Below, piece after piece: positions 1 to 64,000 of a stretch of 64,000 nt of DNA. A program made the position numbers and the translations under genes. The stretch is taken from positions 806,001 to 870,000 of the forward strand of contig NZ_RCDI01000001.1 of NCBI RefSeq assembly GCF_003675875.1. The letters are read 5' to 3'. Numbering within the stretch: position 1 is the stretch's first letter; each line of letters starts with the position of its first letter. The stretch is from Halostella limicola. Lineage in GTDB: Archaea > Halobacteriota > Halobacteria > Halobacteriales > Natronoarchaeaceae. A model generated the notes under the pieces. That model did no database searches. It had not been told where the DNA came from and saw only the letters and a list, made by a program, of their open reading frames with translations.

Positions 1-554
1 GGCCGTGGGGCACCTACCTCGGCGAGGAGGCGCTGGAAGAGGGCGTCGAGGTGATGGTCTCCTCGTGGCGCAAGCACGCCTCCAGCCAGATCCCCACGAA
101 CGCGAAGACGACGGGGCTGTACGTCAACAGCATGCTCGCCGGCGAGGAGGCCCGCCGCAACGGCTACACCGAGGCCATCGTCCTGAACAAGGAGGGACAG
201 GTCGCCGAGGGCCCCGGCGAGAACCTCTTTCTCGTCCGCGACGGCGAGCTGTACACGCCCGGCCTCTCCCAGAGCATCCTCGACGGCATCACCCGCGAGA
301 GCGTCATCGAGGTCGCAGAGGACCTCGGCTACACCGTCCACGACGACGCCACCATCTCCCGCGGCGAGCTCCACACCGCCGACGAGCTGTTCTTCACCGG
401 CACCGCCGCGGAGGTCACCCCCATCCGGCAGGTCGGCAACGTCGAGATCGGCTCCGGCACCCGCGGCCCGGTGACCGAGGAGATCCAGCAGCGCTTCTTC
501 GACATCGTCGAGGGCCCCACCGAGGGGTACGAGGACTGGTTCACGTTCGTCTAA
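1..554 (+). CDS. ilvE: Branched-chain amino acid aminotransferase, C-terminal part
   Basis: PLP-dependent fold-type IV transaminase that makes the last step of valine, leucine and isoleucine synthesis in the cytoplasm. The gene enters from the left edge of the window; the first full codon is at base 3 and the stop is TAA at 552-554. Visible family motifs are KTTGLYVNSMLA, the EGPGENLF segment that holds the cofactor phosphate region, LDGITRESV, and FFTGTAAEVTPI near the end. About 183 residues are present, so roughly the first 120 (including the catalytic Lys) lie outside. The next stretch downstream is a hairpin-rich gap rather than another gene of the pathway. Function is confident from the motifs. 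Confidence 0.93.
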   Translation, partial: PWGTYLGEEALEEGVEVMVSSWRKHASSQIPTNAKTTGLYVNSMLAGEEARRNGYTEAIVLNKEGQVAEGPGENLFLVRDGELYTPGLSQSILDGITRESVIEVAEDLGYTVHDDATISRGELHTADELFFTGTAAEVTPIRQVGNVEIGSGTRGPVTEEIQQRFFDIVEGPTEGYEDWFTFV

Positions 555-882
555 CGACCTTTGCGCTGTCGTTCGGAAATCGCAAAGCGATTTCCGCGAT
601 CTTCAAAAGAGCGCTGTGCGCTCTTTTGGACCTCGCCGAGCTTCGCTCGGCTCAGTGACGAGACGGCGAAGCCGTCTCGAACCACGCGACGCGAACGGCC
701 GGCCGCGGGCCGGCACGTTCGCGAGGCTCGGCAAAAGCTCGACCAAAATCACTGCGTCGTCTGCCCGCGGGCCGCCGGCCCGCTTGCACGGTCCGAGGCG
801 CCTTTGCCGCCTCGCTACTCTCGTCGCAGCGCCGAGGACGCTGCGGTGGTCGCCTTCGGCGACCCGAGGAGGAGCAAGGTCG
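555..882. repeat. Intergenic array of perfect triloop hairpins
   Basis: No credible gene lies here. The gap is packed with perfect inverted repeats, most with a three-base loop: 574-583/587-596 (10 bp, loop AAA), 604-614/618-628 (11 bp, loop TGT), 635-641/645-651 (7 bp, loop TTC), 659-667/671-679 (9 bp, loop GAA), 691-704/708-722 (14 bp, loop GCG, one bulged A at 715), 767-773/777-783 (7 bp, loop GCC) and 848-854/858-864 (7 bp, loop TTC). The first four are separated by only 6-7 bases. The two flanking genes are convergent, so the array sits between two 3' ends. Role unknown; termination, mRNA end protection or a DNA-level element are all possible. Confidence 0.8.
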
Positions 883-1428
883 TTACCAGGGCTCGTTCTT
901 CAGTCCCAGCCAGTACGCGCCGACGTTGGTCGACACGTGCAGCAGGGGCGTGAGGACGAAGATGACGGCGAGCACGGGGAGCGTGAACGTGTCCATCGCC
1001 CAGCCGGGCGCGCCGAGGAAGGTCAGGACGAGCGCGCCGACAGCGAAGTCCAGCTGGTCGAGGCCGGGGAACGCCGCGCCGCGCTCGCGGCCGGTGCGGC
1101 GCTTGAGGAACGACGCGCCGATGTCGCCGAGCATCGCGCCGAGCGGCAGGGTGAGGACGGCCAAGGGCGGGAACGCGGGGAGGTCGACCCCGATGGCGCT
1201 CCCGACGTCGCCGGCGACCGCCGAGAGGACGAGCGCGAGCGCGGCACCGACGAGCGTCCCGACGGCGGTCCCGCGCCAGGTCTTGCCGTCGCCGAGGACC
1301 CGCCGGCCGCCCCAGGTCCGGCCGCCGTCGATGGGGCGGCCGCCGCCGGCCAGCACGGCGGCGTTGTTCGGCACGTAAGCGGGCAACATGACCCAGAACG
1401 CGAGGACGATGGCGTCGACTATCTCCAT
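883..1428 (-). CDS. carS: CDP-archaeol synthase (CarS family)
   Basis: Integral membrane enzyme that activates unsaturated archaeol (DGGGP) with CTP, giving CDP-archaeol for archaeal phospholipid synthesis. The 181-residue protein has about five hydrophobic segments and the family's polar cluster GDGKTWRG near residue 45-52, followed by a Gly-rich membrane helix; length fits the family. A longer reading frame to 1503 exists, but the ATG at 1428 is preferred because MEIVDAIVLAFWVMLPAYVPN is the usual N-terminus and a TTAA-type box (1451-1460) lies about 25 bases upstream, as expected of a leaderless message. It is transcribed away from the proline dehydrogenase gene at 1575. Confidence 0.88.
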   Translation of the reverse strand: MEIVDAIVLAFWVMLPAYVPNNAAVLAGGGRPIDGGRTWGGRRVLGDGKTWRGTAVGTLVGAALALVLSAVAGDVGSAIGVDLPAFPPLAVLTLPLGAMLGDIGASFLKRRTGRERGAAFPGLDQLDFAVGALVLTFLGAPGWAMDTFTLPVLAVIFVLTPLLHVSTNVGAYWLGLKNEPW

Positions 1429-1574
1429 ACGCGCCGACAGAACTCCCCGGGTCTTAATCGTCCGTGGTTTCGTCGGCGACGCTGGGCGGTCGCCCTCGCT
1501 CACTTCCGTCGGGCGGTCGTCCCCGACGGCGCGATTTGTAATGGATTAAAAGCCCCCCCGCCGAACGCCCGGAT
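1429..1574. promoter_or_regulatory. Divergent promoter region, carS / proline dehydrogenase
   Basis: Intergenic region of 146 bases between two divergent starts. GTCTTAATCG at 1451-1460 is placed like a TATA box for carS, and the AT-rich run ATGGATTAAAAG around 1540-1551 is placed like one for the rightward gene. No operator repeat stands out. Confidence 0.45.
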
Positions 1575-2411
1575 ATGATCCCGCCGATCGCGAGCAAGTT
1601 CGTCGCGGGCGAGACGCCGGCGGCGGCGCTCGACCACGCGCGGCGACTGGACGACCGGAACGTGGGCACGATCCTGAACCTGCTGGGCGAGCACTACGAC
1701 GCTCCGGGGCCGGCCGCGGCGGACCGCGACGCCTACCTGGCGCTGCTCGACGACGTCGCCGAGGCGGACGGGGACGTCTGCATCTCGGTCAAGCCCTCCC
1801 AGATCGGCCTCGACGTCGGCGAGGAGACCTTTCGCGACAACCTGCAAGCGATCGTCGAACGGGCCGGCGAGCACGACTGCTTCGTCTGGGTCGACATGGA
1901 GGACCACACGACGACGGACGCGACGCTCGACGCGTACGAGGAGTTCGCCCGCGAGCAGCCGGGCTGTGTCGGCGTCTGCCTGCAGGCGAACCTGAAGCGG
2001 ACCCGCGACGACGTGGAGCGCCTCGCGGACGTTCCGGGGAAGATCCGCCTCGTCAAGGGCGCCTACGACGAGCCGGCCGAGGTCGCGTACACGGACAAGA
2101 CGCGGGTGAACGACGCGTACCGCGAACTGCTCGCGTACGCCTTCGAGCACTACGACAGCGGGGTGGCGGTCGGGAGTCACGACCCCGAGATGATCGACTA
2201 CGCCCGCGACCTCCACGAGGAGTTCGGCACGGACTTCGAGATACAGATGCTGATGGGCGTGCGCGAGGACGCGCAGTTCGAACTCGCCGAGGAGTACGAG
2301 GTGTGGCAGTACGTCCCCTACGGCGAGAAGTGGCTCTCCTACTTCTACCGCCGGGTGATGGAGCGCAAGGAGAACGTGCTGTTCGCCCTCCGTGCGATCC
2401 TCACCGGGTGA
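1575..2411 (+). CDS. Proline dehydrogenase (monofunctional)
   Basis: FAD-dependent oxidation of L-proline to pyrroline-5-carboxylate, the first step of proline catabolism, with electrons passed to the quinone pool at the membrane. The 278-residue TIM-barrel protein shows the family signatures: SVKPSQIGLD near residue 72, LVKGAYDEP near 159, SHDPEMI near 198, QMLMGVREDAQ near 219, and the C-terminal YGEKWLSYFYRR..E..N motif that binds substrate and flavin. This is the short monofunctional form; no P5C dehydrogenase gene is next to it in this window. ATG start is leaderless-like, about 30 bases after an AT-rich box. Which proline dehydrogenase subclass it belongs to was not resolved. Confidence 0.9.
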   Translation: MIPPIASKFVAGETPAAALDHARRLDDRNVGTILNLLGEHYDAPGPAAADRDAYLALLDDVAEADGDVCISVKPSQIGLDVGEETFRDNLQAIVERAGEHDCFVWVDMEDHTTTDATLDAYEEFAREQPGCVGVCLQANLKRTRDDVERLADVPGKIRLVKGAYDEPAEVAYTDKTRVNDAYRELLAYAFEHYDSGVAVGSHDPEMIDYARDLHEEFGTDFEIQMLMGVREDAQFELAEEYEVWQYVPYGEKWLSYFYRRVMERKENVLFALRAILTG

Positions 2412-2453
2412 AACGAAAGGGCTAATCAGCCCTCTATCTCAATGGTGAGATAC

Positions 2454-3104
2454 ATGGCCTCCTGGAAGCGTGACTTCGCGAGCGGGCTCGTCGTTCTCGT
2501 CCCGGTGCTGATCAGCGCGTACGTTATCACCTGGATCTACGGTCTCGTCGCCTCCGTCACGCCGCAGGGGATCGTCAGCGCGGAACTGCTGAGGAGCTTC
2601 GGTATCGAGGGCGCCCGCACCGCCGAACTCATCCGGGTGATCGTCACCCTCTCCGTGTTCGTCGTCCTCGTGTTCGCGGTCGGCTACCTCATGCGTACGG
2701 CCGTCGGCGGCTTCTTCGAGGCCGCGGTCGACGACCTCGCCAACCGCGTGCCGGGGCTGCGCGTGGTGTACAACGCGTCGAAGATGGCCGCCGAGACCGC
2801 CCTCGGCGGCACCGAGGAACTGCAGACGCCGGTGAAGCTCGAACCCGTGCCGGGCATGCGCATGACGGCGTTCAAGACCGGCCGCGTGACCGAGGACGGC
2901 CGCGAGATCATCTTCCTGCCGACGTCGCCGAACATCACCACCGGGTTCGTCATCGAGGTCGACCCCGAGAACATCACCGAGACCGACGAGCGCGTCGAGG
3001 ACGCGCTGACCCGGATCCTCTCCGCGGGCTTCGGCGACTCCGACCGCGAGGACCGCGGCATCCCCATCGACGTGATCGAGGGCGCGGTGAACGACGACGA
3101 CTGA
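2454..3104 (+). CDS. DUF502 family membrane protein
   Basis: Uncharacterised membrane protein of the DUF502 family, 216 residues from the ATG at 2454; an in-frame ATG at 2442 would add four residues. Two transmembrane helices are near residues 9-32 and 60-82, followed by a soluble C-terminal part carrying the family hallmarks [14 protein letters not shown] and [16 protein letters not shown]. In haloarchaea and many bacteria these proteins are widespread but without known biochemical role. The gene stands alone, 42 bases after the proline dehydrogenase stop, and could be cotranscribed with it. A T5 run follows the stop directly. Confidence 0.85.
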
Positions 3105-3110
3105 CGACGA

Positions 3111-3118
3111 CCTTTTTC
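3111..3118 (+). terminator. Oligo-T terminator candidate
   Basis: CCTTTTTC lies nine bases after the DUF502 stop, with a perfect 11-bp hairpin just beyond. Archaeal termination commonly needs only a T run in the non-template strand, so this is a likely transcript end for the rightward genes. Confidence 0.45.
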
Positions 3119-3125
3119 CCGCTCG

Positions 3126-3426
3126 GGTTCGCCCGCGAAGCGGGCGAACCACTCGCGGCAAAAAGCTCGGCCACAAAGTCCGGGCACTCCCGCCGGTCGT
3201 GCCCGGGGAACCGCTCGCTTCGCTCTCGGATGCTCTCAGAGACCGCCTGCCCTTCCCCGTCCGCACGAACGAAGTGAGTGCGGATTCGGAAGACGCAAAG
3301 CGTCTTCCGGCGAGTCGCGCGACGCCCGCCGCGATGGCTCGCGCCCCGCTCCCGGCCGCTCGTTTCTGTACCTCTGGCTCGCTCCGTTCCACGGCGCTTA
3401 AGCCCCGCCGACGCGCGTTTCCGCGT
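3126..3426. repeat. Second intergenic hairpin array
   Basis: Gap between DUF502 and pyrE without a credible gene. It holds a perfect 11-bp hairpin at 3126-3136/3140-3150 with loop GAA, a CCGCAC/GTGCGG pair at 3261-3266/3278-3283, and a perfect 10-bp hairpin at 3287-3296/3300-3309 with loop AAA. The last has the same outer stem and loop as the hairpin at 574-596, with two inner base pairs exchanged on both arms. Further short palindromes of the type CTCGCTTCGCTC fill the rest. The pyrE start at 3427 follows closely, so its promoter must overlap the right end. Confidence 0.75.
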
Positions 3427-3951
3427 ATGGCCGACGAGGACCTCATCCAGGCGCTGCGGGACGCGGACGCCGTGAAGTTCGGCGAGTTCGAGCTCTCACA
3501 CGGCGGTACGAGCGACTACTACGTGGACAAGTACCTCTTCGAGACGGACCCCCGGTGTCTCGACCTGATCGCGGCGGCGTTCGCCGAGCGGGTCGGCGAC
3601 GCGAAACTCGGCGGCGTCGCGCTCGGCGGCGTGCCGCTCGTAGCGGTGACTGCGGTGAAGGCCGGCAGTCCCTACGTCATCGCCCGCAAGCAACAGAAGG
3701 AGTACGGAACGGCGAACCTCATCGAGGGCCGCCTCGACGAGGGCGAGGAGGTCGTCGTCATCGAGGACATCGCCACGACGGGCCAGAGCGCCGTCGATGC
3801 CGTCGAGGCGCTGCGCGACGCGGGCGCGACGGTCAACCGCGTGCTGGTCGTCGTCGACCGGCAGGAGGGCGGCGCGGAGAACCTCGCCGACCACGGCGTC
3901 GAACTGGAGGCGCTCGTCACCGCCGAGGAGCTGCTGGCCGAGCGCGACTAA
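3427..3951 (+). CDS. pyrE: Orotate phosphoribosyltransferase
   Basis: Transfers phosphoribose from PRPP to orotate, giving OMP in de novo pyrimidine synthesis. The ATG at 3427 gives 174 residues, typical for archaeal PyrE; the reading frame is open further upstream but that part is the hairpin array. The PRPP-binding signature [14 protein letters not shown] is near residues 102-115, and the flexible-loop region carries [17 protein letters not shown]-terminal [19 protein letters not shown] matches the orotate-binding part of the family. It is followed by 200 bases of non-coding leader before thrS, with no sign of co-transcription. Confidence 0.94.
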
Positions 3952-4023
3952 CCGCGGCTGCGGGAGAGGCGGGGCGAGTCCGGCGACCGTGAGACGCCCA
4001 CACAGCATCGCAACGCTTTTTCA

Positions 4024-4137
4024 CTCCCCACGCGAAGGTGGGAGCACGATGGCAGGTGTCCACTTTACAGGCCGGGCGTTCGCCCGCTTCTAACTACAGA
4101 CACCTGTCGATTCTCTCGCTGGCAACCACCGACCAGC
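4024..4137 (+). promoter_or_regulatory. Structured 5' leader of thrS
   Basis: Four inverted repeats lie in this leader. Arms 4024-4031/4038-4044 form a 7-bp stem with one bulged C that encloses the AGGTG ribosome-binding-like sequence of a small ORF. CAGGTGTC at 4053-4060 pairs perfectly with GACACCTG at 4099-4106. Inside that pair, CGGGCG and CGCCCG (spaced by TT, near 4073-4086) form a 6-bp hairpin. GCTGG/CCAGC at 4118-4122/4133-4137 can form a further stem just before the thrS start, whose GGGGTG lies at 4141-4146. The nested arrangement round a 14-codon ORF suggests post-transcriptional control; where the transcript starts is unknown. Confidence 0.5.
4049..4093 (+). CDS. Candidate 14-residue leader peptide upstream of thrS
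   Basis: An ATG-to-TAA frame encoding MAGVHFTGRAFARF, 58 bases before the thrS start. AGGTG at 4036-4040 is spaced eight bases from the ATG and matches the core of the haloarchaeal anti-Shine-Dalgarno. The frame contains only one Thr codon, so classical attenuation by threonine starvation is not obvious. The coding span is almost completely enclosed by the perfect 8-bp inverted repeat 4053-4060/4099-4106. It may be a regulatory leader peptide, or the coding frame may be incidental to an RNA structure. No similar peptide is recognised from memory. Confidence 0.4.
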   Translation: MAGVHFTGRAFARF

Positions 4138-4151
4138 CAGGGGTGTAACCA

Positions 4152-6104
4152 ATGTCACAGGAAGCAGACTCAGACCGAGACCAGATCGCAGTCGTACTAC
4201 CGGACGGTTCCGAACTCTCCGTCGACAGGGGCGCGAGCGTCGAGGACGTGGCCTACGAGATCGGCCCGGGCCTCGGCCGCGACACCGTCGCCGGCCGCGT
4301 CGACGGCGAACTCGTCGCCAAGGAGGAACCGATCTACGAGGACGGCGCGGAGATAGAGATCGTCACGGAGGGCTCCGACGACTACCTCGAAGTCCTGCGC
4401 CACTCCGCCGCGCACTGTCTGGCGCAGGCCGTCGAGCGCCTCTACGACGACGTGCAGCTAGCCATCGGCCCGCCGACCGACGAGGGCTTCTACTACGACT
4501 TCGACGACCTCGACGTCGACGAGGACGACCTCGACCGCATCGAGGCCGAGATGGAGGAGATCGTCGCCGAGGACTACGAGATCGAGCGCGAGGAGGTCTC
4601 GATCGAGGAGGCCCGCGAGCGACTCGCCGACCAGGAGTACAAGCTGGAACTCCTAGAGGAGTTCGCCGAGAACGGCGAGACGGTCACCTTCTACAAGCAG
4701 GGCGAGTGGGAGGACCTCTGTGCCGGCCCGCACGTCGAGTCCACCGGCGAGGTCGGCGCGGTCGAACTGCTCGAGATCGCCGCCGCCTACTGGCGCGGCG
4801 ACGAGGAGAACCCGATGCAGACCCGCATCTACGGCACGGCCTTCGAGGACGAGAGCGACCTCGAGGAGTTCCTCGAACGCAAGCGCGAGGCCGAGCGCCG
4901 CGACCACCGGAAGATCGGCTCGGAGATGAACCTCTTCTCCATCCAGGACGTCACCGGGCCGGGCCTCCCGCTGTATCACCCGCCGGGCAAGACCATCCTG
5001 CGCGAGCTGGAGTCGTTCGTCGAGTCGCTCAACCTCGACGCCGGGTACGAGTACGTCGAGACGCCCCACGTGTTCAAGACCGACCTGTGGCAGGAGAGCG
5101 GCCACTACGAGAACTACCAGGACGACATGTTCATCTTCGACGTGGGCGACGACGAGTACGGCCTCAAGCCGATGAACTGCCCGGGCCACGCCACCATCTT
5201 CGACGACAGCTCGTGGTCCTACCGCGACATGCCGATCCGCTACGCCGAGAACGGGAAGGTGTACCGCAAGGAGCAGCGCGGCGAGCTCTCCGGGCTCTCC
5301 CGCGTCTGGGCGTTCACCATCGACGACGGCCACCTGTTCGTCCGCCCCGAGGGGATCCAGAGCGAGGTCGAGCAGATCATGGACATGATCGACGAGGTGC
5401 TGTCGACGTTCGACCTCGAGTACGAGGTGAGCCTCGCCACCCGCCCCGAGAAGAGCGTGGGGAGCGACGAGATCTGGGAGAAAGCGGAGTCCCAGCTCGA
5501 GGCCGTCCTCGAGGAGCGCGAGATGGAGTACGAGATCGAGGAGGGCGACGGCGCGTTCTACGGCCCGAAGATCGACTTCGGCTTCGAGGACGCCATCGGC
5601 CGGACCTGGGACGGCCCCACCGTCCAGCTCGACTTCAACATGCCCCAGCGGTTCGACCTCTCGTACGTCGGCGAGGACAACGAGGAGCACCGCCCGGTGA
5701 TGATCCACCGCGCGCTGTACGGGAGCTACGAGCGGTTCTTCATGGTGCTCATCGAGCACTTCGAGGGCAAGTTCCCGTTCTGGCTCGCCCCCGAGCAGGT
5801 CCGTGTCCTGCCGATCAGCGACGCCAACATGGAGTACGCCCGCGAGGTCGCCGACGAGTTCGACGAGTTCCGCGTCGAGGTCGACGACCGCGACTCCACG
5901 CTCGAACGGAAGATCCGCGCGGCCCACGACGACCGCGTCCCCTACCAGATCATCGTCGGGGACGACGAGGAGGCGGATGGCAACATCGCCGTGCGCGACC
6001 GCAAGGAGCGCCAGGAGTACGACGTCGAGATCGACGCGTTCCGCGATCACCTCCGCGCGGAGGTCGACGAGCGCCGGGCCGACCCGGACTTCCTCGACGA
6101 CTGA
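4152..6104 (+). CDS. thrS: Threonyl-tRNA synthetase
   Basis: Charges tRNA-Thr with threonine and edits mis-attached serine. The 650-residue protein has an N-terminal TGS domain (about residues 10-72), a second-additional (editing) domain with HSAAH near 83-87 and DLCAGPH near 194-200, the class II core with LKPMNCPGH (zinc-binding Cys) and [11 protein letters not shown], motif 3 in [13 protein letters not shown], and a C-terminal anticodon-binding domain starting at EQVRVLP. The editing domain is the bacterial type rather than the deacylase-like domain of many archaeal enzymes, as is usual in haloarchaea. GGGGTG nine bases ahead supports the ATG at 4152. The leader is unusual (see 4024-4137). 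Confidence 0.96.
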
Positions 6105-6251
6105 TCCGCCCCCGTCACCCCTGATCCGCGGACGGCGGTACCGTCCCGTCTCGCGGCAAGTTGCTCGCGCCGTGGTAGACACACGTCTGTGGGTATTTCT
6201 CGCGTACCGTATACCGGAATACTCATTGTTGCGGAATCGTGCATATCCGAC

Positions 6252-6962
6252 ATGAACCGCGCAGAGAAAGCCGCCCTCCAGTTGCAGGCCGTGTCGGTGC
6301 TGCGGATGCTGAAGGAGACGCGGACGTACGACGAACTGGCGGAGCTGACCGGGCTCCCCGCGGGCGACCTCAACCGCTACGTGAACGGGCACGTCCTCCC
6401 GAGCGCGGAGCGCGCCCGCGAGGTGGTCGACGGCGTGGGCCGCGACGCGCTGGCCCGCGAACTCGAGGAGCGCGTCCGCGTCGACGAGGAGGGGTACGTC
6501 GACAACTCCGACATCGTGTTCGACCAGCCGCTGCTGGACCTCATCGCCCCCGTCGCCGCCGGCGCGTTCGAGTTCGAGCGGCCGGACGTGGTGCTGACCG
6601 CGGCGACGGACGGCATCACGCTCGCCGCGGCGATGGCGAGTTACTTCGGCGCGCGCTCGGCGTACGCCAAGAAGTCCAAGGAGACGGCCGTCGAGGAGTT
6701 CATCGAGTCGCGCCAGCGACTCCAGTCGGGCATCGAACTCACCTACTACCTGCCCGCTTCGGCCATCGAGAGCGGCGAGACGGTGCTGGTCGTGGACGAC
6801 CTCATCCGCTCGGGCGAGACCCAGGAGCTTCTGCTCGACATCGCCGACCGCGCCGACGCGGAGATCGGGGGCGTGTTCGCGCTCATCGCCGTCGGCGACG
6901 AGGGCGTGGCCCGCGCCAGCGAGCGGACCGACGCGCCGGTCGGCGCGCTGACCCGCTTCTAG
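6252..6962 (+). CDS. gfcR: Transcriptional regulator GfcR (HTH plus phosphoribosyltransferase-like domain)
   Basis: Haloarchaeal regulator reported to control glycolytic genes, built from a DNA-binding domain and a PRT-type effector domain. The 236-residue protein has an N-terminal helix-turn-helix (about residues 10-50, TYDELAELTGLPAGDLNRYVNG) and a PRT domain whose PRPP-loop equivalent is TVLVVDDLIRSGETQ near residues 177-191. ATG at 6252 is chosen because MNRAEKAALQLQAVSVLRML is the usual start; the frame upstream is open but not conserved-looking. Its stop overlaps the stop of the convergent helicase gene by two bases. The real ligand is not deducible from sequence; catalytic OPRT activity is not expected. 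Confidence 0.88.
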   Translation: MNRAEKAALQLQAVSVLRMLKETRTYDELAELTGLPAGDLNRYVNGHVLPSAERAREVVDGVGRDALARELEERVRVDEEGYVDNSDIVFDQPLLDLIAPVAAGAFEFERPDVVLTAATDGITLAAAMASYFGARSAYAKKSKETAVEEFIESRQRLQSGIELTYYLPASAIESGETVLVVDDLIRSGETQELLLDIADRADAEIGGVFALIAVGDEGVARASERTDAPVGALTRF

Positions 6963-8884
6963 GGCTGCCTGCGGCCGAGCTCCTGTCTCGTCTCCCGTAT
7001 CGTCGCCGTCACGTCGCCGTCGTCCTCGACGCGCTCGGCGAGCGACTCCGTCGCGTTCAGTAGCCACTCCGCGCGCTCGGCCGTGCGGCGGATGTCGCCC
7101 GGCCCGACGCCGTAGCGCTCGGACAGCACCTCGGCGTCCTCGCCGTGGACCCAGTCGTCGAGCATCCGGGCGGTCTTGAGCGACCCGAGCCACGCCTGGA
7201 AGTCGCCGTCGAAGTCCGCAACGGGCTTGGTGAGTTCCGCCTCGCGGTCCATCGCGAACTGCGTGAGGCGGCCGGCCTCGCTGTTGCGGACGTAGGAGCC
7301 GCGCATGTCCGGCGTGTCGCAGACGAGTTCGAGGACGGTGAGCGACGTGACCCGGTCCATCTCGGTCGCGCGCTCGATGGCGGCGAGCACGTCCGCGCCG
7401 GTCAGCGGGTCGACGTACACCTGCGAGACGAGTTCGCCGAGATCCGTCGCCGCGAGGTCGTCGCCGTCGTCGATCATGCCCGCGTCGTCGAGGTAGGCGA
7501 CGGCGTCGTCCGTGACGCTCGCCAGGTCCGCGTCGGGGTCCATGTGGGCGAGAAACGTCGACTCGAACACGTCGATCAGGTCCTCGCGGGAGTCCGCGAA
7601 GCCGCTGGCGACGGTCGCGAGCACGTGCGTGCGGAGCGCGTCCTCGCGGGCGAGCTTCGAGCTGATCGCCTCCGGCTCCGCGCCGATGTACCGCTCGCGG
7701 AGGTCGGCGGCGTCGTCCTCGTCCCCGACGAGCACCGCCTCGCCGTACGGGTCGAGGTGGGGACGCCCCGCGCGGCCGAACATCTGGTGGACCTCCAGCA
7801 CGGGGAGCGACTGCACCCCGTCGTCCGTGTAGCGGTGGTGGTCGCGCACGACCACCCGGCGGGCGGGGACGTTCACCCCCGCCGCGAGCGTCGGCGTCGC
7901 GACGATGACCGACAGGTCGCGGTCGCGGAAGGCGCTCTCCACCGCCGTCCGGTGCTCCGAGCGCAGACCGGCGTGGTGGAAGGCCACGCCGCGCTCGGCG
8001 CAGTCGGCCAGGGCGGTGCCGGTGCCGGTCGTCGCGCTGGTCCGTATCTCCTCGGCGGCCGCGGCGCGGTCGGCCTCGGCGGCGGAGACGGGTAGTTCCT
8101 CGTCGGCCAGGTCCCGCGCGAGGTCCTGGGTCGCCCGCCGGGAGTTGACGAACACCAGGCACTGCCCGCCCTCCGCGACGGCGTCGCGGACCAGCGCGAC
8201 CGTCGGCGCGTCGCCCTCGGTCGGCACGGGCCGGGCGTCCCCGTCCTCGAAGGTGATCGCCCCGCCCGCGTACACGCCGGTCCGCAGGTCGACCGGCCGC
8301 CAGTCCGAGGTGACGAGTTCGGCGTCCAGCCAGTCGGCCACCTCGTCGGCGTTGGCGACGGTGGCCGAGAGGCCGACGACCTGGAGGTCGGGCGTGAGGC
8401 GGCGGAGTTTCGCGAGCGTCACCTCGAGCGTCGGCCCGCGGTCAGGCGAGTCGAGCAGGTGTATCTCGTCGACGACGGCGCAGCCGACGTTCTCGACCCA
8501 CTCGGCCCCGTTGCGGATCGCCGAGTCCACCTTCTCGCTGGTGGCGACGACGACGTCGTGCTCGTCGAGTTCCTCGTCGCGCGAGTCGAAGTCACCGGTG
8601 GCGATGCCGACGCTCACGCCCGGCAGGTCGCGGAACGCCTCGTACTTCTCCGTCGCGAGCGCCCGCAGCGGGACGATAAACAGCGAGGTCCCCCCGCTGG
8701 TCAGCATCGCGAGTTGCGCGACGAACGTCTTCCCGCTGGCGGTCGGCACCGCGGCGACGACGGACCCGTCGTCGGCGACGCCCGCCTCCACGGCGGCGGC
8801 CTGCGGCGGATACAGCTCGTCGATCCCCCGCTCCCGGTAGTGTTCGACGAACTCGGGAGCCAGGGGGAGGTCCCCCACGTGCAT
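6959..8884 (-). CDS. Superfamily 2 DNA helicase, Hel308-like, short form
   Basis: ATP-dependent DNA helicase related to Hel308, which acts at stalled replication forks. The 641-residue protein has Walker A PTASGKT near 47-53, DEIHLL (motif II) near 138-143, SAT (motif III) near 173-175, motif V region VIVATPTLAAGVNVP near 331-345, and motif VI QMFGRAGRP near 369-377, followed by a winged-helix and ratchet-like region. Typical archaeal Hel308 is about 700-780 residues with a C-terminal helix-hairpin-helix 'brake' domain; here the protein stops soon after the ratchet region, so that domain seems absent. A TTTAAA box at 8914-8919 fits a leaderless start at 8884. Confidence 0.82.
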   Translation of the reverse strand: MHVGDLPLAPEFVEHYRERGIDELYPPQAAAVEAGVADDGSVVAAVPTASGKTFVAQLAMLTSGGTSLFIVPLRALATEKYEAFRDLPGVSVGIATGDFDSRDEELDEHDVVVATSEKVDSAIRNGAEWVENVGCAVVDEIHLLDSPDRGPTLEVTLAKLRRLTPDLQVVGLSATVANADEVADWLDAELVTSDWRPVDLRTGVYAGGAITFEDGDARPVPTEGDAPTVALVRDAVAEGGQCLVFVNSRRATQDLARDLADEELPVSAAEADRAAAAEEIRTSATTGTGTALADCAERGVAFHHAGLRSEHRTAVESAFRDRDLSVIVATPTLAAGVNVPARRVVVRDHHRYTDDGVQSLPVLEVHQMFGRAGRPHLDPYGEAVLVGDEDDAADLRERYIGAEPEAISSKLAREDALRTHVLATVASGFADSREDLIDVFESTFLAHMDPDADLASVTDDAVAYLDDAGMIDDGDDLAATDLGELVSQVYVDPLTGADVLAAIERATEMDRVTSLTVLELVCDTPDMRGSYVRNSEAGRLTQFAMDREAELTKPVADFDGDFQAWLGSLKTARMLDDWVHGEDAEVLSERYGVGPGDIRRTAERAEWLLNATESLAERVEDDGDVTATIRETRQELGRRQP

Positions 8885-9030
8885 TCGTCTCTCTTTCCGC
8901 CCTCTCGCTATTTAAACCTCTGCGCGGCACGGCGGTAGCGGTCGAAATAGCCGGTAGATCGCACGAACGTGGAACGAGCAACCCGTAGTAATACTTAAGT
9001 CGTGTCAGCGAGGGCACACACTCGTGCATT
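8885..9030. promoter_or_regulatory. Divergent promoter region, helicase / permease
   Basis: Two TATA-like elements face outward: CTATTTAAACC near 8912-8922 for the leftward helicase and AATACTTAAGT near 8990-9000 for the rightward purine permease, each about 30 bases from its start codon. No perfect operator was identified between them. Confidence 0.5.
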
Positions 9031-10446
9031 ATGGGACTCCGTGAAAGCCTAGCGGACTACTTCGAGTTCGAGTCGCACGACACGGACCTGCGGACCGAGA
9101 TACTGGCGGGGCTCACGACGTTTCTCACGATGTCGTACATCATCGTCGTCAACCCCGCGATCATGACGGACCAGCCCGGGGACGACGGGTTCCCGGACGG
9201 GATCGCGCTTCAGGGGTACTCCCCCGGCGAGGTCGAGCAGATGCTGGCGGTCGTCACGATACTCGCCTCCGCGACGGCTATCTTCGTCATGGCGTTCTAC
9301 GCCAACCGGCCGTTCGCGCAGGCGCCAGGCCTCGGCCTGAACGCCTTCTTCGCGTTCACGGTCGTCGGCGCGATGGGCGTCCCCTGGCAGACGGCCCTCG
9401 CGGCGGTCGTCACGGAAGGCGTGCTGTTCATCGCCCTCACCGCGATCGGCGCCCGCAAGTACGTGATACGGCTGTTCCCCGAACCGGTGAAGTTCTCGGT
9501 CGGAACCGGTATCGGCCTCTTCCTCGCGTTCATCGGGCTCGAGGCGATGCAGGTCGTCGTCGCGGACCCGGCGACCCTCGTCACCCTCGGCGATCTCGCG
9601 TCCGACCCCGTCGCGGTGCTGTCCGTCCTCGGCCTCTTCGTGACGCTTGCGCTGTACGCCAACGGCATCCGGGGGTCGATCATCCTCGGCATCCTCCTCA
9701 CCACGGCCGCCGGCTGGGCGCTGACCTTCGGCGGCGTCGTGAGCGAGGGCGTGCTCGCGCCCGCCGAACTCCAGAGCGCCCAGTACGACATCACGCCGCT
9801 TTTCGGCGCGTTCCTCCAGGGCTTCCAGAACGTCGAGGCGTTCACCTTCGCCCTGGTCGTATTCACGTTCTTCTTCGTCGACTTCTTCGACACCGCGGGG
9901 ACGCTCGTCGGCGTCGGTCAGGCAGGCGACTTCCTCGACGAAGACGGCAACCTGCCGGACATCGACCGGCCGCTGATGGCGGACGCCATCGGGACGACGG
10001 CCGGGGGCATCCTCGGCACCTCGACCGTGACGACGTACATCGAGTCAGCGACCGGCATCGAGGAGGGCGGTCGGACCGGAATGACCGCTCTGGTCGTCGG
10101 CCTGCTCTTTCTGGCGTCGCTGGCCATCGTCCCCTTCGTGGCCGCCATCCCGCAGTACGCCTCCCACATCGCACTGGTGGTCGTCGCGATCATCATGCTC
10201 GGCAACGTGACGGACATTCAGTGGGACGACGTTACTCACGCCGTCCCCGCCGGGATGACGATCATCATCATGCCGCTGACGTTCTCCATCGCGTACGGCA
10301 TCGCCGCCGGCATCATCAGCTACCCGGTCGTCAAGGCCGCGACGGGCGAGGCGCGCGACGTCTCCCTCGGCCAGTGGGCGCTCGCGGGCGCGTTCGTCGT
10401 CTACTTCTTCGTCCGGACGAGCGGCATCCTCACGGGGCAGCTGTAG
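9031..10446 (+). CDS. NCS2-family purine/xanthine permease (AzgA-like)
   Basis: Cytoplasmic membrane transporter expected to import nucleobases, most likely adenine, guanine or hypoxanthine, by proton symport. The 471-residue protein has about 13 hydrophobic segments. Motifs of the AzgA/GhxP branch are visible: TTFLTMSYIIVVNPAI near 29-44, QAPGLGLNAFFAFTVV near 97-112, the acidic FFFVDFFDTAGTL near 294-306, and TSTVTTYIESATGIEEGGRTG near 330-350. Those regions hold the substrate-binding acidic residues of the family. The start is supported by a TATA-like box 30-40 bases upstream. Substrate preference among purines cannot be set from sequence. Confidence 0.88.
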   Translation: MGLRESLADYFEFESHDTDLRTEILAGLTTFLTMSYIIVVNPAIMTDQPGDDGFPDGIALQGYSPGEVEQMLAVVTILASATAIFVMAFYANRPFAQAPGLGLNAFFAFTVVGAMGVPWQTALAAVVTEGVLFIALTAIGARKYVIRLFPEPVKFSVGTGIGLFLAFIGLEAMQVVVADPATLVTLGDLASDPVAVLSVLGLFVTLALYANGIRGSIILGILLTTAAGWALTFGGVVSEGVLAPAELQSAQYDITPLFGAFLQGFQNVEAFTFALVVFTFFFVDFFDTAGTLVGVGQAGDFLDEDGNLPDIDRPLMADAIGTTAGGILGTSTVTTYIESATGIEEGGRTGMTALVVGLLFLASLAIVPFVAAIPQYASHIALVVVAIIMLGNVTDIQWDDVTHAVPAGMTIIIMPLTFSIAYGIAAGIISYPVVKAATGEARDVSLGQWALAGAFVVYFFVRTSGILTGQL

Positions 10447-10534
10447 GCCGCTCGTCCGCCCTCGTCGCCTCGGTACTGCGCTCGCGGCACACACCATCGC
10501 TCCCCTTTTTTGTACGGGTCCCCTACGAAGGGGT

Positions 10535-10792
10535 ATGACGAACCTCGAACTGTACGAGCTCGAAGGCTGTCCGTACTGCGCGAAAGTCGTGAGCAAGCTG
10601 GAGGAGCTCGGCCTGGACTACGAGTCCCACATGGTCCCGAGCTCCCACAGCGAGCGCACCGAGGTCGAAGAGGTCAGCGGCCAGACCGGCGTCCCCGTAC
10701 TGGTCGACGAGGAGAACGGCGTCGAGGGGATGCCCGAGAGCGACGACATCGTCGAGTACCTCGAAGAGACGTACGGCGACGGCGCGGCCTGA
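10535..10792 (+). CDS. Glutaredoxin-like protein
   Basis: Small thiol-disulfide oxidoreductase of 85 residues with a thioredoxin fold. The active site CPYC is at residues 12-15, the cis-proline segment TGVPVLVD near 51-58, and the family's C-terminal SDDIVEYLEE near 70-79. Haloarchaea use gamma-glutamylcysteine rather than glutathione as main thiol, so the natural reductant is uncertain. A T6 run at 10506-10511 just upstream could be the end of the permease transcript or part of this gene's promoter; at about 25 bases from the ATG both readings are possible. Confidence 0.88.
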   Translation: MTNLELYELEGCPYCAKVVSKLEELGLDYESHMVPSSHSERTEVEEVSGQTGVPVLVDEENGVEGMPESDDIVEYLEETYGDGAA

Positions 10793-10916
10793 GGCGGTTC
10801 TCGTTTTGCGGTCTCGTCGCTCAGTCAGGACGCCGGTAGCCGCGCACGGCGCTCTCCGGAAGCGAACGTCTCAGTGCGCCGAGGCCAGGAAAACCCCGTC
10901 GCGGCGTGTCACGGTG

Positions 10917-10939
10917 TCCGGCCCCGCGGCGGGGCCGGA
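10917..10939. repeat. Perfect 10-bp hairpin with CGG triloop
   Basis: TCCGGCCCCG at 10917-10926 pairs perfectly with 10930-10939 round the loop CGG. It ends 29 bases before the universal stress protein start and so overlaps the place where a core promoter would be expected. It has the same build as the hairpins of the intergenic arrays at 555-882 and 3126-3426. Confidence 0.7.
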
Positions 10940-10968
10940 TACATGTCGGTCGCCGACGAACAGTCCGT

Positions 10969-11400
10969 ATGGAGCCTTCGCACGTACTCGTCCCGCTGGA
11001 CGGCTCGTCGCTGGCCGACGACGCGCTGGCCCACGCGCTGGCGGTCCACGACTGCCGGATCACCGTTCTGAACGTCGTCACCCCACTGGACGCGCCGATG
11101 AGCGAGGGCGGCGTGCTAGAGCCGGACGAGGAGCGCCGCGAGGCGGCACGCGAGCGCGCCGAGCGGCTGGTCGAGCGCGCCCGGGACCGCGCGGAGGCGG
11201 CGGGGCGGACGGTCGAAACGGTCGTCGAGACGGGCGACCCCGAGACGGTCGTCGTGGAGTACGCCGAGTCCCACGACGTCGACCAGATCGTCATGGGGAG
11301 CCACGGCGGCGAGCGCCGCCCCGTCGCGCGGCGGCTGCTGGGGACGGTCGCGACGGCCGTCGTCGGCGAGGCCCCGGTGACGGTGACGGTCGTCCGGTAG
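10969..11400 (+). CDS. Universal stress protein (UspA family), single domain
   Basis: Cytoplasmic 143-residue UspA-fold protein, probably nucleotide-binding and linked to stress physiology; the exact role of most archaeal members is unknown. The start MEPSHVLVPLDGS at 10969 is preferred over an upstream in-frame ATG because the core beta-strand begins there. The C-terminal nucleotide loop reads GSHG, then eleven residues, then GT, which is two residues longer than the usual G-2x-G-9x-G(S/T) spacing, so ATP binding is likely but not certain. It ends directly before the stop codon of the convergent phosphate transporter gene. Confidence 0.9.
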   Translation: MEPSHVLVPLDGSSLADDALAHALAVHDCRITVLNVVTPLDAPMSEGGVLEPDEERREAARERAERLVERARDRAEAAGRTVETVVETGDPETVVVEYAESHDVDQIVMGSHGGERRPVARRLLGTVATAVVGEAPVTVTVVR

Positions 11401-12600
11401 TCACGACGTGCCCAGGACGGCGGCGAACAGCCGGTAGAGACCGAATCCGACCGCGGTCGACGCGACGAGCGTGATCAGCCAGAACGCGACCGTCCAGCCG
11501 ATCTTCGACCGGGAGACGCCGGCGGAACCGCCCGCGAGCCCGCCGCCGATCACGCCCGAGATGATGATGTTGTTGAAGGAGATCGGGATGCCAAGCGAGA
11601 TCGCCAGTTGCGCGATGATGAAGCCGGGGACGAGCGCGGCGAGGGAGCGGCGCAGTCCCAGCTGGGCGTACTCGCGGGAGGTCGCCTGCAGCAGCCGCGG
11701 CGCGCCCATCCACGCGCCGGCGAGGATGCCGGTCGCACCGAACGCGAGCAGCGCGATCCCGGGGAGGCCGAGTTCGACCCGCACGAGGTTCTCCAGCGGC
11801 CCGGTGGCGAGCCCGACCTGACTGCCGCCGCTGGAGAAGGCGACGACGCTCCCGAGCGCGATCAGGAACGTGCGGATCCCCGCGTCGACCGACGCGAGCA
11901 TCCGCCGGCGGACGAGGGCGAACCCGAGCGCCGCGAAGGCGACCGTCGTGCCGACCTCCACGACTGCGACGCCGCCGACGGCCGGTTCGCCGAGCAGCCG
12001 GGAGAAAAACCCCGCGAGGGTGCCCTGCGCGGTCGGGGAGGGGACGACCCCCAGCGACACGTTCGCGACGATGCCGGCGACCACCCCCGCGAGCAGCGGG
12101 ACGCCGACCGCGTCCGGCACGTCGTCGCGCCGGAGCAGCTTCGCCGTCAGGTAGGCGATGCCGCCGGACATGAACGGGACGGCGAGCCAGAACGTCCCGA
12201 GCCGGCGGTACGTGTCCCACGCGGGCGCGCCGCCGAGCGAGAGGCCGACGCCGACGACGGCCCCGGAGGTCGCGAACGCCGCCGGGATGGGGTAGCCGGA
12301 GTAGACGCCGAGCGTCATGAAGGCCGCTGCGGTGAGCAGGCCCGCCGTCGCGGCCATAGGCGTGAGCGTGGCGCCGCGGACCAGGCTCGACCCCACCGTC
12401 TCCGAGATGCTCCCGCCCTGCGTGAGCGCGCCGAGCGCGGCGAACACGCCGATGAGAAAGGCGGCGCGCATGGTCGGGACGGCGTTCGCCCCGACCGCGG
12501 GCGCGAACGGCGGCGAGTTGCTGTTCGCGCCCAGCGACCACGCCATGAACAGCCCCGCGAGCGTCGCGAGCCCGACGAGCGCCCAGAACGTGACGGTCAT
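11401..12600 (-). CDS. Inorganic phosphate transporter, PiT family
   Basis: Membrane carrier importing phosphate with cations. The 399-residue protein has about ten hydrophobic segments and two inverted PiT halves: SLGANSNSPPFAPAVGANAV near residues 22-41 and the second GANS-like half near ISFNNIIISGVIGGGLAGG (340-360). The start is the ATG at 12600, which overlaps the stop of the upstream stress-protein gene as ATGA; an upstream TTG is unlikely. This overlap indicates translational coupling with the tandem UspA protein, a pairing seen for many archaeal transporters, suggesting the stress protein modulates the carrier. Selectivity for phosphate over sulfate is inferred from family only. Confidence 0.87.
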   Translation of the reverse strand: MTVTFWALVGLATLAGLFMAWSLGANSNSPPFAPAVGANAVPTMRAAFLIGVFAALGALTQGGSISETVGSSLVRGATLTPMAATAGLLTAAAFMTLGVYSGYPIPAAFATSGAVVGVGLSLGGAPAWDTYRRLGTFWLAVPFMSGGIAYLTAKLLRRDDVPDAVGVPLLAGVVAGIVANVSLGVVPSPTAQGTLAGFFSRLLGEPAVGGVAVVEVGTTVAFAALGFALVRRRMLASVDAGIRTFLIALGSVVAFSSGGSQVGLATGPLENLVRVELGLPGIALLAFGATGILAGAWMGAPRLLQATSREYAQLGLRRSLAALVPGFIIAQLAISLGIPISFNNIIISGVIGGGLAGGSAGVSRSKIGWTVAFWLITLVASTAVGFGLYRLFAAVLGTS

Positions 12601-13484
12601 CGCCAACTCCGGACCCTGTCGACCAGCGACCGCAGCGGACCGCCCGCCTCCTCCGCGGCGCGGGCGAGCAGCACGGTCTGGTTCGTCCGTTCGGCGACCC
12701 GCCGCGGCACGGACCCGACCAGGCGCGCCCGGAACGCGCCGCGTCTCGTCGCGCCGAAGGCGACGACGTCGTGGGCCGCGGCGGCGTCGACGAGGGCGTC
12801 CTCGACGTCCGCCGCCTCGCGGACGACCGTCCTCGTCTCGACGGCCGGGCCGGGCGCGGCCTCGATCGCCGCGCGGCCCTCGGCGACCCGTTCGGCGGCG
12901 GATTCGTGGTCTTCGTCCGGCCCCGCCACCGAAAGCACCGTCACCGTGGCGTCGTTAGCCGCGGCGACGGCCCCGGCGATGACCGCCGCCGGGCGAACGT
13001 GCGGGCCGCCCGCCACGGGTAGCAAGACGGCCTCGACGCCGTTCGCGAGCTGTCCGATGCGCTCGACGTACACGTCGCAGGTCGCCCGGCGCAGGACCGC
13101 GTCGACGCTCGTGCCGAGGACGACGCCGGACCGCTGTCGGTCGCGGGCGCGCCAGCCGATCAGGAGGGCCGCCGGTCCGGTCTCGGCGACCGCGCGCAGG
13201 AGGCCGCGGTCGACCGAGCGGGCGACCAGGATCTCCGCTTCCACCGGGACGTCGTCCGGGACGACGTCGGACGCCCGGTCGAGGAACGCACGCCTGTCCC
13301 CGGAGTACCGGTCGGCGATCGTCTCGTCGGAGAAGACGCCGAACGGGGAGTCGTGGGACTTGACGACGACGCTGACGATCCGGACGCCGCCGCCGACGAC
13401 CCGGGCGAGGTCGCTCGCGGTCCGGACCAGCTGCTCGACGTGTTCGGGATCGCCGACGGCGACCAGCACTTCGGGTCGGTCCAT
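12597..13484 (-). CDS. Tandem UspA-domain protein coupled to PiT transporter
   Basis: Protein of 295 residues with two UspA-type domains (about 1-145 and 148-285). The first begins PEVLVAVGD, the second EAVLLPVAGGP. Neither copy shows a clean G-2x-G-9x-G(S/T) nucleotide loop: the first has GWRARDRQRSGVVLGTSVD and the second GATRRGAFRARLVGSVPR, which keeps the Gly pattern only loosely. It is the first gene of a two-gene operon whose second gene is the PiT carrier, with a four-base overlap. The arrangement suggests regulation of phosphate uptake through nucleotide or stress sensing; this is inference from context. Confidence 0.85.
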   Translation of the reverse strand: MDRPEVLVAVGDPEHVEQLVRTASDLARVVGGGVRIVSVVVKSHDSPFGVFSDETIADRYSGDRRAFLDRASDVVPDDVPVEAEILVARSVDRGLLRAVAETGPAALLIGWRARDRQRSGVVLGTSVDAVLRRATCDVYVERIGQLANGVEAVLLPVAGGPHVRPAAVIAGAVAAANDATVTVLSVAGPDEDHESAAERVAEGRAAIEAAPGPAVETRTVVREAADVEDALVDAAAAHDVVAFGATRRGAFRARLVGSVPRRVAERTNQTVLLARAAEEAGGPLRSLVDRVRSWR

Positions 13485-13547
13485 CGACTAGACTTCGTCG
13501 CGGTGTCACAAAAGCTTCGTCCGGCCGACGCACGGCAGCCCCGCCCG

Positions 13548-14519
13548 TCAGGCCGGTTCGCCGTCGGAGCGCTCGCGGATGAGGTCGCGGAGCGTGTCGG
13601 CGTCGCGGATCTCCTCGACCTCGTCGCGCTCGATGATGGCGGTGCCCTCGACGGAGTCGCGCTTGGCGCTGTCGACGAAGTACACCGACCGGGTGCGGGT
13701 GACGCGGCCGAGCGAGCCCATGATGCGGGCGCGCTTCTCCGCGGTGCGGGTGAACTCGGAGTGGCCCGTCAGGACCGTCCCCTCGCCGCTGTCGTCGTCG
13801 TCCTCGCTGACGGCCTTGAACGGTGCGCGTAGCGTCGGGTGGACGTCGAACCCGGCGCGGGTCATGACGGCGACGATGCGCTCGTCGTCCGGGTCGGCCT
13901 CGGGGTCGTCGGGCGTGGGGTCGGCGTCGCGGACCTCCTCCGCGCCGTCTTCGAGCACGTCGACCGGGCTGGTAAGCGGCGCGTCGAACATGTCCTCGAG
14001 CTCCATCGCCACCTCGACGGAGGCGTTCATGCCGTCCTCGTACTTCGAGACGGTGCGGCGGGAGACGCCCAGCTCGGAAGCGAGCTGTCCGAGGCTCCAG
14101 CCGCGCTCTTCGCGCTCGTCGGCCAGCACGTCGCTGTCGATGTTGACGTACAGGCCGCCCGGCGCGGCGTAGATGAGCGGCGGCACCTCCTCGACGAACA
14201 GGTTCATCGCGGTGTCGGGGCTGAGGACGGGGACGCCGTGCCGGAAGTAGACGACGTCGGGCTTGAGGTCCTCGTCGCGCGTCCGGAGCCCGACAACCAT
14301 CGGCGTGGCGTTGAGGTACGTGCCGAGGCGGCGCATCTCCGCGCCCGTCGCGCCGTCGAAGGCGTCGATGTTCGCGAGGATCTTCAGCAGCACCAGATCC
14401 TGCCCCCGGCGCGCCGCCACGTCGAAGCTCTTCGGTCGGATCGCGCACCGGTCGCTCACCGTGAAGCCGGCGTCTTCGAGCATAGCGGTGACGTTGCCGA
14501 CTAGAGCGGACCGGGACAT
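13548..14519 (-). CDS. Archaeal HTH-type transcriptional regulator (Cro/CI-like)
   Basis: Conserved archaeal regulator of 323 residues. The N-terminal 120 residues resemble a nuclease-like/uncharacterised domain (KPKSFD-like segment here [22 protein letters not shown], broken at residue 30-50), and the XRE helix-turn-helix is near residues 128-185, with [21 protein letters not shown] as the DNA-binding part. An acidic linker (185-215) leads to a C-terminal domain. It is transcribed divergently from tiaS, a neighbourhood I recall as common in haloarchaea. TACCCTAAGGTA at 14519-14530 overlaps the start codon and is an imperfect palindrome that could serve autoregulation. Target genes are unknown. 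Confidence 0.82.
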
Positions 14520-14669
14520 ACCCTAAGGTAAGTCACTCATCGCATATAGGCGTTGCGTCGGCCGTACTCCCGCTCCCTCTTGCGGTTTGGTCCGAATCGT
14601 GGCGGTAGTTTCTTATACTCGCGGGGGTCCCGAAAGCTGTTACACTCCCCCGGCGCCTACCGGTGGGCG

Positions 14670-15938
14670 ATGGCAGTCATCGGGATCGACGACACGGACT
14701 CGCGCGAGCGCGGGCAGTGCACGACTTACGTCGCCCACACCGTCGCCGAGCGGATCCGGGCGGCGGGCGGCGACGTCGAGCGCCTGCTCCTCGTCCGCCT
14801 CAACCCCGCCGTCCAGCACAAGACTCGCGGGAACGCGGCGCTCGCGATCCACGCCGACGTCGACCCCGGCGAGGCCTTCGAGATCGCCCGCGACGAACTC
14901 GACGGCGCGGCCGAGACGGCGGACGAGAACACCAACCCCGGCCTCGTCGTCGCGCCCGGCGACCCCGACGCGGTGCCGGACGCGGTCGCCGCTTTCGCCC
15001 GCGAGGCGATGCGGGACCACCACGATATCGAGGACGCGACGGCGCTCTCGGACGCCCAGGGTTACCGCCGCGCCGGGTGGAAGAACGCCCGCGGCACCGT
15101 CGGCGCGCTCGCCGCCGTCGGCGCGTGGCGCGCCGTCCCCGAGTGGACCTACGAGTACATCTCCTATCGCTACCCGGACGCCCGAGGGACCCCCCGCGAC
15201 GTCGACTACGATTCCGTGTTCGCGGCCGCGGACGAGGCCTACCCCGACGCGTGGGACACCGTCGACCGCGCCGAGGGTCAGGCCGTCTGCGTCCCGCGCA
15301 CGCCCGGCCCGATCCTCCACGGGATCCGCGGGGACGACCCCGAGACGGTCCGCGAAGTCGCCGAGAGCATCGAGAGCGAACCGGTCGAATCGGCGGCCCT
15401 TTTTCGCGCGAATCAGGGGACCGACGCCCACCTCCGCGACGCCGCCCTCGCCGACGTGCGCGACGGCCGGTCCTACCGCGTCGACGGGACGGTCGCGTCC
15501 CCCCCGGAGACCCGCGAGGGCGGCCACGTCTTCCTGACGCTCGAAGACGGCGACGCCGCCCTCGACTGCGCCGCCTTCGAACCCACAAAACGGTTCCGCG
15601 ACCGCGTCCGCGCGCTCCGCGCCGGCGACCGGATCACCGCCTGCGGCGAGGTCGCCGACGGCACGCTCAAACTGGAGAAGTTCGCCGTCCGCGACCTGAA
15701 CGAGACGGAACTGGTCACGCCGGACTGCCCCGACTGCGGGCGGTCGATGGAGAGCGCCGGCCGGAACCAGGGCTATCGGTGCCGGGACTGCGAGACGGCG
15801 GCCGACGGCAAGGTCGAGCGGCGGGTGGAGCGCGACCTCGAAATCGGGTGGTACGAGGTGCCGCCCTGCGCTCGGCGCCACATCGCCAAGCCGTTGGTAC
15901 GAGGTGGGTTCGACGCGCCGACGTATCCGGAGCGGTGA
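14670..15938 (+). CDS. tiaS: tRNA(Ile2) 2-agmatinylcytidine synthetase
   Basis: Modifies the wobble cytidine of tRNA-Ile(CAU) with agmatine so that it reads AUA codons; essential in archaea. The 422-residue protein starts with the catalytic GIDDTDSRERGQCTTY segment (residues 4-19), has LNPAVQHKTRGNAALAI near 46-62, an OB-fold domain near 275-345 and a C-terminal zinc ribbon with CPDCG and CRDCE near 355-378, ending PLVRGGFDAPTYPER. A TATA-like TTCTTATACT lies near 14610-14620, leaving a leader of roughly 30 bases. The last 54 bases are duplicated downstream (see 15885-16096). Confidence 0.93.
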   Translation: MAVIGIDDTDSRERGQCTTYVAHTVAERIRAAGGDVERLLLVRLNPAVQHKTRGNAALAIHADVDPGEAFEIARDELDGAAETADENTNPGLVVAPGDPDAVPDAVAAFAREAMRDHHDIEDATALSDAQGYRRAGWKNARGTVGALAAVGAWRAVPEWTYEYISYRYPDARGTPRDVDYDSVFAAADEAYPDAWDTVDRAEGQAVCVPRTPGPILHGIRGDDPETVREVAESIESEPVESAALFRANQGTDAHLRDAALADVRDGRSYRVDGTVASPPETREGGHVFLTLEDGDAALDCAAFEPTKRFRDRVRALRAGDRITACGEVADGTLKLEKFAVRDLNETELVTPDCPDCGRSMESAGRNQGYRCRDCETAADGKVERRVERDLEIGWYEVPPCARRHIAKPLVRGGFDAPTYPER

Positions 15939-16096
15939 GTACGGTGTTTCACCGGAGACGAGGGAGGGCCGACCGAGTCTCCGGCTTTTTCGCCCACGTT
16001 TTTCGAGCAGAGCGAGCGAACCCGACGCGGAAAAAGGTGGTCGCGAAACCGTTGGTACGAGGTGGGTTCGACGCGCCGACGCATCCGGAGCGGTGA
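15885..16096 (+). repeat. Duplicated tiaS 3' end
   Basis: Bases 15885-15938, the last 54 of tiaS including its stop, recur at 16043-16096 with 51 of 54 identical. The second copy would still encode KPLVRGGFDAPTHPER and a stop but has no start of its own and is in a different frame from tiaS. The 104-base spacer holds an 8-bp inverted repeat (CCGGAGAC ... GTCTCCGG) and T runs. The 12-mer TGGTACGAGGTG occurs three times here, at 15849, 15895 and 16053, which could have promoted misaligned recombination. The downstream copy is best read as a gene fragment left by duplication or replacement. Confidence 0.85.
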
Positions 16097-16141
16097 CAAA
16101 AAACCGATGTACATATCCGATCCGCGCGAGCGCACTCCGGC

Positions 16142-16942
16142 ATGACCGAGAGCGACCGAGGAGACGTCGTCGTCCGCGCCGCGCGCGAGGGTGCAGACGT
16201 CGCCGCCGACTACTTCCGAACGGGCGTCGCCGTGGAGACGAAAGACGGCGACACGGACGTGGTGACGCGAGCCGACCGAGAGGCGCAGGAGCGCGTCATC
16301 GAGACGATCCGGGCGGACTACCCGGACGTCACGATCGTCGGCGAGGAGGAGGGCGCACCGACGACGGTGCCCGACGAGGGGCCGGCCTTCGTCGTCGACC
16401 CGATCGACGGGACGAACAATTTCGTTCGGGGAATCCCGTTCTGGTGTACGAGCGTCGCCGCGGTCGTCGACGGTGAGCCGGTCGCGGCCGCGACGGTCGC
16501 GCCGCCGACCGACGAGGAGTTCGTCGCCGTCGACGGGACGACGCGGCGCAACGGCGACCCGGTGTCGGTCAGCGATCGCGACGACCCCGCCGTCAGCACC
16601 GTCGCGCCGACGCTGTGGTGGGACTTCGACCGCCGCGACGAGTACGCCGCCGCCGCGGAGGGGGTCGTCGAGCGGTTCGCCGACCTCCGGCGCTACGGCT
16701 CGGCGCAGCTGTCGCTCGGCTACGTCGCGGCGGGCGCGCTGGACGGGCTGTTCTCGAACATCTACGGCAACCCGTGGGACACCGTCGCCGGCGTCCACCT
16801 CGTCCGACAGGCGGGCGGCGCGGCGACCGACGTCGAGGGCGACAGCTGGCGACACGACAGCAAGGGACTGGTCGTCTCGAACGACCTGATCCACGACGAA
16901 GTGCTGGCGGCGGCGCGGGACGCGGAAGAGCGGCGGAGCTGA
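16142..16942 (+). CDS. Inositol monophosphatase family protein
   Basis: Mg-dependent sugar/polyol phosphatase of 266 residues. Metal and substrate motifs are intact: VGEEEG near residues 63-68, VDPIDGTNNF near 84-93 and NPWDTVAG near 207-214. In archaea such enzymes may hydrolyse inositol-1-phosphate or fructose-1,6-bisphosphate, or 3'-phosphoadenosine phosphate; the sequence does not decide. The gene is followed by an AT-rich promoter and the phnDCE importer. With the upstream duplicated tiaS tail, its own promoter must lie within 16097-16141. Confidence 0.88.
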   Translation: MTESDRGDVVVRAAREGADVAADYFRTGVAVETKDGDTDVVTRADREAQERVIETIRADYPDVTIVGEEEGAPTTVPDEGPAFVVDPIDGTNNFVRGIPFWCTSVAAVVDGEPVAAATVAPPTDEEFVAVDGTTRRNGDPVSVSDRDDPAVSTVAPTLWWDFDRRDEYAAAAEGVVERFADLRRYGSAQLSLGYVAAGALDGLFSNIYGNPWDTVAGVHLVRQAGGAATDVEGDSWRHDSKGLVVSNDLIHDEVLAAARDAEERRS

Positions 16943-17037
16943 CTATATAGATATATAAGAAGTATATATGGAAACATACCTCAGTAGTCGATTATTATAA
17001 TTAGGTTTAACTACCCCGTTTCGCTTTACCGTTGTGT
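16943..17037 (+). promoter_or_regulatory. AT-rich promoter region of phnDCE
   Basis: This 95-base gap is strikingly AT-rich against its surroundings, with TATATAGATATATA and AGTATATATG near 16944-16970 and GTTTAA at 17005-17010. The last is about 28-33 bases before the phnD ATG and is the best TATA box for a leaderless message. The upstream AT tracts may be binding sites for a regulator such as a phosphate-responsive factor; none is recognised. Confidence 0.5.
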
Positions 17038-18030
17038 ATGCCTGAATACAATACTTCGCGGACACGTCGTCGGTTCCTGCAGGCGGCGGGCGCTGCGGGG
17101 ACCGTCGGATTGACCGGTTGCCTGTTCGGTAACGGCGACGACGGCGGCGACTCGGACAACACCGTTCGGTTCGTGCTGAACCCGGCCGAGTCTGACGTCG
17201 AAATCAAGAAACAGTACCAGCCGCTGTTCGACCACATCGAGTCGGAGACGGACGCGACCATCGACGCGACGCGGGCCGACAGCTACACGGCGACGCTGCA
17301 GGCGATCCGCAACGACCAGGCGGACATCGCCGACACGTCGCCCTCGGCCGCCATCGCGGGATCCGACGTCGGCGACGTGATCGGGGTCCGCGTCGCGTAC
17401 GGCGCGTCGCGGTACTTCTCGCTCATCACCACGACGCCCGACAGCGGCGTCGACGAAATCGGCGACCTCGAGGGCGAGACGGTGTCGATGTCCGACATCC
17501 TCTCGGTGAGCGGGAGCCTGGTGCCGCTGGTCATGCTGAAGAACGCGGGCCTCGACATCGGCAACGCCCCCGACGGCGACGCGGCCGACTTCAACGTCGA
17601 GAACAGCGACCACACGACCGCTCGCGACCAGATGATGGAGCGCGACGACGTCGCCGCGGCGGCGACCGGCGCGTTCTCTACGGCCGCGCACGTCCCGCAG
17701 GAGCAGTTCGACGAGATGTCCGACGACTTCGCCGACATCTCCGCGGAGTACGAGAGCGCCGGCACCGAGGACCCCGAACTCCAGCTGCTGGCCGTCTCTG
17801 ACCCGCTCCCGCGCGCCCCGCTGATGTCTCGGAGCGCCTGGGACGCCGACATCCGCCAGGACGTCGAGGAGGCGATCCTGAACGCCGAGCCCGAGGACCT
17901 CGAACACGGCGACGACTACGAGGGCGAGTCGCTCTGGTTCACCGGTATCGAGGAGGGTTCGCTCGACGACTACGAACCGATCCAACAGGTCATGGACGAA
18001 CTCGGCCTCGAATTCAGCGATCTCTCGTAA
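17038..18030 (+). CDS. phnD: Phosphonate ABC transporter substrate-binding lipoprotein
   Basis: Extracellular solute-binding protein of 330 residues for a PhnCDE-type importer. The N-terminus carries a Tat signal (TRRRFLQAAGAAG) ending in the lipobox LTGC at about residues 25-28, so the mature protein is anchored to the membrane after export in folded form. The mature part shows PhnD-family features: VRFVLNPAESD near 42-52, and the DIADTSPSAA region that contacts the ligand. ATG at 17038 is preferred to a TTG six bases upstream. It heads a three-gene operon phnD-phnC-phnE. No C-P lyase genes are nearby, so the ligand could be phosphonate, phosphite or another oxyanion. Confidence 0.88.
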   Translation: MPEYNTSRTRRRFLQAAGAAGTVGLTGCLFGNGDDGGDSDNTVRFVLNPAESDVEIKKQYQPLFDHIESETDATIDATRADSYTATLQAIRNDQADIADTSPSAAIAGSDVGDVIGVRVAYGASRYFSLITTTPDSGVDEIGDLEGETVSMSDILSVSGSLVPLVMLKNAGLDIGNAPDGDAADFNVENSDHTTARDQMMERDDVAAAATGAFSTAAHVPQEQFDEMSDDFADISAEYESAGTEDPELQLLAVSDPLPRAPLMSRSAWDADIRQDVEEAILNAEPEDLEHGDDYEGESLWFTGIEEGSLDDYEPIQQVMDELGLEFSDLS

Positions 18031-18042
18031 CCGCCTGACAGA

Positions 18043-18816
18043 ATGAGTCACATCAAAGTCGACGGCCTGACGAAACACTACGCCGACGTGACGGCGCTTG
18101 ACGACGTCTCGTTCGAGATCCCCGAGGGCGAGTTCGTCATCGTTCTCGGCGTGTCGGGGTCGGGCAAGTCGACGCTGCTTCGCTGTATGAACGGTCTGAC
18201 GACGCCGTCGGACGGGACGGTGTCCGTCGACGGCAAGGTGGTCGCCGACCCGCGGGACGACATCGCGATGATCTTCCAGCAGCACAACATCATCGGACAG
18301 CTGAGCGCGTACTCGAACGCCCTCACCGGCGCGTTGAGCCGCACGGGCTACCTGCGGAGCATCTTTCAGTTGAACGACCACGACGACAAGCTGGAGGCGC
18401 TCCGGGCGCTGGAGACGGTCGGCATGCTCGACGAGGCCCAGCAGCGCGCCGGGCAGATGAGCGGCGGCCAGCAACAGCGCGTCGGCGTCGCCCGCGCGCT
18501 CGTCCAGCAGCCGGACACGCTGCTCGCGGACGAACCGGTCGCAAGCCTCGACCCCGCCAGTAGCCAGCGCGTGATGGGCTATCTCAGACAGGCCGCGGAC
18601 GAGCGGGACCTGACCGCGCTGGTCAGCCTCCACCAGGTGAACCTCGCCCGGAAGTTCGGCGAGCGCTTCATCGGCCTCCGGAACGGCGAGGTCGTGTTCG
18701 ACGGCTACCGCGAGGACTTCTCGCTGGACGTGGTCGACCAGATCTACGGCGACATCGACACCGAGGGGATGTTCGCGCGGCAGGACGACGACCCCGCCGC
18801 GGAGGTGTCCGGATGA
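18043..18816 (+). CDS. phnC: Phosphonate ABC transporter ATP-binding protein
   Basis: Cytoplasmic ATPase subunit of 257 residues that powers the PhnDCE importer. Walker A GVSGSGKST is near residues 36-44, the signature MSGGQQQRVGVARAL near 140-154, Walker B TLLADEPVASLD near 164-175 and the switch His in LVSLHQVN near 194-201. The start lies 12 bases after phnD, and its stop overlaps the phnE start as ATGA, so the three genes are one translationally coupled operon. Confidence 0.92.
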   Translation: MSHIKVDGLTKHYADVTALDDVSFEIPEGEFVIVLGVSGSGKSTLLRCMNGLTTPSDGTVSVDGKVVADPRDDIAMIFQQHNIIGQLSAYSNALTGALSRTGYLRSIFQLNDHDDKLEALRALETVGMLDEAQQRAGQMSGGQQQRVGVARALVQQPDTLLADEPVASLDPASSQRVMGYLRQAADERDLTALVSLHQVNLARKFGERFIGLRNGEVVFDGYREDFSLDVVDQIYGDIDTEGMFARQDDDPAAEVSG

Positions 18817-19751
18817 GCACCGACACCGAGGGACGGATCCAGTCCCGGTTCGACGCCATCAAGCGCTCCCGGCGGGTCCGCGCGGTCGGATACCTCGTCC
18901 TGATCGTCGGCGTCCTGCTCGTCTTCGACTTCTCGCTCTCGGCCGTCGAGTTCGACATGGCGGAGCTCCAGAAGTACTTCCCGAACTTCCTCGAGGCTCT
19001 GCAGGACTTCTTCCCGGTGACGACGTACTTCGGCGCGCTCCCGTTTCTCGACGTGGGTCGGTACTGGCAGTTCGTCGAGGCCCGGAACCTGTTCGGTGAG
19101 GCTCACATCACGCTCGCGATGGGCTTCGCCGGCACGGTCATCGGCTTCCCGCTGGCCCTGCTGTTCGGCGTGCTCGGTAGCGGTCGCGTGACGCCGTTCC
19201 CGTTCAACTTCCTGTTCCGCGGGGTCATGAGCTCGATCCGCGCCATCCCCGCCATCGTGTGGGCGCTCATCTACGTCCCGCTCGGCGGGCTCGGCCCCAC
19301 GACGGCGACGCTCGCGATCGCGACCGACACGATCGGCAACCTGGGTCGGCTGTTCACGGACGAACTGGAGGAGATCGAGGACGGTCCGATCGAGGCGATG
19401 CGGACCACCGGCGGCGACCGCCGCCAGATCATCACGTTCGGCATGCTGAGTCAGGTCCACACCTCGTTCATCGCGTGGACGCTGTACATCTTCGAGATCA
19501 ACGTCCGGATCGCCGTCACCCTCGGCGTCATCGGCGGCGGCGGCCTCGGGCAGGTGCTCAAGGTCCAGCAGGGGCTGTTCAACTTCACCAACATGATGGC
19601 GACCATCTTCGTCATCATGACCCTCATCCTGACCATCGAGCTGTTCAGCCAGCGCATCCGCGCCTACCTGCGGGCCGACGAGAGCGCGATGAGCCTCAAG
19701 GAACTCGTGCTCGGGTTCCCGCAGCGGATGGCCGAGGCGCTCACCCGCTAA
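18813..19751 (+). CDS. phnE: Phosphonate ABC transporter permease
   Basis: Membrane permease of 312 residues with about six transmembrane helices. A first helix near residues 25-45 is followed by a long periplasm-side segment. The EAA loop that docks to PhnC is visible as EAMRTTGGDRRQIITFGMLSQ near 191-211. The reading frame ends TRMAEAL-like after a conserved ELFSQRIRAYL. It is the last gene of the operon; CTTTTCC at 19761-19767 follows and may end the transcript. Confidence 0.9.
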   Translation: MSTDTEGRIQSRFDAIKRSRRVRAVGYLVLIVGVLLVFDFSLSAVEFDMAELQKYFPNFLEALQDFFPVTTYFGALPFLDVGRYWQFVEARNLFGEAHITLAMGFAGTVIGFPLALLFGVLGSGRVTPFPFNFLFRGVMSSIRAIPAIVWALIYVPLGGLGPTTATLAIATDTIGNLGRLFTDELEEIEDGPIEAMRTTGGDRRQIITFGMLSQVHTSFIAWTLYIFEINVRIAVTLGVIGGGGLGQVLKVQQGLFNFTNMMATIFVIMTLILTIELFSQRIRAYLRADESAMSLKELVLGFPQRMAEALTR

Positions 19752-19885
19752 CGACCGTTCCCTTTTCCGCGACGACCGCTTTCGCTCCGCGTCCGTTCAC
19801 TGCACCCTGTAGCGGTGCCGGCGCTCGCGAGCGCTCGGGGCAACGGACCGGTCCGCGAGAATGGACGGGGGCGCTTCTGTCCGGC

Positions 19886-21037
19886 TCAGATCGTCTTCAT
19901 GCCGCTCCCGGTCAGCGGCACCACGACGTCGTCGTCCTCGGTCACGACGCCCTCGCGGCGGTACTCCTGCAGCGCGGCGGGCGCGACGGCGCTCGTCGGC
20001 TCGACGTAGAAGCCGGCGCGGTGGAGGCGGTCGAGCGTCCCCTCGACGGCGTCCCCGTCGAGCGCCACGACGTCGCCGTCTGTCGCCTCGATCGCGTCGA
20101 ACACCTGGTCCTTTCGGGCGGGGTCGCGGATGTGGATGCCGTCGACGATCTCGTTGGCCGCCGCCGGCTCCTCCTCGCGGTCGAGCGCCGCGGTGAGGTG
20201 CGCGCCGGGCGCTTCCTCCTCCGGGCGGTTCTCCTGCAGCGCCGCGGCGAAGGGCGCGTAGCCGGTGCCCTGGGCGCCGAGCAGGCGGGGCATCTCTTCG
20301 GTGACCCCCGCCTCCCGGAGCGCCTTGAAGCCGCGGTACGCGCCGAGAAAGAGGGTCCCGTGGCCGAGCGGCAGCACGACGGCGTCGGGGACGGACCACT
20401 GGCGCTGGGCGGCCACCTCGAAGGCGAACGTCATCGTCCCGGCGTAGAACGCGGGGTTCCAGGCGTGGCTGGCGTACCAGCCCTCGCCCGCTTCGACCGC
20501 CTCGTGACAGGCCGCGGTGACGGCCTCGCGACCGCCCTCGACGCGGACGGGGCGCGCGCCGGCGCGCTGGATGGCGACGAGCTTGGACTGCTTGATGTCG
20601 TCCGGGACGTAGATCTCGGCGTCGAGGCCGGCCCGCGCCGCGTAGGTCGCGATGGCGGCCCCGGCGTTGCCGGAGGAGTCCTCGATCACGGTGTCGACGC
20701 CGAGCTCCGCGGCGCGGGAGAGCGTCGTCGTCGCGCCGCGGTCCTTGAAGCTCCCCGTCGGGAACACGTACTCCAGCTTGAACTGGGCGTCCCAGTCGGG
20801 CGCGTCGACCAGCGGCGTGAACCCCTCGCCCAGCGTCACCCGCTGGCTCACTGGCAGGAACTCGAAGAACGTCCAGAGCCCCCGCCGCGTGTCGAGCTTG
20901 GCGAACGGCGGCGGGCTGCCGTCGGGGCGGGGTTCGGTTGCGAAGTCGAGCGCGTGGCCGCAGTCACAGCGCCACGGCTCGTCCGGTCCGGCGTCGTACT
21001 CGTTGCCGCAAGCGCGGCAGTGGAGGTCGGTGGGCAT
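19886..21037 (-). CDS. Threonine synthase-like PLP enzyme
   Basis: PLP fold-type II enzyme of 383 residues, most like threonine synthase, which converts O-phosphohomoserine to threonine. The N-terminus carries a zinc-ribbon (CRACG near residues 7-11, CDCGH near 24-28) typical of archaeal ThrC; the PLP lysine is in TGSFKDRGATT near 93-103 and the phosphate loop in EDSSGNAGAA near 118-127. Haloarchaea often carry several ThrC-like paralogues, and some may be cysteate or diaminopropionate-type enzymes, so the exact substrate is open. It is followed, on the same strand, by nothing; upstream on the same strand lies the aspartoacylase-like gene, 24 bases away, suggesting an operon. Confidence 0.78.
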   Translation of the reverse strand: MPTDLHCRACGNEYDAGPDEPWRCDCGHALDFATEPRPDGSPPPFAKLDTRRGLWTFFEFLPVSQRVTLGEGFTPLVDAPDWDAQFKLEYVFPTGSFKDRGATTTLSRAAELGVDTVIEDSSGNAGAAIATYAARAGLDAEIYVPDDIKQSKLVAIQRAGARPVRVEGGREAVTAACHEAVEAGEGWYASHAWNPAFYAGTMTFAFEVAAQRQWSVPDAVVLPLGHGTLFLGAYRGFKALREAGVTEEMPRLLGAQGTGYAPFAAALQENRPEEEAPGAHLTAALDREEEPAAANEIVDGIHIRDPARKDQVFDAIEATDGDVVALDGDAVEGTLDRLHRAGFYVEPTSAVAPAALQEYRREGVVTEDDDVVVPLTGSGMKTI

Positions 21038-21061
21038 GGTAGGAAGTCGGTGTCGCGGGCG

Positions 21062-22018
21062 TCAGTACTCGTCGACGTCGGTGGCGACCGAGCAGACGTA
21101 CTCGCCGGTCGCGACCTGCGGGAGCCGGCGCGAGCGCCAGAAGATCCCGCGGCCGTCGGCGGTCACCTCGGCTTTCTCCTGGCCGAACGCGTCGGTGACG
21201 GTAAAGAGGGTGTCGCCGCGGGTCACCCGCTCGCCGAGGTCGCGCTCGAAGCGGACCAGACCGCCGACGGGCGAGCCGAACTGGTCGAAGCCGCCCGCGC
21301 GGGTCTGGGGTTCGAGCGCCGCGGAGCCGTCGAGGAAGCCGTAGTGTCTAAGCACGTTGAACACGCCCTCGACGCCGGTCCGGATGCTCTCCTCGTCCCA
21401 GCCGACGGAGCCGCCGAGCTCGGGGTCGACGGTGGGGATCCCCTCGTCGGGCGCGGCCCGGGCGAGCTGACCGTCCGGGCCCTTCTGGTCGAGAACGTAG
21501 CCGCAGCCGAAGGCCTTCGCCAGTTCGAGACACTCCTTGTGCAGCCGGTGGCGGGTACCACAGCGGACCCGCGTCTCGTTCAGCATCCGGCTCGTCGACC
21601 CCTGGTGGAGGTCGAGCACGAGGTCGGCCCGCGTCGCGGCCTCGAACGTCGCGGCGGCGATGCGCTCGCTCGACGTCCCGTTCTCGTCGCCCGGGTAGGC
21701 CCGGTTCATCTTCGTGTCGTCGATCGGGTTGCGGTGCTCGGCCACCTGGAACGCGTGGTAGTTGACGATCCCGACGATCAGGATCTCGCCGGCGATCTCG
21801 ACGGGGTCGAGCCGCGGGACGGTCCGCTGGATCACGCCGACGCCGTTGAGTTCGTCGCCGTCGCTCGCCGCCTGCATGTACAGCGTCTTCCCCGGATCGG
21901 CCCCGTTCACCACCGCGACGGGCAGTTCGGCCGGACTGCCGTCGCGGGTTTCGCCGACGCGAAGTCGCCCCGTGTCCGCCTCTCCGGGGCCCGCGCTCGC
22001 TGTTCCCAGCGTCGTCAT
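21062..22018 (-). CDS. Succinylglutamate desuccinylase/aspartoacylase family protein
   Basis: M14-type zinc hydrolase of 318 residues that should cleave an N-acyl amino acid amide bond. Family features are DGDELNG near residues 52-58, HRNPIDDTKMNRAYPG near 94-109 and LVLDLHQGST near 132-141, and a C-terminal barrel-like domain (about 235-318). The first zinc motif reads SDGDE, with Asp where the classical H-x-x-E motif has His; the later His is kept. The change may mark a subfamily or altered metal binding. It lies upstream of, and probably with, the threonine-synthase-like gene. Physiological substrate unknown. Confidence 0.8.
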   Translation of the reverse strand: MTTLGTASAGPGEADTGRLRVGETRDGSPAELPVAVVNGADPGKTLYMQAASDGDELNGVGVIQRTVPRLDPVEIAGEILIVGIVNYHAFQVAEHRNPIDDTKMNRAYPGDENGTSSERIAAATFEAATRADLVLDLHQGSTSRMLNETRVRCGTRHRLHKECLELAKAFGCGYVLDQKGPDGQLARAAPDEGIPTVDPELGGSVGWDEESIRTGVEGVFNVLRHYGFLDGSAALEPQTRAGGFDQFGSPVGGLVRFERDLGERVTRGDTLFTVTDAFGQEKAEVTADGRGIFWRSRRLPQVATGEYVCSVATDVDEY

Positions 22019-22109
22019 TGACGGAAGGTAGGTGTGGGACGCCTTAGGGGTTCGGCTTTCGCTCGGCCGGAACGACGCCGATTTGGCGCTCGAACACGCA
22101 GTTCCGACC

Positions 22110-22406
22110 GTGACCGACGACGCCCCCGACCGGCCGCCGATGGTGCAGTTCCTGCAGACGCTGAACGCGGGCCGGCACGCGAAAGTCAGCGCCGCCGTCG
22201 GCGCGCTGTTCGCGGTCGCCGTCTACGGCTTCTTCGTCGTCGCGCCGGCCGTGCTCCCCGGCGTGCCGGCGCGCGGGCGCTCGCCGCTGCTTTTCCTCCT
22301 GCTCGCGTTCGTCGTGGCGGTCACGACCGCGATGCTGCTCGTCACGGTCCTGACGCTCGTCTCGGCGGTGCGGCGCGTCCGCGGCGACGCGGACGCCGAC
22401 CGGTAG
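22110..22406 (+). CDS. Small haloarchaeal membrane protein
   Basis: Unrecognised protein of 98 residues if started at the GTG at 22110 (VTDDAPDRPP); an earlier GTG at 22032 is possible but adds a less protein-like stretch. Two hydrophobic helices are near residues 28-48 and 58-82, separated by a short basic loop (VPARGRSP), and the tail is charged (RRVRGDADADR). It is divergent from the aspartoacylase-like gene and convergent with the PhoU/TrkA-C gene. The family name is not known to me and no function is proposed. Confidence 0.65.
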   Translation: MTDDAPDRPPMVQFLQTLNAGRHAKVSAAVGALFAVAVYGFFVVAPAVLPGVPARGRSPLLFLLLAFVVAVTTAMLLVTVLTLVSAVRRVRGDADADR

Positions 22407-22429
22407 TCGGCGGGTGCGCCGCGGCGGCG

Positions 22430-23647
22430 CTAACTCACCAGCGCTTCCAGCCGCTCCGCCCCGCTGCGGGTGCCCTTCGCCAGGATCACGTCCCCGCCCC
22501 GGAGCCGGGTGTCTGGACCGGGCGAGATGACCCAGTCGTCCTCCGCCTCGCCGTCGGTCGGCCGCCGGACGCCGATGATCCGGGTCCCGATCTCGGTTTT
22601 GACCTCGCGCTCGCCGAGGGTGACGCCGTCGAGGTCGCTGCCGGGTTCGACCGTGTACCGGACGATCACCTCGTCGCTCTCGAGCACCGCCTCGGCGACG
22701 ACCGGGTGGCCGCCGATGCCGCGGAGGACGCCCTCCGAGATCTCAAGGGCGGCGTCGCTGATCTCCTCCGTGCTCGCCCCGAACCGGACGAGCCCCCGCA
22801 GGGAGACGGGGTCGTCGACCCGGCAGGCCGCCCGCAGGGTCCACGCCTCGAAGCGGGACTGGAGGGCGTCGACCTCCGCCTCCAGCTCGGCGACCTCCGC
22901 CGCGACGTCCTCGCTGTCGAACAGCACCGACCCGTACGCCAGGTCGACGGCGAGCTCGCTCATGTTCTTCATGAGGACGATGGAGTCGACGGCGCGGTCG
23001 AGGTCCTCGATGCCCGCGCCCTCGGTCTCCGGCGGCGAGTACGCCTCTCGCGTGGCCGTCGCGTAGACGGTGTGAATGCCGTCGTCGGGGCCGCGAAGGA
23101 GGACGACGTCGCCGCCCCGGACCGTCGTCTCCCGGTCGGGGTTCAGGAGCCAGTCCCCGCCGCGCCGGATCGCGATCACGCGGACGCCCGTCTCGGTCTC
23201 CAGGTTGATCCCGCCGAGCGTCCGGCCGGCGTACTCGCTGTCCTCGTGGACGGTCGCCCGGACCAGCGTCTCGACGGCGTCGGGCAGCGCCGCGCGCATC
23301 GCGTCCGGGAGGCCGATCTCCTCCAGCACGATCTTGGCGATGTCGCCCGCGGCGTCGCTTATCTTCTCAGCCGCGCCGACGACGCCGAGGACAGGGGCCA
23401 GCTGTTCTGCGTCGTCCGTGCTCCGCGAGGCCATCAGCAGGCTCATCCGCGCCCGGAGCTGGAGCACGTCCATCCGCTCCTCGAGGACGAGCACCTCCTC
23501 CGCGACCTCGTCGCTCCCCAGCAGGACCGCCGAGTACGAGAGGTCGATGAGCAGCTCCGCGGTGTCTTTCATCTCCGCGAGCAGCTCCTTGACGCTCGCG
23601 GGCTCGTACTCGACCGTGCCGGACGCATCCATGTCCCGGACTTGCAT
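22430..23647 (-). CDS. PhoU/TrkA-C double-repeat protein
   Basis: Cytoplasmic protein of 405 residues from the ATG at 23647, made of two similar halves. Each half has a PhoU-like helical domain (VKELLAEMKDTAELLIDLSY near 14-33; SIVLMKNMSELAVDLAY near 220-236) followed by a TrkA-C (RCK-C) ligand-binding domain ending in the RGGDVVLLRGPDDG and RGGDVILAKGTRSG segments. TrkA-C domains bind nucleotides such as c-di-AMP or ligands that gate potassium channels. A regulatory role in potassium or phosphate transport is likely, but no channel gene is adjacent. A frame extending to 23767 is not credible as coding. Confidence 0.82.
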   Translation of the reverse strand: MQVRDMDASGTVEYEPASVKELLAEMKDTAELLIDLSYSAVLLGSDEVAEEVLVLEERMDVLQLRARMSLLMASRSTDDAEQLAPVLGVVGAAEKISDAAGDIAKIVLEEIGLPDAMRAALPDAVETLVRATVHEDSEYAGRTLGGINLETETGVRVIAIRRGGDWLLNPDRETTVRGGDVVLLRGPDDGIHTVYATATREAYSPPETEGAGIEDLDRAVDSIVLMKNMSELAVDLAYGSVLFDSEDVAAEVAELEAEVDALQSRFEAWTLRAACRVDDPVSLRGLVRFGASTEEISDAALEISEGVLRGIGGHPVVAEAVLESDEVIVRYTVEPGSDLDGVTLGEREVKTEIGTRIIGVRRPTDGEAEDDWVISPGPDTRLRGGDVILAKGTRSGAERLEALVS

Positions 23648-23799
23648 CCCTCCCGAGAAAAACGTTGCCCGCTCCGGGCGACCGGGAACGCGCCCGGCTC
23701 GCGGTCCGTCGCGGCCCGCCGCGGGCGGCGGCTGTCCCGACCGCGGCACGTCGCGCCGCGGGACCAACGGATTTGTGCCTTGCTACCGCAACTCGCGGT

Positions 23800-24483
23800 A
23801 TGGCTCTGAACCGCGATGCGGTCGAGGCGATCGCCTTCGACTCCTACGGGACGCTCGTCGACCCTGGGTCGGTGACGGGAGAACTTGCCGAGCACGTCGA
23901 CGACCCGGACCGGGTCGCCGAGCGCTGGCGGACCCGCTCGCTGGAGTACGCGTTCGTCGGCACCGCGATCGGCGAGTACGACACGTTCTACGAGATGAAC
24001 CGCCACGCCCTGCGGTACGCGCTCCACAGCGTCGACGCCGAAGTGTCGGAGGACGAGCGCGAGGCGATCCTCGAAGCGTACCACGACCTGGACGTCTTCG
24101 ACGACGTGCGACCCGGGATGGAGCGCCTCGTCGACGCCGGCTACGACTGCTACGTCCTCTCGAACGGGAACCCCGAGATGCTCGACTCTATGATCGAGAC
24201 GGTCGACATCGGAGACCTGATCGAGGGGTACGTCAGCGCCGACGAGATAGAGCGGTTCAAGCCCGTCCCGGAGATCTACGAGCACGCCGCGGATCGGATC
24301 GGCGTCCCGACCGGGAACGTCCTGTTCGTCGCCGCGGGGTGGTGGGACGTCCCCGGCGCGCTCCGCGCGGGGATGCAGGGAGTCTGGGTCAACCGACAGG
24401 ACACCGTCTGGGGGCCGTACGAAGTCGAACCGGACCTGACGATCGACTCCTTCGAGGAACTGGCCGACGAACTCGACGCGTGA
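23800..24483 (+). CDS. HAD-superfamily hydrolase, haloacid dehalogenase type II-like
   Basis: HAD-fold hydrolase of 227 residues resembling L-2-haloacid dehalogenases. The catalytic nucleophile is Asp14 in AIAFDSYGTLVD; VLSNGNPEML near 117-126 is motif II, KPVPEIYEHA near 151-160 carries the motif III Lys, and FVAAGWWDVPGA near 174-185 is motif IV. Ser follows the nucleophile instead of the Asp of phosphatases, which points to dehalogenase-like rather than phosphatase chemistry. The physiological substrate in haloarchaea is unknown. ATG at 23800 has a tight upstream context; the frame continues upstream but into low-quality sequence. Confidence 0.83.
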   Translation: MALNRDAVEAIAFDSYGTLVDPGSVTGELAEHVDDPDRVAERWRTRSLEYAFVGTAIGEYDTFYEMNRHALRYALHSVDAEVSEDEREAILEAYHDLDVFDDVRPGMERLVDAGYDCYVLSNGNPEMLDSMIETVDIGDLIEGYVSADEIERFKPVPEIYEHAADRIGVPTGNVLFVAAGWWDVPGALRAGMQGVWVNRQDTVWGPYEVEPDLTIDSFEELADELDA

Positions 24484-24567
24484 CGACGCGGTCCCGGGTG
24501 CGACCACCGATCACCCCAGGGCGAGCCGGAGGCTTCCCGTCGAACGCGGCGTTCCGATAACAGACGT

Positions 24568-24616
24568 GATCGATCGTGAACCTGATCGATCGTTAACGGA
24601 GGAAACGATAATACTT
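24568..24616 (+). promoter_or_regulatory. Direct-repeat operator and TATA box of citrate synthase
   Basis: TGATCGATCGT occurs at 24568-24578 and again at 24584-24594, 16 bases apart, each half itself containing the palindrome GATCGATC. A purine-rich stretch and the TATA-like GATAATAC at 24607-24614 follow, about 30-38 bases before the ATG at 24645. The repeats end 12 bases before the TATA box, where an activator would be placed in an archaeal promoter. Confidence 0.6.
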
Positions 24617-24644
24617 TTCCCGAGTGGTAGTGAACTTACACGCT

Positions 24645-25784
24645 ATGTCTGACGAGCTGAAGAAAGGGCTCGAGGGTGTGCTTGTCGCGGAGTCAGGGCT
24701 GAGCTTCATCGACGGCGACGAGGGCCGTCTGATCTACCGCGGGTACGCGATCGAGGACCTCGCCCGGGACGCCAGCTACGAGGAAGTGGTGTATCTCCTC
24801 TGGCACGGCCACCTCCCGGACCGCGGCGAACTCGACGAGTTCACCGAGAAGATGGCGGCCGAGCGCGACGTCGACGACGGCGTGATGGACACCGTCCGGG
24901 AGCTCGCGGCTCAGGACGAAGACCCGATGGCCGCCCTGCGGACGGCGGTCTCGATGCTGTCCGCCACGGACCCCGACGACTCCGAGCACGAACCCGACGA
25001 CCGGGAGGCGAACCTCCGGAAGGGCCGCCGGATCACGGCAAAGATCCCGACGATCCTCGCCGCGTACAACCGCCTCCGCAACGGACAGGACGTCGTCGAA
25101 CCCCGCGACGACCTGAGCCACGCCGCAAACTTCCTGTACATGCTGAACGGAGAGGAGCCGGACGAGGTGCTCGCCGAGACGTTCGACATGGCGCTGGTCC
25201 TCCACGCCGACCACGGGCTGAACGCGTCGACGTTCGCCTCCATGGTCACCTCCAGCACGCTCGCCGACCTCCACAGCGCCGTCACCTCGGCGATCGGCAC
25301 GCTGTCGGGCGGCCTCCACGGCGGCGCGAACCAGAACGTCATGCGGATGCTGAAGGAGGTCGACGACAGCGACAAGGACCCCGTCCGCTGGGTGAAGGAC
25401 GCACTCGACGAGGGCCGCCGCGTCCCCGGCTTCGGCCACCGCGTCTACAACGTGAAAGACCCGCGCGCGAAGATCCTCGGCGAGAAGAGCGAGGAGCTCG
25501 GCGAGGCCGCCGGCGACACGAAGTGGTACGAGATGAGCGTCGCCGTCGAGGAGTACATGGCCGAGGAGAAAGGCATCGCGCCAAACGTCGACTTCTACTC
25601 CGCGTCGACGTACTACCAGATGGGCATCCCCATCGACGTGTACACGCCCATCTTCGCGATGAGCCGGGTCGGCGGCTGGATCGCGCACGTCCTCGAGCAG
25701 TACGACGACAATCGCCTCATCCGCCCCCGCGCCCGCTACGTCGGCTCCGAGAGCGAGGAGTTCGTCCCCGTCGACGAGCGGTAA
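24645..25784 (+). CDS. citZ: Citrate synthase
   Basis: Condenses oxaloacetate with acetyl-CoA at the entry of the citric acid cycle. The 379-residue protein has the catalytic residues in family context: GGLHGGANQ near 224-232 (His of substrate binding), PGFGHRVYNVKDPRA near 263-277 and NVDFYSASTYYQMG near 313-326 holding the catalytic Asp. Start ATG 24645 gives MSDELKKGLEGVLVAES, the usual haloarchaeal N-terminus; an upstream GTG is rejected. Some members of this family act as 2-methylcitrate synthases, but haloarchaeal copies with this N-terminus are normally citrate synthases. Upstream repeats suggest regulation. Confidence 0.94.
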   Translation: MSDELKKGLEGVLVAESGLSFIDGDEGRLIYRGYAIEDLARDASYEEVVYLLWHGHLPDRGELDEFTEKMAAERDVDDGVMDTVRELAAQDEDPMAALRTAVSMLSATDPDDSEHEPDDREANLRKGRRITAKIPTILAAYNRLRNGQDVVEPRDDLSHAANFLYMLNGEEPDEVLAETFDMALVLHADHGLNASTFASMVTSSTLADLHSAVTSAIGTLSGGLHGGANQNVMRMLKEVDDSDKDPVRWVKDALDEGRRVPGFGHRVYNVKDPRAKILGEKSEELGEAAGDTKWYEMSVAVEEYMAEEKGIAPNVDFYSASTYYQMGIPIDVYTPIFAMSRVGGWIAHVLEQYDDNRLIRPRARYVGSESEEFVPVDER

Positions 25785-26082
25785 CGCGCGCTCGCCGTGG
25801 GGCGGCGTCGCACACCCTTCTCCCGTCCCGATCGGCGTCGGAAATGTCCCTTTACTGTACTTCTAGCCCGTTTTTCACAAGCGCTCGACACCTCCTGAGA
25901 TGCCGGAAATCGGCGGTAAGAGGAGCATAACACAGCCCACGGGCGACGGGTCGAATCAGGGTCCGAACCGCTGTCGGACCGTGATCGGCCGCGGTCGTCT
26001 AGCCGGCTTATAACCAAGTCCCTGAGGTGTCTGTCCCCGAACGGGGATACGGGGGAACGGCCTCCGGACGTGCACGACAGCC
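25785..26082. other. Intergenic region without a clear gene
   Basis: Almost 300 bases between citrate synthase and the next small gene. A 34-codon ATG frame near 25899 has no recognisable features and is not called. TTATAACC near 26008-26015 may be a TATA box for the gene at 26083, leaving a leader of about 50 bases that contains the small hairpin CCCCG-AA-CGGGG (26037-26048). Confidence 0.5.
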
Positions 26083-26271
26083 ATGACCACGAACTCGACT
26101 GCGCTCGACGTCGTTTCGCCCGGGCAGGTGCTCCACGCCGTCACCGTCGAACACGACGGTGAACCGGACGAGTGCACCCTGTACCCGAGGGGGGCGTCCC
26201 GGCTGCAACGGATGTCGACGTGGATCACGGCTGCCGAAGGGTCGTTCGTCGACCCTCGCACGGTACGCTGA
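26083..26271 (+). CDS. Small haloarchaeal protein (DUF7511-like)
   Basis: Conserved-looking protein of 62 residues; I recall similar haloarchaeal proteins under a DUF name (DUF7511) but cannot confirm. The central CTLYPRGASRLQRMSTW, followed by ITAAEGSFVDP, is the recognisable part. There is no signal peptide or membrane helix. Function unknown; the short length and single domain suggest an adaptor or regulator-type small protein. It is followed by two GGGG-loop hairpins. Confidence 0.72.
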   Translation: MTTNSTALDVVSPGQVLHAVTVEHDGEPDECTLYPRGASRLQRMSTWITAAEGSFVDPRTVR

Positions 26272-26341
26272 CGCGGCGTCGGGGGACGCCGCGGCGGCTC
26301 CGGAGTGCTGCGCCGAGGCGGCGTCGGGGGACGTCGCCTCG
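26272..26341. repeat. Twin hairpins with identical GGGG loop
   Basis: First hairpin: 26272-26280 pairs with 26285-26293 (9 bp, perfect) round the loop GGGG. Second: 26314-26325 pairs with 26330-26341 (12 bp, one G-T) round the same loop. The cores GCGTC-GGGG-GACG are identical and the outer stems differ. They lie just after the stop of the small gene and before the cyclotransferase gene. Confidence 0.7.
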
Positions 26342-26443
26342 CCGCGACCGCGTCGTTCCGGGGCCCGTTTTTGGCGAAACTCCGGGTCGAAGCGACAGCG
26401 CCCGAAGCGCAACGCCGACGGCGACGGCCGTCGAACGCCGGGT

Positions 26444-26839
26444 ATGGACGTGTTCGTCTACGGAACGCTGACGGACGAAACGCGGGCGAGCGACCTGCTC
26501 GACGACTACGAGTTCCGCGGCCCCGCCCGAGTCGAGGGATTCGAACGCGTCGACGGCGAATATCCCACGCTCGCGCCCGCGCCGGAGGGATCGCTCGACG
26601 GCCGGATACTGCGGACCGACGACGTGGACGCCCTCGACGCCTACGAGGGGGTCGACCGCGGCCTGTACGTTCGCGTCTCCCTGCCGGGACCGGACGGCGA
26701 ACCGGTGGCGACGTACGTCGGCGATCCGGAGCGACTCGGGGTGGGCGCCGCGGTCGAATGGCTCGGTTCCGGCCCGTTCGCGGAGCGCGTGCGGCGGTAC
26801 GTTCGGGCGACCGACGCCGTGGTACTCCGTCGCGAATGA
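26444..26839 (+). CDS. Gamma-glutamylcyclotransferase-family protein
   Basis: Cytoplasmic protein of 131 residues with the AIG2/GGCT fold. The N-terminal FVYGTLTDETRA (residues 4-15) is the substrate-binding loop and Glu in LDAYEGVDRG near residues 65-74 is the expected general acid/base. Members act on gamma-glutamyl dipeptides or gamma-glutamylamines, releasing 5-oxoproline. Haloarchaea use gamma-glutamylcysteine as redox thiol, so a role in its turnover is plausible, but only by inference. ATG 26444 fits the family N-terminus exactly. Confidence 0.87.
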   Translation: MDVFVYGTLTDETRASDLLDDYEFRGPARVEGFERVDGEYPTLAPAPEGSLDGRILRTDDVDALDAYEGVDRGLYVRVSLPGPDGEPVATYVGDPERLGVGAAVEWLGSGPFAERVRRYVRATDAVVLRRE

Positions 26840-27121
26840 CGGGCGTCCGCCTCCCGTCTGACGACCGCACGACGTTAATTTCATCGCCTCGCCGTACCGC
26901 GGTTTTACTTTCACTGCGTACACCGGGCGTTTATATTCACGGGGCTTCCTCCATAGGACGCACGCCACACGCACCGTGCACTCCCCTTCCCTTTTGGGTA
27001 CTCCCCGTACCCTCTCTCGAACGCCCGAGCGACGGTGCTCTCAGCCGGCCTCCGACGTGAAGCGGATCGTTCCGCGCCGCGTATCCTAAATGATTAACGA
27101 TCGGCGCAAGTATTTGCTCGC

Positions 27122-28333
27122 ATGCTCGAACTCGGAGACGTCCGCGAGGCGCGCGAGCGGGTCGGCGTCACGGCGCGCCACACACCGCTCGAATACTCGC
27201 ACACCTTCTCGAAGATGACCGGCGCAGACGTGTACCTGAAGCTAGAGAACTTCCAGCGGACGGGGTCGTTCAAGATCCGGGGCGCGACGAACCGGATCAT
27301 GACGCTCACGGAGGAAGAGCAGGACGCGGGCGTCGTCACCGCGAGCGCCGGCAACCACGCGCAGGGGGTCGCGCTCGCGGCGTCCCGGGTCGGCGTTGAC
27401 TCGAAGATCGTCATGCCCCAGCACGCGCCCATCTCGAAGGTCGACGCGACCCGGAGTTACGGCGCCGAAGTGGTGCTCCACGGCGCGGACTACAACGAGG
27501 CGGCCGAACGCGCGAAGGAGATCGAACGCGCCGAGGAGCGGACCTACGTCCACGCCTTCGACGACGAGAAGGTGATGGCCGGTCAGGGGACCATCGGCCT
27601 GGAGATCATTGACGACCTGCCGGAGGTCGACACCGTCGTCGTCCCCATCGGCGGGGGCGGGCTGATAAGCGGCATCGCGACGGCCGTCACGGAGCAGAAG
27701 TCCGACGCGCGCGTGATCGGGGTGCAGGCCGAGGGGGCGTCGAGCGTCGCGCCGTCGCTCGACAAGGGCGAGATCCACGAACTCGACTCGGTCGACACGA
27801 TCGCCGACGGGATCGCCACCCGCCGGGTCGGCGAAAAGACGTTCGACGTCATCGAGGACCGCGTCGACGAAGTTGTGACGGTCTCGGACTCCGACGTCGC
27901 CGTCGCGCTCGTCTACCTGCTGGAGCGGAGCAAGACGCTGGTCGAGGGCGCGGGCGCGATCACGCTCGCGGCCCTGCTCACCGAGTCGTTCGACTTCGGC
28001 GAGGACGAGACGGTCGTCCCGCTGCTCTCCGGCGGGAACATCGACCTCAACACGCTCACGACCGTGATCATGCGCGGGCTAGTCGAGACGGGCCGCTACC
28101 TGAAGATCCGGACCGTCCTCAAGGACCGCCCCGGGGCGCTCGACAACCTGCTCGACATCGTCGCCGAGGAGCAGGCGAACATCTACGCGATCCGCCACGA
28201 CCGCACCTCGCGGGACATCGCCATGAACGCCACGGAGGTCGAACTCGACCTGGAGACCCGCGGTGACGACCACGTAGCGCGGCTCATCGCGGGACTGCGG
28301 GAGAACGGCTACGAGGTGGACGTGCTCGCCTGA
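27122..28333 (+). CDS. ilvA: Threonine ammonia-lyase
   Basis: PLP-dependent deamination of threonine to 2-oxobutanoate, for isoleucine synthesis or threonine breakdown. The 403-residue protein has the PLP lysine in TGSFKIRGATNR near residues 48-59, ASAGNHAQGVALAA near 77-90, and the phosphate-binding VPIGGGGLISG near 173-183. A single C-terminal ACT-type domain (about 325-403, starting RTVLKDRPGALDNLL) resembles the short, single-ACT forms often called catabolic. Upstream, 26840-27121 is a 280-base gap with a TTTATATTC box near 26930 but no gene. RidA, which removes the reactive 2-aminocrotonate released by this enzyme, lies 2.5 kb downstream. Confidence 0.93.
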   Translation: MLELGDVREARERVGVTARHTPLEYSHTFSKMTGADVYLKLENFQRTGSFKIRGATNRIMTLTEEEQDAGVVTASAGNHAQGVALAASRVGVDSKIVMPQHAPISKVDATRSYGAEVVLHGADYNEAAERAKEIERAEERTYVHAFDDEKVMAGQGTIGLEIIDDLPEVDTVVVPIGGGGLISGIATAVTEQKSDARVIGVQAEGASSVAPSLDKGEIHELDSVDTIADGIATRRVGEKTFDVIEDRVDEVVTVSDSDVAVALVYLLERSKTLVEGAGAITLAALLTESFDFGEDETVVPLLSGGNIDLNTLTTVIMRGLVETGRYLKIRTVLKDRPGALDNLLDIVAEEQANIYAIRHDRTSRDIAMNATEVELDLETRGDDHVARLIAGLRENGYEVDVLA

Positions 28334-28444
28334 CCCATAATTTCGGTTCTCTATCGCCCTATTTCTTTCCCCGACTCCCGCGTACCGAGAACCCGATCCG
28401 AACTTATTCGCCGCGGCATTCAAGCGTCGAGTCGCCCGCCAGCC

Positions 28445-29851
28445 ATGATAGACCCTGTCCTCGCCAGCCGACTCCAGTTCGCCCTCACGACCGTCGTCCA
28501 CATCGTGTTCCCGGTGATGAGCATGGGGTTGGCCCCCTTCCTCGTCTACTTCACGTGGAAGGAGGTGCGCACCGACGACCCCGTCTACCCGCGTCTCCGG
28601 TCGTTCTGGACGAAGGTTTTCGCCGTCTCCTTCGCCGTCGGCACCGTCACCGGCCTCGTCCTCGAGTTCGAGTTCGGGACGAACTTCGCGGCGTTCTCGG
28701 CCGCCGCCGGCGAGCTGTTCGGCGGCCCGCTCGCCGTCGAGGGGATGATGGCGTTCTTCCTCGAAGCGACGTTTCTCGGCGTGTTCGTCTTCGGCCGCGA
28801 CCGGGTGTCGGACCGGCTCTACTTCCTGTCGAGCGTCTTCGTCGGTCTCGGCACGTGGCTCTCGGCGGTGTGGATCCTGATCGCCAACTCCTGGATGCAG
28901 ACCCCCCGCGGGTTCGAGATCGTCCGCGAGAGCGGCCAGCCGGTCGTCACGCTCGTCGACCCGGTTGCGGCGTACGCGAACCCGCGGTTCCCGTGGATGT
29001 TCGTCCACATGCAGAGCGCGGCCGTGCTCTCGGTCGCGCTGTTTCTGGCGGGCGTCGCCGCGTATCGGGTCCGGACGGGCGACGGCGACCGGTTCTGGCG
29101 GACGACGCTGAAGGCGGCGATGGTCGTCCTCCTCCTCACCGCCCCGTTTCAGGTGCTCCACGGCGACAGCTACGCCCGCCACGTCGCGGACACCCAGCCC
29201 CAGAAGTTCGCCGCGATGGAGGCGCAGTACGAGACCGAATCGCACGCGGAACTCCACCTGATCGCCGTGCCGACCAGCCTCGACGCGTTCGCCGACCCGC
29301 GGGCGGAGAACCTGTTCACGGTAAGCGTCCCCAGTCTCGCGTCCGCACTGGCGAGCGGCGGGGACCCCTCCGCCGTCGTTCAGGGGTTGAACGAGTTCGA
29401 CGGATCGCCCCCCGTCGCCTACGTGTTCTGGTCGTTCCGGCTGATGGTGGCGCTCGGGGTCTGGTTCGTCGCCCTCGCGCTGTGGGGCGGGTATCGCTGG
29501 TACCAGGGGCGGCTGTTCGAGAGCGACCGCCTGCACCGGGCGCTCACGTGGTCGTCGCCGCTGGGCGTCGTCGCGGTCGAACTCGGGTGGATAGTGACTG
29601 AGGTCGGCCGGCAACCGTGGGTGATCCAGGGGGTGATGCGGACGAGCGACGGCGTCTCGCCCGGGCTCACCGGGACCGAGGCGGCCCTGACGCTGGCGGG
29701 GTTCACCGGCGGCTACGCGCTGTTGCTCGCCCTCTACGGCGGCGTGGTGCTCCACCTGTTGCGGCGGGGGCCGCCGGACGCGGCCGACGTGGTCGACGCG
29801 CCGGCCGTCGACGCCCCCACGGCGCCCGAGGAGGTGACGACCGATGATTGA
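28445..29851 (+). CDS. cydA: Cytochrome bd ubiquinol oxidase subunit I
   Basis: Haem-bearing membrane subunit of a high-affinity quinol oxidase that reduces oxygen to water. The 468-residue protein has about nine helices. His in LTTVVHIVFPV near residue 19 is the haem d/b595-side ligand, VEGMMAFFLEATFLG near 99-113 carries the conserved acidic proton-path residues, and GRQPWVIQG near 388-396 is the signature before the last helices. Its stop overlaps the cydB start by eight bases. Haloarchaeal copies may use menaquinol. Confidence 0.93.
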   Translation: MIDPVLASRLQFALTTVVHIVFPVMSMGLAPFLVYFTWKEVRTDDPVYPRLRSFWTKVFAVSFAVGTVTGLVLEFEFGTNFAAFSAAAGELFGGPLAVEGMMAFFLEATFLGVFVFGRDRVSDRLYFLSSVFVGLGTWLSAVWILIANSWMQTPRGFEIVRESGQPVVTLVDPVAAYANPRFPWMFVHMQSAAVLSVALFLAGVAAYRVRTGDGDRFWRTTLKAAMVVLLLTAPFQVLHGDSYARHVADTQPQKFAAMEAQYETESHAELHLIAVPTSLDAFADPRAENLFTVSVPSLASALASGGDPSAVVQGLNEFDGSPPVAYVFWSFRLMVALGVWFVALALWGGYRWYQGRLFESDRLHRALTWSSPLGVVAVELGWIVTEVGRQPWVIQGVMRTSDGVSPGLTGTEAALTLAGFTGGYALLLALYGGVVLHLLRRGPPDAADVVDAPAVDAPTAPEEVTTDD

Positions 29852-30839
29852 CCTCGTCTCCGAGGACCCCGTGCTGGGGCTGGCGCTGCCCGAACTCTGG
29901 TTCGGCGTCGTCTTCGCCTTCCTCGGGACCTTCCTCTTTCTCGACGGGTTCGACTTCGGCGTCGGCGCGCTGTTTGCCACCCGGAGCGACGACGAGGAGC
30001 GCGAGCGCCTGGTCGCGGCTATCGGCCCGTTCTGGGACGGCAACGAGGTGTGGCTCGTCGTCTTCGGCGGGGCGCTGTTCGCGGCGTTCCCGGCGGCGTA
30101 CGCGGCGCTTTTCAGCCGCCACTACCTGCTACTGTTCGCGCTCCTCGCGGCGCTCGGCGCGCGCGGGCTGGCGCCGGAGATGTACGAACAGCGCCACGAC
30201 GACCGGTGGCAGCGGGTCTGGGGCGCCGCCTTCGCCGCGGGGAGCGTCGCGTCGCCGTTCCTGCTCGGCGCCTTCGCGGCGGCGTGGCTAGCCGGGGCCG
30301 AGGGGAGCCTCACGCTCGCCGGCCCGGTCGTCGGCCTCGGCGTCGTCGCGCTCACCGTCCTCTCGGGGGCGGCGTTCCTCGGCGTCAAGACCCGCGGCGG
30401 CCTCCAGGCGGCGACGACGGCCTACGGCGTCCCGGCGGTCGCGGCGTACCTCGCGCTCGTCGTGCTGTCGCTCGCGGCGCTCGCGCTGACGGCGCCGGCC
30501 GTCGGGGAGGCACTGGTCGCGCCGGTGCCGGCCGCGCTGGTCGCGCTCTCGGTGGCGCTCGCGGGCGGCTACGGAATCGCGATGCGACGCGGCCGGTACC
30601 GCCTCGCGCTCGGCGCGGCCGGCGGGCTCACGTACGCGTTCGTCGCGCTTGTCGCCGTCCTGCTGTACCCCGCGATGGACCCGGCGACCGGCCTGTCGGT
30701 GGCCGACGCCGCGGTGTCGACGACGGCCCTGAACCTGATGACGGCGGCCGCCGCGGTGCTGATCCCGCTCGTGATCGGGTACTTCGCCGTCCTCTACTCG
30801 GCGTTCGCCGGGCCGGTGGACGCCGGGGACGCCTACTGA
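29844..30839 (+). CDS. cydB: Cytochrome bd ubiquinol oxidase subunit II
   Basis: Membrane subunit of 331 residues and about eight to nine helices. The N-terminal LWFGVVFAFLGTFLFLDGFD-FGVGAL region (residues 15-40) and GPFWDGNEVWLVVFGGALFA near 63-82 are the family marks. The gene overlaps cydA by eight bases, so the subunits are translationally coupled. No cydX-like or ABC exporter (cydCD) gene is nearby. Confidence 0.92.
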   Translation: MIDLVSEDPVLGLALPELWFGVVFAFLGTFLFLDGFDFGVGALFATRSDDEERERLVAAIGPFWDGNEVWLVVFGGALFAAFPAAYAALFSRHYLLLFALLAALGARGLAPEMYEQRHDDRWQRVWGAAFAAGSVASPFLLGAFAAAWLAGAEGSLTLAGPVVGLGVVALTVLSGAAFLGVKTRGGLQAATTAYGVPAVAAYLALVVLSLAALALTAPAVGEALVAPVPAALVALSVALAGGYGIAMRRGRYRLALGAAGGLTYAFVALVAVLLYPAMDPATGLSVADAAVSTTALNLMTAAAAVLIPLVIGYFAVLYSAFAGPVDAGDAY

Positions 30840-30872
30840 CAATTTAAGACCCCGCCGGCCGACAGTTCCGCC

Positions 30873-31253
30873 ATGAAGCGCGTCATCGACACGCCGGACG
30901 CACCGGCCGCGGTAGGTGCGTACAGTCAGGCGACGACGGACGGATCGCTCGTGTTCACCGCCGGTCAGATCCCCATGACCGCCGACGGCGACCTGCTCGA
31001 CGACGAGTCGATCACCGTCCAGACGCGGCAGTCGCTGGAGAACGTCTCCGCGATCCTGGACGAGGCGGGGCTCACTCCGGAGGACGTGCTGAAGGTCACG
31101 GTGTATCTCGACGACATCGACGACTTCGACGAGATGAACGAGGCCTATCAGGAGTACTTCCTCGACAACCCGCCCGCGAGAAGCGCCGTCGAGGTGGCCG
31201 CGCTCCCGAAAGGCGTCGGCGTCGAGATCGAAGCCGTCGCCAGCTCGGAGTGA
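30873..31253 (+). CDS. ridA: RidA family reactive-intermediate deaminase
   Basis: Hydrolyses 2-iminobutanoate and related enamine/imine products of PLP enzymes such as threonine ammonia-lyase. The 126-residue protein has AVGAYSQATTDGSLVFTAGQ near residues 11-30, DVLKVTVYLDDIDDF near 71-85 with a conserved role in trimer packing, NPPARSAVEVAALPKG near 99-114 where Arg binds the substrate carboxylate, and a C-terminal VEIEAVA with catalytic Glu. Its stop overlaps a possible GTG start of the next gene. Confidence 0.93.
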   Translation: MKRVIDTPDAPAAVGAYSQATTDGSLVFTAGQIPMTADGDLLDDESITVQTRQSLENVSAILDEAGLTPEDVLKVTVYLDDIDDFDEMNEAYQEYFLDNPPARSAVEVAALPKGVGVEIEAVASSE

Positions 31254-31495
31254 CCGACGGCCGCAGCGCGATGCCGGACGACCGATCCGACCGGAAGCGC
31301 GTCAAGGCCAGCGTCCTCTGGGGCGTCGTCGGAGGGCTGGCGTTTCTCGTGCTCTATCAGGGGTACCTCCTCGCCGGCGGTGACGGCGTCTCCGGAGCGG
31401 CCGTCGTCGGGGTGGCCGTGGCCGTCACCGCGGGGGCGACTGTCCTGTCCTATCTCGGGGAGGGCTGGCTGGCGAGACGGAACAAAAGGGTTTAA
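31250..31495 (+). CDS. Small two-helix membrane protein
   Basis: Unrecognised protein of 81 residues. The GTG at 31250 overlaps the ridA stop; an ATG at 31271 would shorten it by seven residues. Two hydrophobic segments are near residues 23-43 (SVLWGVVGGLAFLVLYQGYL) and 46-68, and the ends are basic. The overlap suggests coupling with ridA. No function proposed; it could be a small haloarchaeal DUF family. Confidence 0.7.
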   Translation: MTDGRSAMPDDRSDRKRVKASVLWGVVGGLAFLVLYQGYLLAGGDGVSGAAVVGVAVAVTAGATVLSYLGEGWLARRNKRV

Positions 31496-31522
31496 ACGAA
31501 CCACCCCGCTACATCAGAGTGA

Positions 31523-31604
31523 GCCAGGATGGCCGAACGGTAAGGCGCACGCCTGGAAAGCGTGTTCCCTTTCGGGATTCTGGGTTCAAATCCCAGTCCT
31601 GGCG
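31523..31604 (+). tRNA. tRNA-Ser (anticodon GGA)
   Basis: Class II tRNA of 82 bases. Acceptor arms GCCAGGA (31523-31529) and TCCTGGC (31597-31603) pair fully, with G as discriminator. The anticodon stem is CACGC/GCGTG (31548-31552/31560-31564) round loop CTGGAAA, giving GGA at 31555-31557, which decodes UCC and UCU. A long variable arm (TTCCC..GGGA) marks a serine tRNA, and the T loop is GGTTCAAATCC. CCA is not encoded, as usual in archaea. Confidence 0.96.
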
Positions 31605-32087
31605 TTTCTACGTCGACCACGACGAGGAGCGTCGACTCCCGCGTAGTCCGCGAAGAAATGAAGCGGCGACCGGCGGCGGCAACGACCGACCTGGTCGGAC
31701 AGACGCGCCCGCGGACGGGCGGACCGGTCGAGGATCCATGGTACAGACGGCGCGTGCGCGAAGACGGTAGGACCCCACTCCCCCTGCTAACGCCGAACCT
31801 CGACCGGATTCTCGACCGCGATCCACTGCCCTACCCGGACCGGATCGCGGATCTCGAACCACCCGCTTTCGCAGACGACGGCTTCGCAGTTGTCGTTCAT
31901 GTCCACCAGGTGACCTGGCCCGTCACCCACGAGCGACTTCGACGGGATGCCCCTTCAGTACACGGCGAATAACGGACTACTTACCTGAGAAGGTGCCACC
32001 TACCGCAGCGTACGAGGCCTCTGCGGCCGGAATCTGCCAGACGCCGATTCCGCCGGTGTTTTGGTCCGACCTCCCGTACCGAGAACC
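31605..32087. other. Long intergenic region with one possible small gene
   Basis: 483 bases between the tRNA and the HMCES-type gene. Several open frames occur on both strands (the + frame to 31972 and the - frame 31608-31862) but their products are Arg/Pro/Thr-rich and look like shadows. The only frame with protein-like composition is the 37-codon one at 31787-31900 on the minus strand. No hairpin array is present here. Confidence 0.6.
31787..31900 (-). CDS. Candidate 37-residue small protein
   Basis: Short ATG-to-TAG frame starting MNDNCEAVVCESGWFEIRDP and ending ENPVEVRR. GGTGG lies six bases before the ATG, third positions are mostly G or C, and the CxxxxC followed by GWFEI..PVRVGQWIAVENPV is protein-like and reminds me of very short haloarchaeal proteins of this type, though I cannot name the family. 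The two Cys residues might bind metal. No TATA box was located with certainty. Function unknown. Confidence 0.5.
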   Translation of the reverse strand: MNDNCEAVVCESGWFEIRDPVRVGQWIAVENPVEVRR

Positions 32088-32822
32088 ATGTGTGGCCGCT
32101 ACAGCCTGTTCGCGCCGCGTGAAGACGTCGTCGACCTGCTCGACGCCGCGCCCGAGCGCGAGTTCGGTCCCCGGTACAACATGGCGCCCGGCGAGGAGCT
32201 ACCGGTGGTCCGCGACGCGGCGTCCGACCGCATCGAGTTCCTGCGGTGGGGGCTGGTCCCGCACTGGGCGGACGACGACGGGATCGGTAACGACCTGATC
32301 AACGCCCGCGCCGAGACGGTCGCCGAGAAACCGAGCTTCCGGGACGCCTTCCGGCAGAGCTACGCCGACGCTGACGGTCCCCGGGCGGGGCGCTGTCTCG
32401 TCCCCGCCGACGGGTTTTATGAGTGGGTCGACGAGGGCGACGGCAAGCAGCCCTACCGGGTCGCGTTCGAGGACGACCGGCCGTTCGCGATGGCGGGCCT
32501 CTGGGCGACCTGGGAGGCGGAGGTGGAACAGGTCGGGCTGGACGCCTTCGGCGACGGCGGCGACGCGACGCCGGAGACCCGGCGGCTGGAGACGTTCGCG
32601 GTCGTCACGACGGAACCGAACGACCTCGTGGCCGACCTCCACCACCGGATGGCCGTCATCCTCGACGAGGACGACCGGGGGGCCTGGCTCGACGCCGACC
32701 CGGACGCCGCGGCGGACCTGCTCGACCCGTTCCCGGCCGACGAGATGCGCGCTTACCCCGTCTCGACCGCGGTCAACGACCCGTCGAACGACGCCCCGGC
32801 GGTCGCCGAACCGCTCGACTGA
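32088..32822 (+). CDS. SOS response-associated peptidase / HMCES-type abasic-site sensor
   Basis: SRAP domain protein of 244 residues. Cys2 after Met removal (MCGRYSLF) forms a thiazolidine crosslink with abasic sites in single-stranded DNA in characterised members; the other active-site residues are also present: INARAETV near residues 72-79, the Glu in DGFYEWVDEG near 107-116, and His in LHHRMAVIL near 186-194. ATG at 32088 is fixed by the need for Cys at position 2. Its role is shielding of abasic sites at replication forks. The gene is alone, just before the thermosome promoter. Confidence 0.92.
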   Translation: MCGRYSLFAPREDVVDLLDAAPEREFGPRYNMAPGEELPVVRDAASDRIEFLRWGLVPHWADDDGIGNDLINARAETVAEKPSFRDAFRQSYADADGPRAGRCLVPADGFYEWVDEGDGKQPYRVAFEDDRPFAMAGLWATWEAEVEQVGLDAFGDGGDATPETRRLETFAVVTTEPNDLVADLHHRMAVILDEDDRGAWLDADPDAAADLLDPFPADEMRAYPVSTAVNDPSNDAPAVAEPLD

Positions 32823-32969
32823 GCGGGCACCTACTTATAAACGCTCGCGAACCGGCGTCACGCCCCGGGAGATGCTACGTTAACACTTGACAATTATACC
32901 TCCGAACGGCCGACCCTTACGGCGATTTCCGGCAGTAGATCTCGTGAGGGAGCCGTCGAGGCGTTCGGG

Positions 32970-32991
32970 CACTTCGGAAAGATTTATATAG
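32970..32991 (+). promoter_or_regulatory. Thermosome gene promoter
   Basis: Strong TATA box TTTATATA at 32983-32990, preceded by the purine-rich CGGAAAGA (32975-32982) that fits a BRE. It lies about 28-35 bases before the ATG at 33018, as expected for a nearly leaderless heat-shock gene message. Confidence 0.75.
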
Positions 32992-33017
32992 AATCACAAT
33001 CAAACTCTCAGTTGACT

Positions 33018-34667
33018 ATGAGCCAGCGAATGCAGCAGGGACAGCCGATGATCGTAATGAGCGAGGAGTCACAGCGCGTCAAGGATCAGGACGCGCAGAA
33101 CTACAACATTTCTGCGGCGCGAGCGGTCTCCGAAGCCGTCAAGTCCACTCTCGGCCCGAAAGGGATGGACAAGATGCTCGTCGACTCGATGGGCGACGTC
33201 ACCATCACGAACGACGGCGTCACCATCCTCAAGGAGATGGACATCGACAACCCGACGGCCGAGATGATCATCGAGGTCGCCGAGACCCAGGAGGACGAGG
33301 CCGGCGACGGCACGACCACAGCCGTCGCGATCGCGGGCGAACTCCTCAAGAACGCCGAGGACCTCCTCGAGCAGGACATCCACCCGACGGCGATCATCAA
33401 GGGCTTCCACCTCGCGAGCGAGCAGGCACGCAAGGAGGTCGACGACATCGCCGAGGACGTCGACACCGACGACGAGGAGCTCCTCCGCTCCGTCGCCGAG
33501 ACATCGATGACCGGCAAGGGCGCCGAGCTCAACAAGGAGCACCTCTCCCGCCTCATCGTCGACGCCGTCTCCGCCGTCACCGTCGAGGACACGGTCGACC
33601 TCGAGTTCCTCAACATCGAGACCCAGACCGGCCGCTCCGCCGGCGAGTCCGAGCTGCTCAACGGCGCGACCGTTAGCAAGGACCCCGTCCACGACGACAT
33701 GCCCGAGAGCGTCGAGGACGCGGACATCCTCCTGCTCGACCAGGCCATCGAGGTCGACGAGACGAACGTCGACACCGAGGTCTCCGTCACCGACCCCGAC
33801 CAGCTCCAGCAGTTCCTCGACCAGGAGGAAGACCAGATCAAGCAGAAGGTCCAGCGGATCGTCGACTCCGGCGCCGACGTCGTCTTCTGCCAGAAGGGCA
33901 TCGACGACCTCGCCCAGCACTACCTCGCGAAGGAGGGCATCCTCGCCGTCCGCCGCGCCAAGAAGTCCGACATCGAGTTCCTGCGTGAGGTCGTCGGCGC
34001 CGACATCGTCTCCGACCTCTCCAGCGTCTCCGCCGACGACCTCGGCCGCGGCGACGTCACCCGCGACGAGGAGGACGAGCTGTTCTACGTCACCGGCGAC
34101 GACAGCCACGGCGTGACGCTCATCCTGCGCGGCTCCACCGACCACGTGGTCGACGAGCTGGAGCGCGGCGTCAACGACGCGCTCGACGTCGTCGCCCAGA
34201 CCGTCTCCGACGGCCGCATCGTCTCCGGCGGCGGCGCCATCGAGGTCGAGACCGCTCGCCGCCTCCGCGACTTCGCGGACGGCGTCGAGGGCCGCGAGCA
34301 GCTGGCCGTCGAGGCCTTCGCCGACTCGCTGGAGCTCGTCCCGCGCGTGCTCGCCGAGAACGCCGGCCTCGACTCCATCGACACGCTGGTCGACCTGCGC
34401 GCCGCCCACGAGGACGGCGACGTCCGCGCCGGCCTGAACGTGTTCTCCTCCAGCGTCGAGGACACCTTCGACGCCGGCGTCGTCGAGCCGGCCCACGCCA
34501 AGGAGCAGGCGCTCTCCAGCGCCACCGAGGCCGCGAATCTGGTCCTCAAGATCGACGACATCATCTCCGCCGGCGACCTGTCGACCGACAAGGGCGACGA
34601 CGAAGGCGGCCCCGGCGGTGCCGGCGGCATGGGCGGCATGGGCGGCGGCATGGGCGGCATGATGTAA
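33018..34667 (+). CDS. Thermosome (group II chaperonin) subunit
   Basis: ATP-dependent protein-folding chaperonin subunit of 549 residues that assembles into double rings. ATP-binding motifs are [12 protein letters not shown] near residues 45-56 and the GDGTTT nucleotide motif near 97-102; the second signature SGGGAIEVE is near 404-412 in the equatorial domain. The tail is a Gly/Met repeat ([17 protein letters not shown]), typical of haloarchaeal thermosomes, and points into the ring cavity. ATG 33018 has a strong TATA box upstream. Haloarchaea usually have two or three paralogues; which one this is cannot be decided here. Confidence 0.95.
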
Positions 34668-34738
34668 GCTCGGTTCGAACCGACTACATCACCGTCTGAC
34701 CGCTGTCCCGTTCGCTCGCTCACCGATCGATTCGCGTT

Positions 34739-34810
34739 CCGTTTTTTCGCCGCTCGCGACGTTCGATAGCCGCCGCTTTCGGCGGCGCGGCCGTTCGGCC
34801 GTCGGCCGTG
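34739..34810. terminator. T-run and hairpins after the thermosome gene
   Basis: GTTTTTTCG at 34741-34749 is a T6 run some 75 bases after the thermosome stop, followed by a 7-bp hairpin 34769-34775/34780-34786 (loop CTTT) and a second GGCC/GGCC palindrome near 34789-34800. The next gene is on the opposite strand, so this is the expected transcript end of both genes. The rest of the gap to 34913 shows no gene. Confidence 0.5.
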
Positions 34811-34913
34811 ACCCCGTCTCCGCGAGCGCCAGTGGCGGCTGCAAAAGCGATCGAGGCGCGTTCGCCCGCCGCGTGCTACGGGCGAGACACTGCGTCCGCG
34901 CGCGACCGACCGC

Positions 34914-35372
34914 TCAGTCTTCGATGTCCAGTTCGAACTGCTCGTTCTCGCTGGCGGCGTCGAGCACGACGGAGGTGTTGCTCTCGTTGATGTCGGGGTC
35001 CGTGAGGAGGGTCTTGATCTGCTGGTTCATCCCGTCGGTGTCCTGGAACTTGCCGATGGCGATGATGTCGTAGTTGCCCGTCACCTCGTAGACGCTGATC
35101 ATCTGCTTGTGGCCCTCCAGGCGGTCGGTGATGTCGGGGAGGGCGTTGCCCTCGACCTTGAGCTGGATGATCGCGGTCACGTCGTAGCCGAGCGCGCCGT
35201 AGTCGACGACGGGGGTGTAACCGTCGATGACCCCCTCCTCCTCGAGGTCGGAGAGGTGGTTCGAGACGGTCGTGACCGAGACGTCGAGCTCCTCGCCGAG
35301 GCTCCGGAGGGAGGCGCGGCCGTCGTTCAGAAGTGCATTCACTAGTTCTGCGTCGAGATTTTCGTACGTCAT
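34914..35372 (-). CDS. lrp: Lrp/AsnC-family transcriptional regulator
   Basis: DNA-binding regulator of 152 residues, expected to act as a dimer or octamer. Helix-turn-helix near residues 18-48 ([23 protein letters not shown]), then an Asn/acid-binding-type RAM domain (about 65-150) with [18 protein letters not shown]. The gene is transcribed away from glnA through a 126-base shared promoter region; in haloarchaea the lrp gene next to glnA is reported to influence glutamine synthetase expression. The amino acid ligand is not evident from sequence. Confidence 0.92.
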
Positions 35373-35498
35373 TGTATCACCGATGCGCCCCCAGGCATTA
35401 GAATTTAACGAATATACAATTTCGTGGCGAGAAGGGAAGAATTGCGCAGAGGGATAGGACTTTAGTAGTAGGGATATTTGGATCCGGTGACGAGAAAG
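35373..35498. promoter_or_regulatory. Divergent lrp/glnA control region
   Basis: AT-rich for this genome. ATTGTAT at 35371-35377 and ATACAAT at 35414-35420 form a perfect 7-bp inverted repeat spanning the lrp start, 36 bases apart. TTAGAATTTAA near 35399-35407 fits a TATA box for lrp on the minus strand; ACTTTAGT near 35459-35466 or ATATTT near 35474-35479 may serve glnA. Lrp autoregulation and regulation of glnA are likely here. Confidence 0.5.
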
Positions 35499-36866
35499 AT
35501 GACAACCGGAAATCTAGCGGAGAAGGCCGAGGGCCTCTCTGAGGAGGAGGAAGCGGTATTGGAACAGATCGAGGAGGAGAACGTCAAGTTCGTGCGCCTG
35601 CAGTTCACCGACATCACGGGATCGGTGAAGAACGTCTCCATGCCCGCGACGCAGGTCGAGAAGGCGTTCAAGGAGGGCATCTACTTCGACGGCTCCTCCA
35701 TCGAGGGCTTCGTCCGTATCCAGGAGTCGGACATGCGCCTCGAACCCGACCCGTCGACGTTCGCCATCCTGCCGTGGCGTTCGAACGGCGACGTCGCGAG
35801 CGCCCGCCTCATCTGCGACGTCGTCAACACGGACGGCACGCCGTTCGAGGGCGGCCCGCGTCAGGTGCTCAAGAGGGTCCTCGAAGAGGCCGACCAGATG
35901 GGCTACGAGGTCTCGATCGGTCCCGAGCCCGAGTTCTTCCTGTTCGAGAAAGACGAGGACGGGAAGGCGACGACGACGCCCCACGACAACGGCGGCTACT
36001 TCGACCTCGCGCCGAAGGACCTCGCGAGCGACGTGCGCCGCGAGATCATCTTCACGCTCGAGGAGATGGGTTTCGACATCGAGGCCAGCCACCACGAGGT
36101 CGCCGAGGGACAGCACGAGATCAACTTCAAGTACGACGACGCGCTGACGACGGCCGACAACATCGCGACGTTCCGCGCGGTCGTCCGCGCCGTCGCCGAG
36201 CAGCACGACCTCCACGCGACGTTCATGCCCAAGCCGATCGGCGAAATCAACGGTTCGGGCATGCACAGCCACATCTCGCTGTTCGACGAGGACGGCAACG
36301 CCTTCGCCGACGACGACGACGAGTTCAACCTCTCCGAGACGGCCAAGCACTTCATGGGCGGCGTCCTCGAACACGCCAAGGCGTTCACGGCCGTCACGAA
36401 CCCGACCGTGAACTCCTACAAGCGCCTCGTGCCCGGCTACGAGGCGCCGGTGTACATCGCGTGGTCCGACGTCAACCGCTCGGCGCTCATCCGCGTCCCC
36501 GACGCGGCCGGCCAGAGCGCCCGCTTCGAGATCCGCAGCCCCGACCCGTCGTGTAACCCCTACCTCGGCCTCGCCGCCGTCATCAAGGCCGGTCTCGAGG
36601 GGATCGAGAACGAGGTCGATCCCGGCGACCCCGTCCGCGAGGACATCTACGAGTTCGACGACGAGAAGCGCGAGGAGTACGGCATCGAGACGCTCCCGCC
36701 GAACCTCGGTCAGGCCGTCGACGCGCTGGAGGAAGACGAGGTCGTCACGGAGGCGCTCGGCGAGCACGTCACCGAGAAGTTCGTCGAGGCCAAGCGCGCC
36801 GACTTCGCCGACTACCGCACGCACGTCAGCAGCTGGGAAGAAGAGAAGTATCTCGAGAAGTTCTAA
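35499..36866 (+). CDS. glnA: Glutamine synthetase
   Basis: Makes glutamine from glutamate, ammonia and ATP. The 455-residue protein from ATG 35499 ([20 protein letters not shown]) shows the class I signatures: FDGSSIEGF near residues 64-72, metal-binding EPEFFLFE near 136-143, [12 protein letters not shown] near 251-262 (His and Gly of the substrate site), and RIPDAA-like [20 protein letters not shown] near 334-353. There is no adenylylation loop of the Tyr-containing type, so control is probably by transcription (Lrp next door) and PII proteins. A TTG start 21 bases earlier is rejected. Its stop overlaps that of the convergent PAP2 gene. Confidence 0.95.
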
Positions 36867-37756
36867 GGCGTTCTCGTTCTCGTTTTCCGTTTCTTCGCGC
36901 GTCGCACGGCAGCCGGCGCGGCGATGACCCCGCCGACAGTGAACGCCGCGACCACGAAGATCGTCAGCCCGGACAGCGGGAAGACGGTCCAGACGAGACC
37001 GACCGCCCCCAGGGCGACGATCGTCGCGACCGCGTAGCCCGCACCCACGTGCGTCCGCGGCCACGGTTCCAGGGGAACGTCTACCGCGTACCAGGCGACG
37101 AGCGCGCCGGCGGCCGCCCCGAACGCGGCGAGGGAGTCCTCCGTGCCGTTGATGAGAGCGACCGTTCCCGTCAGGGCCGTGCCGATCTCCAGCGCGATCA
37201 CGCCCCCGTCTCCCGCGCGCGAGGTGGCGACCGCCGTGACCCAGAGGTACGTGGCACCGACCGCGACGCCGGCGACCACGTCGACGAGGAAGTGGACGCC
37301 GAGGGCGAGTCGGGACAGCGAGATGAGGCCCACGAGCGTCGCGGCCACGAGGAACCGCTGGCGACGAGTGCCCACGTCGGTCCAGAGCGCGATCGCTCCC
37401 CAGATGGCGGTGCTGCCGACCGCGTGCCCGCTCGGAAAGCCGTACCCGTCGGCGTGGGTCATCTCCGCGTACACCGGATCGAGAACGGCCGGCAGGAACG
37501 CCGGTGCCGGGGGCGGGCCGACGTCCGGCCTGGGGAGCGCGAACCCCTGTTTCAGCGCGAGGGTCACGCCGATGGCGCCGATGCCGACGCCGACGATGCG
37601 GACGGTGTCCTCGCGGTTCCCGTACCAGTAGAGAAACGTCAGGACGACGGCGTACAGCCAGACGTCGCCGAGTTGCGTCACGAGAGCGAACGCCGCCGCC
37701 ACCGGCGCCGGGAGGAGTTCCCGGAGCGCTTCGACGACGCCGACGCTCCGACTCAT
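36863..37756 (-). CDS. PAP2-family membrane phosphatase
   Basis: Membrane phosphatase of 297 residues with about eight helices, expected to hydrolyse lipid pyro- or monophosphates such as polyprenyl diphosphates. All three catalytic motifs are present: KQGFALPRP near residues 69-77, the PSGHA motif near 108-112, and [12 protein letters not shown] near 155-166 with the nucleophilic-side His. The start ATG at 37756 overlaps the stop of the YihY frame (ATGA), so the two are one operon. A longer frame to 37891 lies in that gene and is rejected. Substrate not deducible. Confidence 0.88.
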
Positions 37757-39051
37757 GAACGCCAAGAGCCGATGGCGTCGCGGACGCGGCCGGGCGCTTC
37801 GAGCAGTGAGAGCCCCGCGCCGACGAGCACCATCAGGGTGTACAGTCCGAGCGTCGACAGCCAGACGACGAGCATCGCGAGGATCGCCCACACTCCCTGG
37901 AGGAGGTAGAAGGCCCCGATGGTCATCGCGGTGCCGTACAGCAACACGAGGTACGGTCCCCAGCCGCGGGCGTGGCCCCTGCGGACACGCTTGCGGACGT
38001 ACCGCTTGAGGTCGGATTCGATGTCGTCGCGGTGGACCGTCCGCTCCTCGACCTCGTCCTCGAACGACTCGATCTCTTCCCGGAGTCGCTCGATCTCCGC
38101 TTCGAGGTCCTCGTGGGACGACTCCTCGGCTTCGAAGTCGTCGGCAGTCAACTCCTCGTCCGCCGTACCGGCGCCCGCGACGGCGGCCGGCTCGTCCTCG
38201 TCGGTCATCGATCGGGTTGCTCGTAACTGTCCACGGCCGGGATGTTGTACTTGCCGGTCCCTAGGCCCGGCGTAACCGGCCCTGATCGCGTTAACCACCG
38301 CACCGAGCATCAGGACGACGGCGCCGAAGTAGAGCCAGGTGACGAGCAGGAGGACGCCCCCGAGGACGCCGTAGGCCGCGTACGCGTCGGCGTTGGCCGC
38401 GTACAGCCGGAATCCCGCTCCCAGCGTGGTCCAGCCGAACGCCGCGAACACGGTTCCGGGCATCGCCGCCCGGAGATCGGACGGGACGTTCGGGAACACG
38501 TAGTACAGCGGGAAGAACACGGCCGTGAGGGTGAGCAGCGACGTGAGCGACGCGACCGTGCCGGCCAGTTGTCCGAAGACGCTGCCGACCGCGGCGTTGA
38601 TCACCGCGACCGCGACGGCGCCGACGCCGACCGCGAACAGGACGACGACCCCGTCCCGGAGGTCGTCGAGGAGCGACGTGCTGCCGGCGGTCCCGTACAC
38701 GGACGAGAAGGCGTAGTCGAGGCCGCGGAACACCTTGAGACCGCTCCACAGCAGCGTCGCCACGCCGACGACAGTCGCGCCGCCGCGCCCGGTCTGGCCG
38801 GTCAGGGCGTCGCGGACGAGCTCCTCGCCGGTCGGGGTGAGTATCTCGCCCGCGGTGGCGTCGACGATCCGCTCGGCGAGCCCCTCGCTGCCGACGACGG
38901 ACCCGACGACGAGCGCCAGCAGGAGCAGCGGCACGAGCGAGACGAACGCGTAGTAGGCGATGCCGGCCGCCAGAAAGGTGACCTGTCGCTCCCGGACGAC
39001 GGCGACGACGCTCCCGGCGAACCCGACCGCGCGCTGCAGTTTCCGGCGCAC
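37753..39051 (-). CDS. YihY/BrkB-type membrane protein with C-terminal coiled-coil and membrane extension
   Basis: Frame of 432 residues. Residues 1-265 are a YihY (ex-RNase BN) membrane domain with about six helices: GIAYYAFVSLVPLLLLALVV near 30-49 and AAYGVLGGVLLLVTWLYFGAV near 228-248. From about residue 282 (MTDEDEPAA, ATG at 38208) an acidic linker, a coiled coil (HEDLEAEIERLREEIESFED near 316-335) and two more helices follow. I recall the C-terminal part as a stand-alone haloarchaeal protein, so this may be two genes joined by a frameshift: in the other frame the upstream product would end EQPDR with a TGA overlapping ATG 38208. Function unknown for both halves. Confidence 0.75.
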   Translation of the reverse strand: MRRKLQRAVGFAGSVVAVVRERQVTFLAAGIAYYAFVSLVPLLLLALVVGSVVGSEGLAERIVDATAGEILTPTGEELVRDALTGQTGRGGATVVGVATLLWSGLKVFRGLDYAFSSVYGTAGSTSLLDDLRDGVVVLFAVGVGAVAVAVINAAVGSVFGQLAGTVASLTSLLTLTAVFFPLYYVFPNVPSDLRAAMPGTVFAAFGWTTLGAGFRLYAANADAYAAYGVLGGVLLLVTWLYFGAVVLMLGAVVNAIRAGYAGPRDRQVQHPGRGQLRATRSMTDEDEPAAVAGAGTADEELTADDFEAEESSHEDLEAEIERLREEIESFEDEVEERTVHRDDIESDLKRYVRKRVRRGHARGWGPYLVLLYGTAMTIGAFYLLQGVWAILAMLVVWLSTLGLYTLMVLVGAGLSLLEAPGRVRDAIGSWRS

Positions 39052-39082
39052 GACCGACGCTTCAACTCGGGCGCACTAATCC

Positions 39083-40192
39083 CTACTCGTGTTCGGTCGC
39101 CCGACGGATCGCCTCGACGTCGGCGTCGGTCTTGAACGTCGTCCCGCCGTAGTGCGCGCGCGACGCCTCGTACCCGGCGTCACGGAGGCGGCCGAGGAAG
39201 GCGTCCATCGCCGCCGCTGGGCGGGTCCACTCCTTGCAGAGGCGGTGCTGGTCGTAGTGGGTCGGCTCGTCCAGTTCGGCTTCGAGCGTTTCGAGCAGGT
39301 CGCGGACCTTCCCGGCGGTGCCCATCTCGTGGGTGACCGCGTCCCGGACGTTCGCGACGAACTCGCGCTCGCGGAGGGGGCCGAGCCAGAGCGGCCCGGC
39401 GGTCGTGACGCGCTCGCTCCCGCAGTTCGGGCAGTCGTCGAGCGGGTCCGCGATGAGGCCGCGCTCGGTCTCGCGGTAGAGGCACTCCTCGCAGTGGTAG
39501 ACGTGGCCGAGTTCGTCGATCGCCTCGTTCGCGTCGGTCGCGCGGTGCTCCAGTTCGAGGTAGGTCCGGGCGTAGTGGTTCGTCGCGTGCGAGAGCACGG
39601 GGACGACGCCGGTGTCGTACCGCGCCGCCGTGCGGGCGAGCGCCCCGACGAGGATCCGCATCCCCATCTCGGCGTGGTAGTCGGTGTTGCGCGGCACCGC
39701 GCTGTACTTCCGCACGCCGCTGTCGAAGTGCGCGCCACAGAGCGGCGCGGTGTCGGTCGCCGTCACGCAGACCATGTCCCGGGTGTTGGCGAAGGCGGCG
39801 TCGACGAACGGCATCGGCGTCCCGAACGGGTCGACGTCGACCACGTCGAACACGTCGTCGTGCATGAGCGCGTTCGCACCCTGCTGAACGACCTCTCCCT
39901 CCAGGTCGTTCGCGGCGAGGTTCCGCTCGCAGAGCGCCACGGCGACCTCGTCGACGTCACAGAGCGTGACGTCCCACCCCTCCGCCGCCGCGCGGACGCC
40001 CCGGATGCCGCTTGCGGCCATCGCGTCGAGGTACCGCTCGGCGCGGGGCTCCCGCTCCGCGAACGCCCGCAGGACGGCGACGGTCATGTCGCGGTTCAGC
40101 TCCTGGACGGGGTTGAAAAACACCGCGTCGTCGATGCCCTCGCTCTCCTGCTCGGGGACTTCTATCTCGACCCCGCCTTCCCGGACGTGCAT
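39083..40192 (-). CDS. trm1: tRNA (guanine(26)-N(2))-dimethyltransferase
   Basis: SAM-dependent enzyme that dimethylates G26 at the elbow of many tRNAs. The 369-residue protein starts [14 protein letters not shown] at 40192; [14 protein letters not shown] near residues 26-39, [13 protein letters not shown] near 62-74 (SAM loop), [11 protein letters not shown] near 115-125 and a zinc-binding set CEECLY...CPNCG near 230-256 are the family marks. The frame continues upstream to 40675 but that part overlaps the divergent SWIM gene and is spurious. Confidence 0.94.
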
Positions 40193-40348
40193 GCCTCGAC
40201 CTCGCCGTCCCGACGCCGTAAGCCATGCGGATCGGACGGCCCGGTTCGACGGGGGTTTCGCCCGCGGTTCCGCGACACCGAACCTGTTTTGTCGGGGGCC
40301 TGTATAGTGCCGGGCAGTGAACGGGATCTCCGCCGGGCGGACCGCGAG

Positions 40349-40711
40349 ATGGGGTGGGCCGTCGTGACTCGGGTCGAGGAGTGGCAGGCCGCGCTGGAGG
40401 ACGCGGGCGAGCTCACCCCCGGCGCGGTCAACCGCATCACCTCGGTTCACGGCGACCGCGGGGTGCAGGCCATCGAGGCCGTCTCGGAGGGGCGAGTGAA
40501 GGAGTACCGCGACTTCACGGTCGTCGTCGGCCACCGCGAGGAGTACGTCGTCGAGGACGGCGGCTGCACCTGCAAGGACAGCGAGTACAACCTCGACCCC
40601 GACGATCCCACGGAGCTGTGCTGGCACTCCCTCGCCGTCGCCATCGCCGAGCGCATCGACGCCGTCGACCACCACGACATGTGGTACTCGGAAGTGCGGG
40701 AGTTCCTGTGA
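40349..40711 (+). CDS. SWIM zinc-finger protein
   Basis: Protein of 120 residues with one clear SWIM-type zinc site: [21 protein letters not shown] near residues 74-94 (spacing CxC, then CxH), followed by a helix with [15 protein letters not shown] domains occur in DNA-binding or recombination-related proteins, and small archaeal ones often accompany helicases or Rad51-like proteins. Here the neighbour is trm1, transcribed divergently. GTG at 40364 is an alternative start. TGTATAG at 40301-40307 may be its TATA box. Confidence 0.83.
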
Positions 40712-40803
40712 ACCGCCTCGGAGTCAAGCCCCGAAGATTCCCGTAGAACCTGCTCGGTCCGTCGGCTCGGACCCGCGACGCGTGTGAAAGGCCCCGCAGT
40801 CCT

Positions 40804-42750
40804 TTACTGCTCCGCGACGGAGAGTTCGTACTCGAAGAAGCCGTTCGTCCGGAACCCGCCGGCGATGATGAAGTACTCCCCGCCGTCGTCGAGGGTGACC
40901 CCGCTTATCTGCGAGTTCAGCGAGCCCCCGTAGTCGTCGTTCTCGGCGATGACGTTGCCGTCGGGACCGAGGAGATAGAGGTAGGTGTCGCCGTCCGCGG
41001 AGTTCATCTCGATGGTGACGGTCTCGCCACCGTCGGCCCGGAGCGACACCGGCTCGAAGTACCCGTTGAACCGGTCGCTCCGCGGGTCGTCGCGGTCGAT
41101 CTCGCCGCTCGCGGTCTCGCCGATCCGGATAGACCGGAGGTCGGCTCCTCCGCCCCCGCTCCCCTGCGCCTCCTGGACGCTGAGCTCGTACTCGAAGAAG
41201 CCGTCCGACCGGAACCCGCCGGCGATGACGGTGTACTCCCCGGCGTCGGCGAGTTCGGCGTACTCGATCCGCGAATTGAGTCCGCTACCGCCGTCGTCGT
41301 CCTGAGCGATGACGCTGCCGGCGGGGTCGAGGAGGTAGAGGTAGGTGTCGCCGTCCGCGGCGGTCATCTCGATGGAGACGGTCTCGCCGCCGTCGGCTCG
41401 GAGCGACACCGGCTCGAAGTACCCGTTGAACCGGTCGCTCTCCGGATCCGCGGGGTCTATCTCGCCGGTAGCGGTTTCGCCGATCTCGATCGACCGGAGG
41501 TCGGTTCTCCCGTCCACCTGCGCCTCCTGGACGCTGAGCTCGTACTCGAAGAACCCGTTCGTCTGGAACCCGCCGGCGACCACGGTGTACTCGCCGGCGT
41601 CGGAGAGTTCGGCGTACTCGATCCGCGAGTTCAGCGAGCCCGCGCCGTCGTCGTCCTGAGCGATGACGCTGCCGGCGGGGTCGAGGAGGTAGAGGTAGGT
41701 GTCGCCGTCCGCGGCGGTCATCTCGATGGAGACGGTCTCGCCGCCGTCGGCCCGGAGCGACACCGGCTCGAAGTACCCGTTGAACCGGTCGCTCTCCGGG
41801 TCGCCGTGGTCGATCTCGCCGGTGGCGGTCTCGCCGATCTCGATAGACCGGAGGTCGCGACCGTCGGACGCGTCCGCCTCTTGGACGCTGAGTTCGTACT
41901 CGAAGCCGACCGAGCCGCCGTAGCTGGTCGCGACGATGGTGTACTCCTCGTCGGCGGAGGCGGGGAACGCCACGAGCCGCGAGTCGAGGCCGTCACCGCC
42001 GTCGTCGTCGGAGGCGACGACGGCCCCGGTCGAGTCCGCGACCCCGAAGACGGGGTCCGCCTCGTCGGACGACATCTCGATGGTGACCGCCTGGTCGGAC
42101 GCCACTTCGAACGAGACGGGCTCGTGGAACCCCTCGTAGTCCTCGAACTGGTCGGGGTCCTCGACGTCGACTTTCCCCGTCGCCGTCTCCCCGACCTCGA
42201 TCGATCGGAGGTCGATCTTCTCGCCCTCGACGCCCTCGCGGACGCCGAGTTCGTAGGGGAAGTCCACCTCGTCGCCGTAGCTCGCGGCCAGCACGACGTA
42301 CGTGCCGTCCTCGGGGAGTTCGTACCCCGCGATCTGGGCATCGAGTTCGCTGGAACCGCCGTCGTCGTTCTCTTCGAGGACGGTCCCGTCCTCGTCCAGC
42401 AGATAGAGGTACGGGTCGCCCGGGTCCGACTCCATCGTCACGGTGACGACGTCGCCCTCGCGACCGGTGAACGTCCACGGCTCGTAGCGGCCGTCGTACG
42501 CGGGGTCACTCGGGGCTGACTCCGTGACCCGGCTGCTCGCGGTCTCGCCGTAGCCGATCCACTCGGCCTCCCCCTCGACCGGCAGTTCGATCTCCTCTCG
42601 CTCGATCGTCTCGGTTCCCGTCGTGCCGTTCCCGGACGACAGCGCTCCTCCGTCGTCTTCGAGGTAGCTCGAACAGCCCGCGAGTCCACTAACGAACGCG
42701 GCCGCGCCGGCTTGGAGGATCCGGCGTCGCCGTTCGTTTTCTATCGTCAT
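40804..42750 (-). CDS. Exported lipoprotein with five PPC-like repeats
   Basis: Protein of 648 residues. An RRRR-bearing Tat signal (residues 6-25) ends in the lipobox LAGC at about 23-26, so the protein is anchored on the outer face of the membrane. After an acidic linker come about five pre-peptidase C-terminal (PPC)-type beta repeats of roughly 115 residues; repeats 3-5 are almost identical, each with ADGDTYLYLLDPAGSVIA-like cores and a FFEYELSVQEA end. PPC domains are usually attached to proteases or cell-surface enzymes, but no catalytic domain is seen here. Likely a surface adhesion or binding protein. The nearby gap 42751-42844 is short and plain. Confidence 0.82.
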   Translation of the reverse strand: MTIENERRRRILQAGAAAFVSGLAGCSSYLEDDGGALSSGNGTTGTETIEREEIELPVEGEAEWIGYGETASSRVTESAPSDPAYDGRYEPWTFTGREGDVVTVTMESDPGDPYLYLLDEDGTVLEENDDGGSSELDAQIAGYELPEDGTYVVLAASYGDEVDFPYELGVREGVEGEKIDLRSIEVGETATGKVDVEDPDQFEDYEGFHEPVSFEVASDQAVTIEMSSDEADPVFGVADSTGAVVASDDDGGDGLDSRLVAFPASADEEYTIVATSYGGSVGFEYELSVQEADASDGRDLRSIEIGETATGEIDHGDPESDRFNGYFEPVSLRADGGETVSIEMTAADGDTYLYLLDPAGSVIAQDDDGAGSLNSRIEYAELSDAGEYTVVAGGFQTNGFFEYELSVQEAQVDGRTDLRSIEIGETATGEIDPADPESDRFNGYFEPVSLRADGGETVSIEMTAADGDTYLYLLDPAGSVIAQDDDGGSGLNSRIEYAELADAGEYTVIAGGFRSDGFFEYELSVQEAQGSGGGGADLRSIRIGETASGEIDRDDPRSDRFNGYFEPVSLRADGGETVTIEMNSADGDTYLYLLGPDGNVIAENDDYGGSLNSQISGVTLDDGGEYFIIAGGFRTNGFFEYELSVAEQ

Positions 42751-42844
42751 ATCAACCTGTTCAAAGCTACATGTAATGGCTCTTACGGCTCGGCGAGTAT
42801 CACCGAATCCGGATGAATAACGACGCGTGCGGCGCCGGGCGGCA

Positions 42845-43510
42845 TCACTCCGAGCAGATCTCGACGAAGTTGCGCAGGATCTGAAGTCCGGTCTCCCCGC
42901 TCTTCTCGGGGTGGAACTGCGTGCCGAAGACGTTGCCGGCCTCGTTCGAGACGATGCTGGGGAACGACGTCTCGTAGTCGGTCGTGGTGACCACGGCGTC
43001 GTCGTCGTCCGGTTCGGCGTAGTAGGAGTGGACGAAGTAGGCGTACTCCCCGTTGACGCCGTCGACTAACGGGTGGTCGCGCTCGACGGTCAGTTCGTTC
43101 CAGCCCATGTGGGGCACTTTCTGGCCCTGCGCGAAGCGGACGTTGCGGCCGGGGATCAGGTCGAGGCCCTGCACGTCGCCCTGTCCGGCGCGCTCGGCCT
43201 CCTCGCTGCTGGTGAGGAGCATCTGCATGCCGAGGCAGATGCCGAAGACCGGCTGGCCGCGCTCGGCGGCGTCGAGCAGCGCGTCGCGGTACGGGCCGGC
43301 GTTCTCCATCCCCTCGCGGAACGCGCCGACGCCCGGCAGTACGATGCCGTCCGCGTCGGGGAACGTCGATACGTCGTCGGTCACCGTGACCGATGCGCCC
43401 GCGCGTTCGAGGCCGCGCGTGACGCTGCGGAGGTTCCCCAGTCCGTAGTCGACGACGACGACCGAGGCCGATGCCCCGTCGCCCTCGGTCGCCGCGGTCT
43501 GTTGACTCAT
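42845..43510 (-). CDS. hisH: Imidazole glycerol phosphate synthase, glutaminase subunit
   Basis: Glutamine amidotransferase subunit that supplies ammonia to HisF in histidine synthesis. The 221-residue protein from ATG 43510 has the class I glutaminase triad: Cys in FGICLGMQML near residues 87-96, and His/Glu in TQFHPEKSGETG near 199-210. PHMGWNEL near 132-139 is the HisH-specific oxyanion-strand context. hisF is not in the window. It lies 35 bases downstream of a HAD hydrolase gene on the same strand and may be cotranscribed. Confidence 0.93.
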   Translation of the reverse strand: MSQQTAATEGDGASASVVVVDYGLGNLRSVTRGLERAGASVTVTDDVSTFPDADGIVLPGVGAFREGMENAGPYRDALLDAAERGQPVFGICLGMQMLLTSSEEAERAGQGDVQGLDLIPGRNVRFAQGQKVPHMGWNELTVERDHPLVDGVNGEYAYFVHSYYAEPDDDDAVVTTTDYETSFPSIVSNEAGNVFGTQFHPEKSGETGLQILRNFVEICSE

Positions 43511-43545
43511 GCGAAACCGTAGGAACGGGGCGGTCAAGTCCCTTA

Positions 43546-44229
43546 CTACTCGGGAACCGTCGCACCGCGAACCAGACCGGGAATCTCGTCGAGGCTATCG
43601 ATCTCGTAGGTGGGTTCGTGGGGCAGGTCGTAGTCCGCGCGGTGCGGGCGGCGGATAAACGCCGAGTCGATCCCCGCGGCGTCCGCGGCGGCCACGTCGA
43701 CCGCGCTGTCGCCGACGTACAGCGCCGAGCCGACGCCGAGTTCGTCCAGCGCGCGGTTCAGGTAGTACGGCTCGGGCTTCTTGCGGTGGACGCCTTCGAG
43801 GCTCATCTCGCGCCCGCTCGCGAAGTCGAGCCAGTCGAGGTCGTAGAAGTCGACGACGAAGTCGATCGTTTCGGACTGGTTGTTGCTCACGATGCCGAGC
43901 GAGAGCGGCAGGTCGGCGACGGCGGCGACGTCGTCGTACAGCGGCTTCCCGCCGTTCCGGATCGACTCCGCCTGCCCCGCGGCGGCGCGCGCCTCGCGCT
44001 CGTCCCAGAGCCGCTCGGGGTCGAGGCCGTACGACTCGCAGACGTCCTCAATCTCGTCCATCGGCCCGCGGATCAGGTAGTCGACGTGGTGCGGATCGGG
44101 GTCGTCGACGCCCAGCTCCCGGAAGGCCCCGCAGACGGCGGGTTCCATCACGCCGTCGCTGGTCCGCTCGACGATCACGCCGTCGTTGTCGAACAGCACC
44201 GCGTCGTACCGCAGTGTCGCCTCGTCCAT
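43546..44229 (-). CDS. HAD-family phosphatase
   Basis: HAD phosphatase of 227 residues, phosphoglycolate-phosphatase-like. Nucleophile and acid/base Asp are in LFDNDGVIVERT near residues 12-23 (DxDG), motif II is VSNNQSET near 113-120, the motif III Lys is in KKPEPYYLNRAL near 148-159, and motif IV is LYVGDSAVDVAAA near 168-180. It precedes hisH in the same direction; histidinol phosphatase would fit that position, but the sequence is not of a known histidinol phosphatase class, so this is only a possibility. Confidence 0.85.
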   Translation of the reverse strand: MDEATLRYDAVLFDNDGVIVERTSDGVMEPAVCGAFRELGVDDPDPHHVDYLIRGPMDEIEDVCESYGLDPERLWDEREARAAAGQAESIRNGGKPLYDDVAAVADLPLSLGIVSNNQSETIDFVVDFYDLDWLDFASGREMSLEGVHRKKPEPYYLNRALDELGVGSALYVGDSAVDVAAADAAGIDSAFIRRPHRADYDLPHEPTYEIDSLDEIPGLVRGATVPE

Positions 44230-44457
44230 CTCGTCGAAGCCTAACGACCGTACCGAGTTAATCCTGCGCTTGCGCTCGTCGACTGGTGCGGAGCAGTGCC
44301 GACCGCACAGACCCCCGTCCGCTGACCGGCGCGAGCGTTGCGAGGCGACGGAGTCGCCTCGGATGCCGAACGGGCGGAGCCCGTGAGGCCAGCGAGCGCG
44401 TTGCGGCGGACATTGAAAGGGCGCAGCGCGCCGCGCCGGCGGTGCGCGAGGGCTTTC
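44230..44457. repeat. Intergenic hairpin array with GGA loops
   Basis: No gene in this gap. A perfect 9-bp hairpin lies at 44341-44349/44353-44361 (loop GGA), an ACGGGC/GCCCGT hairpin at 44370-44375/44379-44384 (loop GGA) and GGCGC/GCGCC at 44420-44424/44428-44432 (loop AGC). The flanking genes point the same way, so this array lies upstream of the HAD gene and downstream of the uracil-DNA glycosylase gene. Confidence 0.7.
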
Positions 44458-45054
44458 TTAGAACTCACCGAGCCGCGACTGCCCGCTCCCGCCGGACTCG
44501 ACGCCGGCGAGGTCGGCGGCCCGCTCCAGCGTCGCCTCGAAGGTGTCCTCCTGACTCCGGTCGTACAGCGTCGCAGCGGGGTGCACGCAGATGAGGACGC
44601 GCCGCGGTTCGCCGCCGATGCGGACGTCGACCACGTCGCCCGCCTCCTTCGTCACGGCGACGTCGCGGCCGAGCAGGTGTTCGCTGGGCACCTTACCGAG
44701 CGTGACGATGACCTCGGCGTCGACCGCCGCGATCTCGCGCTCCAGGTACTCCCGGCAGTTCGCCAGTTCCTCCGTCGTCGGGTCGCGGTTGTCCGGCGGG
44801 CGACAGCGCACGCAGTTGCTGATCCGCACCGTCTCGCGGTCCATCCCGGCCGCGAGCAGGGCGTCGTCGAGCACGTCCCCGCTCCGGCCGACGAACGGCT
44901 CGCCGCGCTCGTCCTCGGTCGCGCCGGGGGCCTCGCCGACGAACTGCACGTCCGCGTCGGCCGGCCCGGCCCCGTTGACGATCCTGCTGCGGGACTCACA
45001 GAGCGCCGGACAGCGCTCGCAGTCGACGACGGCGAAGTCATCGTCCGTACTCAT
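44458..45054 (-). CDS. Uracil-DNA glycosylase, Fe-S family (type 4/5)
   Basis: Removes uracil from DNA after cytosine deamination. The 198-residue protein has the cluster-type Cys set CERC at residues 12-15 and further Cys near 82-101 (NCVRCRPPDNRDPTTEELANC) to hold a [4Fe-4S] cluster, GEAPGATEDERGEPFVGRSG near 41-60 as the water-activating and uracil-binding loop, and HPAA near 167-170 as the DNA-contact motif. It is the third gene in a set with the endonuclease-V-like gene, 24 bases downstream. Confidence 0.9.
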   Translation of the reverse strand: MSTDDDFAVVDCERCPALCESRSRIVNGAGPADADVQFVGEAPGATEDERGEPFVGRSGDVLDDALLAAGMDRETVRISNCVRCRPPDNRDPTTEELANCREYLEREIAAVDAEVIVTLGKVPSEHLLGRDVAVTKEAGDVVDVRIGGEPRRVLICVHPAATLYDRSQEDTFEATLERAADLAGVESGGSGQSRLGEF

Positions 45055-45078
45055 ACGCTCTCAGTGCCGCCGGCCGTA

Positions 45079-45633
45079 CTACTCTCTTCGGGTTTCGTCA
45101 CAGGCCCGCGCGGCCAGCCGCGCCACGCGGACCGGCTCCGGCCGGCCGCCCTCGGGCGTGAACGCCCGGACGACCTCGTCGGCCTCGTCGTCGTCGATGC
45201 CGACCGACCGGACGAACACGGTGTCGTCGCCGGCGTCGACCGGGTGACGCGGCGGCAAGGCGTCGTAGGCGTCCAGTCGCCACTGCAGGGCCTCGCCGTC
45301 GAACTCCTCGCGGAGCGAGGCTTCGAGGCCCGAACTCTCCTCGAACGTGACCGCGACGACCGGTCGGTCGACCGCGTCGCGGACGGCGCGCAGGTCGACG
45401 AGGTTGTACCACGCCGGCGCGACGCCGGCGACCATCACGTAGCGGACGTCCTCGCGGTCCAGCCGCTCGTACAACTCGACTATCGCGTCGGTGGCGTCGT
45501 CGCCGCCGACCGTGCAGGTAGAAAAGGCGAACCCGTCGACGACGCGGGACGCGCGGGTGACGGCTCCGGCGAGCGTGCTCGTCTCCGAACGGAACGACTC
45601 GGCGATCCCGAGCGCCCGCGTCCCGGGTTTCAT
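45079..45633 (-). CDS. DUF99 / endonuclease dU-like protein
   Basis: Protein of 184 residues of the DUF99 (UPF0215) family, related to endonuclease V and predicted to cleave at deaminated bases in DNA. Family features: LGIAESFR near residues 8-15, VRYVMVAGVAPAWYNLVDLRAV near 63-84, and RPVVAVTFEESSGLE near 90-104. Its start codon overlaps the stop of the small upstream gene by one base, and the uracil-DNA glycosylase gene follows 24 bases later. A joint role in repair of deamination damage is likely but unproven. Confidence 0.85.
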   Translation of the reverse strand: MKPGTRALGIAESFRSETSTLAGAVTRASRVVDGFAFSTCTVGGDDATDAIVELYERLDREDVRYVMVAGVAPAWYNLVDLRAVRDAVDRPVVAVTFEESSGLEASLREEFDGEALQWRLDAYDALPPRHPVDAGDDTVFVRSVGIDDDEADEVVRAFTPEGGRPEPVRVARLAARACDETRRE

Positions 45634-45815
45634 CAGCTCGCGTCGTCCTCTTTGATGTCTTGGAGGCGGTTGATCAGTTCGTCGTTCGACGCGCCGATCT
45701 CGTACTCCACGTCGCCGTCGTGCTCGTTCTCCTCGGTCGTTACGCCGTCGTCGTCCTCGATGTCTCCGAGTTCCTGGTTGTCCTGTTCGGACTCGTCGTA
45801 GCTCCCGAAGCCCAT
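45633..45815 (-). CDS. Small acidic haloarchaeal protein (DUF5786-like)
   Basis: 60-residue, strongly acidic protein beginning MGFGSYDESEQDNQE, which I recall as the DUF5786 family of haloarchaea. No Cys, signal or helix is visible; the C-terminal EYEIGASNDELINRLQDIKED may form one helix. It is first in the operon with the endonuclease dU-like and uracil-DNA glycosylase genes, overlapping the former by one base. Function unknown. Confidence 0.82.
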   Translation of the reverse strand: MGFGSYDESEQDNQELGDIEDDDGVTTEENEHDGDVEYEIGASNDELINRLQDIKEDDAS

Positions 45816-45995
45816 ACAGTCGACGATAGTAACTTGAGGCTAAAAACTTCTGCGGCGGTTATCCCCGAGAAATATTAATATCTGCAGTAATTTACGCCGC
45901 AGGAAACGGTCATCCAATTCCGGTCCGCGCGGCGTTCCGATCATCGCGGCTCCGGTTCCCCCACTGTTTTGCGCCTGTGCGCCCCACTGACGCGC

Positions 45996-46607
45996 ATGCG
46001 AGTCGTCAACGTCACCGCGGACGCCGACACGTTCACCTGCAACGCCTACCTCGCGCCGGAGGGCCGGCCGACGCTCGTCGACGCGGGGGCGATGCCGGGC
46101 GTCGTCGACCGGATCCGCGAGGAGACCGACGAACTGGACGCGGTGGTGCTCACCCACCAGCACGGCGACCACGTCTCGGAACTGGACGCCGTCGTCGACG
46201 CGTTCGATCCCGAGGTGTACGCGTACGCCGACCACCCGCACCGCACCGAGGAGCTCGCAGACGGCGACGAGGTGACGATCGGCGAGGAGGCGTTCGACGT
46301 GGTCTACACGCCCGGCCACGCGGACGACCACGTCTCGCTGATCAGCGAGTCGACCATCTACAGCGGCGACGTCGTCGTCCACGACGACGGCGCGTTCGAC
46401 TACGGCAGCTTCGGCCGGACCGACTCCCCCGGCCAGTCCCGAGAGGAGCTCATCGAGAGCATCGAGCGGATCCTCGACCGTCTGCCGGACGGCGTGGAGG
46501 AGATATACGCGGGCCACGGCGACGAGTTCCGTGGGGACGTCCGCGACGTGATCGAGACGGCGCTCTCGCGGGCGGAGAAGCGGGAGCCGAAGTACCCCGA
46601 CGAGTAG
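45996..46607 (+). CDS. Metallo-beta-lactamase-fold hydrolase
   Basis: Binuclear zinc hydrolase of 203 residues. The motif THQHGDHVSELD near residues 51-62 provides HxHxDH ligands, and the later ligands are in TPGHADDHVSLI near 103-114, GDVVVHDDG near 123-131 and AGHGDEFRG near 174-182. Members include glyoxalase II-like and other hydrolases; the substrate cannot be set. GTTTTGC at 45967-45973 may be part of its promoter. The 180-base gap before it is shared with the leftward DUF5786-type gene and contains TATTAATATC near 45872-45881. Confidence 0.86.
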   Translation: MRVVNVTADADTFTCNAYLAPEGRPTLVDAGAMPGVVDRIREETDELDAVVLTHQHGDHVSELDAVVDAFDPEVYAYADHPHRTEELADGDEVTIGEEAFDVVYTPGHADDHVSLISESTIYSGDVVVHDDGAFDYGSFGRTDSPGQSREELIESIERILDRLPDGVEEIYAGHGDEFRGDVRDVIETALSRAEKREPKYPDE

Positions 46608-46652
46608 CGGGGCTGTCCGGCGGGCGTCGGTGAGAAGAGCGGCCGAGACCGA

Positions 46653-46802
46653 TCAGGCGCTGCGGGTCTCCTTTGCCTTGGGGCGGAGGTTGCCGTAGCC
46701 GCACTTCCGGCAGTTGTCGGCGCGCTTGGGGTTGCGGGCGTTACAGCGCATACAGATCATCTTGTCGAGGATGCGTCCCTCGGCTGCGTCGAATGAAGCC
46801 AT
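46653..46802 (-). CDS. rpl40e: 50S ribosomal protein L40e
   Basis: Small zinc-ribbon ribosomal protein of 49 residues, starting [15 protein letters not shown]. The ribbon is [19 protein letters not shown], with two CxxC pairs at about residues 17-35, the classical L40e pattern. ATG at 46802 and TGA at 46655-46653 were read directly from the minus strand. It lies 48 bases downstream of tsr3, in the same direction, so both may form a ribosome operon. Confidence 0.94.
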
Positions 46803-46850
46803 ACCCGCCCGTTGCTCACCGGCGGGTAAAAGCGTTTCCGAGTGGCTGCG

Positions 46851-47345
46851 TCACTCTTCGACCAGATAGTCGTCCTGTACGGCGACGACGTCGCTCGAAT
46901 CCTCGCAGTCGGCGTACCGGGCGAGCGGCTCCTCGTTGAGGTCGAGGAACGTCTCGCCCCACGTGAACTTCGCGAGGATTCGCTCGGCGTGCTCGCGCTC
47001 GTCGAGGATGACCAGCGCGGCGGCGAGCGCCTCGACGGTCGTCAGGCGGAACGGCCGCCCGTAATTGACGGGGTTGGCGGCGACGAGGAAGGGCAGCGCC
47101 CGGTGCTCGCCCGGCAGGTCGAACATCGCCTCGCCGGCCGTCTCCCACGAGCAGTCGAGCGCGACGAGCCTGTTCGCGTCGGCGTCCGCGGGCGAGAGCG
47201 CCCGCTCCGCGTGCGGGTTCAGGACGACGCCGTACGGCGTCTCGCCCGTGCTGCGGTGGAGGTCGGCGAGGTCGAACCGCTCCAGCTTCCGGGCGGTGCA
47301 CTTGTCGGGGTCGTCGTCCCCCTCGTACAGGACGTGTAGCTCCAC
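46851..47345 (-). CDS. tsr3: rRNA aminocarboxypropyltransferase Tsr3
   Basis: Transfers the 3-amino-3-carboxypropyl group of SAM to the hypermodified base of small-subunit rRNA helix 31, a late step of ribosome maturation. The protein is 164 residues from the GTG at 47345 ([21 protein letters not shown]); a TTG nine codons earlier is less likely. Family marks are LDCSWE near residues 63-68, [18 protein letters not shown] near 80-97, and [15 protein letters not shown] near 101-115. It sits upstream of rpl40e on the same strand. Confidence 0.9.
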
Positions 47346-47423
47346 GCGTCGGGGTAGGCGCGGGGCCCGCAAAAAGCGCTCGGACCGCGCCGGTGGGCAT
47401 CGCGGGGACGAGCGGCCGGCGCG

Positions 47424-47564
47424 TTACCGACGAAGCACGTGGAGCGCGAACCCTATCGACGGGAGGAGGACCACGACGCCGAGCAGCCCGCCGAAGAGAA
47501 ACGACAGGAAGTTCACGACGAACAGGGTCGCCAGCAGGAGCGCCTTCGATTTCAGATCGAGCAT
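47424..47564 (-). CDS. 46-residue small membrane protein
   Basis: Very short gene read from ATG 47564 to TAA at 47426-47424. The product starts MLDLKSKALLLATLFVVNFL and is almost entirely hydrophobic between residues 8 and 42, with a Gly-rich turn (FGGLLGVVVLL) and a basic end HVLRR, so two tightly packed helices are likely. ATAAATAC near 47592-47599 (reverse strand) fits a leaderless promoter about 28 bases upstream, which supports it as a real gene. Not recognised further. Confidence 0.6.
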   Translation of the reverse strand: MLDLKSKALLLATLFVVNFLSFLFGGLLGVVVLLPSIGFALHVLRR

Positions 47565-47729
47565 ACGTTATCCCTATCCGAATCCCGCCCGATAAATACT
47601 GGCGCTCTGAAACGCGCTCGGCGGACCGATCATCGCGTCCCCGAGAAACGGGGTGCGGCGCCGTGAGCCCTCCTCTCACAGATACGAGGTATGCTAACGT
47701 GCTTCAGCGTGCGGGTCGAATCGTCGTCC

Positions 47730-47903
47730 ATGGGTATCGTAGCCAAACTCAAGAACATGCTCGTACCGGACACGGAGAAAGGCGTCGAACTGGAGTGCGC
47801 GGAGTGTGGGACGACGTTCGACGGGGACCCGCGGGAGTGCCCGGAGTGCGGGTCGCACGAACTGGTGGAACGCGAGAGCTTCGAGATGCGGCCGAGTCAG
47901 TGA
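47730..47903 (+). CDS. Small zinc-ribbon protein
   Basis: 57-residue protein from the ATG at 47730, MGIVAKLKNMLVPDTEKGVE. Two CxxC pairs (CAEC near residues 25-28 and CPEC near 37-40) form a single zinc ribbon, and the rest is acidic. Such small zinc-ribbon proteins are frequent in haloarchaea and may act in RNA binding or protein interaction. The frame extends upstream to 47691 but begins in less conserved sequence. Function unknown. Confidence 0.75.
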   Translation: MGIVAKLKNMLVPDTEKGVELECAECGTTFDGDPRECPECGSHELVERESFEMRPSQ

Positions 47904-47978
47904 ACGACCTCGGAGCGGTCGGTTGCGTCCCGTAGCCGGTGGGGACCCTGCAGAAGAGTTAAGGAATCCGAGGCGAAC

Positions 47979-48857
47979 GTGGCGGGCATGCTCGACGCCG
48001 GAGCGGATGCCCCGCCGTTTCAGTTACCTGGCGTAGCGGACGGCGAGGTCGGCGAGTTCGCGCTGGAGGACTACGCGGGCGAGTCGATCGTCGTCCTCGT
48101 GTTCTACCCGGCCGACTTCAGTCCGACCTGCACCGACGAACTGTGCGCGCTCCGGGATTTCGACCTGATCGCGCTCGACCGCCAGGTGACGCTGCTCGGC
48201 ATCTCCGGCGACAGCGTGTACAGCCACCGCGCGTTCGCGGAGGAGTACGGCCTCGGCTATCCGCTTCTCTCCGACAGCGTCGGCGACGTCGCGGAGCAGT
48301 ACGGCGTCCTCCACGAGGAGTTCCGGGGCCATCCCCGCCGGCCCCGTCGCTCGGTGTTCGTCCTCGACGCGTCCCTGACGGTGCAGTACTCCTGGGTCGC
48401 CGATTCCCCGGTCGAACTCCCGGACCTGGAGGCGATCCGCGACGCCGTCGAGGCCGTGCAGGACGACGGGACGGCCGTCGAGCGCTACCGGACCGCCCGC
48501 GACCACTTCCGGTACGGGCGCTCCGAGTTCGAGACGGCGCGGACCGCCTACGAGGCCGGGGACTGGTCGACCGCGGCCGGCGGGTTCGAGGAGGCCCTCG
48601 GCTACTTCCGGTCGTCGGTGCGGGCCTTCGACGCCGCGGGGCGGTTCGGATCCCCGGCGGTCGCCGATACCGCCGAGTCGGCGCGAACCGTCGCCGAGCG
48701 GTACCGCCGCGCCGCGCAGTGGTACGCCAAGTCCGCCGACCACTACGACCGGGACCTGCCGGAGTGGGGCGACGAGTACCGCGACGACGCCGCGGCGGCG
48801 CTGTCCGAGGCCGAAGGCGACGGCGTTCCCGACCTGTACGCGCTGGCCGGCGGTTGA
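47979..48857 (+). CDS. Peroxiredoxin with C-terminal helical extension
   Basis: Thiol peroxidase-like protein of 292 residues. Residues 1-155 are an AhpC/TSA (BCP/AhpE-like) thioredoxin fold with peroxidatic Cys in DFSPTCTDELC near residues 46-56; a second Cys five residues later may resolve. From about 163 to 285 an Ala/Glu/Arg-rich helical region (YRTARDHFRYGRSEFETARTA, AAGGFEEALGYFRSSVRAFDAAG) resembles tetratricopeptide-like or helical-bundle sequence. GTG 47979 or ATG 47988 may be the start; TTAAGGA near 47960 fits a leaderless promoter. The extension is unusual for peroxiredoxins. Confidence 0.83.
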   Translation: MAGMLDAGADAPPFQLPGVADGEVGEFALEDYAGESIVVLVFYPADFSPTCTDELCALRDFDLIALDRQVTLLGISGDSVYSHRAFAEEYGLGYPLLSDSVGDVAEQYGVLHEEFRGHPRRPRRSVFVLDASLTVQYSWVADSPVELPDLEAIRDAVEAVQDDGTAVERYRTARDHFRYGRSEFETARTAYEAGDWSTAAGGFEEALGYFRSSVRAFDAAGRFGSPAVADTAESARTVAERYRRAAQWYAKSADHYDRDLPEWGDEYRDDAAAALSEAEGDGVPDLYALAGG

Positions 48858-48895
48858 CCGACGCCTTTTCGGCGCAGGCCCTCCCACCGTGGCGC

Positions 48896-49234
48896 ATGAG
48901 CGACCCCGAGGCGACGGTGCGCGCGTACTACGCGGCGCTCGACGAGGGCGCGTACGACGAGTTCGACGAGCTACTGGTCCCCGAGTTCGTCCAGCGCCGC
49001 CCGGACCGGGCCTTCGAGGGGCGCGAGGCGTTCGTCGCGTTCATGCGCGACGATCGCCCCATGACCGACACGACCCACGAACTCGACGCCGTGTTCGTCG
49101 GGGACGAGCGCGAAGAGGTGGCCGTCCGGGGTCGCCTGCTCGACGCGGACGGCGACATGCTGTTCCCGTTCGTCGACGTGCATGAACTGACCGTGGACGG
49201 GAGAATCGAGCGGCTAGAGACGTTCACGCAGTGA
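48896..49234 (+). CDS. SnoaL/NTF2-like protein
   Basis: 112-residue cone-fold protein from ATG 48896, MSDPEATVRAYYAALDEGAYDE. The pattern of a helical N-terminus followed by beta-rich segments (RPDRAFEGREAFVAFMRDD, then HELDAVFVGDEREEVAVRGRL) and the closing ERLETF is typical of SnoaL-like ketosteroid-isomerase relatives. These serve as enzymes or as ligand-binding domains; no catalytic residue pattern allows a choice. It follows the peroxiredoxin by 38 bases and may be cotranscribed. Confidence 0.8.
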   Translation: MSDPEATVRAYYAALDEGAYDEFDELLVPEFVQRRPDRAFEGREAFVAFMRDDRPMTDTTHELDAVFVGDEREEVAVRGRLLDADGDMLFPFVDVHELTVDGRIERLETFTQ

Positions 49235-49261
49235 GTCCGGAAACGGGGTTCTCTGAGCGGC

Positions 49262-49513
49262 CTATTCGCCCGGTCCGCCGGCGGCCGCGCCGCCACCGCC
49301 GCCGGGGGTGATCGTCCGCAGCACGTCGCCGAGGACGTCGACCGCGCCGCCGAGGAAGTCGCCGATAGCGCCGAGCAGGTCCGTCACGAAGTCGGGGACC
49401 GGGCTCGGCAGGTCGTCCGGCGGACCGTCGCCCGGCTGCGCCGCGGCGGTTCCGGCCAGTCCGACGAGCAGTACCGCTGCACCGAACAGCGCGAAGCCGA
49501 TCTGTCTGTTCAT
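49262..49513 (-). CDS. Small exported Gly-rich protein
   Basis: 83-residue protein with a Sec-type signal (residues 1-25, GFALFGAAVLLVGLAGTAAAQ) and a mature part of short hydrophobic repeats (DFVTDLLGAIGDFLGGAVDVL) ending in a Gly/Ala-rich tail. The mature part looks like an amphipathic or surface-active segment. No family is recognised. The frame upstream of 49513 overlaps other genes and is not real. The stretch 49514-49668 to serS holds nothing obvious. Confidence 0.65.
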   Translation of the reverse strand: MNRQIGFALFGAAVLLVGLAGTAAAQPGDGPPDDLPSPVPDFVTDLLGAIGDFLGGAVDVLGDVLRTITPGGGGGAAAGGPGE

Positions 49514-49668
49514 CGTGTCTCGACAGTAGGCGGGAAGTGTCTTGAATCGGTCAGATAGTGGCCTCGGATTCGGCCCGCTTTCGCCCGGTTTAGTCGGATT
49601 CACACCGTTCACGTGGGGTGGTTCGACCGTCCGGAACGGAGATCGCGAAGAGGGACGCGGGTCGGCTC

Positions 49669-51051
49669 CTACTCGCGCTCGCCCGCGCCGAGGGCGCTCT
49701 CGCCGACGGGGTCGTGGCCCTCGATGACCTCCTGGCCGCCCATGTACGGGCGGAGCGCCTCGGGGACGGTGACGGTGCCGTCCTCGTTCTGGTAGTACTC
49801 CAGGATGGCGACCATCACGCGCGGGACGGCGACGCCCGACCCGTTCAGCGTGTGGAGGTACTCCGCGCTCTCGTGGCGCTCCGGCCGGTAGCGCAGGCCG
49901 GCGCGGCGGGCCTGGAAGTCCTCGAAGTTCGAGACGCTGGAGACCTCGAGCCAGCGCCCGCCCTCCTCGGGGCCGTCCTCCATGTCGTCGCCGGGCGCCC
50001 ACACCTCGATGTCGTACTTCTTGGCCTGCGTGAAGCCCATGTCGCCGGTGCACATGTCCAGCACGCGGTAGGGGAGTTCGAGGCGCCGCAGCACCTCCTC
50101 GGCCTCGTCGAGTAGCCCTTCGAGTCGGTCGTAGCTCTCCTCCGGGCGGACGAAGTTGACGAGTTCCACCTTGTGGAACTGGTGGACGCGGACGTAGCCC
50201 CGCGTCTCGGTGCCGTGCTCGCCGGCCTCGCGCCGGAAGTTCGGCGAGAACGCCTGGTGCTTGACCGGGAGGTCGTCGTCCAGCAGGATCTCGTCGCGGT
50301 ACATGTTGGTGACGGGCACCTCCGCGGTCGGTAGCAGCCAGAGGTCGTCCTCGTCGTAGTCGTCCTCCTGGCGCGCGCCGACGCGGTAGGCGTCCTCGGC
50401 GAACTTCGGCAGTTGGCCGGTGCCCTCCATCGACGCGCTGTTGACCGGGATCGGCGGCAGCACGTCGACGTACTCCTGCTCGCGGTGGACGTCGAGCATG
50501 AACTGGATCAGCGCGTGTTCCAGCCGCGCGCCGTCGCCCTTGACGAACTGGTAGCCGCCGCCGCTGACCTTCGCGCCGCGCTCGAAGTCGAGGACGTCCA
50601 TCTCCTCGCCGAGGTCGTAGTGGGGGACCACGTCGTCCGGGAGGTCCCGCAGGTCGTCGAACCCCTCGCGGTAGCGCTCGACGTTGTCGCTCTCGTCCTC
50701 GCCGACGGGGACGCTCTCGTGGGGGACGTTCGGCAGGCGGAGCAGTTCGCGTTCGAGCTCCGCCTCCAGCTCGTCGGCCCGCTCCTCGACCTCTTCGAGT
50801 TCGGCTTTGAGCTCCTGCGAGCGCTCGATGGCCTCCTGGGCCTCCTCCTCGTTCCCCTCCTGTTTCAACTGGCCGATGGTCGAGGAGACCTCGTTGCGCT
50901 CGTGTCGCAGGTCGTCGCCGCGGGCTTTCAGGTCGCGCCACTCCTCGTCGAGCGCGAGGATCTCGTCGACGTCGACGCCGTCGACGCCCTTCTTCGCGAC
51001 GGCGTCCCGCACCTCGTCGGGGTTCTCGCGCAGGTAGGTCCGGTCGAGCAT
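49669..51051 (-). CDS. serS: Seryl-tRNA synthetase
   Basis: Charges tRNA-Ser (and tRNA-Sec where present) with serine. 460 residues from ATG 51051 (MLDRTYLRENPDEVRDAV). A long N-terminal coiled coil (about residues 30-100, rich in E/K/Q) recognises the variable arm of tRNA-Ser; the class II core has TAEVPVTNMYRDEIL near 234-248, FRREAG near 264-269 (motif 2) and LNGSGVAVPRVMVAILE near 385-401 (motif 3). This is the bacterial/common type rather than the methanogen type. tRNA-Ser(GGA) is found at 31523-31604 in the same window. Confidence 0.95.
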   Translation of the reverse strand: MLDRTYLRENPDEVRDAVAKKGVDGVDVDEILALDEEWRDLKARGDDLRHERNEVSSTIGQLKQEGNEEEAQEAIERSQELKAELEEVEERADELEAELERELLRLPNVPHESVPVGEDESDNVERYREGFDDLRDLPDDVVPHYDLGEEMDVLDFERGAKVSGGGYQFVKGDGARLEHALIQFMLDVHREQEYVDVLPPIPVNSASMEGTGQLPKFAEDAYRVGARQEDDYDEDDLWLLPTAEVPVTNMYRDEILLDDDLPVKHQAFSPNFRREAGEHGTETRGYVRVHQFHKVELVNFVRPEESYDRLEGLLDEAEEVLRRLELPYRVLDMCTGDMGFTQAKKYDIEVWAPGDDMEDGPEEGGRWLEVSSVSNFEDFQARRAGLRYRPERHESAEYLHTLNGSGVAVPRVMVAILEYYQNEDGTVTVPEALRPYMGGQEVIEGHDPVGESALGAGERE

Positions 51052-51165
51052 TCCTGTCCGCCCGTTCTGGATGCCGCGGCAAAACCGTATCGGAACTGTG
51101 GGGGTCGATCGCGCGCCGTGCACGACCGCCCCGTTGTTTATGTCCCGACACGACCAAGGGCGGGT

Positions 51166-51828
51166 ATGTCCGACCGCTCTCCCGCCACGCGCCGTCGGTT
51201 CCTCGCCGCCTCCGCCGCCGCAGTCGCGATACCGACGATCGCCGGCGCGGCGAGCGCGACCAGCGGGACCGACGCCGACGCCGCCACCGCGTCGACCCAG
51301 CAGGAGACGTTCCGCCTCGAGAGCCACGTGAACGGCTGGGAGGGCGTCGCGCCGGAGTCGATCGCCGGGGAGCGGAACCCGACGCTCCGGCTGACCGAGG
51401 GCGAGGAGTACGAGGTCGTCTGGGAGAACGTCGACGGCGTCAGCCACAACTTCCTCGTCCGAACGGATGGCGGCGAGCGGGTCGCGGAGACCGAGACGGT
51501 GGGCGAGGAAGGGGAGACGCGCTCGGTGACGTTCACCGCGACGGCGGACCTGTCGGGGTACCGCTGCGGCCTCCACCCGAGCACGATGGACGGGGACATC
51601 GCGTTCGGCGAGGCGGAGACGACGACCGAGACGACCGAGGAGACGACGACCGAGACGGCTACCGAGACGACCGCCACTGAGACGACGACCGCCGCGCCGA
51701 CCACGACGACGATCACCACCGAAGACGGCGGCGGCGACAGCGACGGCGGCGGCCAGCCCGGCTTCGGCCTCCTCGCGGCCGCCGCCGGGCTGCTCGGGGG
51801 GCTCGGCCTCCGGTGCCGGCGAGACTGA
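51166..51828 (+). CDS. Halocyanin-type cupredoxin, Tat-exported, PGF-CTERM
   Basis: Protein of 220 residues. A Tat signal (TRRRFLAASAAA, residues 8-19) leads to a cupredoxin domain (about 42-145). Copper ligands are visible as His in VSHNFLV near 89-95, and CGLHPSTM near 129-136 with Cys, His and Met. A Thr/Glu-rich linker (150-185) is followed by the archaeosortase tail PGFGLLAAAAGLLGGLGLRCR, so the protein is anchored by lipid attachment after cleavage. It is a probable electron carrier on the outer face of the membrane. A T6 run at 51853-51858 follows the stop as terminator. Confidence 0.87.
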   Translation: MSDRSPATRRRFLAASAAAVAIPTIAGAASATSGTDADAATASTQQETFRLESHVNGWEGVAPESIAGERNPTLRLTEGEEYEVVWENVDGVSHNFLVRTDGGERVAETETVGEEGETRSVTFTATADLSGYRCGLHPSTMDGDIAFGEAETTTETTEETTTETATETTATETTTAAPTTTTITTEDGGGDSDGGGQPGFGLLAAAAGLLGGLGLRCRRD

Positions 51829-51850
51829 CTCCGAGCGTCGCCGGGGCACG

Positions 51851-51859
51851 AGGTTTTTT
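51851..51859 (+). terminator. Oligo-T terminator candidate
   Basis: GAGGTTTTTTC, with six T at 51854-51859, lies about 25 bases after the halocyanin stop and before the next start at 51885. It could end the cupredoxin transcript or be part of the downstream promoter. Confidence 0.4.
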
Positions 51860-51884
51860 CTCGCGCCGGGGCGGGCTATGGCAC

Positions 51885-52793
51885 ATGGAACCGGGAGACG
51901 TTTGGACGGTGACGGCGGGCGACTGTACCGACCTGTACTACGTCGACACGGGGATGTACGACACGGGAGAGTACGGTGCGGTGTACGTCCTCGACGCGGA
52001 ACGGCCCGCTATCGTCGACACGGGGATCGGTACGAACTATGAGTACGTCCTCGACGCCCTGGACGAGGCAGGGGTCGCCCCCGAGGACCTGGAAGCGATC
52101 GCGGTGACCCACGTCCACCTCGACCACGCCGGCGGCGCGGGCTACCTCGCCGAGGCGTGCCCGAACGCCGAGGTGTACGTCCACGAGTCCGGCGCGCGCC
52201 ACCTGATCGACCCCTCGCGGCTGTGGGAGGGGACCAAGGGCGCGGTCGGCGACCAGATCGAGTTCTACGCGGAGCCCGAACCCGTCCCGGCGGAGCGGGT
52301 GACTGAACTCACCGACGGCGACGCGATCGACCTCGGCGACCACGAGCTGATCGCCCACCACGCGCCGGGCCACGCCCCCCACCAGGTCGTCTTCGAGGAC
52401 CCGGCGAACGACGCCGTCTTCACCGCCGACGCGGCGGGGATCTGGGTGCCGTCGATAGACCGGATCAAGGAGACGACGCCGCCGCCGCAGTTCGACCTGG
52501 AGGGGGCGCTCGCGGACGCCGAGATGCTCGTCGACATGGACCGGGAGACGCTGCTGTTCCCTCATTTCGGCCCGAAGGCGGCCGACGGCGTGCTCGCGGA
52601 GTACACGGACGTGCTGACCGACTGGGTGCGCGCCGTCGAGCGCGTGCGCGACGAACTCGGGGACGACGACGCGGTGATCGACCACTTCGTCGCGGAGAAC
52701 GAGATGGAGGACGTCTGGGGCGAGCGGAAGGCCCGCGGCGAGACGGCGATGAACGTCCGCGGCGTGCTCCGCTACCTCGACCGGCGCGAATAA
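51885..52793 (+). CDS. Metallo-beta-lactamase-fold hydrolase
   Basis: Zinc hydrolase of 302 residues. HVHLDHAGGAG near residues 75-85 gives the HxHxDH ligands, HHAPGHAPHQVVF near 161-173 the next His, and FTADAAGIWVPS near 182-193 the bridging Asp; FPHFGPKAADG near 225-235 supplies the last His. The C-terminal 60 residues are helical. The group of MBL proteins that binds diverse esters and nucleic acid derivatives fits; the substrate is open. ATG 51885 follows a T-run and has the family N-terminus EPGDVWTVTAGDCTDLYYVD. Confidence 0.85.
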   Translation: MEPGDVWTVTAGDCTDLYYVDTGMYDTGEYGAVYVLDAERPAIVDTGIGTNYEYVLDALDEAGVAPEDLEAIAVTHVHLDHAGGAGYLAEACPNAEVYVHESGARHLIDPSRLWEGTKGAVGDQIEFYAEPEPVPAERVTELTDGDAIDLGDHELIAHHAPGHAPHQVVFEDPANDAVFTADAAGIWVPSIDRIKETTPPPQFDLEGALADAEMLVDMDRETLLFPHFGPKAADGVLAEYTDVLTDWVRAVERVRDELGDDDAVIDHFVAENEMEDVWGERKARGETAMNVRGVLRYLDRRE

Positions 52794-52808
52794 GCGGACG
52801 GCGCGGGG

Positions 52809-54035
52809 TCAGTCCGACGCGAACTCGGCCTCGACCCACACCATCCGGTGGTCGGACGCGGTCTCGACGACCGGGCGGAGCGGTTCGCCCTCGGCGGGCC
52901 AGACGGCGGCGGAGTCGACGATCTCGAACTCCGTCGATGGGAGCACGTAGTCGGCCTGTTTCTCGAACTCCGCCGTGGCGTTGGGGTTGCCGACCACCTC
53001 GGCGGCCCCCTCGCTCTCGGGGAGCGGGTCAGACTGGATTCGCGGGTTCTCGATCAGGTTCTCGCCCGCGGTGTCGTAGTTGTCCTCGCCGCCGGGTTCG
53101 GCGTTCATGTCGCCCATCACGACGAACGGCTCGTCCTCGGTGAGGCCGCCCTCGTTCCCGCGGTCGTCGTACACGTACTCCGCGCCGCGGACGTAGTCGC
53201 CGACGAGCCGTACCTCCGCGTAGTTGCGCCGCCCGTTGAGGTTCTCGTCCCCGTCGAACGCCGGCGGCGTCGGGTGCGCGATGACCGCGTGGACGAGTTC
53301 GCCGTCGATCCAGATCGGCACGTCGGCGTGGGTCTTCGAGGACAGCCGGAACCGCTCCAGCTCCGCGTCGGTGAGGTAGACGCCGGAGTCGTACTTGTCC
53401 TCCGTGGGCGCCCTGTTCTCGGGCATGTCCCCCCAGCGGAACTCCCGAAGCGTGCGGATCCGGCCGGCGTCGATCGGGTGCTTGCTGTAGATGGCCATCG
53501 CGTACTGCCCCGGGTACTCGCCGAAGCCGAAGGCGTCGTTGCCGTAGTCCCTGCTCCCGGGTTCGAGGACGTGGCCGTCCTTCGTCACGTCGACGCCGCT
53601 CGGGACGCCGGTGTTGCTGTCCGGCGCGTAGAAGTGGTCGAAGTCCACGCCCTCCAGATCGTCGCGCTGGGGCACGTTCAGGTAGTTCTCCAGGAACGCC
53701 GCGGCGTTGTGAACCTCCGTCTGCCGCCCCGACTGGAAGTTGTTGTCCAGTTCGTTGATCAGCAACACGTCGGGTTCCGGCGCGGACTGGACGACCTCTG
53801 CGGCGGCCTGCAGCTGCTCGCTGTCCTCGCTCTGCGCCTTCTCCGCGGTCAGTTCGAGGACGTTGAACTGCGCGAACGTGATCGAGCCGTCGGAACCCCC
53901 GCGGTTCGCCTCGCTATCGCCCGCTGCCGCTCCTCGGTTACCGGTCGCCGTCCCCCCGACGGCGGTCGTCGCGAGCGCGCCGCCGGCCACTTCGAGGACC
54001 TCCCGTCGGCCGACGCGGTAGTCGTCGCCCGTCAT
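52809..54035 (-). CDS. Exported endonuclease/exonuclease/phosphatase-family protein
   Basis: EEP-fold (DNase I-like) hydrolase of 408 residues with a Tat-type signal near the N-terminus (GRREVLEVAGGALATTAVGG, residues 9-28), so it acts outside the cell. Catalytic features: FNVLEL near 57-62, the metal-binding Glu in LLINELDNNF near 92-101, HAVIAHPTPP near 249-258, MGDMNAEPGG near 306-315 and SDHRMVWVE near 394-402 with the catalytic Asp-His pair. Substrates of haloarchaeal members may be extracellular DNA or phospholipid heads. It overlaps the upstream gene by 98 bases. Confidence 0.85.
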   Translation of the reverse strand: MTGDDYRVGRREVLEVAGGALATTAVGGTATGNRGAAAGDSEANRGGSDGSITFAQFNVLELTAEKAQSEDSEQLQAAAEVVQSAPEPDVLLINELDNNFQSGRQTEVHNAAAFLENYLNVPQRDDLEGVDFDHFYAPDSNTGVPSGVDVTKDGHVLEPGSRDYGNDAFGFGEYPGQYAMAIYSKHPIDAGRIRTLREFRWGDMPENRAPTEDKYDSGVYLTDAELERFRLSSKTHADVPIWIDGELVHAVIAHPTPPAFDGDENLNGRRNYAEVRLVGDYVRGAEYVYDDRGNEGGLTEDEPFVVMGDMNAEPGGEDNYDTAGENLIENPRIQSDPLPESEGAAEVVGNPNATAEFEKQADYVLPSTEFEIVDSAAVWPAEGEPLRPVVETASDHRMVWVEAEFASD

Positions 54036-54465
54036 CGTTCCCCTCCCCGGAGCGGCCGGAGTCGTCGAGTTCCACGGTCGCGTCGTCCAGCAGGACGACG
54101 TTCTCGACGGTGACGAACTCCCCGAATCCCTCGTCGGTGGCGCGGTGGATCATCACGGTCACGTTCTGGGACGCGTCGATCGGGTCGTCGAGTTCGACCG
54201 CCCCCGCGAACGTCTCGCCGCCCGGTACCCGGTCGCTCGCCCCGACGACGTTCATCTCGGCGTCGTGTACCACGACCACGAAGTCCTCCTCGTAGGTCGC
54301 CCGGTCGACTCGGACGGCGGTCGTCCGTACGCCGTAGGTCTGGTCCGGCACTTCGACGGCCGTCCGGATCGGTCCGCCCTCGTCGTTCTCCCGTTCGTCG
54401 TCCTCGTCGTCGGAATCGGTCGCGCGTGTCGATGCTGGTCGCGTCGTACTGCGGTGAGTCGCCAT
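53938..54465 (-). CDS. DUF7282-like beta-sandwich protein (possible 3' frame error)
   Basis: 175-residue frame. Residues 35-140 look like one beta-sandwich domain of a kind common in exported haloarchaeal proteins (VRTTAVRVDRATYEEDFVVV, ASQNVTVMIHRATDEG, FVTVENVVLLDDATVELDD), which I recall as DUF7282. The N-terminus is Thr/Asp-rich without a clear signal peptide, and the last 35 residues are Arg/Gly/Asp low complexity read across the start of the nuclease gene in another frame. A TGA overlaps ATG 54035 in the third frame, so a one-base error or natural indel may have extended this gene. Function unknown. Confidence 0.55.
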   Translation of the reverse strand: MATHRSTTRPASTRATDSDDEDDERENDEGGPIRTAVEVPDQTYGVRTTAVRVDRATYEEDFVVVVHDAEMNVVGASDRVPGGETFAGAVELDDPIDASQNVTVMIHRATDEGFGEFVTVENVVLLDDATVELDDSGRSGEGNDDGRRLPRRPTGGPRSGRRRARDDRRRGDGDR

Positions 54466-54664
54466 GTGTTCTCTCTCGGAGTCGCGTTCGTGCGCGCGAT
54501 ACACCCCCTCTCCCGACGGCTCGGCGGAAACCGTTTGCGCCAAGGGCCACTTCGCTGATTGATACGCGAGGCGAGCACTCGCCGTCCGGAACGAGGACTC
54601 GTCGGGCGCGGTCGCGCGCCGGCCGCGACTAAACCCGCGAACCACGGGCCGGTAGTTCATTATC

Positions 54665-54672
54665 TTTTATAA
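54665..54672 (+). promoter_or_regulatory. TATA box of the first acyl-CoA synthetase gene
   Basis: TTTTATAA lies 25-32 bases before the ATG at 54697. The rest of the 231-base gap back to 54466 is GC-rich and holds no gene. Confidence 0.55.
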
Positions 54673-54696
54673 CGCCGTGGGGGCGAATCACACGAC

Positions 54697-56688
54697 ATGA
54701 CCTGGCGGGAGGCCGAAGCGAACTACACTGACGAAGTCATCGAGATGACGACGCTGCCGCGGATGTTCGAGGACGCGGCGGCGCGCAACGAGCACCGTCC
54801 CGCCCAGCAGTACAAGGGCGGCGTGTACGACCGGTCGCTCGCCGGGACGGTCGTGCAGGCCGCGCCGGACGGCGAGTTCCGCGCGCTGTCGTACGCCGAC
54901 GTCCGCGAGATCGTGCGCAATCTGGCCGCGGGCTTTCGCGACCTCGGCGTCGCCGCCGGCGACCGCGTCGGCCTCTACGCCGACACGCGGATGGAGTGGG
55001 CGCAGTGCGACTTCGCCCTGCTCGCGGCCGGCGCGGCCGTGACGACGGTGTACAAGGGCTCCTCCGAGTCGCAGGTGCGGTACCTGCTCGACGACCCTGA
55101 CGCGACCGCCGTCGTCGTGGAGGGGGAGGAGCAACTCGACAGGGTGCTCGCCGTCGAGGACGACCTCGACCTGGAGTTCGTCGTGACGATGGACGACGTG
55201 GACAGCGACCGGGAGGACGTGTACGGCCTCGCGGAGGTCCACGAGCGCGGCGCGACGGCGTTCGACCCGGACGAGTACGAGTCGTGGCTCGACGAGCGCG
55301 ACGTCGACGACCTCGCGAGCCTGATCTACACCTCCGGGACGACGGGCCAGCCGAAGGGCGTGAAGCTCACACACCGCAACTTCCGGTCGAACGTCAACCA
55401 GATCCGCAGGCGCTACGCGCCGCGCCCCGACCGTAAGGGCGGGCCGGCCATCGACGAGGAGACGAAGACGGTGTCGTTCCTACCGCTCGCGCACGTGTTC
55501 GAGCGCACGGCCGGCCACTTCCTGCAGTTCGCCAGCGGGGCCTGCATCGCGTACGCGGAGAGCCCCGACACGCTGCAGGAGGACTTCCAGGCCGTCGGGC
55601 CGACCGCCGCGACGAGCGTGCCGCGGGTGTACGAGAAGATCTACGACGCCATCCGCGAGCAGGCCAGCGAGTCCGACGCGAAACAGCGGATCTTCGAGTG
55701 GGCCACGGAGGTCGGCCGCGAGTACCAGCGGGCCGATTCCCCCGGCATCGCCCTCCGGGCGAAGAAGGCCCTCGCGGACAAGCTCGTCTTCGGCAAGGTG
55801 AAGGACGCGCTGGGGGGCAACGTCGAGTTCCTCATCAGCGGCGGCGGGAGCCTCTCGCCGGACCTCTGTGCCCTGTACCACGGCATGGGGCTGCCCATCT
55901 ACGAGGGGTACGGCCTCACCGAGACCTCCCCCGTGCTGGCCGTCAACCCGCCGGACGAGCCGAAGGTCGGTACCATCGGGCCACCGGTCCACGGCGTCGA
56001 GGTCCGGATCGACGAGTCGGTCGTCCCGGAGGGGCAGTTCGACGAGGCCGACGGGCGGGTCGGCGAACTGCTCGTTCGCGGGCCGAACGTCACCGAGGGG
56101 TACTGGAACAGGCCCGAGGAGACCGAGGCGGCGTTCGCGGACGGCGAGTCCGCCGCGGCGGCCGACGGCGAGGCGGGCGGAGACGCCGGCGGCGATGACG
56201 GCCGCTGGTTCCGCACCGGCGACGTGGTCGAGTACCGCGACGACGAGTACATCGTGTTCAAGGAGCGCGCCAAGCAACTGCTCGTGCTGTCGACGGGGAA
56301 GAACGTCGCACCCGCGCCCATCGAAGACGCCTTCGCGTCGAGCCAGGTCGTCGAGCAGTGCATGGTGATGGGCGACGGCGAGAAGTTCGTCAGCGCCCTC
56401 CTCGTGCCGAACGTCGAGACGGTGCGACAGTGGGCCGACGAGGAGGGGGTCGACCTGCCCGACGACCGCGCCGCGCTCTGCCGGGACGACCGCGTCCGCG
56501 AGTTCGTGCAGGCGGAGGTCGACCGGGTCAACGAGCGGTTCGAACCCCACGAGCGGATCAAGCAGTTCCGGCTCGTTCCGGAGGAGTTCACCGAGGAAAA
56601 CGGCCTGCTCACGCCGACGATGAAGAAGAAGCGCCGGAACATCCTCGACCGGTTCGGCGACGAGGTCGAGGCGATATACGCGGACTGA
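54697..56688 (+). CDS. AMP-dependent acyl-CoA synthetase, copy 1
   Basis: Long-chain fatty-acid-CoA ligase-like enzyme of 663 residues that activates an acid through an acyl-adenylate. Motifs: the P-loop YTSGTTGQPKG near 210-220, GYGLTETSPV near 404-413, and the C-terminal motif WFRTGDVVEYRDDEYIVFKERAKQ near 508-531 with LSTGKNVAPAPIED near 535-548. An acidic/Gly insert (about residues 484-505, AAAADGEAGGDAGGDDG) is missing in the neighbour. It is followed 83 bases later by a very similar gene in the same direction. In haloarchaea the substrate may be fatty or other organic acids; not decidable from sequence. Confidence 0.88.
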   Translation: MTWREAEANYTDEVIEMTTLPRMFEDAAARNEHRPAQQYKGGVYDRSLAGTVVQAAPDGEFRALSYADVREIVRNLAAGFRDLGVAAGDRVGLYADTRMEWAQCDFALLAAGAAVTTVYKGSSESQVRYLLDDPDATAVVVEGEEQLDRVLAVEDDLDLEFVVTMDDVDSDREDVYGLAEVHERGATAFDPDEYESWLDERDVDDLASLIYTSGTTGQPKGVKLTHRNFRSNVNQIRRRYAPRPDRKGGPAIDEETKTVSFLPLAHVFERTAGHFLQFASGACIAYAESPDTLQEDFQAVGPTAATSVPRVYEKIYDAIREQASESDAKQRIFEWATEVGREYQRADSPGIALRAKKALADKLVFGKVKDALGGNVEFLISGGGSLSPDLCALYHGMGLPIYEGYGLTETSPVLAVNPPDEPKVGTIGPPVHGVEVRIDESVVPEGQFDEADGRVGELLVRGPNVTEGYWNRPEETEAAFADGESAAAADGEAGGDAGGDDGRWFRTGDVVEYRDDEYIVFKERAKQLLVLSTGKNVAPAPIEDAFASSQVVEQCMVMGDGEKFVSALLVPNVETVRQWADEEGVDLPDDRAALCRDDRVREFVQAEVDRVNERFEPHERIKQFRLVPEEFTEENGLLTPTMKKKRRNILDRFGDEVEAIYAD

Positions 56689-56740
56689 CCCCGTCCGCGC
56701 CCGCTCCCGCGGGTTCATGTCGAGAAACCTAAATATGATT

Positions 56741-56747
56741 TATAAAT
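56741..56747 (+). promoter_or_regulatory. TATA box of the second acyl-CoA synthetase gene
   Basis: TATAAAT within an AT-rich stretch (56729-56762) is 25-31 bases before the ATG at 56772. The second copy thus has its own promoter and need not rely on read-through from the first. Confidence 0.65.
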
Positions 56748-56771
56748 TATGGTATATTCTTATGCGACAAC

Positions 56772-58763
56772 ATGTCATGGCGGGATGCTGAACGGGCGTA
56801 CGACGACGCGGTGATCGAGATGACGACGCTGCCGCGGATGTTCGAGGACGCGGCGGCGAGACACGAGTCGCGACCGGCGCAGCGGTACAAGGGCGGCATC
56901 TACGACCGGTCGCTGGTCGGGACCGCGGTCGACCCGGCGCCGGACGGCGAGTACGCGTCGCTCACCTACGACGAGATGCGGGGGATCGTCCGGAACCTCG
57001 CGGCCGGGTTCCGCGCGCTCGGCGTGCGGGACGGCGACCGCGTCGGCCTGTTCGCGAACACGCGGATGGAGTGGGCGCAGTGCGACTTCGCCCTGCTCGC
57101 GGCCGGGGGCGTCGTGACGACGGTGTACAAGAGCTCGTCCCCCGAGCAGGTACGGTACCTGCTCGACGACCCGGGCGCGACCGGCGTCGTCGTCGAGAAC
57201 CAGACGCTGCTGGAGCGCGTCCTCTCCGTCTCGGAGTTCCTCGACCTGCGGTTCATCATCGTACTTGACGAGATCGACGACGAGCACGCCGAGATGGAGG
57301 GCGTGTACACGCTCGCCGACGTGTACGAGCAGGGGGCGAAGCGCTTCGACGAGGCGGAGTACGAGTCGTGGATCGACGACCGGGACGTCGAGGACCTGGC
57401 GAGTCTGGTGTACACGAGCGGGACGACGGGCCAGCCGAAGGGCGTGAAGCTCACCCACCGCAACGTCCGGGCGAACGTCAACCAGCTGCGCAAGCGCTAC
57501 GGCCCGCGCCCGGACAAGGGGTCCGACACGGCCGTCATCGACGAGGAGACCCAGACGGTGTCGTACCTGCCGCTGGCGCACATCTTCGAGCGGACGACCG
57601 GTCACTTCCTCCAGTTCGCCGGCGGCGCCTGCGTCGCGTACGCGGAGAGCCCCGACACCCTCAAGGAGGACTTCCAGACCATCAAACCGACCTCCGCGAC
57701 GAGCGTGCCGCGGGTGTACGAGAAGATCTACGACGCGATCCGGGAGGAGGCAAGCGAGTCGGATTTCAAGAAGCGGGTGTTCGAGTGGGCGACCGACGTG
57801 AGCCGGGCGTACTACCGGGCGGACAAACCGGGCTACGGCCTGCGCACGAAGATGTGGCTGGCGGACAAGCTCGTGTTCAGCGACGTCAAGGAGGCGCTGG
57901 GCGGCAACGTGGAGTACCTCTCCAGCGGCGGCGGCACGCTGTCGGAGGAACTCTGTACGCTGTATCACGGCATGGGGCTGCCCATCTACGAGGGGTACGG
58001 ACTCACGGAGGCCGCCCCGGTCGTCTCCTCGAACCCGTCCGAGGAGCCGAAGATCGGCACCATCGGCCCGACGCTTCCCGGCGTCGACGTGAAGATCGAC
58101 AAGTCGATCGTCCCGGAGGGGCAGTTCGACGACACGCTCGGCGACGTCGGCGAACTGCTCGTGAAGGGGCCGAACGTGACGGAGGGATACTGGAACAAGC
58201 CCGAAGAAACCGAGGAAGCGTTCTACGAGGACGAGGACGGCCGGTGGTTCCGGACGGGCGACATCGTCCAGAAGCGACCGGACGACTACCTCGTCTTCCG
58301 GGAGCGAGCGAAGCAGATCCTCGTGCTGTCGACGGGGAAAAACGTCGCGCCGGCCCCCATCGAGGACGCGTTCGCCGCCAGCGACGTGATCCAGCAGGTG
58401 ATGGTGCTCGGCGACGGCCGGAAGTTCATCGGCGCGCTCGTCGTCCCCGACTTCGAGACGCTCCGGGCCGCCGCGGAGGCCGAGGGCGTCGACGTCCCGT
58501 CGGACCCCCAGGCGATGTGCGACCACGAGCGCGTCCGCGAGGTCATCGAGCGCGAGGTCGGGGCGGTCAACGAGCGGTTCGAACCCCACGAGCAGATCAA
58601 GGAGTTCCGACTGGTCACCGAGGAGTTCACCGAGGAGAACGACCTGCTCACGCCGTCGATGAAGAAGAAGCGCCGGAACATCCTCGACCGGTACGACGAC
58701 GAGGTCGCGGACATCTACGGCGACGACGCGGCCGCGGATCCGACCCCAGAGCCCGCGGAGTAG
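56772..58763 (+). CDS. AMP-dependent acyl-CoA synthetase, copy 2
   Basis: Paralogue of the preceding gene, with almost the same length (663 residues) and high similarity along the whole protein: both begin M(T/S)WR(E/D)AE, share EMTTLPRMFEDAAAR near 17-31, YTSGTTGQPKG near 212-222 and KNVAPAPIEDAF near 525-536. It lacks the Ala/Gly/Asp insert of copy 1 and differs more in the C-terminal 100 residues (VLGDGRKFIGALVVPDFETL). The pair is a clear tandem duplication. Substrate specificity may have diverged. Confidence 0.88.
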   Translation: MSWRDAERAYDDAVIEMTTLPRMFEDAAARHESRPAQRYKGGIYDRSLVGTAVDPAPDGEYASLTYDEMRGIVRNLAAGFRALGVRDGDRVGLFANTRMEWAQCDFALLAAGGVVTTVYKSSSPEQVRYLLDDPGATGVVVENQTLLERVLSVSEFLDLRFIIVLDEIDDEHAEMEGVYTLADVYEQGAKRFDEAEYESWIDDRDVEDLASLVYTSGTTGQPKGVKLTHRNVRANVNQLRKRYGPRPDKGSDTAVIDEETQTVSYLPLAHIFERTTGHFLQFAGGACVAYAESPDTLKEDFQTIKPTSATSVPRVYEKIYDAIREEASESDFKKRVFEWATDVSRAYYRADKPGYGLRTKMWLADKLVFSDVKEALGGNVEYLSSGGGTLSEELCTLYHGMGLPIYEGYGLTEAAPVVSSNPSEEPKIGTIGPTLPGVDVKIDKSIVPEGQFDDTLGDVGELLVKGPNVTEGYWNKPEETEEAFYEDEDGRWFRTGDIVQKRPDDYLVFRERAKQILVLSTGKNVAPAPIEDAFAASDVIQQVMVLGDGRKFIGALVVPDFETLRAAAEAEGVDVPSDPQAMCDHERVREVIEREVGAVNERFEPHEQIKEFRLVTEEFTEENDLLTPSMKKKRRNILDRYDDEVADIYGDDAAADPTPEPAE

Positions 58764-58884
58764 CGCGAACAGGAAGGAAGCGGTTTTCAACGACGGTTCC
58801 GTTGACCCTCTTGATGGCGGGTACCCAGCGCACGACTGTCGGGCTTCGGTCGGATCATCGTCTTCGCGGAGGGAGGGGACAGCC

Positions 58885-60747
58885 GTGAGCAGCAGCGTCC
58901 TCCTTCCGACGGTGGCCGTCATCGTCGCCGTCGGCGTCATCGCCCAGATACTCGCCGACCGATACAGGGTGCCGAGCGTCCTCTTTCTCATCACCGGCGG
59001 GATCGTGCTCGGCCCGGAGGTGCTCGGCCTCGTCACCAGCGGTCTGTTCGGCGGCGCGCTCTCGACTATCGTCGGGCTCGCCGTCGCCATCATCGTCTTC
59101 GAGGGCGCGTTTCACCTCAAGGTCGAGAAGCTGAAGGAGGCCCCCTCCGCGGCGTTCCGCCTCGTCACGATCGGGGCCGTGATCGCCTTCCTCGGCACCG
59201 CGGCGGCGGTGAAGTTCGCCATCTCGGGGGCGACGTGGGGGACCGCGCTGCTGGTCGGCGCCCTGCTCGTCGCCACTGGGCCGACGGTGATCACGCCGAT
59301 CCTGAACGTCGTCCCCGTCCGGGACCGGGTCGCCGCCGCGATGGAGACCGAGGGGATCGTCAACGACGTCACCGCGGCCATCGCCGCGGTCGTCATCTTC
59401 GAGACGATGCGCCCGGGCCACGCCAACCCGTCCTCCGCGGCGCCCGAGTTCGCGTCGCGGCTCGGCATCGGCCTCCTCGTCGGCATCATCGTCGCGGCGG
59501 TGATCTGGTACGTGCTCCGCTACGTCGACCTCTCGCCGGGGAACGCGCCGCGCAACGCCCGCCTGCTCACGCTGGCGGGCGCGGTCGTCGCCTACGGCGC
59601 CGCCGACTACTTGCTGGCCGAGGCCGGCGTTGCCGCGGTCGCCACCGCGGGCCTCGTCCTCGGCAACGTCGACATCCCGTACGAGGACGACATCGAGGAG
59701 TTCAAGGGCGACGTGACGCTCATCGTCCTCTCGTTCGTCTTCATCGCCCTCGCGGCGCTGCTGCGGTTCGACGACCTCATCGCGCTCGGCGTCGGCGGCG
59801 TCGTCGTCGTCCTCTTCGTCGCGCTCGTCCTGCGCCCGTTTCTCGTGTTCCTCTCGACGACGGGCGACCGGTTCACGCGCGGCGAGAAGCTGTTCGTCAG
59901 CTTCGTCGGGCCGCGGGGCATCATCCCGGCCTCGGTCGCCACGCTGTTTGCGATCCAGTTGCAGAGCCAGGGCAACGCGGAGCAGGCGGGCATCCTCGTC
60001 GGCACCGTGTTCCTCGTCATCCTCACGACCGTCGTGTTCGAGGCGGGCCTCGCCCGACAGATAGCCGAATACTTAGACGTGATTCCAATGCGTGTACTCA
60101 TCGTCGGAGGCGGAAAGGTGGGCCGATCGCTCGCCGAACGCCTCGAAGACCGCGGAGAGAACGTCGTCCTCATCGAGAACGACGAATCGATCGTCGAACG
60201 CGCCCGCAACGACGGCTTCACCGTCCACAAGGGCGACGGCACCGACACCGAGGTGCTGCGCTCGGCGGGCGCCGACAACGCCAAGATCGTCGCCGCCGCC
60301 ACCGGGGACGACGACGCCAACCTGCTCGTCGCACAGCTCGCGAGCTCGAAGTTCGACGTCGAAACCGTGATCGCTCGCGCGAACAACCCGGACAACGTCG
60401 ACGCCTTCGAGGACCTGGGCGTGCGCACCATCTCCGCCTCGATGGCGACGGCGTGGGCCATGGACAACGTCATCGAGCGGCCCGCGCTGTCGAACTGGAT
60501 GACGGAACTGGGTCGGACCGGCGACGTCCAGGAGATCGAGGTGACCGCCGAGGACCTCGTCGGCACGACGATCGAGGAACTCGACGGGGAGCTTCCCAAC
60601 GGCGTCCTCATCGCGCTCGTCGGCCGGGGCGGGGACAACCACGTCCCGGACGCCGACTTCACGCTCCAGCACGGCGACCACATCACCTTCCTCGGCCGGA
60701 AGGACGCCGTCCACGAGGCGCTCGCGCGCTGCCATCCGCACGACTGA
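58885..60747 (+). CDS. Cation:proton antiporter with C-terminal TrkA_N domain
   Basis: CPA1 (NhaP-type) Na+/H+ or K+/H+ antiporter of 620 residues. Residues 1-390 hold about 12 helices with the family segments GPTVITPILNVVPV near 132-145 and METEGIVNDVTAAIAAVVIF near 152-171, which contain the ion-binding Asp of the unwound helix region. From about residue 402 (MRVLIVGGGKVGRSLAERL) a nucleotide-binding TrkA_N domain and then a TrkA_C domain follow, so transport is probably regulated by NAD(H) or nucleotides. The GTG start has GGAGGGGA ten bases upstream. Start of the second module is at 60088 (see findings). Confidence 0.87.
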   Translation: MSSSVLLPTVAVIVAVGVIAQILADRYRVPSVLFLITGGIVLGPEVLGLVTSGLFGGALSTIVGLAVAIIVFEGAFHLKVEKLKEAPSAAFRLVTIGAVIAFLGTAAAVKFAISGATWGTALLVGALLVATGPTVITPILNVVPVRDRVAAAMETEGIVNDVTAAIAAVVIFETMRPGHANPSSAAPEFASRLGIGLLVGIIVAAVIWYVLRYVDLSPGNAPRNARLLTLAGAVVAYGAADYLLAEAGVAAVATAGLVLGNVDIPYEDDIEEFKGDVTLIVLSFVFIALAALLRFDDLIALGVGGVVVVLFVALVLRPFLVFLSTTGDRFTRGEKLFVSFVGPRGIIPASVATLFAIQLQSQGNAEQAGILVGTVFLVILTTVVFEAGLARQIAEYLDVIPMRVLIVGGGKVGRSLAERLEDRGENVVLIENDESIVERARNDGFTVHKGDGTDTEVLRSAGADNAKIVAAATGDDDANLLVAQLASSKFDVETVIARANNPDNVDAFEDLGVRTISASMATAWAMDNVIERPALSNWMTELGRTGDVQEIEVTAEDLVGTTIEELDGELPNGVLIALVGRGGDNHVPDADFTLQHGDHITFLGRKDAVHEALARCHPHD

Positions 60748-60787
60748 CGCCATCTCCGCCGCCTGACGGTCCCGTCGCCGCGGCCGC

Positions 60788-61549
60788 TCAGGAGCGCGGC
60801 TCGGCCATCGCCTCGTCGTCGGTCACTTCGAGAAAGGCGTCCTCCAGACTCCGGCTCTCGCCGGTCTCGGCCTTCCGTTTGAGGTCCTCGGGCGCGCCCT
60901 CGGCGACGAGGCGCCCCTCGTGGAGCACGCCGACGGTGTCCGCGAGCTCGTCGACCACCGGGAGGATGTGCGTCGAGAGGAAGACGGTCATCTCGCGCTC
61001 GGCGAGGTCGGCGATCGTGTCCCGCATGGTGCGGGCGGCCCGCGGGTCGAGCCCGCTGGTCGGCTCGTCGAGAAACGCCACGTCCGGCCGGTGGAGGACC
61101 GCCTGAATGACGCCGGCCTTCTGCCGCATCCCCTTCGAGTAGGCGCTGATGCGCTTGTCCGCGTCGTCGGTCAGGTCGAATCGCTCCAGCAGGGCGTCGA
61201 TCCGCCGGCGGGCCTCGTCGCCGGGGATGTCGCGGAGGCCCGCGACGTACTCCAGTTGCTCGCGGCCGGTGAGCTCGTCGTACAGCGGCGGCTCCTCCGG
61301 CAGGTAGCCGATGTGCGGCGTGACGGCGTCGCGGTCGCGGACGTCGTGGCCGGCGACGCGGGCGGTCCCCGACGTGGGACGCGTCAGCGTCGTCAGGATG
61401 CGCATCGTCGTCGTCTTCCCGGCGCCGTTCGGACCGAGGAAGCCGTAGACCGTTCCCGGCTCGATCGACAGGGAGAGGTCGTCGACGGCGAGGGTGTCGT
61501 CGAAGCGCTTGGAGAGGGACTCGGCGTGAATCGCGGGGCCGTCGCTCAT
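60788..61549 (-). CDS. ABC transporter ATP-binding protein, orphan
   Basis: ABC ATPase of 253 residues. Walker A GPNGAGKTTT near residues 39-48, the Q-loop in GYLPEEPPLYDELTG near 86-100, signature YSKGMRQKAGVIQAVL near 137-152, Walker B VAFLDEPTSGLD near 158-169 and the His in FLSTHILPVVDE near 191-202. It belongs to the subfamily that pairs with ABC-2-type membrane proteins, often for drug or lipid export; no permease gene is adjacent here. CATATTATC near 61570-61578 (reverse strand) fits its own promoter, so it need not share one with rps19e. Confidence 0.9.
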   Translation of the reverse strand: MSDGPAIHAESLSKRFDDTLAVDDLSLSIEPGTVYGFLGPNGAGKTTTMRILTTLTRPTSGTARVAGHDVRDRDAVTPHIGYLPEEPPLYDELTGREQLEYVAGLRDIPGDEARRRIDALLERFDLTDDADKRISAYSKGMRQKAGVIQAVLHRPDVAFLDEPTSGLDPRAARTMRDTIADLAEREMTVFLSTHILPVVDELADTVGVLHEGRLVAEGAPEDLKRKAETGESRSLEDAFLEVTDDEAMAEPRS

Positions 61550-61591
61550 GGGGATAGTTTCAGCGACCGATAATATGAAAGTACCGTCGGG

Positions 61592-62047
61592 TTACGCGTA
61601 CCGTTCGAGCTCGGGGCGGTCGAGGCCCTCGAGCACTTCGCCGGCGGTGTCGTCGAGCAGGCTGCGGCCCTCGGCGGTGATGCGGCGGCCCTCGCCGTCC
61701 GCGGTCTCGACGAGGTCCTCCTCCTCGAGGTCCTGCAGGATGGTGCGGATGACGTTGCGGCTCCCGTCGGTGCGCTTTGCGGGGGAGACCTGGTAGCGGT
61801 TCGAACCGGACTTCGAGCCGCCGTACTCGGTCGCGAGGCGCTCGATGCCGACCGGGCCGTCGGTCGCCACCTTGCGCAGGAGGCTCGCGGCGCGGGTCGC
61901 GTAGAAGTCCTCCTGCTCGGGCGGGAGTTCGCGGCTCACGCCGGTCTTGGCGAACTGACCCCACTCGGGTTCCTCGACTCGATCCTCGAGCTCGTCGGCG
62001 AGCGCCTCGATGAGCGCGTCCGCCGGCACGTCGTACAGCGTTGTCAT
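61592..62047 (-). CDS. rps19e: 30S ribosomal protein S19e
   Basis: Archaeal/eukaryotic-type small-subunit ribosomal protein of 151 residues. Starts MTTLYDVPADALIEAL; the conserved middle is FYATRAASLLRKVATDGPVGI near 48-68 and YGGSKSGSNRYQVSPAKRTDGSRNVIRTILQDLE near 75-108 (given in parts), a basic RNA-binding surface. A TTAAAT box near 62071-62076 (reverse) supports a leaderless start. The neighbouring ABC gene and the flippase-like gene point the same way, but may be separate units. Confidence 0.95.
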   Translation of the reverse strand: MTTLYDVPADALIEALADELEDRVEEPEWGQFAKTGVSRELPPEQEDFYATRAASLLRKVATDGPVGIERLATEYGGSKSGSNRYQVSPAKRTDGSRNVIRTILQDLEEEDLVETADGEGRRITAEGRSLLDDTAGEVLEGLDRPELERYA

Positions 62048-62086
62048 GGACGTGCTTTCCCCCGCGCCGCATTTAAGACCATCGTA

Positions 62087-63109
62087 TTATCGCGCGCCCA
62101 TCGCGCCGAACGCCGACGCCGCGCCCGCGCCGAGGACCGTCGAGAGCCAGTACGTCGACGCGCGGTGGATGACGACGGCGGCGCTGGCCGTCGACAGGCC
62201 GATACCGGTCGTCGGAACGAGGAGGGCGGCGAGCACCGCCTCCACGCCGCCGAGGCCGCCGGGCAGGGGGGTGACGCCGGCGACGCTCCCCAGAGGGACG
62301 GCTACCATCACCGCCCCGAACGACACTGTGAAGCCGAGCGCGTACAGCGAGAGCCACAGCGCGCACATCTGGGCGAACCACCCGAGCGCCGAGAATCCGA
62401 GCGCGAACGCGAGCGTCCGGCGGTCGGACCCGACGCGCTCGATGGTGCCGAAGAAGCCCTCGATGCGACGCTCCAGGTCCGCTGCGGTCGGCGGCGACTT
62501 CCGCGGGATCAGCTTCGTTATCCACCGGACGAACGGCGTCACGACGCGGACGGCCCCGCGCTCGACGCGGTAGCGGTGCTCCCAGCCGAGGTACGCGACG
62601 ACCGGCAGGGCGACCGCGAGCGCGCCGACGGAGGCCGCGGCGTACTCCAGGCGGGCGCTGAACGTCACCTCCGTCGCCATGTAGGCGACCCCGAGCAGGG
62701 CGAACCCGATGGAGGGAACGAAGTTCAGCGCGTCGACGCTCGCAATGGCCGCCAGCGACGTCTCGTACTCGCTGTCGGTCGCCCGCGAGATCAGCAGCGC
62801 GGTGAACGGCTCGCCGCCGGCCTGCCCGAACGGCGTCACGTTGTTCGAGAACATCGCGCCCGTCCAGACGAGAAACGACCGGGGGACCGACAGCGGGATG
62901 CCGAGGCCCCCGAGAACGGTCCGGAGCGCGAGCCCCCACGCGAGGAGCCACCCGAGCGCCGCGACGACGACGAGCGCGACGATATCCGGCCGGGCGCGCC
63001 CCAGGGCGGCGAGGATGTCCTCCACGCCGGCGACCCAGAACAGGCCCGCCAGGATGGCGAGCGCGCCCAGAAAACCGACGACCTTCGCTCGGGTGCTCCC
63101 GTCGACCAT
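62087..63109 (-). CDS. UPF0104/flippase-like membrane protein (LPG synthase transmembrane family)
   Basis: Integral membrane protein of 340 residues with about eight helices, related to the membrane domain of lysylphosphatidylglycerol synthases and polyprenol-phosphate-mannose-type flippases. Family marks: SNNVTPFGQAGGEPFTALLI near residues 88-107, VDALNFVPSIGFALLG near 122-137, and VPLGSVAGVTPLPGGLGGVEA near 280-300. ATG 63109 is preferred; a GTG nine bases upstream is possible. Likely a lipid or lipid-linked sugar translocator; substrate unknown. Confidence 0.85.
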   Translation of the reverse strand: MVDGSTRAKVVGFLGALAILAGLFWVAGVEDILAALGRARPDIVALVVVAALGWLLAWGLALRTVLGGLGIPLSVPRSFLVWTGAMFSNNVTPFGQAGGEPFTALLISRATDSEYETSLAAIASVDALNFVPSIGFALLGVAYMATEVTFSARLEYAAASVGALAVALPVVAYLGWEHRYRVERGAVRVVTPFVRWITKLIPRKSPPTAADLERRIEGFFGTIERVGSDRRTLAFALGFSALGWFAQMCALWLSLYALGFTVSFGAVMVAVPLGSVAGVTPLPGGLGGVEAVLAALLVPTTGIGLSTASAAVVIHRASTYWLSTVLGAGAASAFGAMGAR

Positions 63110-63222
63110 GCACACCACTGCGACGGTGAGGGAGTTGAAGCCACCGACTCGGCCGGAGCGCCGGCCGTCTCCCCCGCGCGCACACCGGACGGTTTTTCGG
63201 CCGTCACCGGAATGAAGGAGGT

Positions 63223-64000
63223 ATGGACGAACGGACGGCGCTGACGCTGCTCGGCGGCTCCGTCGAGGGGGCCGGCGACGACGCGGCCGTCGTCGGCGAC
63301 CGCGTGCTGACGACGGACATGCTCCACGAGCGGACGGACTTCCCCGACGGGACGACGCGGTACACCGCCGGCTGGCGGTCCGTCGGCGCGTCGCTGTCGG
63401 ACGTCGCGGCGATGGGCGCGGACGCAGCGGCAGCCGTCGCCGCCTACGCGGCTCCGGCGTTCGACCGGGAGGAACTGGAGGCGTTCGTCGACGGCGCGTC
63501 GGACGTCTGCGAGGCGGTCGGTGCCGAGTACGTCGGCGGCGACCTGGACGAGCACGACGAGTTCACCGTCGCCACGACCGCGCTCGGCGAGACGACCGAC
63601 CCGGTCCGCCGGAGCGGCGCGCGGCCGGGCGACCGGCTCTGCGTCACCGGCACGCTCGGGCGGAGCGGCGCGGCGCTGCGGCTGTTCCGGCGCGGCGACA
63701 GAGAGCGGGCGAACGAGCTGTTCCGGTTCGAACCGCGCGTCGCCGCCGGCCGCGCCGCAGCGCCGCACGCGACGGCGATGATGGACTCCAGCGACGGCCT
63801 CGCCCGCTCGGTTCACCAGCTCGCGGAGGCGAGCGACTGCGGGTTCGCAGTCGAGGGAGCGGCGGTCCCGATCGACGGCGCGGTCGACGACGTCGCGGCG
63901 GACGGCGAGGAGCGCCGCGAACTCGGACTCTTCTTCGGTGAGGACTTCGAACTGGTGTTCACCGTCCCGGACGAGAAACTGGACGCGGTTCGGGACGCCG
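63223..64000 (+). CDS. thiL: Thiamine-monophosphate kinase, N-terminal part
   Basis: Phosphorylates thiamine monophosphate to thiamine diphosphate, the last step of thiamine cofactor synthesis. The gene is cut by the right edge after about 259 residues. Metal and substrate features: GAGDDAAVV near residues 16-24, TTDMLHERTDFP near 30-41, the Mg-binding SLSDVAAMGA near 58-67, GGDLDEHDEF near 99-108 and MDSSDGLARSVHQLAE near 187-202, and FFGEDFELVFTVP near 236-248. It starts with ATG 63223, close to GGAGG, and is divergent from the flippase-like gene. Confidence 0.93.
   Translation, partial: MDERTALTLLGGSVEGAGDDAAVVGDRVLTTDMLHERTDFPDGTTRYTAGWRSVGASLSDVAAMGADAAAAVAAYAAPAFDREELEAFVDGASDVCEAVGAEYVGGDLDEHDEFTVATTALGETTDPVRRSGARPGDRLCVTGTLGRSGAALRLFRRGDRERANELFRFEPRVAAGRAAAPHATAMMDSSDGLARSVHQLAEASDCGFAVEGAAVPIDGAVDDVAADGEERRELGLFFGEDFELVFTVPDEKLDAVRDA

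Follow-up and report, generated by a model that had tools for sequence, protein, structure and literature searches.

The window, a stretch of 64,000 nt of Halostella limicola DNA, carries on its plus strand a thrS gene (4152–6104) for a bacterial-type threonine--tRNA ligase of 650 aa (NCBIfam TIGR00418, 675.7 bits at a cutoff of 383.65). The leader of thrS occupies the interval between pyrE and thrS and includes a Shine-Dalgarno (SD) sequence, GGGGTG (4140–4145, plus strand), 6 nt 5' of the ATG at 4152. At the upstream end lies a TATA-like promoter element of the leader transcript, CTTTTT (4016–4021, plus strand), which represents a conserved CACAAYGCTTTT motif. Its first base is 33 nt away from the ATG of a small open reading frame (sORF) in 96 out of 116 leaders, and 31–34 nt in all of them. 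Because this TATA-like box stands at a fixed distance here as in the relatives, the transcription start is probably found 3–6 nt 5' of the sORF ATG, at about 4043–4046. Judged by sequence, the sORF thus has the closely and constantly spaced TATA box that is typical of leaderless mRNAs, and the thrS leader mRNA is probably near-leaderless, the transcript beginning almost at the sORF with no long leader before it. The original prediction had proposed a long structured leader; what stands of it is a structured, ORF-bearing and conserved element, and the long stretch preceding the sORF falls away. It had also described a stem (4024–4031/4038–4044) able to hide an AGGTG upstream of the sORF. Since the likely transcription start lies 3' of this stem, the stem is not expected in the RNA; furthermore, sister species (L003, L007) have already lost or altered both the AGGTG and the stem.

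The sORF (MAGVHFTGRAFARF; 4049–4093, plus strand) has 14 codons in frame 0, from the ATG at 4049 to the stop TAA at 4091–4093, and the comparison across leaders establishes it as conserved and not a chance ORF. Common to the leaders is the pattern M[AVLI]G..FT with an in-frame end. The in-frame start and stop (TAA, TGA or TAG) are kept in all leaders examined, at lengths of 10–18 codons, or 30 in insertion variants; the insertions, in-frame and 45–48 nt long, were found in two Natrialbaceae leaders (L013 and L102) in which the element is otherwise kept. Substitutions within the sORF are richest at third codon positions (90/55/16).

Codons 6 and 7 of the sORF, TTT ACA (Phe-Thr; 4064–4069, plus strand), are invariant across the leaders. 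When either codon was left free in the search pattern, only TTT and ACA came back (15/15 each), and the pair is also present in the divergent leaders L013, L102 and L119. In the genes of the window ACA makes up 1.4% of the Thr codons and TTT 4.2% of the Phe codons. The tRNA-Thr species GGU, CGU and UGU are represented by one gene each among the best-scoring 30 of 44 tRNA loci. Given that ACA is very rare, stands 5' of thrS and has no substitute in any leader, the charging of tRNA-Thr(UGU) would be the natural signal of the leader, and we propose TTT ACA as a slip site followed by a hungry Thr codon. An internal SD-like sequence, AGGTG (4054–4058, plus strand), is located 5 nt 5' of the TTT codon. 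Its GGTG occurs in all pattern-found leaders, a count that is partly fixed by the search patterns themselves; it is absent from leader L013 and altered in leader L102. This AGGTG may serve as an SD-like pause signal holding UUU in the P site.

The RNA can form three helices, P1 to P3. P1 pairs a 5' arm, GGCAGGTGTC (4051–4060, plus strand), which comprises sORF codons 1–4, with a 3' arm, GACACCTGTC (4099–4108, plus strand), directly 3' of the sORF stop. It contains the perfect 8-bp inverted repeat 4053–4060/4099–4106 recognized in the original prediction, extended to 10 bp with one G-U (4051–4060/4099–4108). The two arms covary: covarying pair types were found at four positions, and the score of P1 itself was 16.85, above the maximum of 16.22 in 300 permutations. 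MAFFT alignment A1, which is non-structural in the P1 3' arm, was left out of the pair counts. Inside the repeat, right after the Thr codon, the hairpin P2 (CGGGC-GTTC-GCCCG, 4073–4086, plus strand), predicted earlier as well, is found in nearly all leaders, its stem and loop sequences varying from one to another; it was lost in Halovenus. The further stem expected before thrS is likewise real and belongs to P3 (4112–4143, plus strand), in whose predicted fold GCTGG/CCAGC (4118–4122/4133–4137) is joined by a pairing of 4112–4116 with 4139–4143 on the thrS SD. In the window's family this pairing with the SD is kept, with base changes; the homologous hairpin of the Natrialbaceae, CCGNNNGCTG/CAGCNNNCGG, does not cover an SD. 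Relative to its base composition, the leader has an only mildly unusual fold energy (z about -2.0); the comparative evidence for its conservation, unlike fold energy alone, is strong. Thus, upstream of thrS in the relatives both the ORF and the stems are conserved. The TTT ACA pair, the internal AGGTG at 4054–4058, the covering of the thrS SD by a hairpin and the frame constraint described below were not part of the earlier description.

The leaders of Natrialbaceae (for instance L054 and L059) hold in addition R4 (GCGGACRCC), a second complement of sORF codons 3–5, about 40 nt 3' of the P1 3' arm. R4 covaries with codon 5 (CGC/GCGGAC, CGT/ACGGAC, TGC/GCAGAC) and competes with the P1 3' arm for the same sORF arm. 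It may be a pseudoknot or a competing structure.

A strict leader pattern, ATGGYAGGTGKCNNNTTTACA, matched 111 out of 392 Halobacteriales genomes, once per genome, and never matched in the reversed control. A looser pattern added 12 genomes, which belong to two further families. All 82 extracted copies of the strict pattern stand 5' of a thrS gene, always of the bacterial type, and their distance to the thrS start, where this could be placed, is 90–369 nt. Among 84,980 species genomes scanned, matches were found in Natrialbaceae, Halostella, Halovenus, Haloarchaeobius, Halorubellus, Salinarchaeum and Halosimplex. The scan gave 13 other copies of the pattern, nearly all bacterial, with no thrS downstream; these look like chance matches and were not accepted as true leaders. 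Other families possess thrS without the leader, and on the ThrRS tree the leader occurs on two deep, separate clades. In two Natrialbaceae (G196 and G343; loci L117 and L114) the leader is absent and thrS is only about 30% identical to that of the window. One genome (G037) has two bacterial-type thrS copies (L103, L119), one leaderless and the other preceded by an sORF leader, an arrangement that looks like one constitutive and one regulated copy.

Spacing between the sORF ATG and the thrS ATG turned out to be constrained. It is a multiple of three in 94 out of 112 leaders. Counted by lineage representatives, divergent leaders included, it is 0 mod 3 in 53 of 69 (p 1.8e-13), and counted by distinct spacing lengths in 37 of 53 (p 6e-8), these p values and those for stops below being optimistic, since the lineages are related. 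The spacing mod 3 is kept in 123/128 close pairs, though single-base indels occur; some of the leader indels lie in CAGCCA-like repeats, which may slip by 3 or 6. Between the sORF stop and thrS the substitutions show no codon phase (433/384/413). Because the spacing is kept mod 3 while substitutions lack codon phase, it is a reading frame that is maintained here and not a peptide; a functional long +1 peptide was considered and appears unlikely, as the +1 product is without protein-coding selection. The window and nine other lineages have a spacing of 1 mod 3.

The distribution of stops points to the +1 frame. Among 65 lineages whose leaders do not exceed 240 nt, stops at a distance of over 30 nt 5' of the thrS ATG were found in none (0/65) in frame +1, in 6/65 in frame 0 (p 0.03) and in 15/65 in frame +2 (p 2e-5); the four leaders longer than 240 nt do carry earlier +1 stops. 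In the window the +1-frame extension after UUU (CAG GCC ... GTG TAA; 4068–4148, plus strand) runs to a TAA at 4146–4148, that is, the first +1 stop is at -6, 3 nt before the thrS ATG; in Halostella the positions are -6 and -5. In one genus, whose nine leaders range from 162 to 270 nt, eight have the stop overlapping the thrS start as ATGA. ATGA is not special to the leader, as leaderless thrS genes also begin with ATGAGC. In many other leaders the first +1 stop follows 13–49 nt inside thrS, and 22–37 nt inside in many Natrialbaceae. A +1 stop inside thrS is present in 37/41 cases without an upstream +1 stop, compared with 5/12 with one (p 0.001). Where the spacing departs from 0 mod 3, a +1 stop before the thrS ATG is more frequent (10/16 lineages versus 13/51 of the others, p 0.014); leaders L034 and L087, also among these lineages, show an in-frame fusion to thrS. 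A close relative (L002) has an insertion of about 80 nt, stem-loop-like, between sORF and thrS, through which the +1 frame is still open to a stop just 5' of thrS. A conserved candidate shift site with a selected open +1 frame, as known from prfB, is hence what the leaders display (TTT ACA invariant, +1 open in 65/65 lineages), and it appears that the leader is translated in frame +1 as far as the start of thrS.

The element is best read as a conserved sORF leader for threonine-responsive, frame-dependent translational control of thrS. For the mechanism we favour, with a confidence that comes close to even, a ribosome-mediated sensor of charged Thr tRNA with a +1 slip at UUU-ACA and coupling to thrS. 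The near-leaderless mRNA would open with the sORF of 10–18 codons. With ample Thr-tRNA(UGU), the ACA at codon 7 would be read and the ribosome would arrive at the early frame-0 stop, leaving the remaining leader untranslated; this frame-0 termination would keep thrS low, in the window's family with the SD under P3. With scarce Thr-tRNA(UGU), the ribosome would wait at this pair, UUU occupying the P site and ACA the A site, and the AGGUG would hold it there. A fraction of the waiting ribosomes would slip by +1, from UUU to UUA, and continue in the +1 frame, which would open P3 and end at the thrS start (4146–4148 in the window), and thrS would be initiated by coupling to this +1-frame reading. 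The predicted trans-frame peptide of the window would begin with MAGVHF and go on as QAGRSPASNYR. A +1 slip at UUU-ACA would account at once for the kept ATG, the frame-0 stop, TTT ACA and the open +1 frame. Also in favour of it are the strict association of the leader with thrS (once per genome, always 5' of it, and gone in the two Natrialbaceae in which thrS was replaced) and leader L013, in which no +1-frame start codon precedes TTTACA. A point against it is that in moving from UUU to UUA the tRNA-Phe(GAA) re-pairs two of three bases only. R4 has no role in the frameshift model. The original prediction had left the choice between an attenuation-like and a translation-coupled control; the evidence points toward translation coupling, the coupling itself being something we infer.

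Among the alternatives, a leader-peptide attenuator without frameshift survives best, and we consider it unlikely yet worth keeping in mind. Here a stall at ACA would mask the P1 5' arm and free the 3' arm, altering the downstream fold or archaeal termination. A short ORF with a rare cognate codon does stand 5' of the gene, with an invariant Thr codon and with frame and stop maintained in 126 leaders, translation of the ORF being predicted; P1 covaries, R4 offers an alternative partner covarying with codons 3–5 in Natrialbaceae, and the leader of valS (see below) has an sORF in which GTA, a rare Val codon, is invariant and precedes a GC hairpin, without any frame constraint. However, an attenuator leaves the kept frame from sORF to thrS and the missing +1 stops unexplained, and no conserved terminator-like U tract was seen in the leaders. 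Folding of 102 leaders with a ribosome stalled at codon 7 gave no consistent change in the predicted access to the thrS start (62 up, 40 down), which speaks against the attenuator and also against the frameshift model, and for which a simple P1 switch of this access was rejected.

Less probable still is that the +1 frame constitutes a separate overlapping ORF, coupled to thrS and starting at an internal GTG (4056–4058), with which the frame-0 sORF would compete. All pattern-found leaders have such a GTG in frame +1, those of Natrialbaceae with a +1 stop TAG immediately 5' of it, and this reading accounts for the spacing mod 3 and for the absence of early +1 stops as well as frameshifting does. 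However, leader L013 lacks ATG, GTG and TTG in frame +1 before TTTACA, leader L102 has GTA at that position instead, the GTG is neither preceded by an SD nor 5'-terminal, and the invariant TTT and ACA as well as the kept frame-0 ATG and stop remain without explanation.

Very improbable is autorepression by ThrRS bound to a tRNA-like operator in the leader, the mechanism of the E. coli thrS operator: the thrS leader is structured and a hairpin covers the SD in the window's family, but no constant anticodon-like hairpin loop of the E. coli thrS type exists across the leaders, the P2 loops vary freely, and an operator could do without the ORF, which is nevertheless kept together with its frame. 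An N-terminally extended ThrRS made by read-through of the frame-0 stop, least probable of all, has in its favour that frame 0 is the thrS frame in 53/69 lineages and is contradicted by further frame-0 stops 5' of thrS in about 12 lineages, by the window and nine other lineages, which at 1 mod 3 are out of frame, and by the lack of amino-acid constraint between sORF and thrS.

The proposed sensor combines features of several known systems. In prfB, the gene of RF2, low activity of the product slows one codon, an internal SD-like sequence lies upstream, and the ribosome shifts by +1, resulting in negative feedback. A slow codon, an internal SD-like sequence (here 5 nt from the P codon), a +1 shift and the logic of negative feedback are what we propose for the thrS leader, too. 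However, the prfB shift occurs at a stop codon inside its own gene and makes RF2 directly, whereas the thrS leader would use a sense codon in a separate leader ORF and act via coupling. In the trp, his and pheL leader peptides, too, a short ORF precedes a gene for the metabolism of the amino acid that its codons specify; unlike these, the thrS leader has one such codon and no run, no terminator was found in it, and its downstream frame is conserved. T-boxes and the E. coli thrS operator also sense uncharged tRNA or ThrRS in leaders of synthetase genes. The leader described here differs from them in having no Rfam match, no conserved tRNA-like loop and a translated ORF that the data call for. 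Indeed, cmscan of 3950–4200 returned neither a T-box nor any other Rfam family at E up to 5, in line with the earlier statement that no T-box is present.

Similar in its course of events is the ermC leader with its ketolide-induced frameshifting, where, according to section 28 of the source, ribosomes on the leader ORF shift on a signal, read into the spacer and unfold the mRNA so that the main gene starts (PMC5009743). As described there, that case is bacterial, a drug induces it, the nascent peptide matters little and no cognate codon does the sensing (PMC5009743), whereas the thrS leader is archaeal, belongs to a synthetase gene and has an invariant rare cognate codon. In Haloferax volcanii, termination-reinitiation couples overlapping or close ORFs (PMC6728339, PMC10666635), and the +1 stop at the thrS start resembles this arrangement. 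By contrast, the ORF upstream of thrS would be reached only via a change of frame, and the overlap in Natrialbaceae is longer than typical. In Haloferax, ORFs must overlap or be separated by a very short gap to be coupled, and coupling is near zero at about 22 nt (PMC10666635); for the long Natrialbaceae overlaps, passing ribosomes that open the thrS start would fit better than strict reinitiation. For archaea, the openly searchable papers, to which the search was confined, report frameshifting by -1 in alpha-fucosidase, likely shifts of -1 or +1 in haloviruses and one suspected case in magnesium chelatase (PMC8211752, PMC5009743); no earlier description of leader-ORF control of a synthetase in archaea was found in them. 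The leader would be an amino-acid sensor of a kind not known from archaea in this literature. If true, amino-acid starvation would be sensed here by nothing more than codon choice and frame, in a leader that occurs on two deep thrS clades and is easy to test in Haloferax reporters; this would also bear on the control of tRNA charging in archaea without T-boxes.

A second synthetase gene has a comparable leader. In 28 out of 30 valS loci (L337–L357 and L360–L366; the valS identity is backed by a curated model) an sORF ends in GTA GGG nnn nnn TAG, mostly GTA GGG GCN NNN TAG. In the genome studied here, this leader immediately precedes the valS gene on the minus strand (G000:C2:1144780). The Val codon GTA is rare (1.1%) and adjoins a GGGGC/GCCCC hairpin which contains the sORF stop; in Natrialbaceae a CGCCCG/CGGGCG hairpin is located at the valS SD. 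A +1 model was rejected for valS, where the +1 frame meets TAG at once and the spacing is not kept mod 3 (11/11/7). Hence, leaders of this type do not share the frame constraint as a rule, which is a further point for a shift in the thrS leader. As far as these two sets of leaders indicate, haloarchaea use cognate codons in leaders more widely, and of the two genes only thrS follows the mod-3 rule. Taken together with valS, the thrS leader may represent a regulatory +1 frameshift in an archaeal leader ORF, with sensing of the charging of one Thr tRNA at a single rare codon and feedback on thrS by coupling, within an ORF-based control of synthetases that replaces T-boxes; this wider proposal we hold only slightly more tentatively than the mechanism for thrS itself. 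At the metS loci of two relatives of the window's genus (L305, L306) there is, moreover, a 17-codon sORF, MxTTEIxGxYTRTGxRA, with a hairpin GCGGG..CCCGC, whose stop TAG lies one base 5' of the metS ATG.

Follow-up and report, generated by a model that had tools for sequence, protein, structure and literature searches.

The closest described counterparts of the arrangement reported here are the T6SS immunity-gene arrays and Rhs loci, in which 3' ends are displaced through homology-facilitated illegitimate recombination (PMC5361080). There, the old ends stay in tandem behind the newer end and the arrays can later spread by homologous recombination; the ends belong to toxins or immunity genes that are unrelated and subject to selection. 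In the polyploid Haloferax volcanii, alleles are efficiently homogenized by intermolecular gene conversion, which the relevant section of the source places between chromosome copies (PMC8223754). Deletion-coupled insertions and repeat-mediated deletions, as well as PATEs, SMRs and MITEs, have been described in Haloquadratum (PMC3119063), and T-stretch (T5C) terminators in Haloferax (PMC7237163).

The locus analysed here lies in a window of 64,000 nucleotides of Halostella limicola DNA (the whole stretch analysed, to which all coordinates refer). An older end of a tiaS-like gene stands in tandem behind the live one, as in 3' end displacement; in contrast to the T6SS and Rhs ends, the haloarchaeal tails are orthologous, near-synonymous ends of housekeeping genes and, at the loci examined, lie behind one conserved hairpin. 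The comparison with H. volcanii concerns a gene end and its adjacent silent copy instead of two chromosome copies. The short palindromic noncoding elements and unexplained insertion joints of Haloquadratum are also reminiscent of this layout, whereas PATEs and SMRs lack target duplication and, in the passages describing them, are given no stated link to copied gene ends (PMC3119063). Like the T5C terminators (PMC7237163), the hairpin element has TTTTTC runs just 3' of the gene, but here the T runs lie within a long covarying hairpin and the terminator role is predicted from sequence. By analogy, the arrangement may work like displaced ends of the Rhs/T6SS type combined with concerted evolution. 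No published description of the layout of gene-end copy and hairpin was found in the open-access literature.

The repeated end of tiaS

The tiaS-like gene matches the NCBIfam family NF040849 with an E value of 2.3e-104 and 349 bits, below the 600-bit cut-off. The features of the locus are the following.

14670–15938, + strand: tiaS-like gene, tRNA-Ile2 2-agmatinylcytidine synthetase family (open reading frame with start ATG at 14670; NF040849)
15883–15938, + strand: t1, live 3' end of tiaS with stop TGA at 15936–15938, reading IAKPLVRGGFDAPTYPER (sequence comparison)
15939–15993, + strand: spacer with a GC-rich inverted repeat (15952–15959 and 15977–15984) followed by CTTTTTC (T-run 15986–15990) (sequence; like layout at other loci)
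15994–16040, + strand: conserved haloarchaeal T-rich hairpin, shortened form (alignment with 27 other copies; inner-helix covariation of the family)
16041–16096, + strand: t2, silent duplicate of the tiaS 3' end starting at the 3' foot of the hairpin, reading VAKPLVRGGFDAPTHPER-stop (sequence comparison)
16142–16942, + strand: next gene, inositol-monophosphatase/HisN-like (open reading frame; profile matches below the curated cut-offs)

The duplication described in the initial annotation was confirmed, and its view of one copy as the current 3' terminus of the gene and of the other as a leftover gene end is supported: 15885–15938 and 16043–16096 share 51 of 54 bases, the next best 54-mer match in the window, with both strands compared, being 30/54. 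The full repeat extends over 56 nt (15883–15938 and 16041–16096, spacing 158 nt), and the three differences comprise two close to its start and a third, TAT/CAT, which exchanges Tyr and His, all as first noted. The 102 nt between t1 and t2 hold the GC-rich inverted repeat, CTTTTTC and the T-rich hairpin CCCACGTTTTTCG..CGGAAAAAGGTGGT, whose inner stem is without its 5' half in the window and whose arms are CCAC-G-TTTTTC and GAAAAA-G-GTGG. The start of t2 coincides with the foot of this hairpin, and the upstream region of the inositol-monophosphatase/HisN-like gene begins directly after the end of t2. The structure following t1 contains T runs and would be terminator-like; a mechanical terminator scan called no terminator here.

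The 12-mer TGGTACGAGGTG is indeed present three times (15849, 15895 and 16053), but the suggestion that it drove the duplication has to be abandoned, since the joint lies upstream of it and since it occurs once in the tiaS loci of G001 and G190 and is absent from that of G008, all three of which have tail copies. On the other hand, the hairpin between the copies, which had escaped the initial annotation, is the common factor across other genes and species.

Across the order, the exact pattern KPLVRGGFD was found in 289 of 392 genomes, a search that degenerate tail copies escape. Tandem tiaS tails were seen in G000 (two), G001 (three), G008 (two) and G190 (two), G008 belonging to another genus of the same family and G190 to another family; G341 has two copies of the pattern on different contigs. 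In all four tandem cases a hairpin lies between the tails, and the position of the joint is the same to the codon (VAKP). The comparison with relatives that had been proposed at the outset, asking for one copy or two and for Tyr or His, was made among the five genomes of the genus: of the four congeners, three (G002, G003 and G004) have a single tail and the fourth (G001) has three, spaced 148 nt, while the live tail reads His in all four. At the three sites separating t1 from t2 in the window, all four congeners side with t2, including this His; the ancestral state is therefore that of t2, the silent copy, and t1 is derived. Seven bases separate the two silent tails of G001 from each other, all of them silent changes, including TGA versus TAG. 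In the tiaS locus of G190, the 10 nt past t1 agree with the native sequence downstream of the gene in G285, the remainder of which follows t2, so that the hairpin and t2 look like the inserted part there.

Another reading frame stays open across tiaS and the hairpin and on into t2 (14663–16096, 477 codons) and is probably a by-product of high G+C content. Elsewhere in the window, a minus-strand open reading frame at 40804–42750 contains a long internal direct repeat (40810–41925 versus 41170–42282, 78% identical, offset 360).

The hairpin and gene-end copies at other loci

The order gene end, stop, spacer, T-rich hairpin and gene-end copy recurs at other genes, to which matches of the hairpin pointed, and is a real haloarchaeal arrangement. 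An unbiased scan of gene tails over ten genomes (1.96 Mb; 1607 genes from a home-made gene caller; score of at least 44) returned seven gene-tail copies, compared with none when tails were matched to the downstream regions of other genes and a single one in the comparison of gene starts with their own upstream regions. Six of the seven have a hairpin-like TTTT..AAAA motif in between, the seventh being an adjacent repeat without the motif; such a motif lies downstream of 57 of the 1607 genes, and its association with tail copies gives Fisher 1e-8. Genes with tail copies, as identified by Pfam, encode 4Fe-4S (NuoI-like), etfA, radical-SAM, Spt5, diphthamide-synthase-like, citrate synthase, PheT and GatB proteins, and the tail copy of an ornithine/aspartate carbamoyltransferase-like gene scores 42, under the cut. 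A further gene, which we take from its motif to encode a DHH-type protein and for which Pfam gave no match, has tail copies in G190, G062, G291, G321 and G229 and three tails in G294. Spt5 tail copies are present in 6 of the 32 genomes of one genus.

The exact 21-base core of the hairpin has 54 occurrences, which are spread over 31 of the 392 genomes and belong to 12 of the 95 genera. Behind 22 of 53 distinct hairpins a copy of the upstream flank was scored (mismatched control pairs, 0/53), a count that includes two tRNA-like matches (L295 and L313) and one hairpin self-repeat (L301) and without them stands at 19 hairpins in 17 loci, two of which, L303 (tiaS of G001) and L306, hold two hairpins each; L293 is the tiaS locus of G190. 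Sixteen of the 17 loci involve gene 3' ends and one, L287, a gene start. In 20 of the 22 scored cases the flank copy starts no more than 8 nt from the foot of the hairpin; its other end usually lies close to the stop codon. The remaining 31 hairpins were scored without a flank copy and, by eye, their foot often adjoins a promoter-like region, the 3' end of a tRNA or the stop of a gene running towards the hairpin. At L311, L312, L313, L314 and L321 the foot adjoins, by sequence, tRNA-like 3' ends of the TTCGAATCC type, and at L301 (G355 C3:253303-256323) three hairpin cores stand in tandem with a spacing of 43 nt.

Folded alone, the window region is no more stable than its shuffles (z 0.49); since the hairpin copy in the window is shortened, an alignment-based covariation test was used in place of the fold. 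Over 28 aligned copies the inner helix has 45 cells changed on both sides, versus 15 in shuffled alignments, and a covariation score of 0.226, versus 0.047 when shuffled and at most 0.035 when slid. The element is a dispersed extragenic hairpin with a covarying stem, in this respect resembling REP-like sequences. The boundaries fixed on both sides that mark a transposable element or MITE were not found, the right one being fixed and the left one variable. Rfam gave no match over the hairpin (window 15500–16500), and a plasmid collection gave only weak or partial matches.

Divergence between live and silent ends

In the pooled scored pairs, the 88 differences between the copies fall on codon positions 1, 2 and 3 in 10, 9 and 69 cases, respectively, a count that uses gene frames chosen by a simple script and takes in both pairs of each of L303 and L306 as well as L301, which contributes two differences at second positions; 67 of the differences are silent and 21 are not. 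Simple decay of t2 would, by our own estimate, place about 44% of differences at third positions, from which the excess departs with p 5e-11 when related loci are counted as independent.

The joint GGTGGACTCGGACGAC of the DHH-type gene is identical in four species of one genus (G294, G321, G291 and G229). Its 75 nt tails differ within genomes at 0–1, 3, 6 and 1 positions, respectively, and between genomes at 5–15, and are therefore more alike within than between genomes, clearly so in three of the four species; homogenization is weak in G291, as its 6 differences overlap the 5–7 seen between genomes. In Spt5, G200 has two identical tails, t1 and t2; in G130, a relative of G200, t2 is still a variant that comes nearest to t2 of G176. 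Together with the likeness of tails within genomes, these patterns point to exchange and gene conversion, processes known to be strong in haloarchaea (PMC8223754). The Spt5 copies of G395, in which t2 carries amino-acid changes and t1 is closer to relatives, and of G300, in which t2 has no stop, fit what plain decay predicts, and the result as to which Spt5 copy is resident was mixed.

The body of the DHH-type gene of G190 is 90–100% identical to that of G285, while its t1 matches at 62/74 and its t2 at 69/75 positions; the two tails are of different ancestry and, it appears, of different age. No near donor of this t1 emerged from the 392 genomes, in which other long matches reached about 76–82% at best. 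A live end of other ancestry than the body and the old end was seen for this gene, the picture being mixed for tiaS and Spt5.

Origin of the arrays

The two copies in the window are best read, with a probability of roughly 0.5, as an array of two tiaS 3' end units around the conserved hairpin, in which recombination homogenizes the silent old end. Unit 1 (t1, spacer and hairpin) would be the live gene end with its terminator-like structure, and unit 2 (t2) an older, silent gene end, the hairpin behind it having been lost or never present. The founding recombination would have joined the 3' foot of the hairpin to a point some 30–120 nt inside the gene, probably between two alleles, one of them hairpin-bearing; for such a between-allele origin the best support comes from one gene, the DHH-type gene of G190. 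The copy number, one to three tails, may later have been changed by homologous recombination and by gene conversion from one tail to another, and t2 would stay coding-like through gene conversion and allele exchange, no function of t2 being needed.

It is rather unlikely that the hairpin is instead a mobile element, inserting near gene ends and duplicating a long stretch of its left flank onto its right side. Such an element would suit the fixed right boundary, the dispersal of a hairpin with a covarying stem, the recent copies that are up to 100% identical including noncoding bases (L290) and the case of L287, where the copied flank is the start and not the end of a gene, which lies on the other strand. 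The flank copies, however, range in length between about 30 and 120 nt and in many cases stop at the stop codon, unlike a target duplication, 31 of the 53 hairpins scored without any flank copy, and the copies differ chiefly at silent codon positions. The same silent differences weigh against a plain tandem duplication of tail, spacer and hairpin through slippage at the hairpin, after which the copy would have decayed neutrally and the last hairpin disappeared, because decay would yield far fewer third-position changes than the 69 of 88 seen (kinship ignored); moreover, most two-tail loci, the window included, have no second hairpin after t2. We consider this course of events improbable, despite the degenerate or truncated second hairpins that end some arrays (etfA of G003, the carbamoyltransferase-like gene of G190, G229) and the copies that extend beyond the stop into the spacer.

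Frame and stop are often kept in t2, the stop even being exchanged between TGA, TAG and TAA, as might be expected if t2 were selected for a role of its own in RNA stability, in regulation or as a translated fragment. This is highly improbable, as the frame from the hairpin into t2 varies between genes, several Spt5 t2 copies have in-frame stops at their 5' end, the t2 of G300 ends without one and most congeners lack t2 altogether. The initial annotation had taken the kept frame and stop as a sign of recency or of a role such as RNA stability; neither is required, and a better explanation is that the tails exchange sequence and undergo gene conversion. The chance of an assembly artefact, its named refutation, is practically negligible: no supporting evidence was found, and the same layout is repeated at other genes in other genomes and unrelated assemblies.

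The hairpin might itself be a recombinogenic end: a nuclease or transposase might act at its 3' foot and join it to the inside of an adjacent gene end, generating cassettes of gene end and terminator with the tails as homology arms, and the hairpin could spread gene by gene between haloarchaeal species without an enzyme of its own; this reading is offered tentatively and is rather unlikely. Were the array reading true, recombination would be frequent at the ends of haloarchaeal core genes, a zone that a single conserved hairpin marks, and the tail arrays would represent dated traces of allele replacement as well as a natural assay of gene conversion. Small in-frame remnants, which annotators may take for short genes, would also be explained.

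Two further observations concern Spt5. Over the loci L331–L360 the final 60 nt of the coding sequence show more divergence from species to species than do the 325 nt before them, which holds also in comparison with genomes without a tail copy (for example G200/G217, 97.5% versus 53/60). At L353 (G300), 3' of Spt5, the hairpin core is inverted between the two tails.
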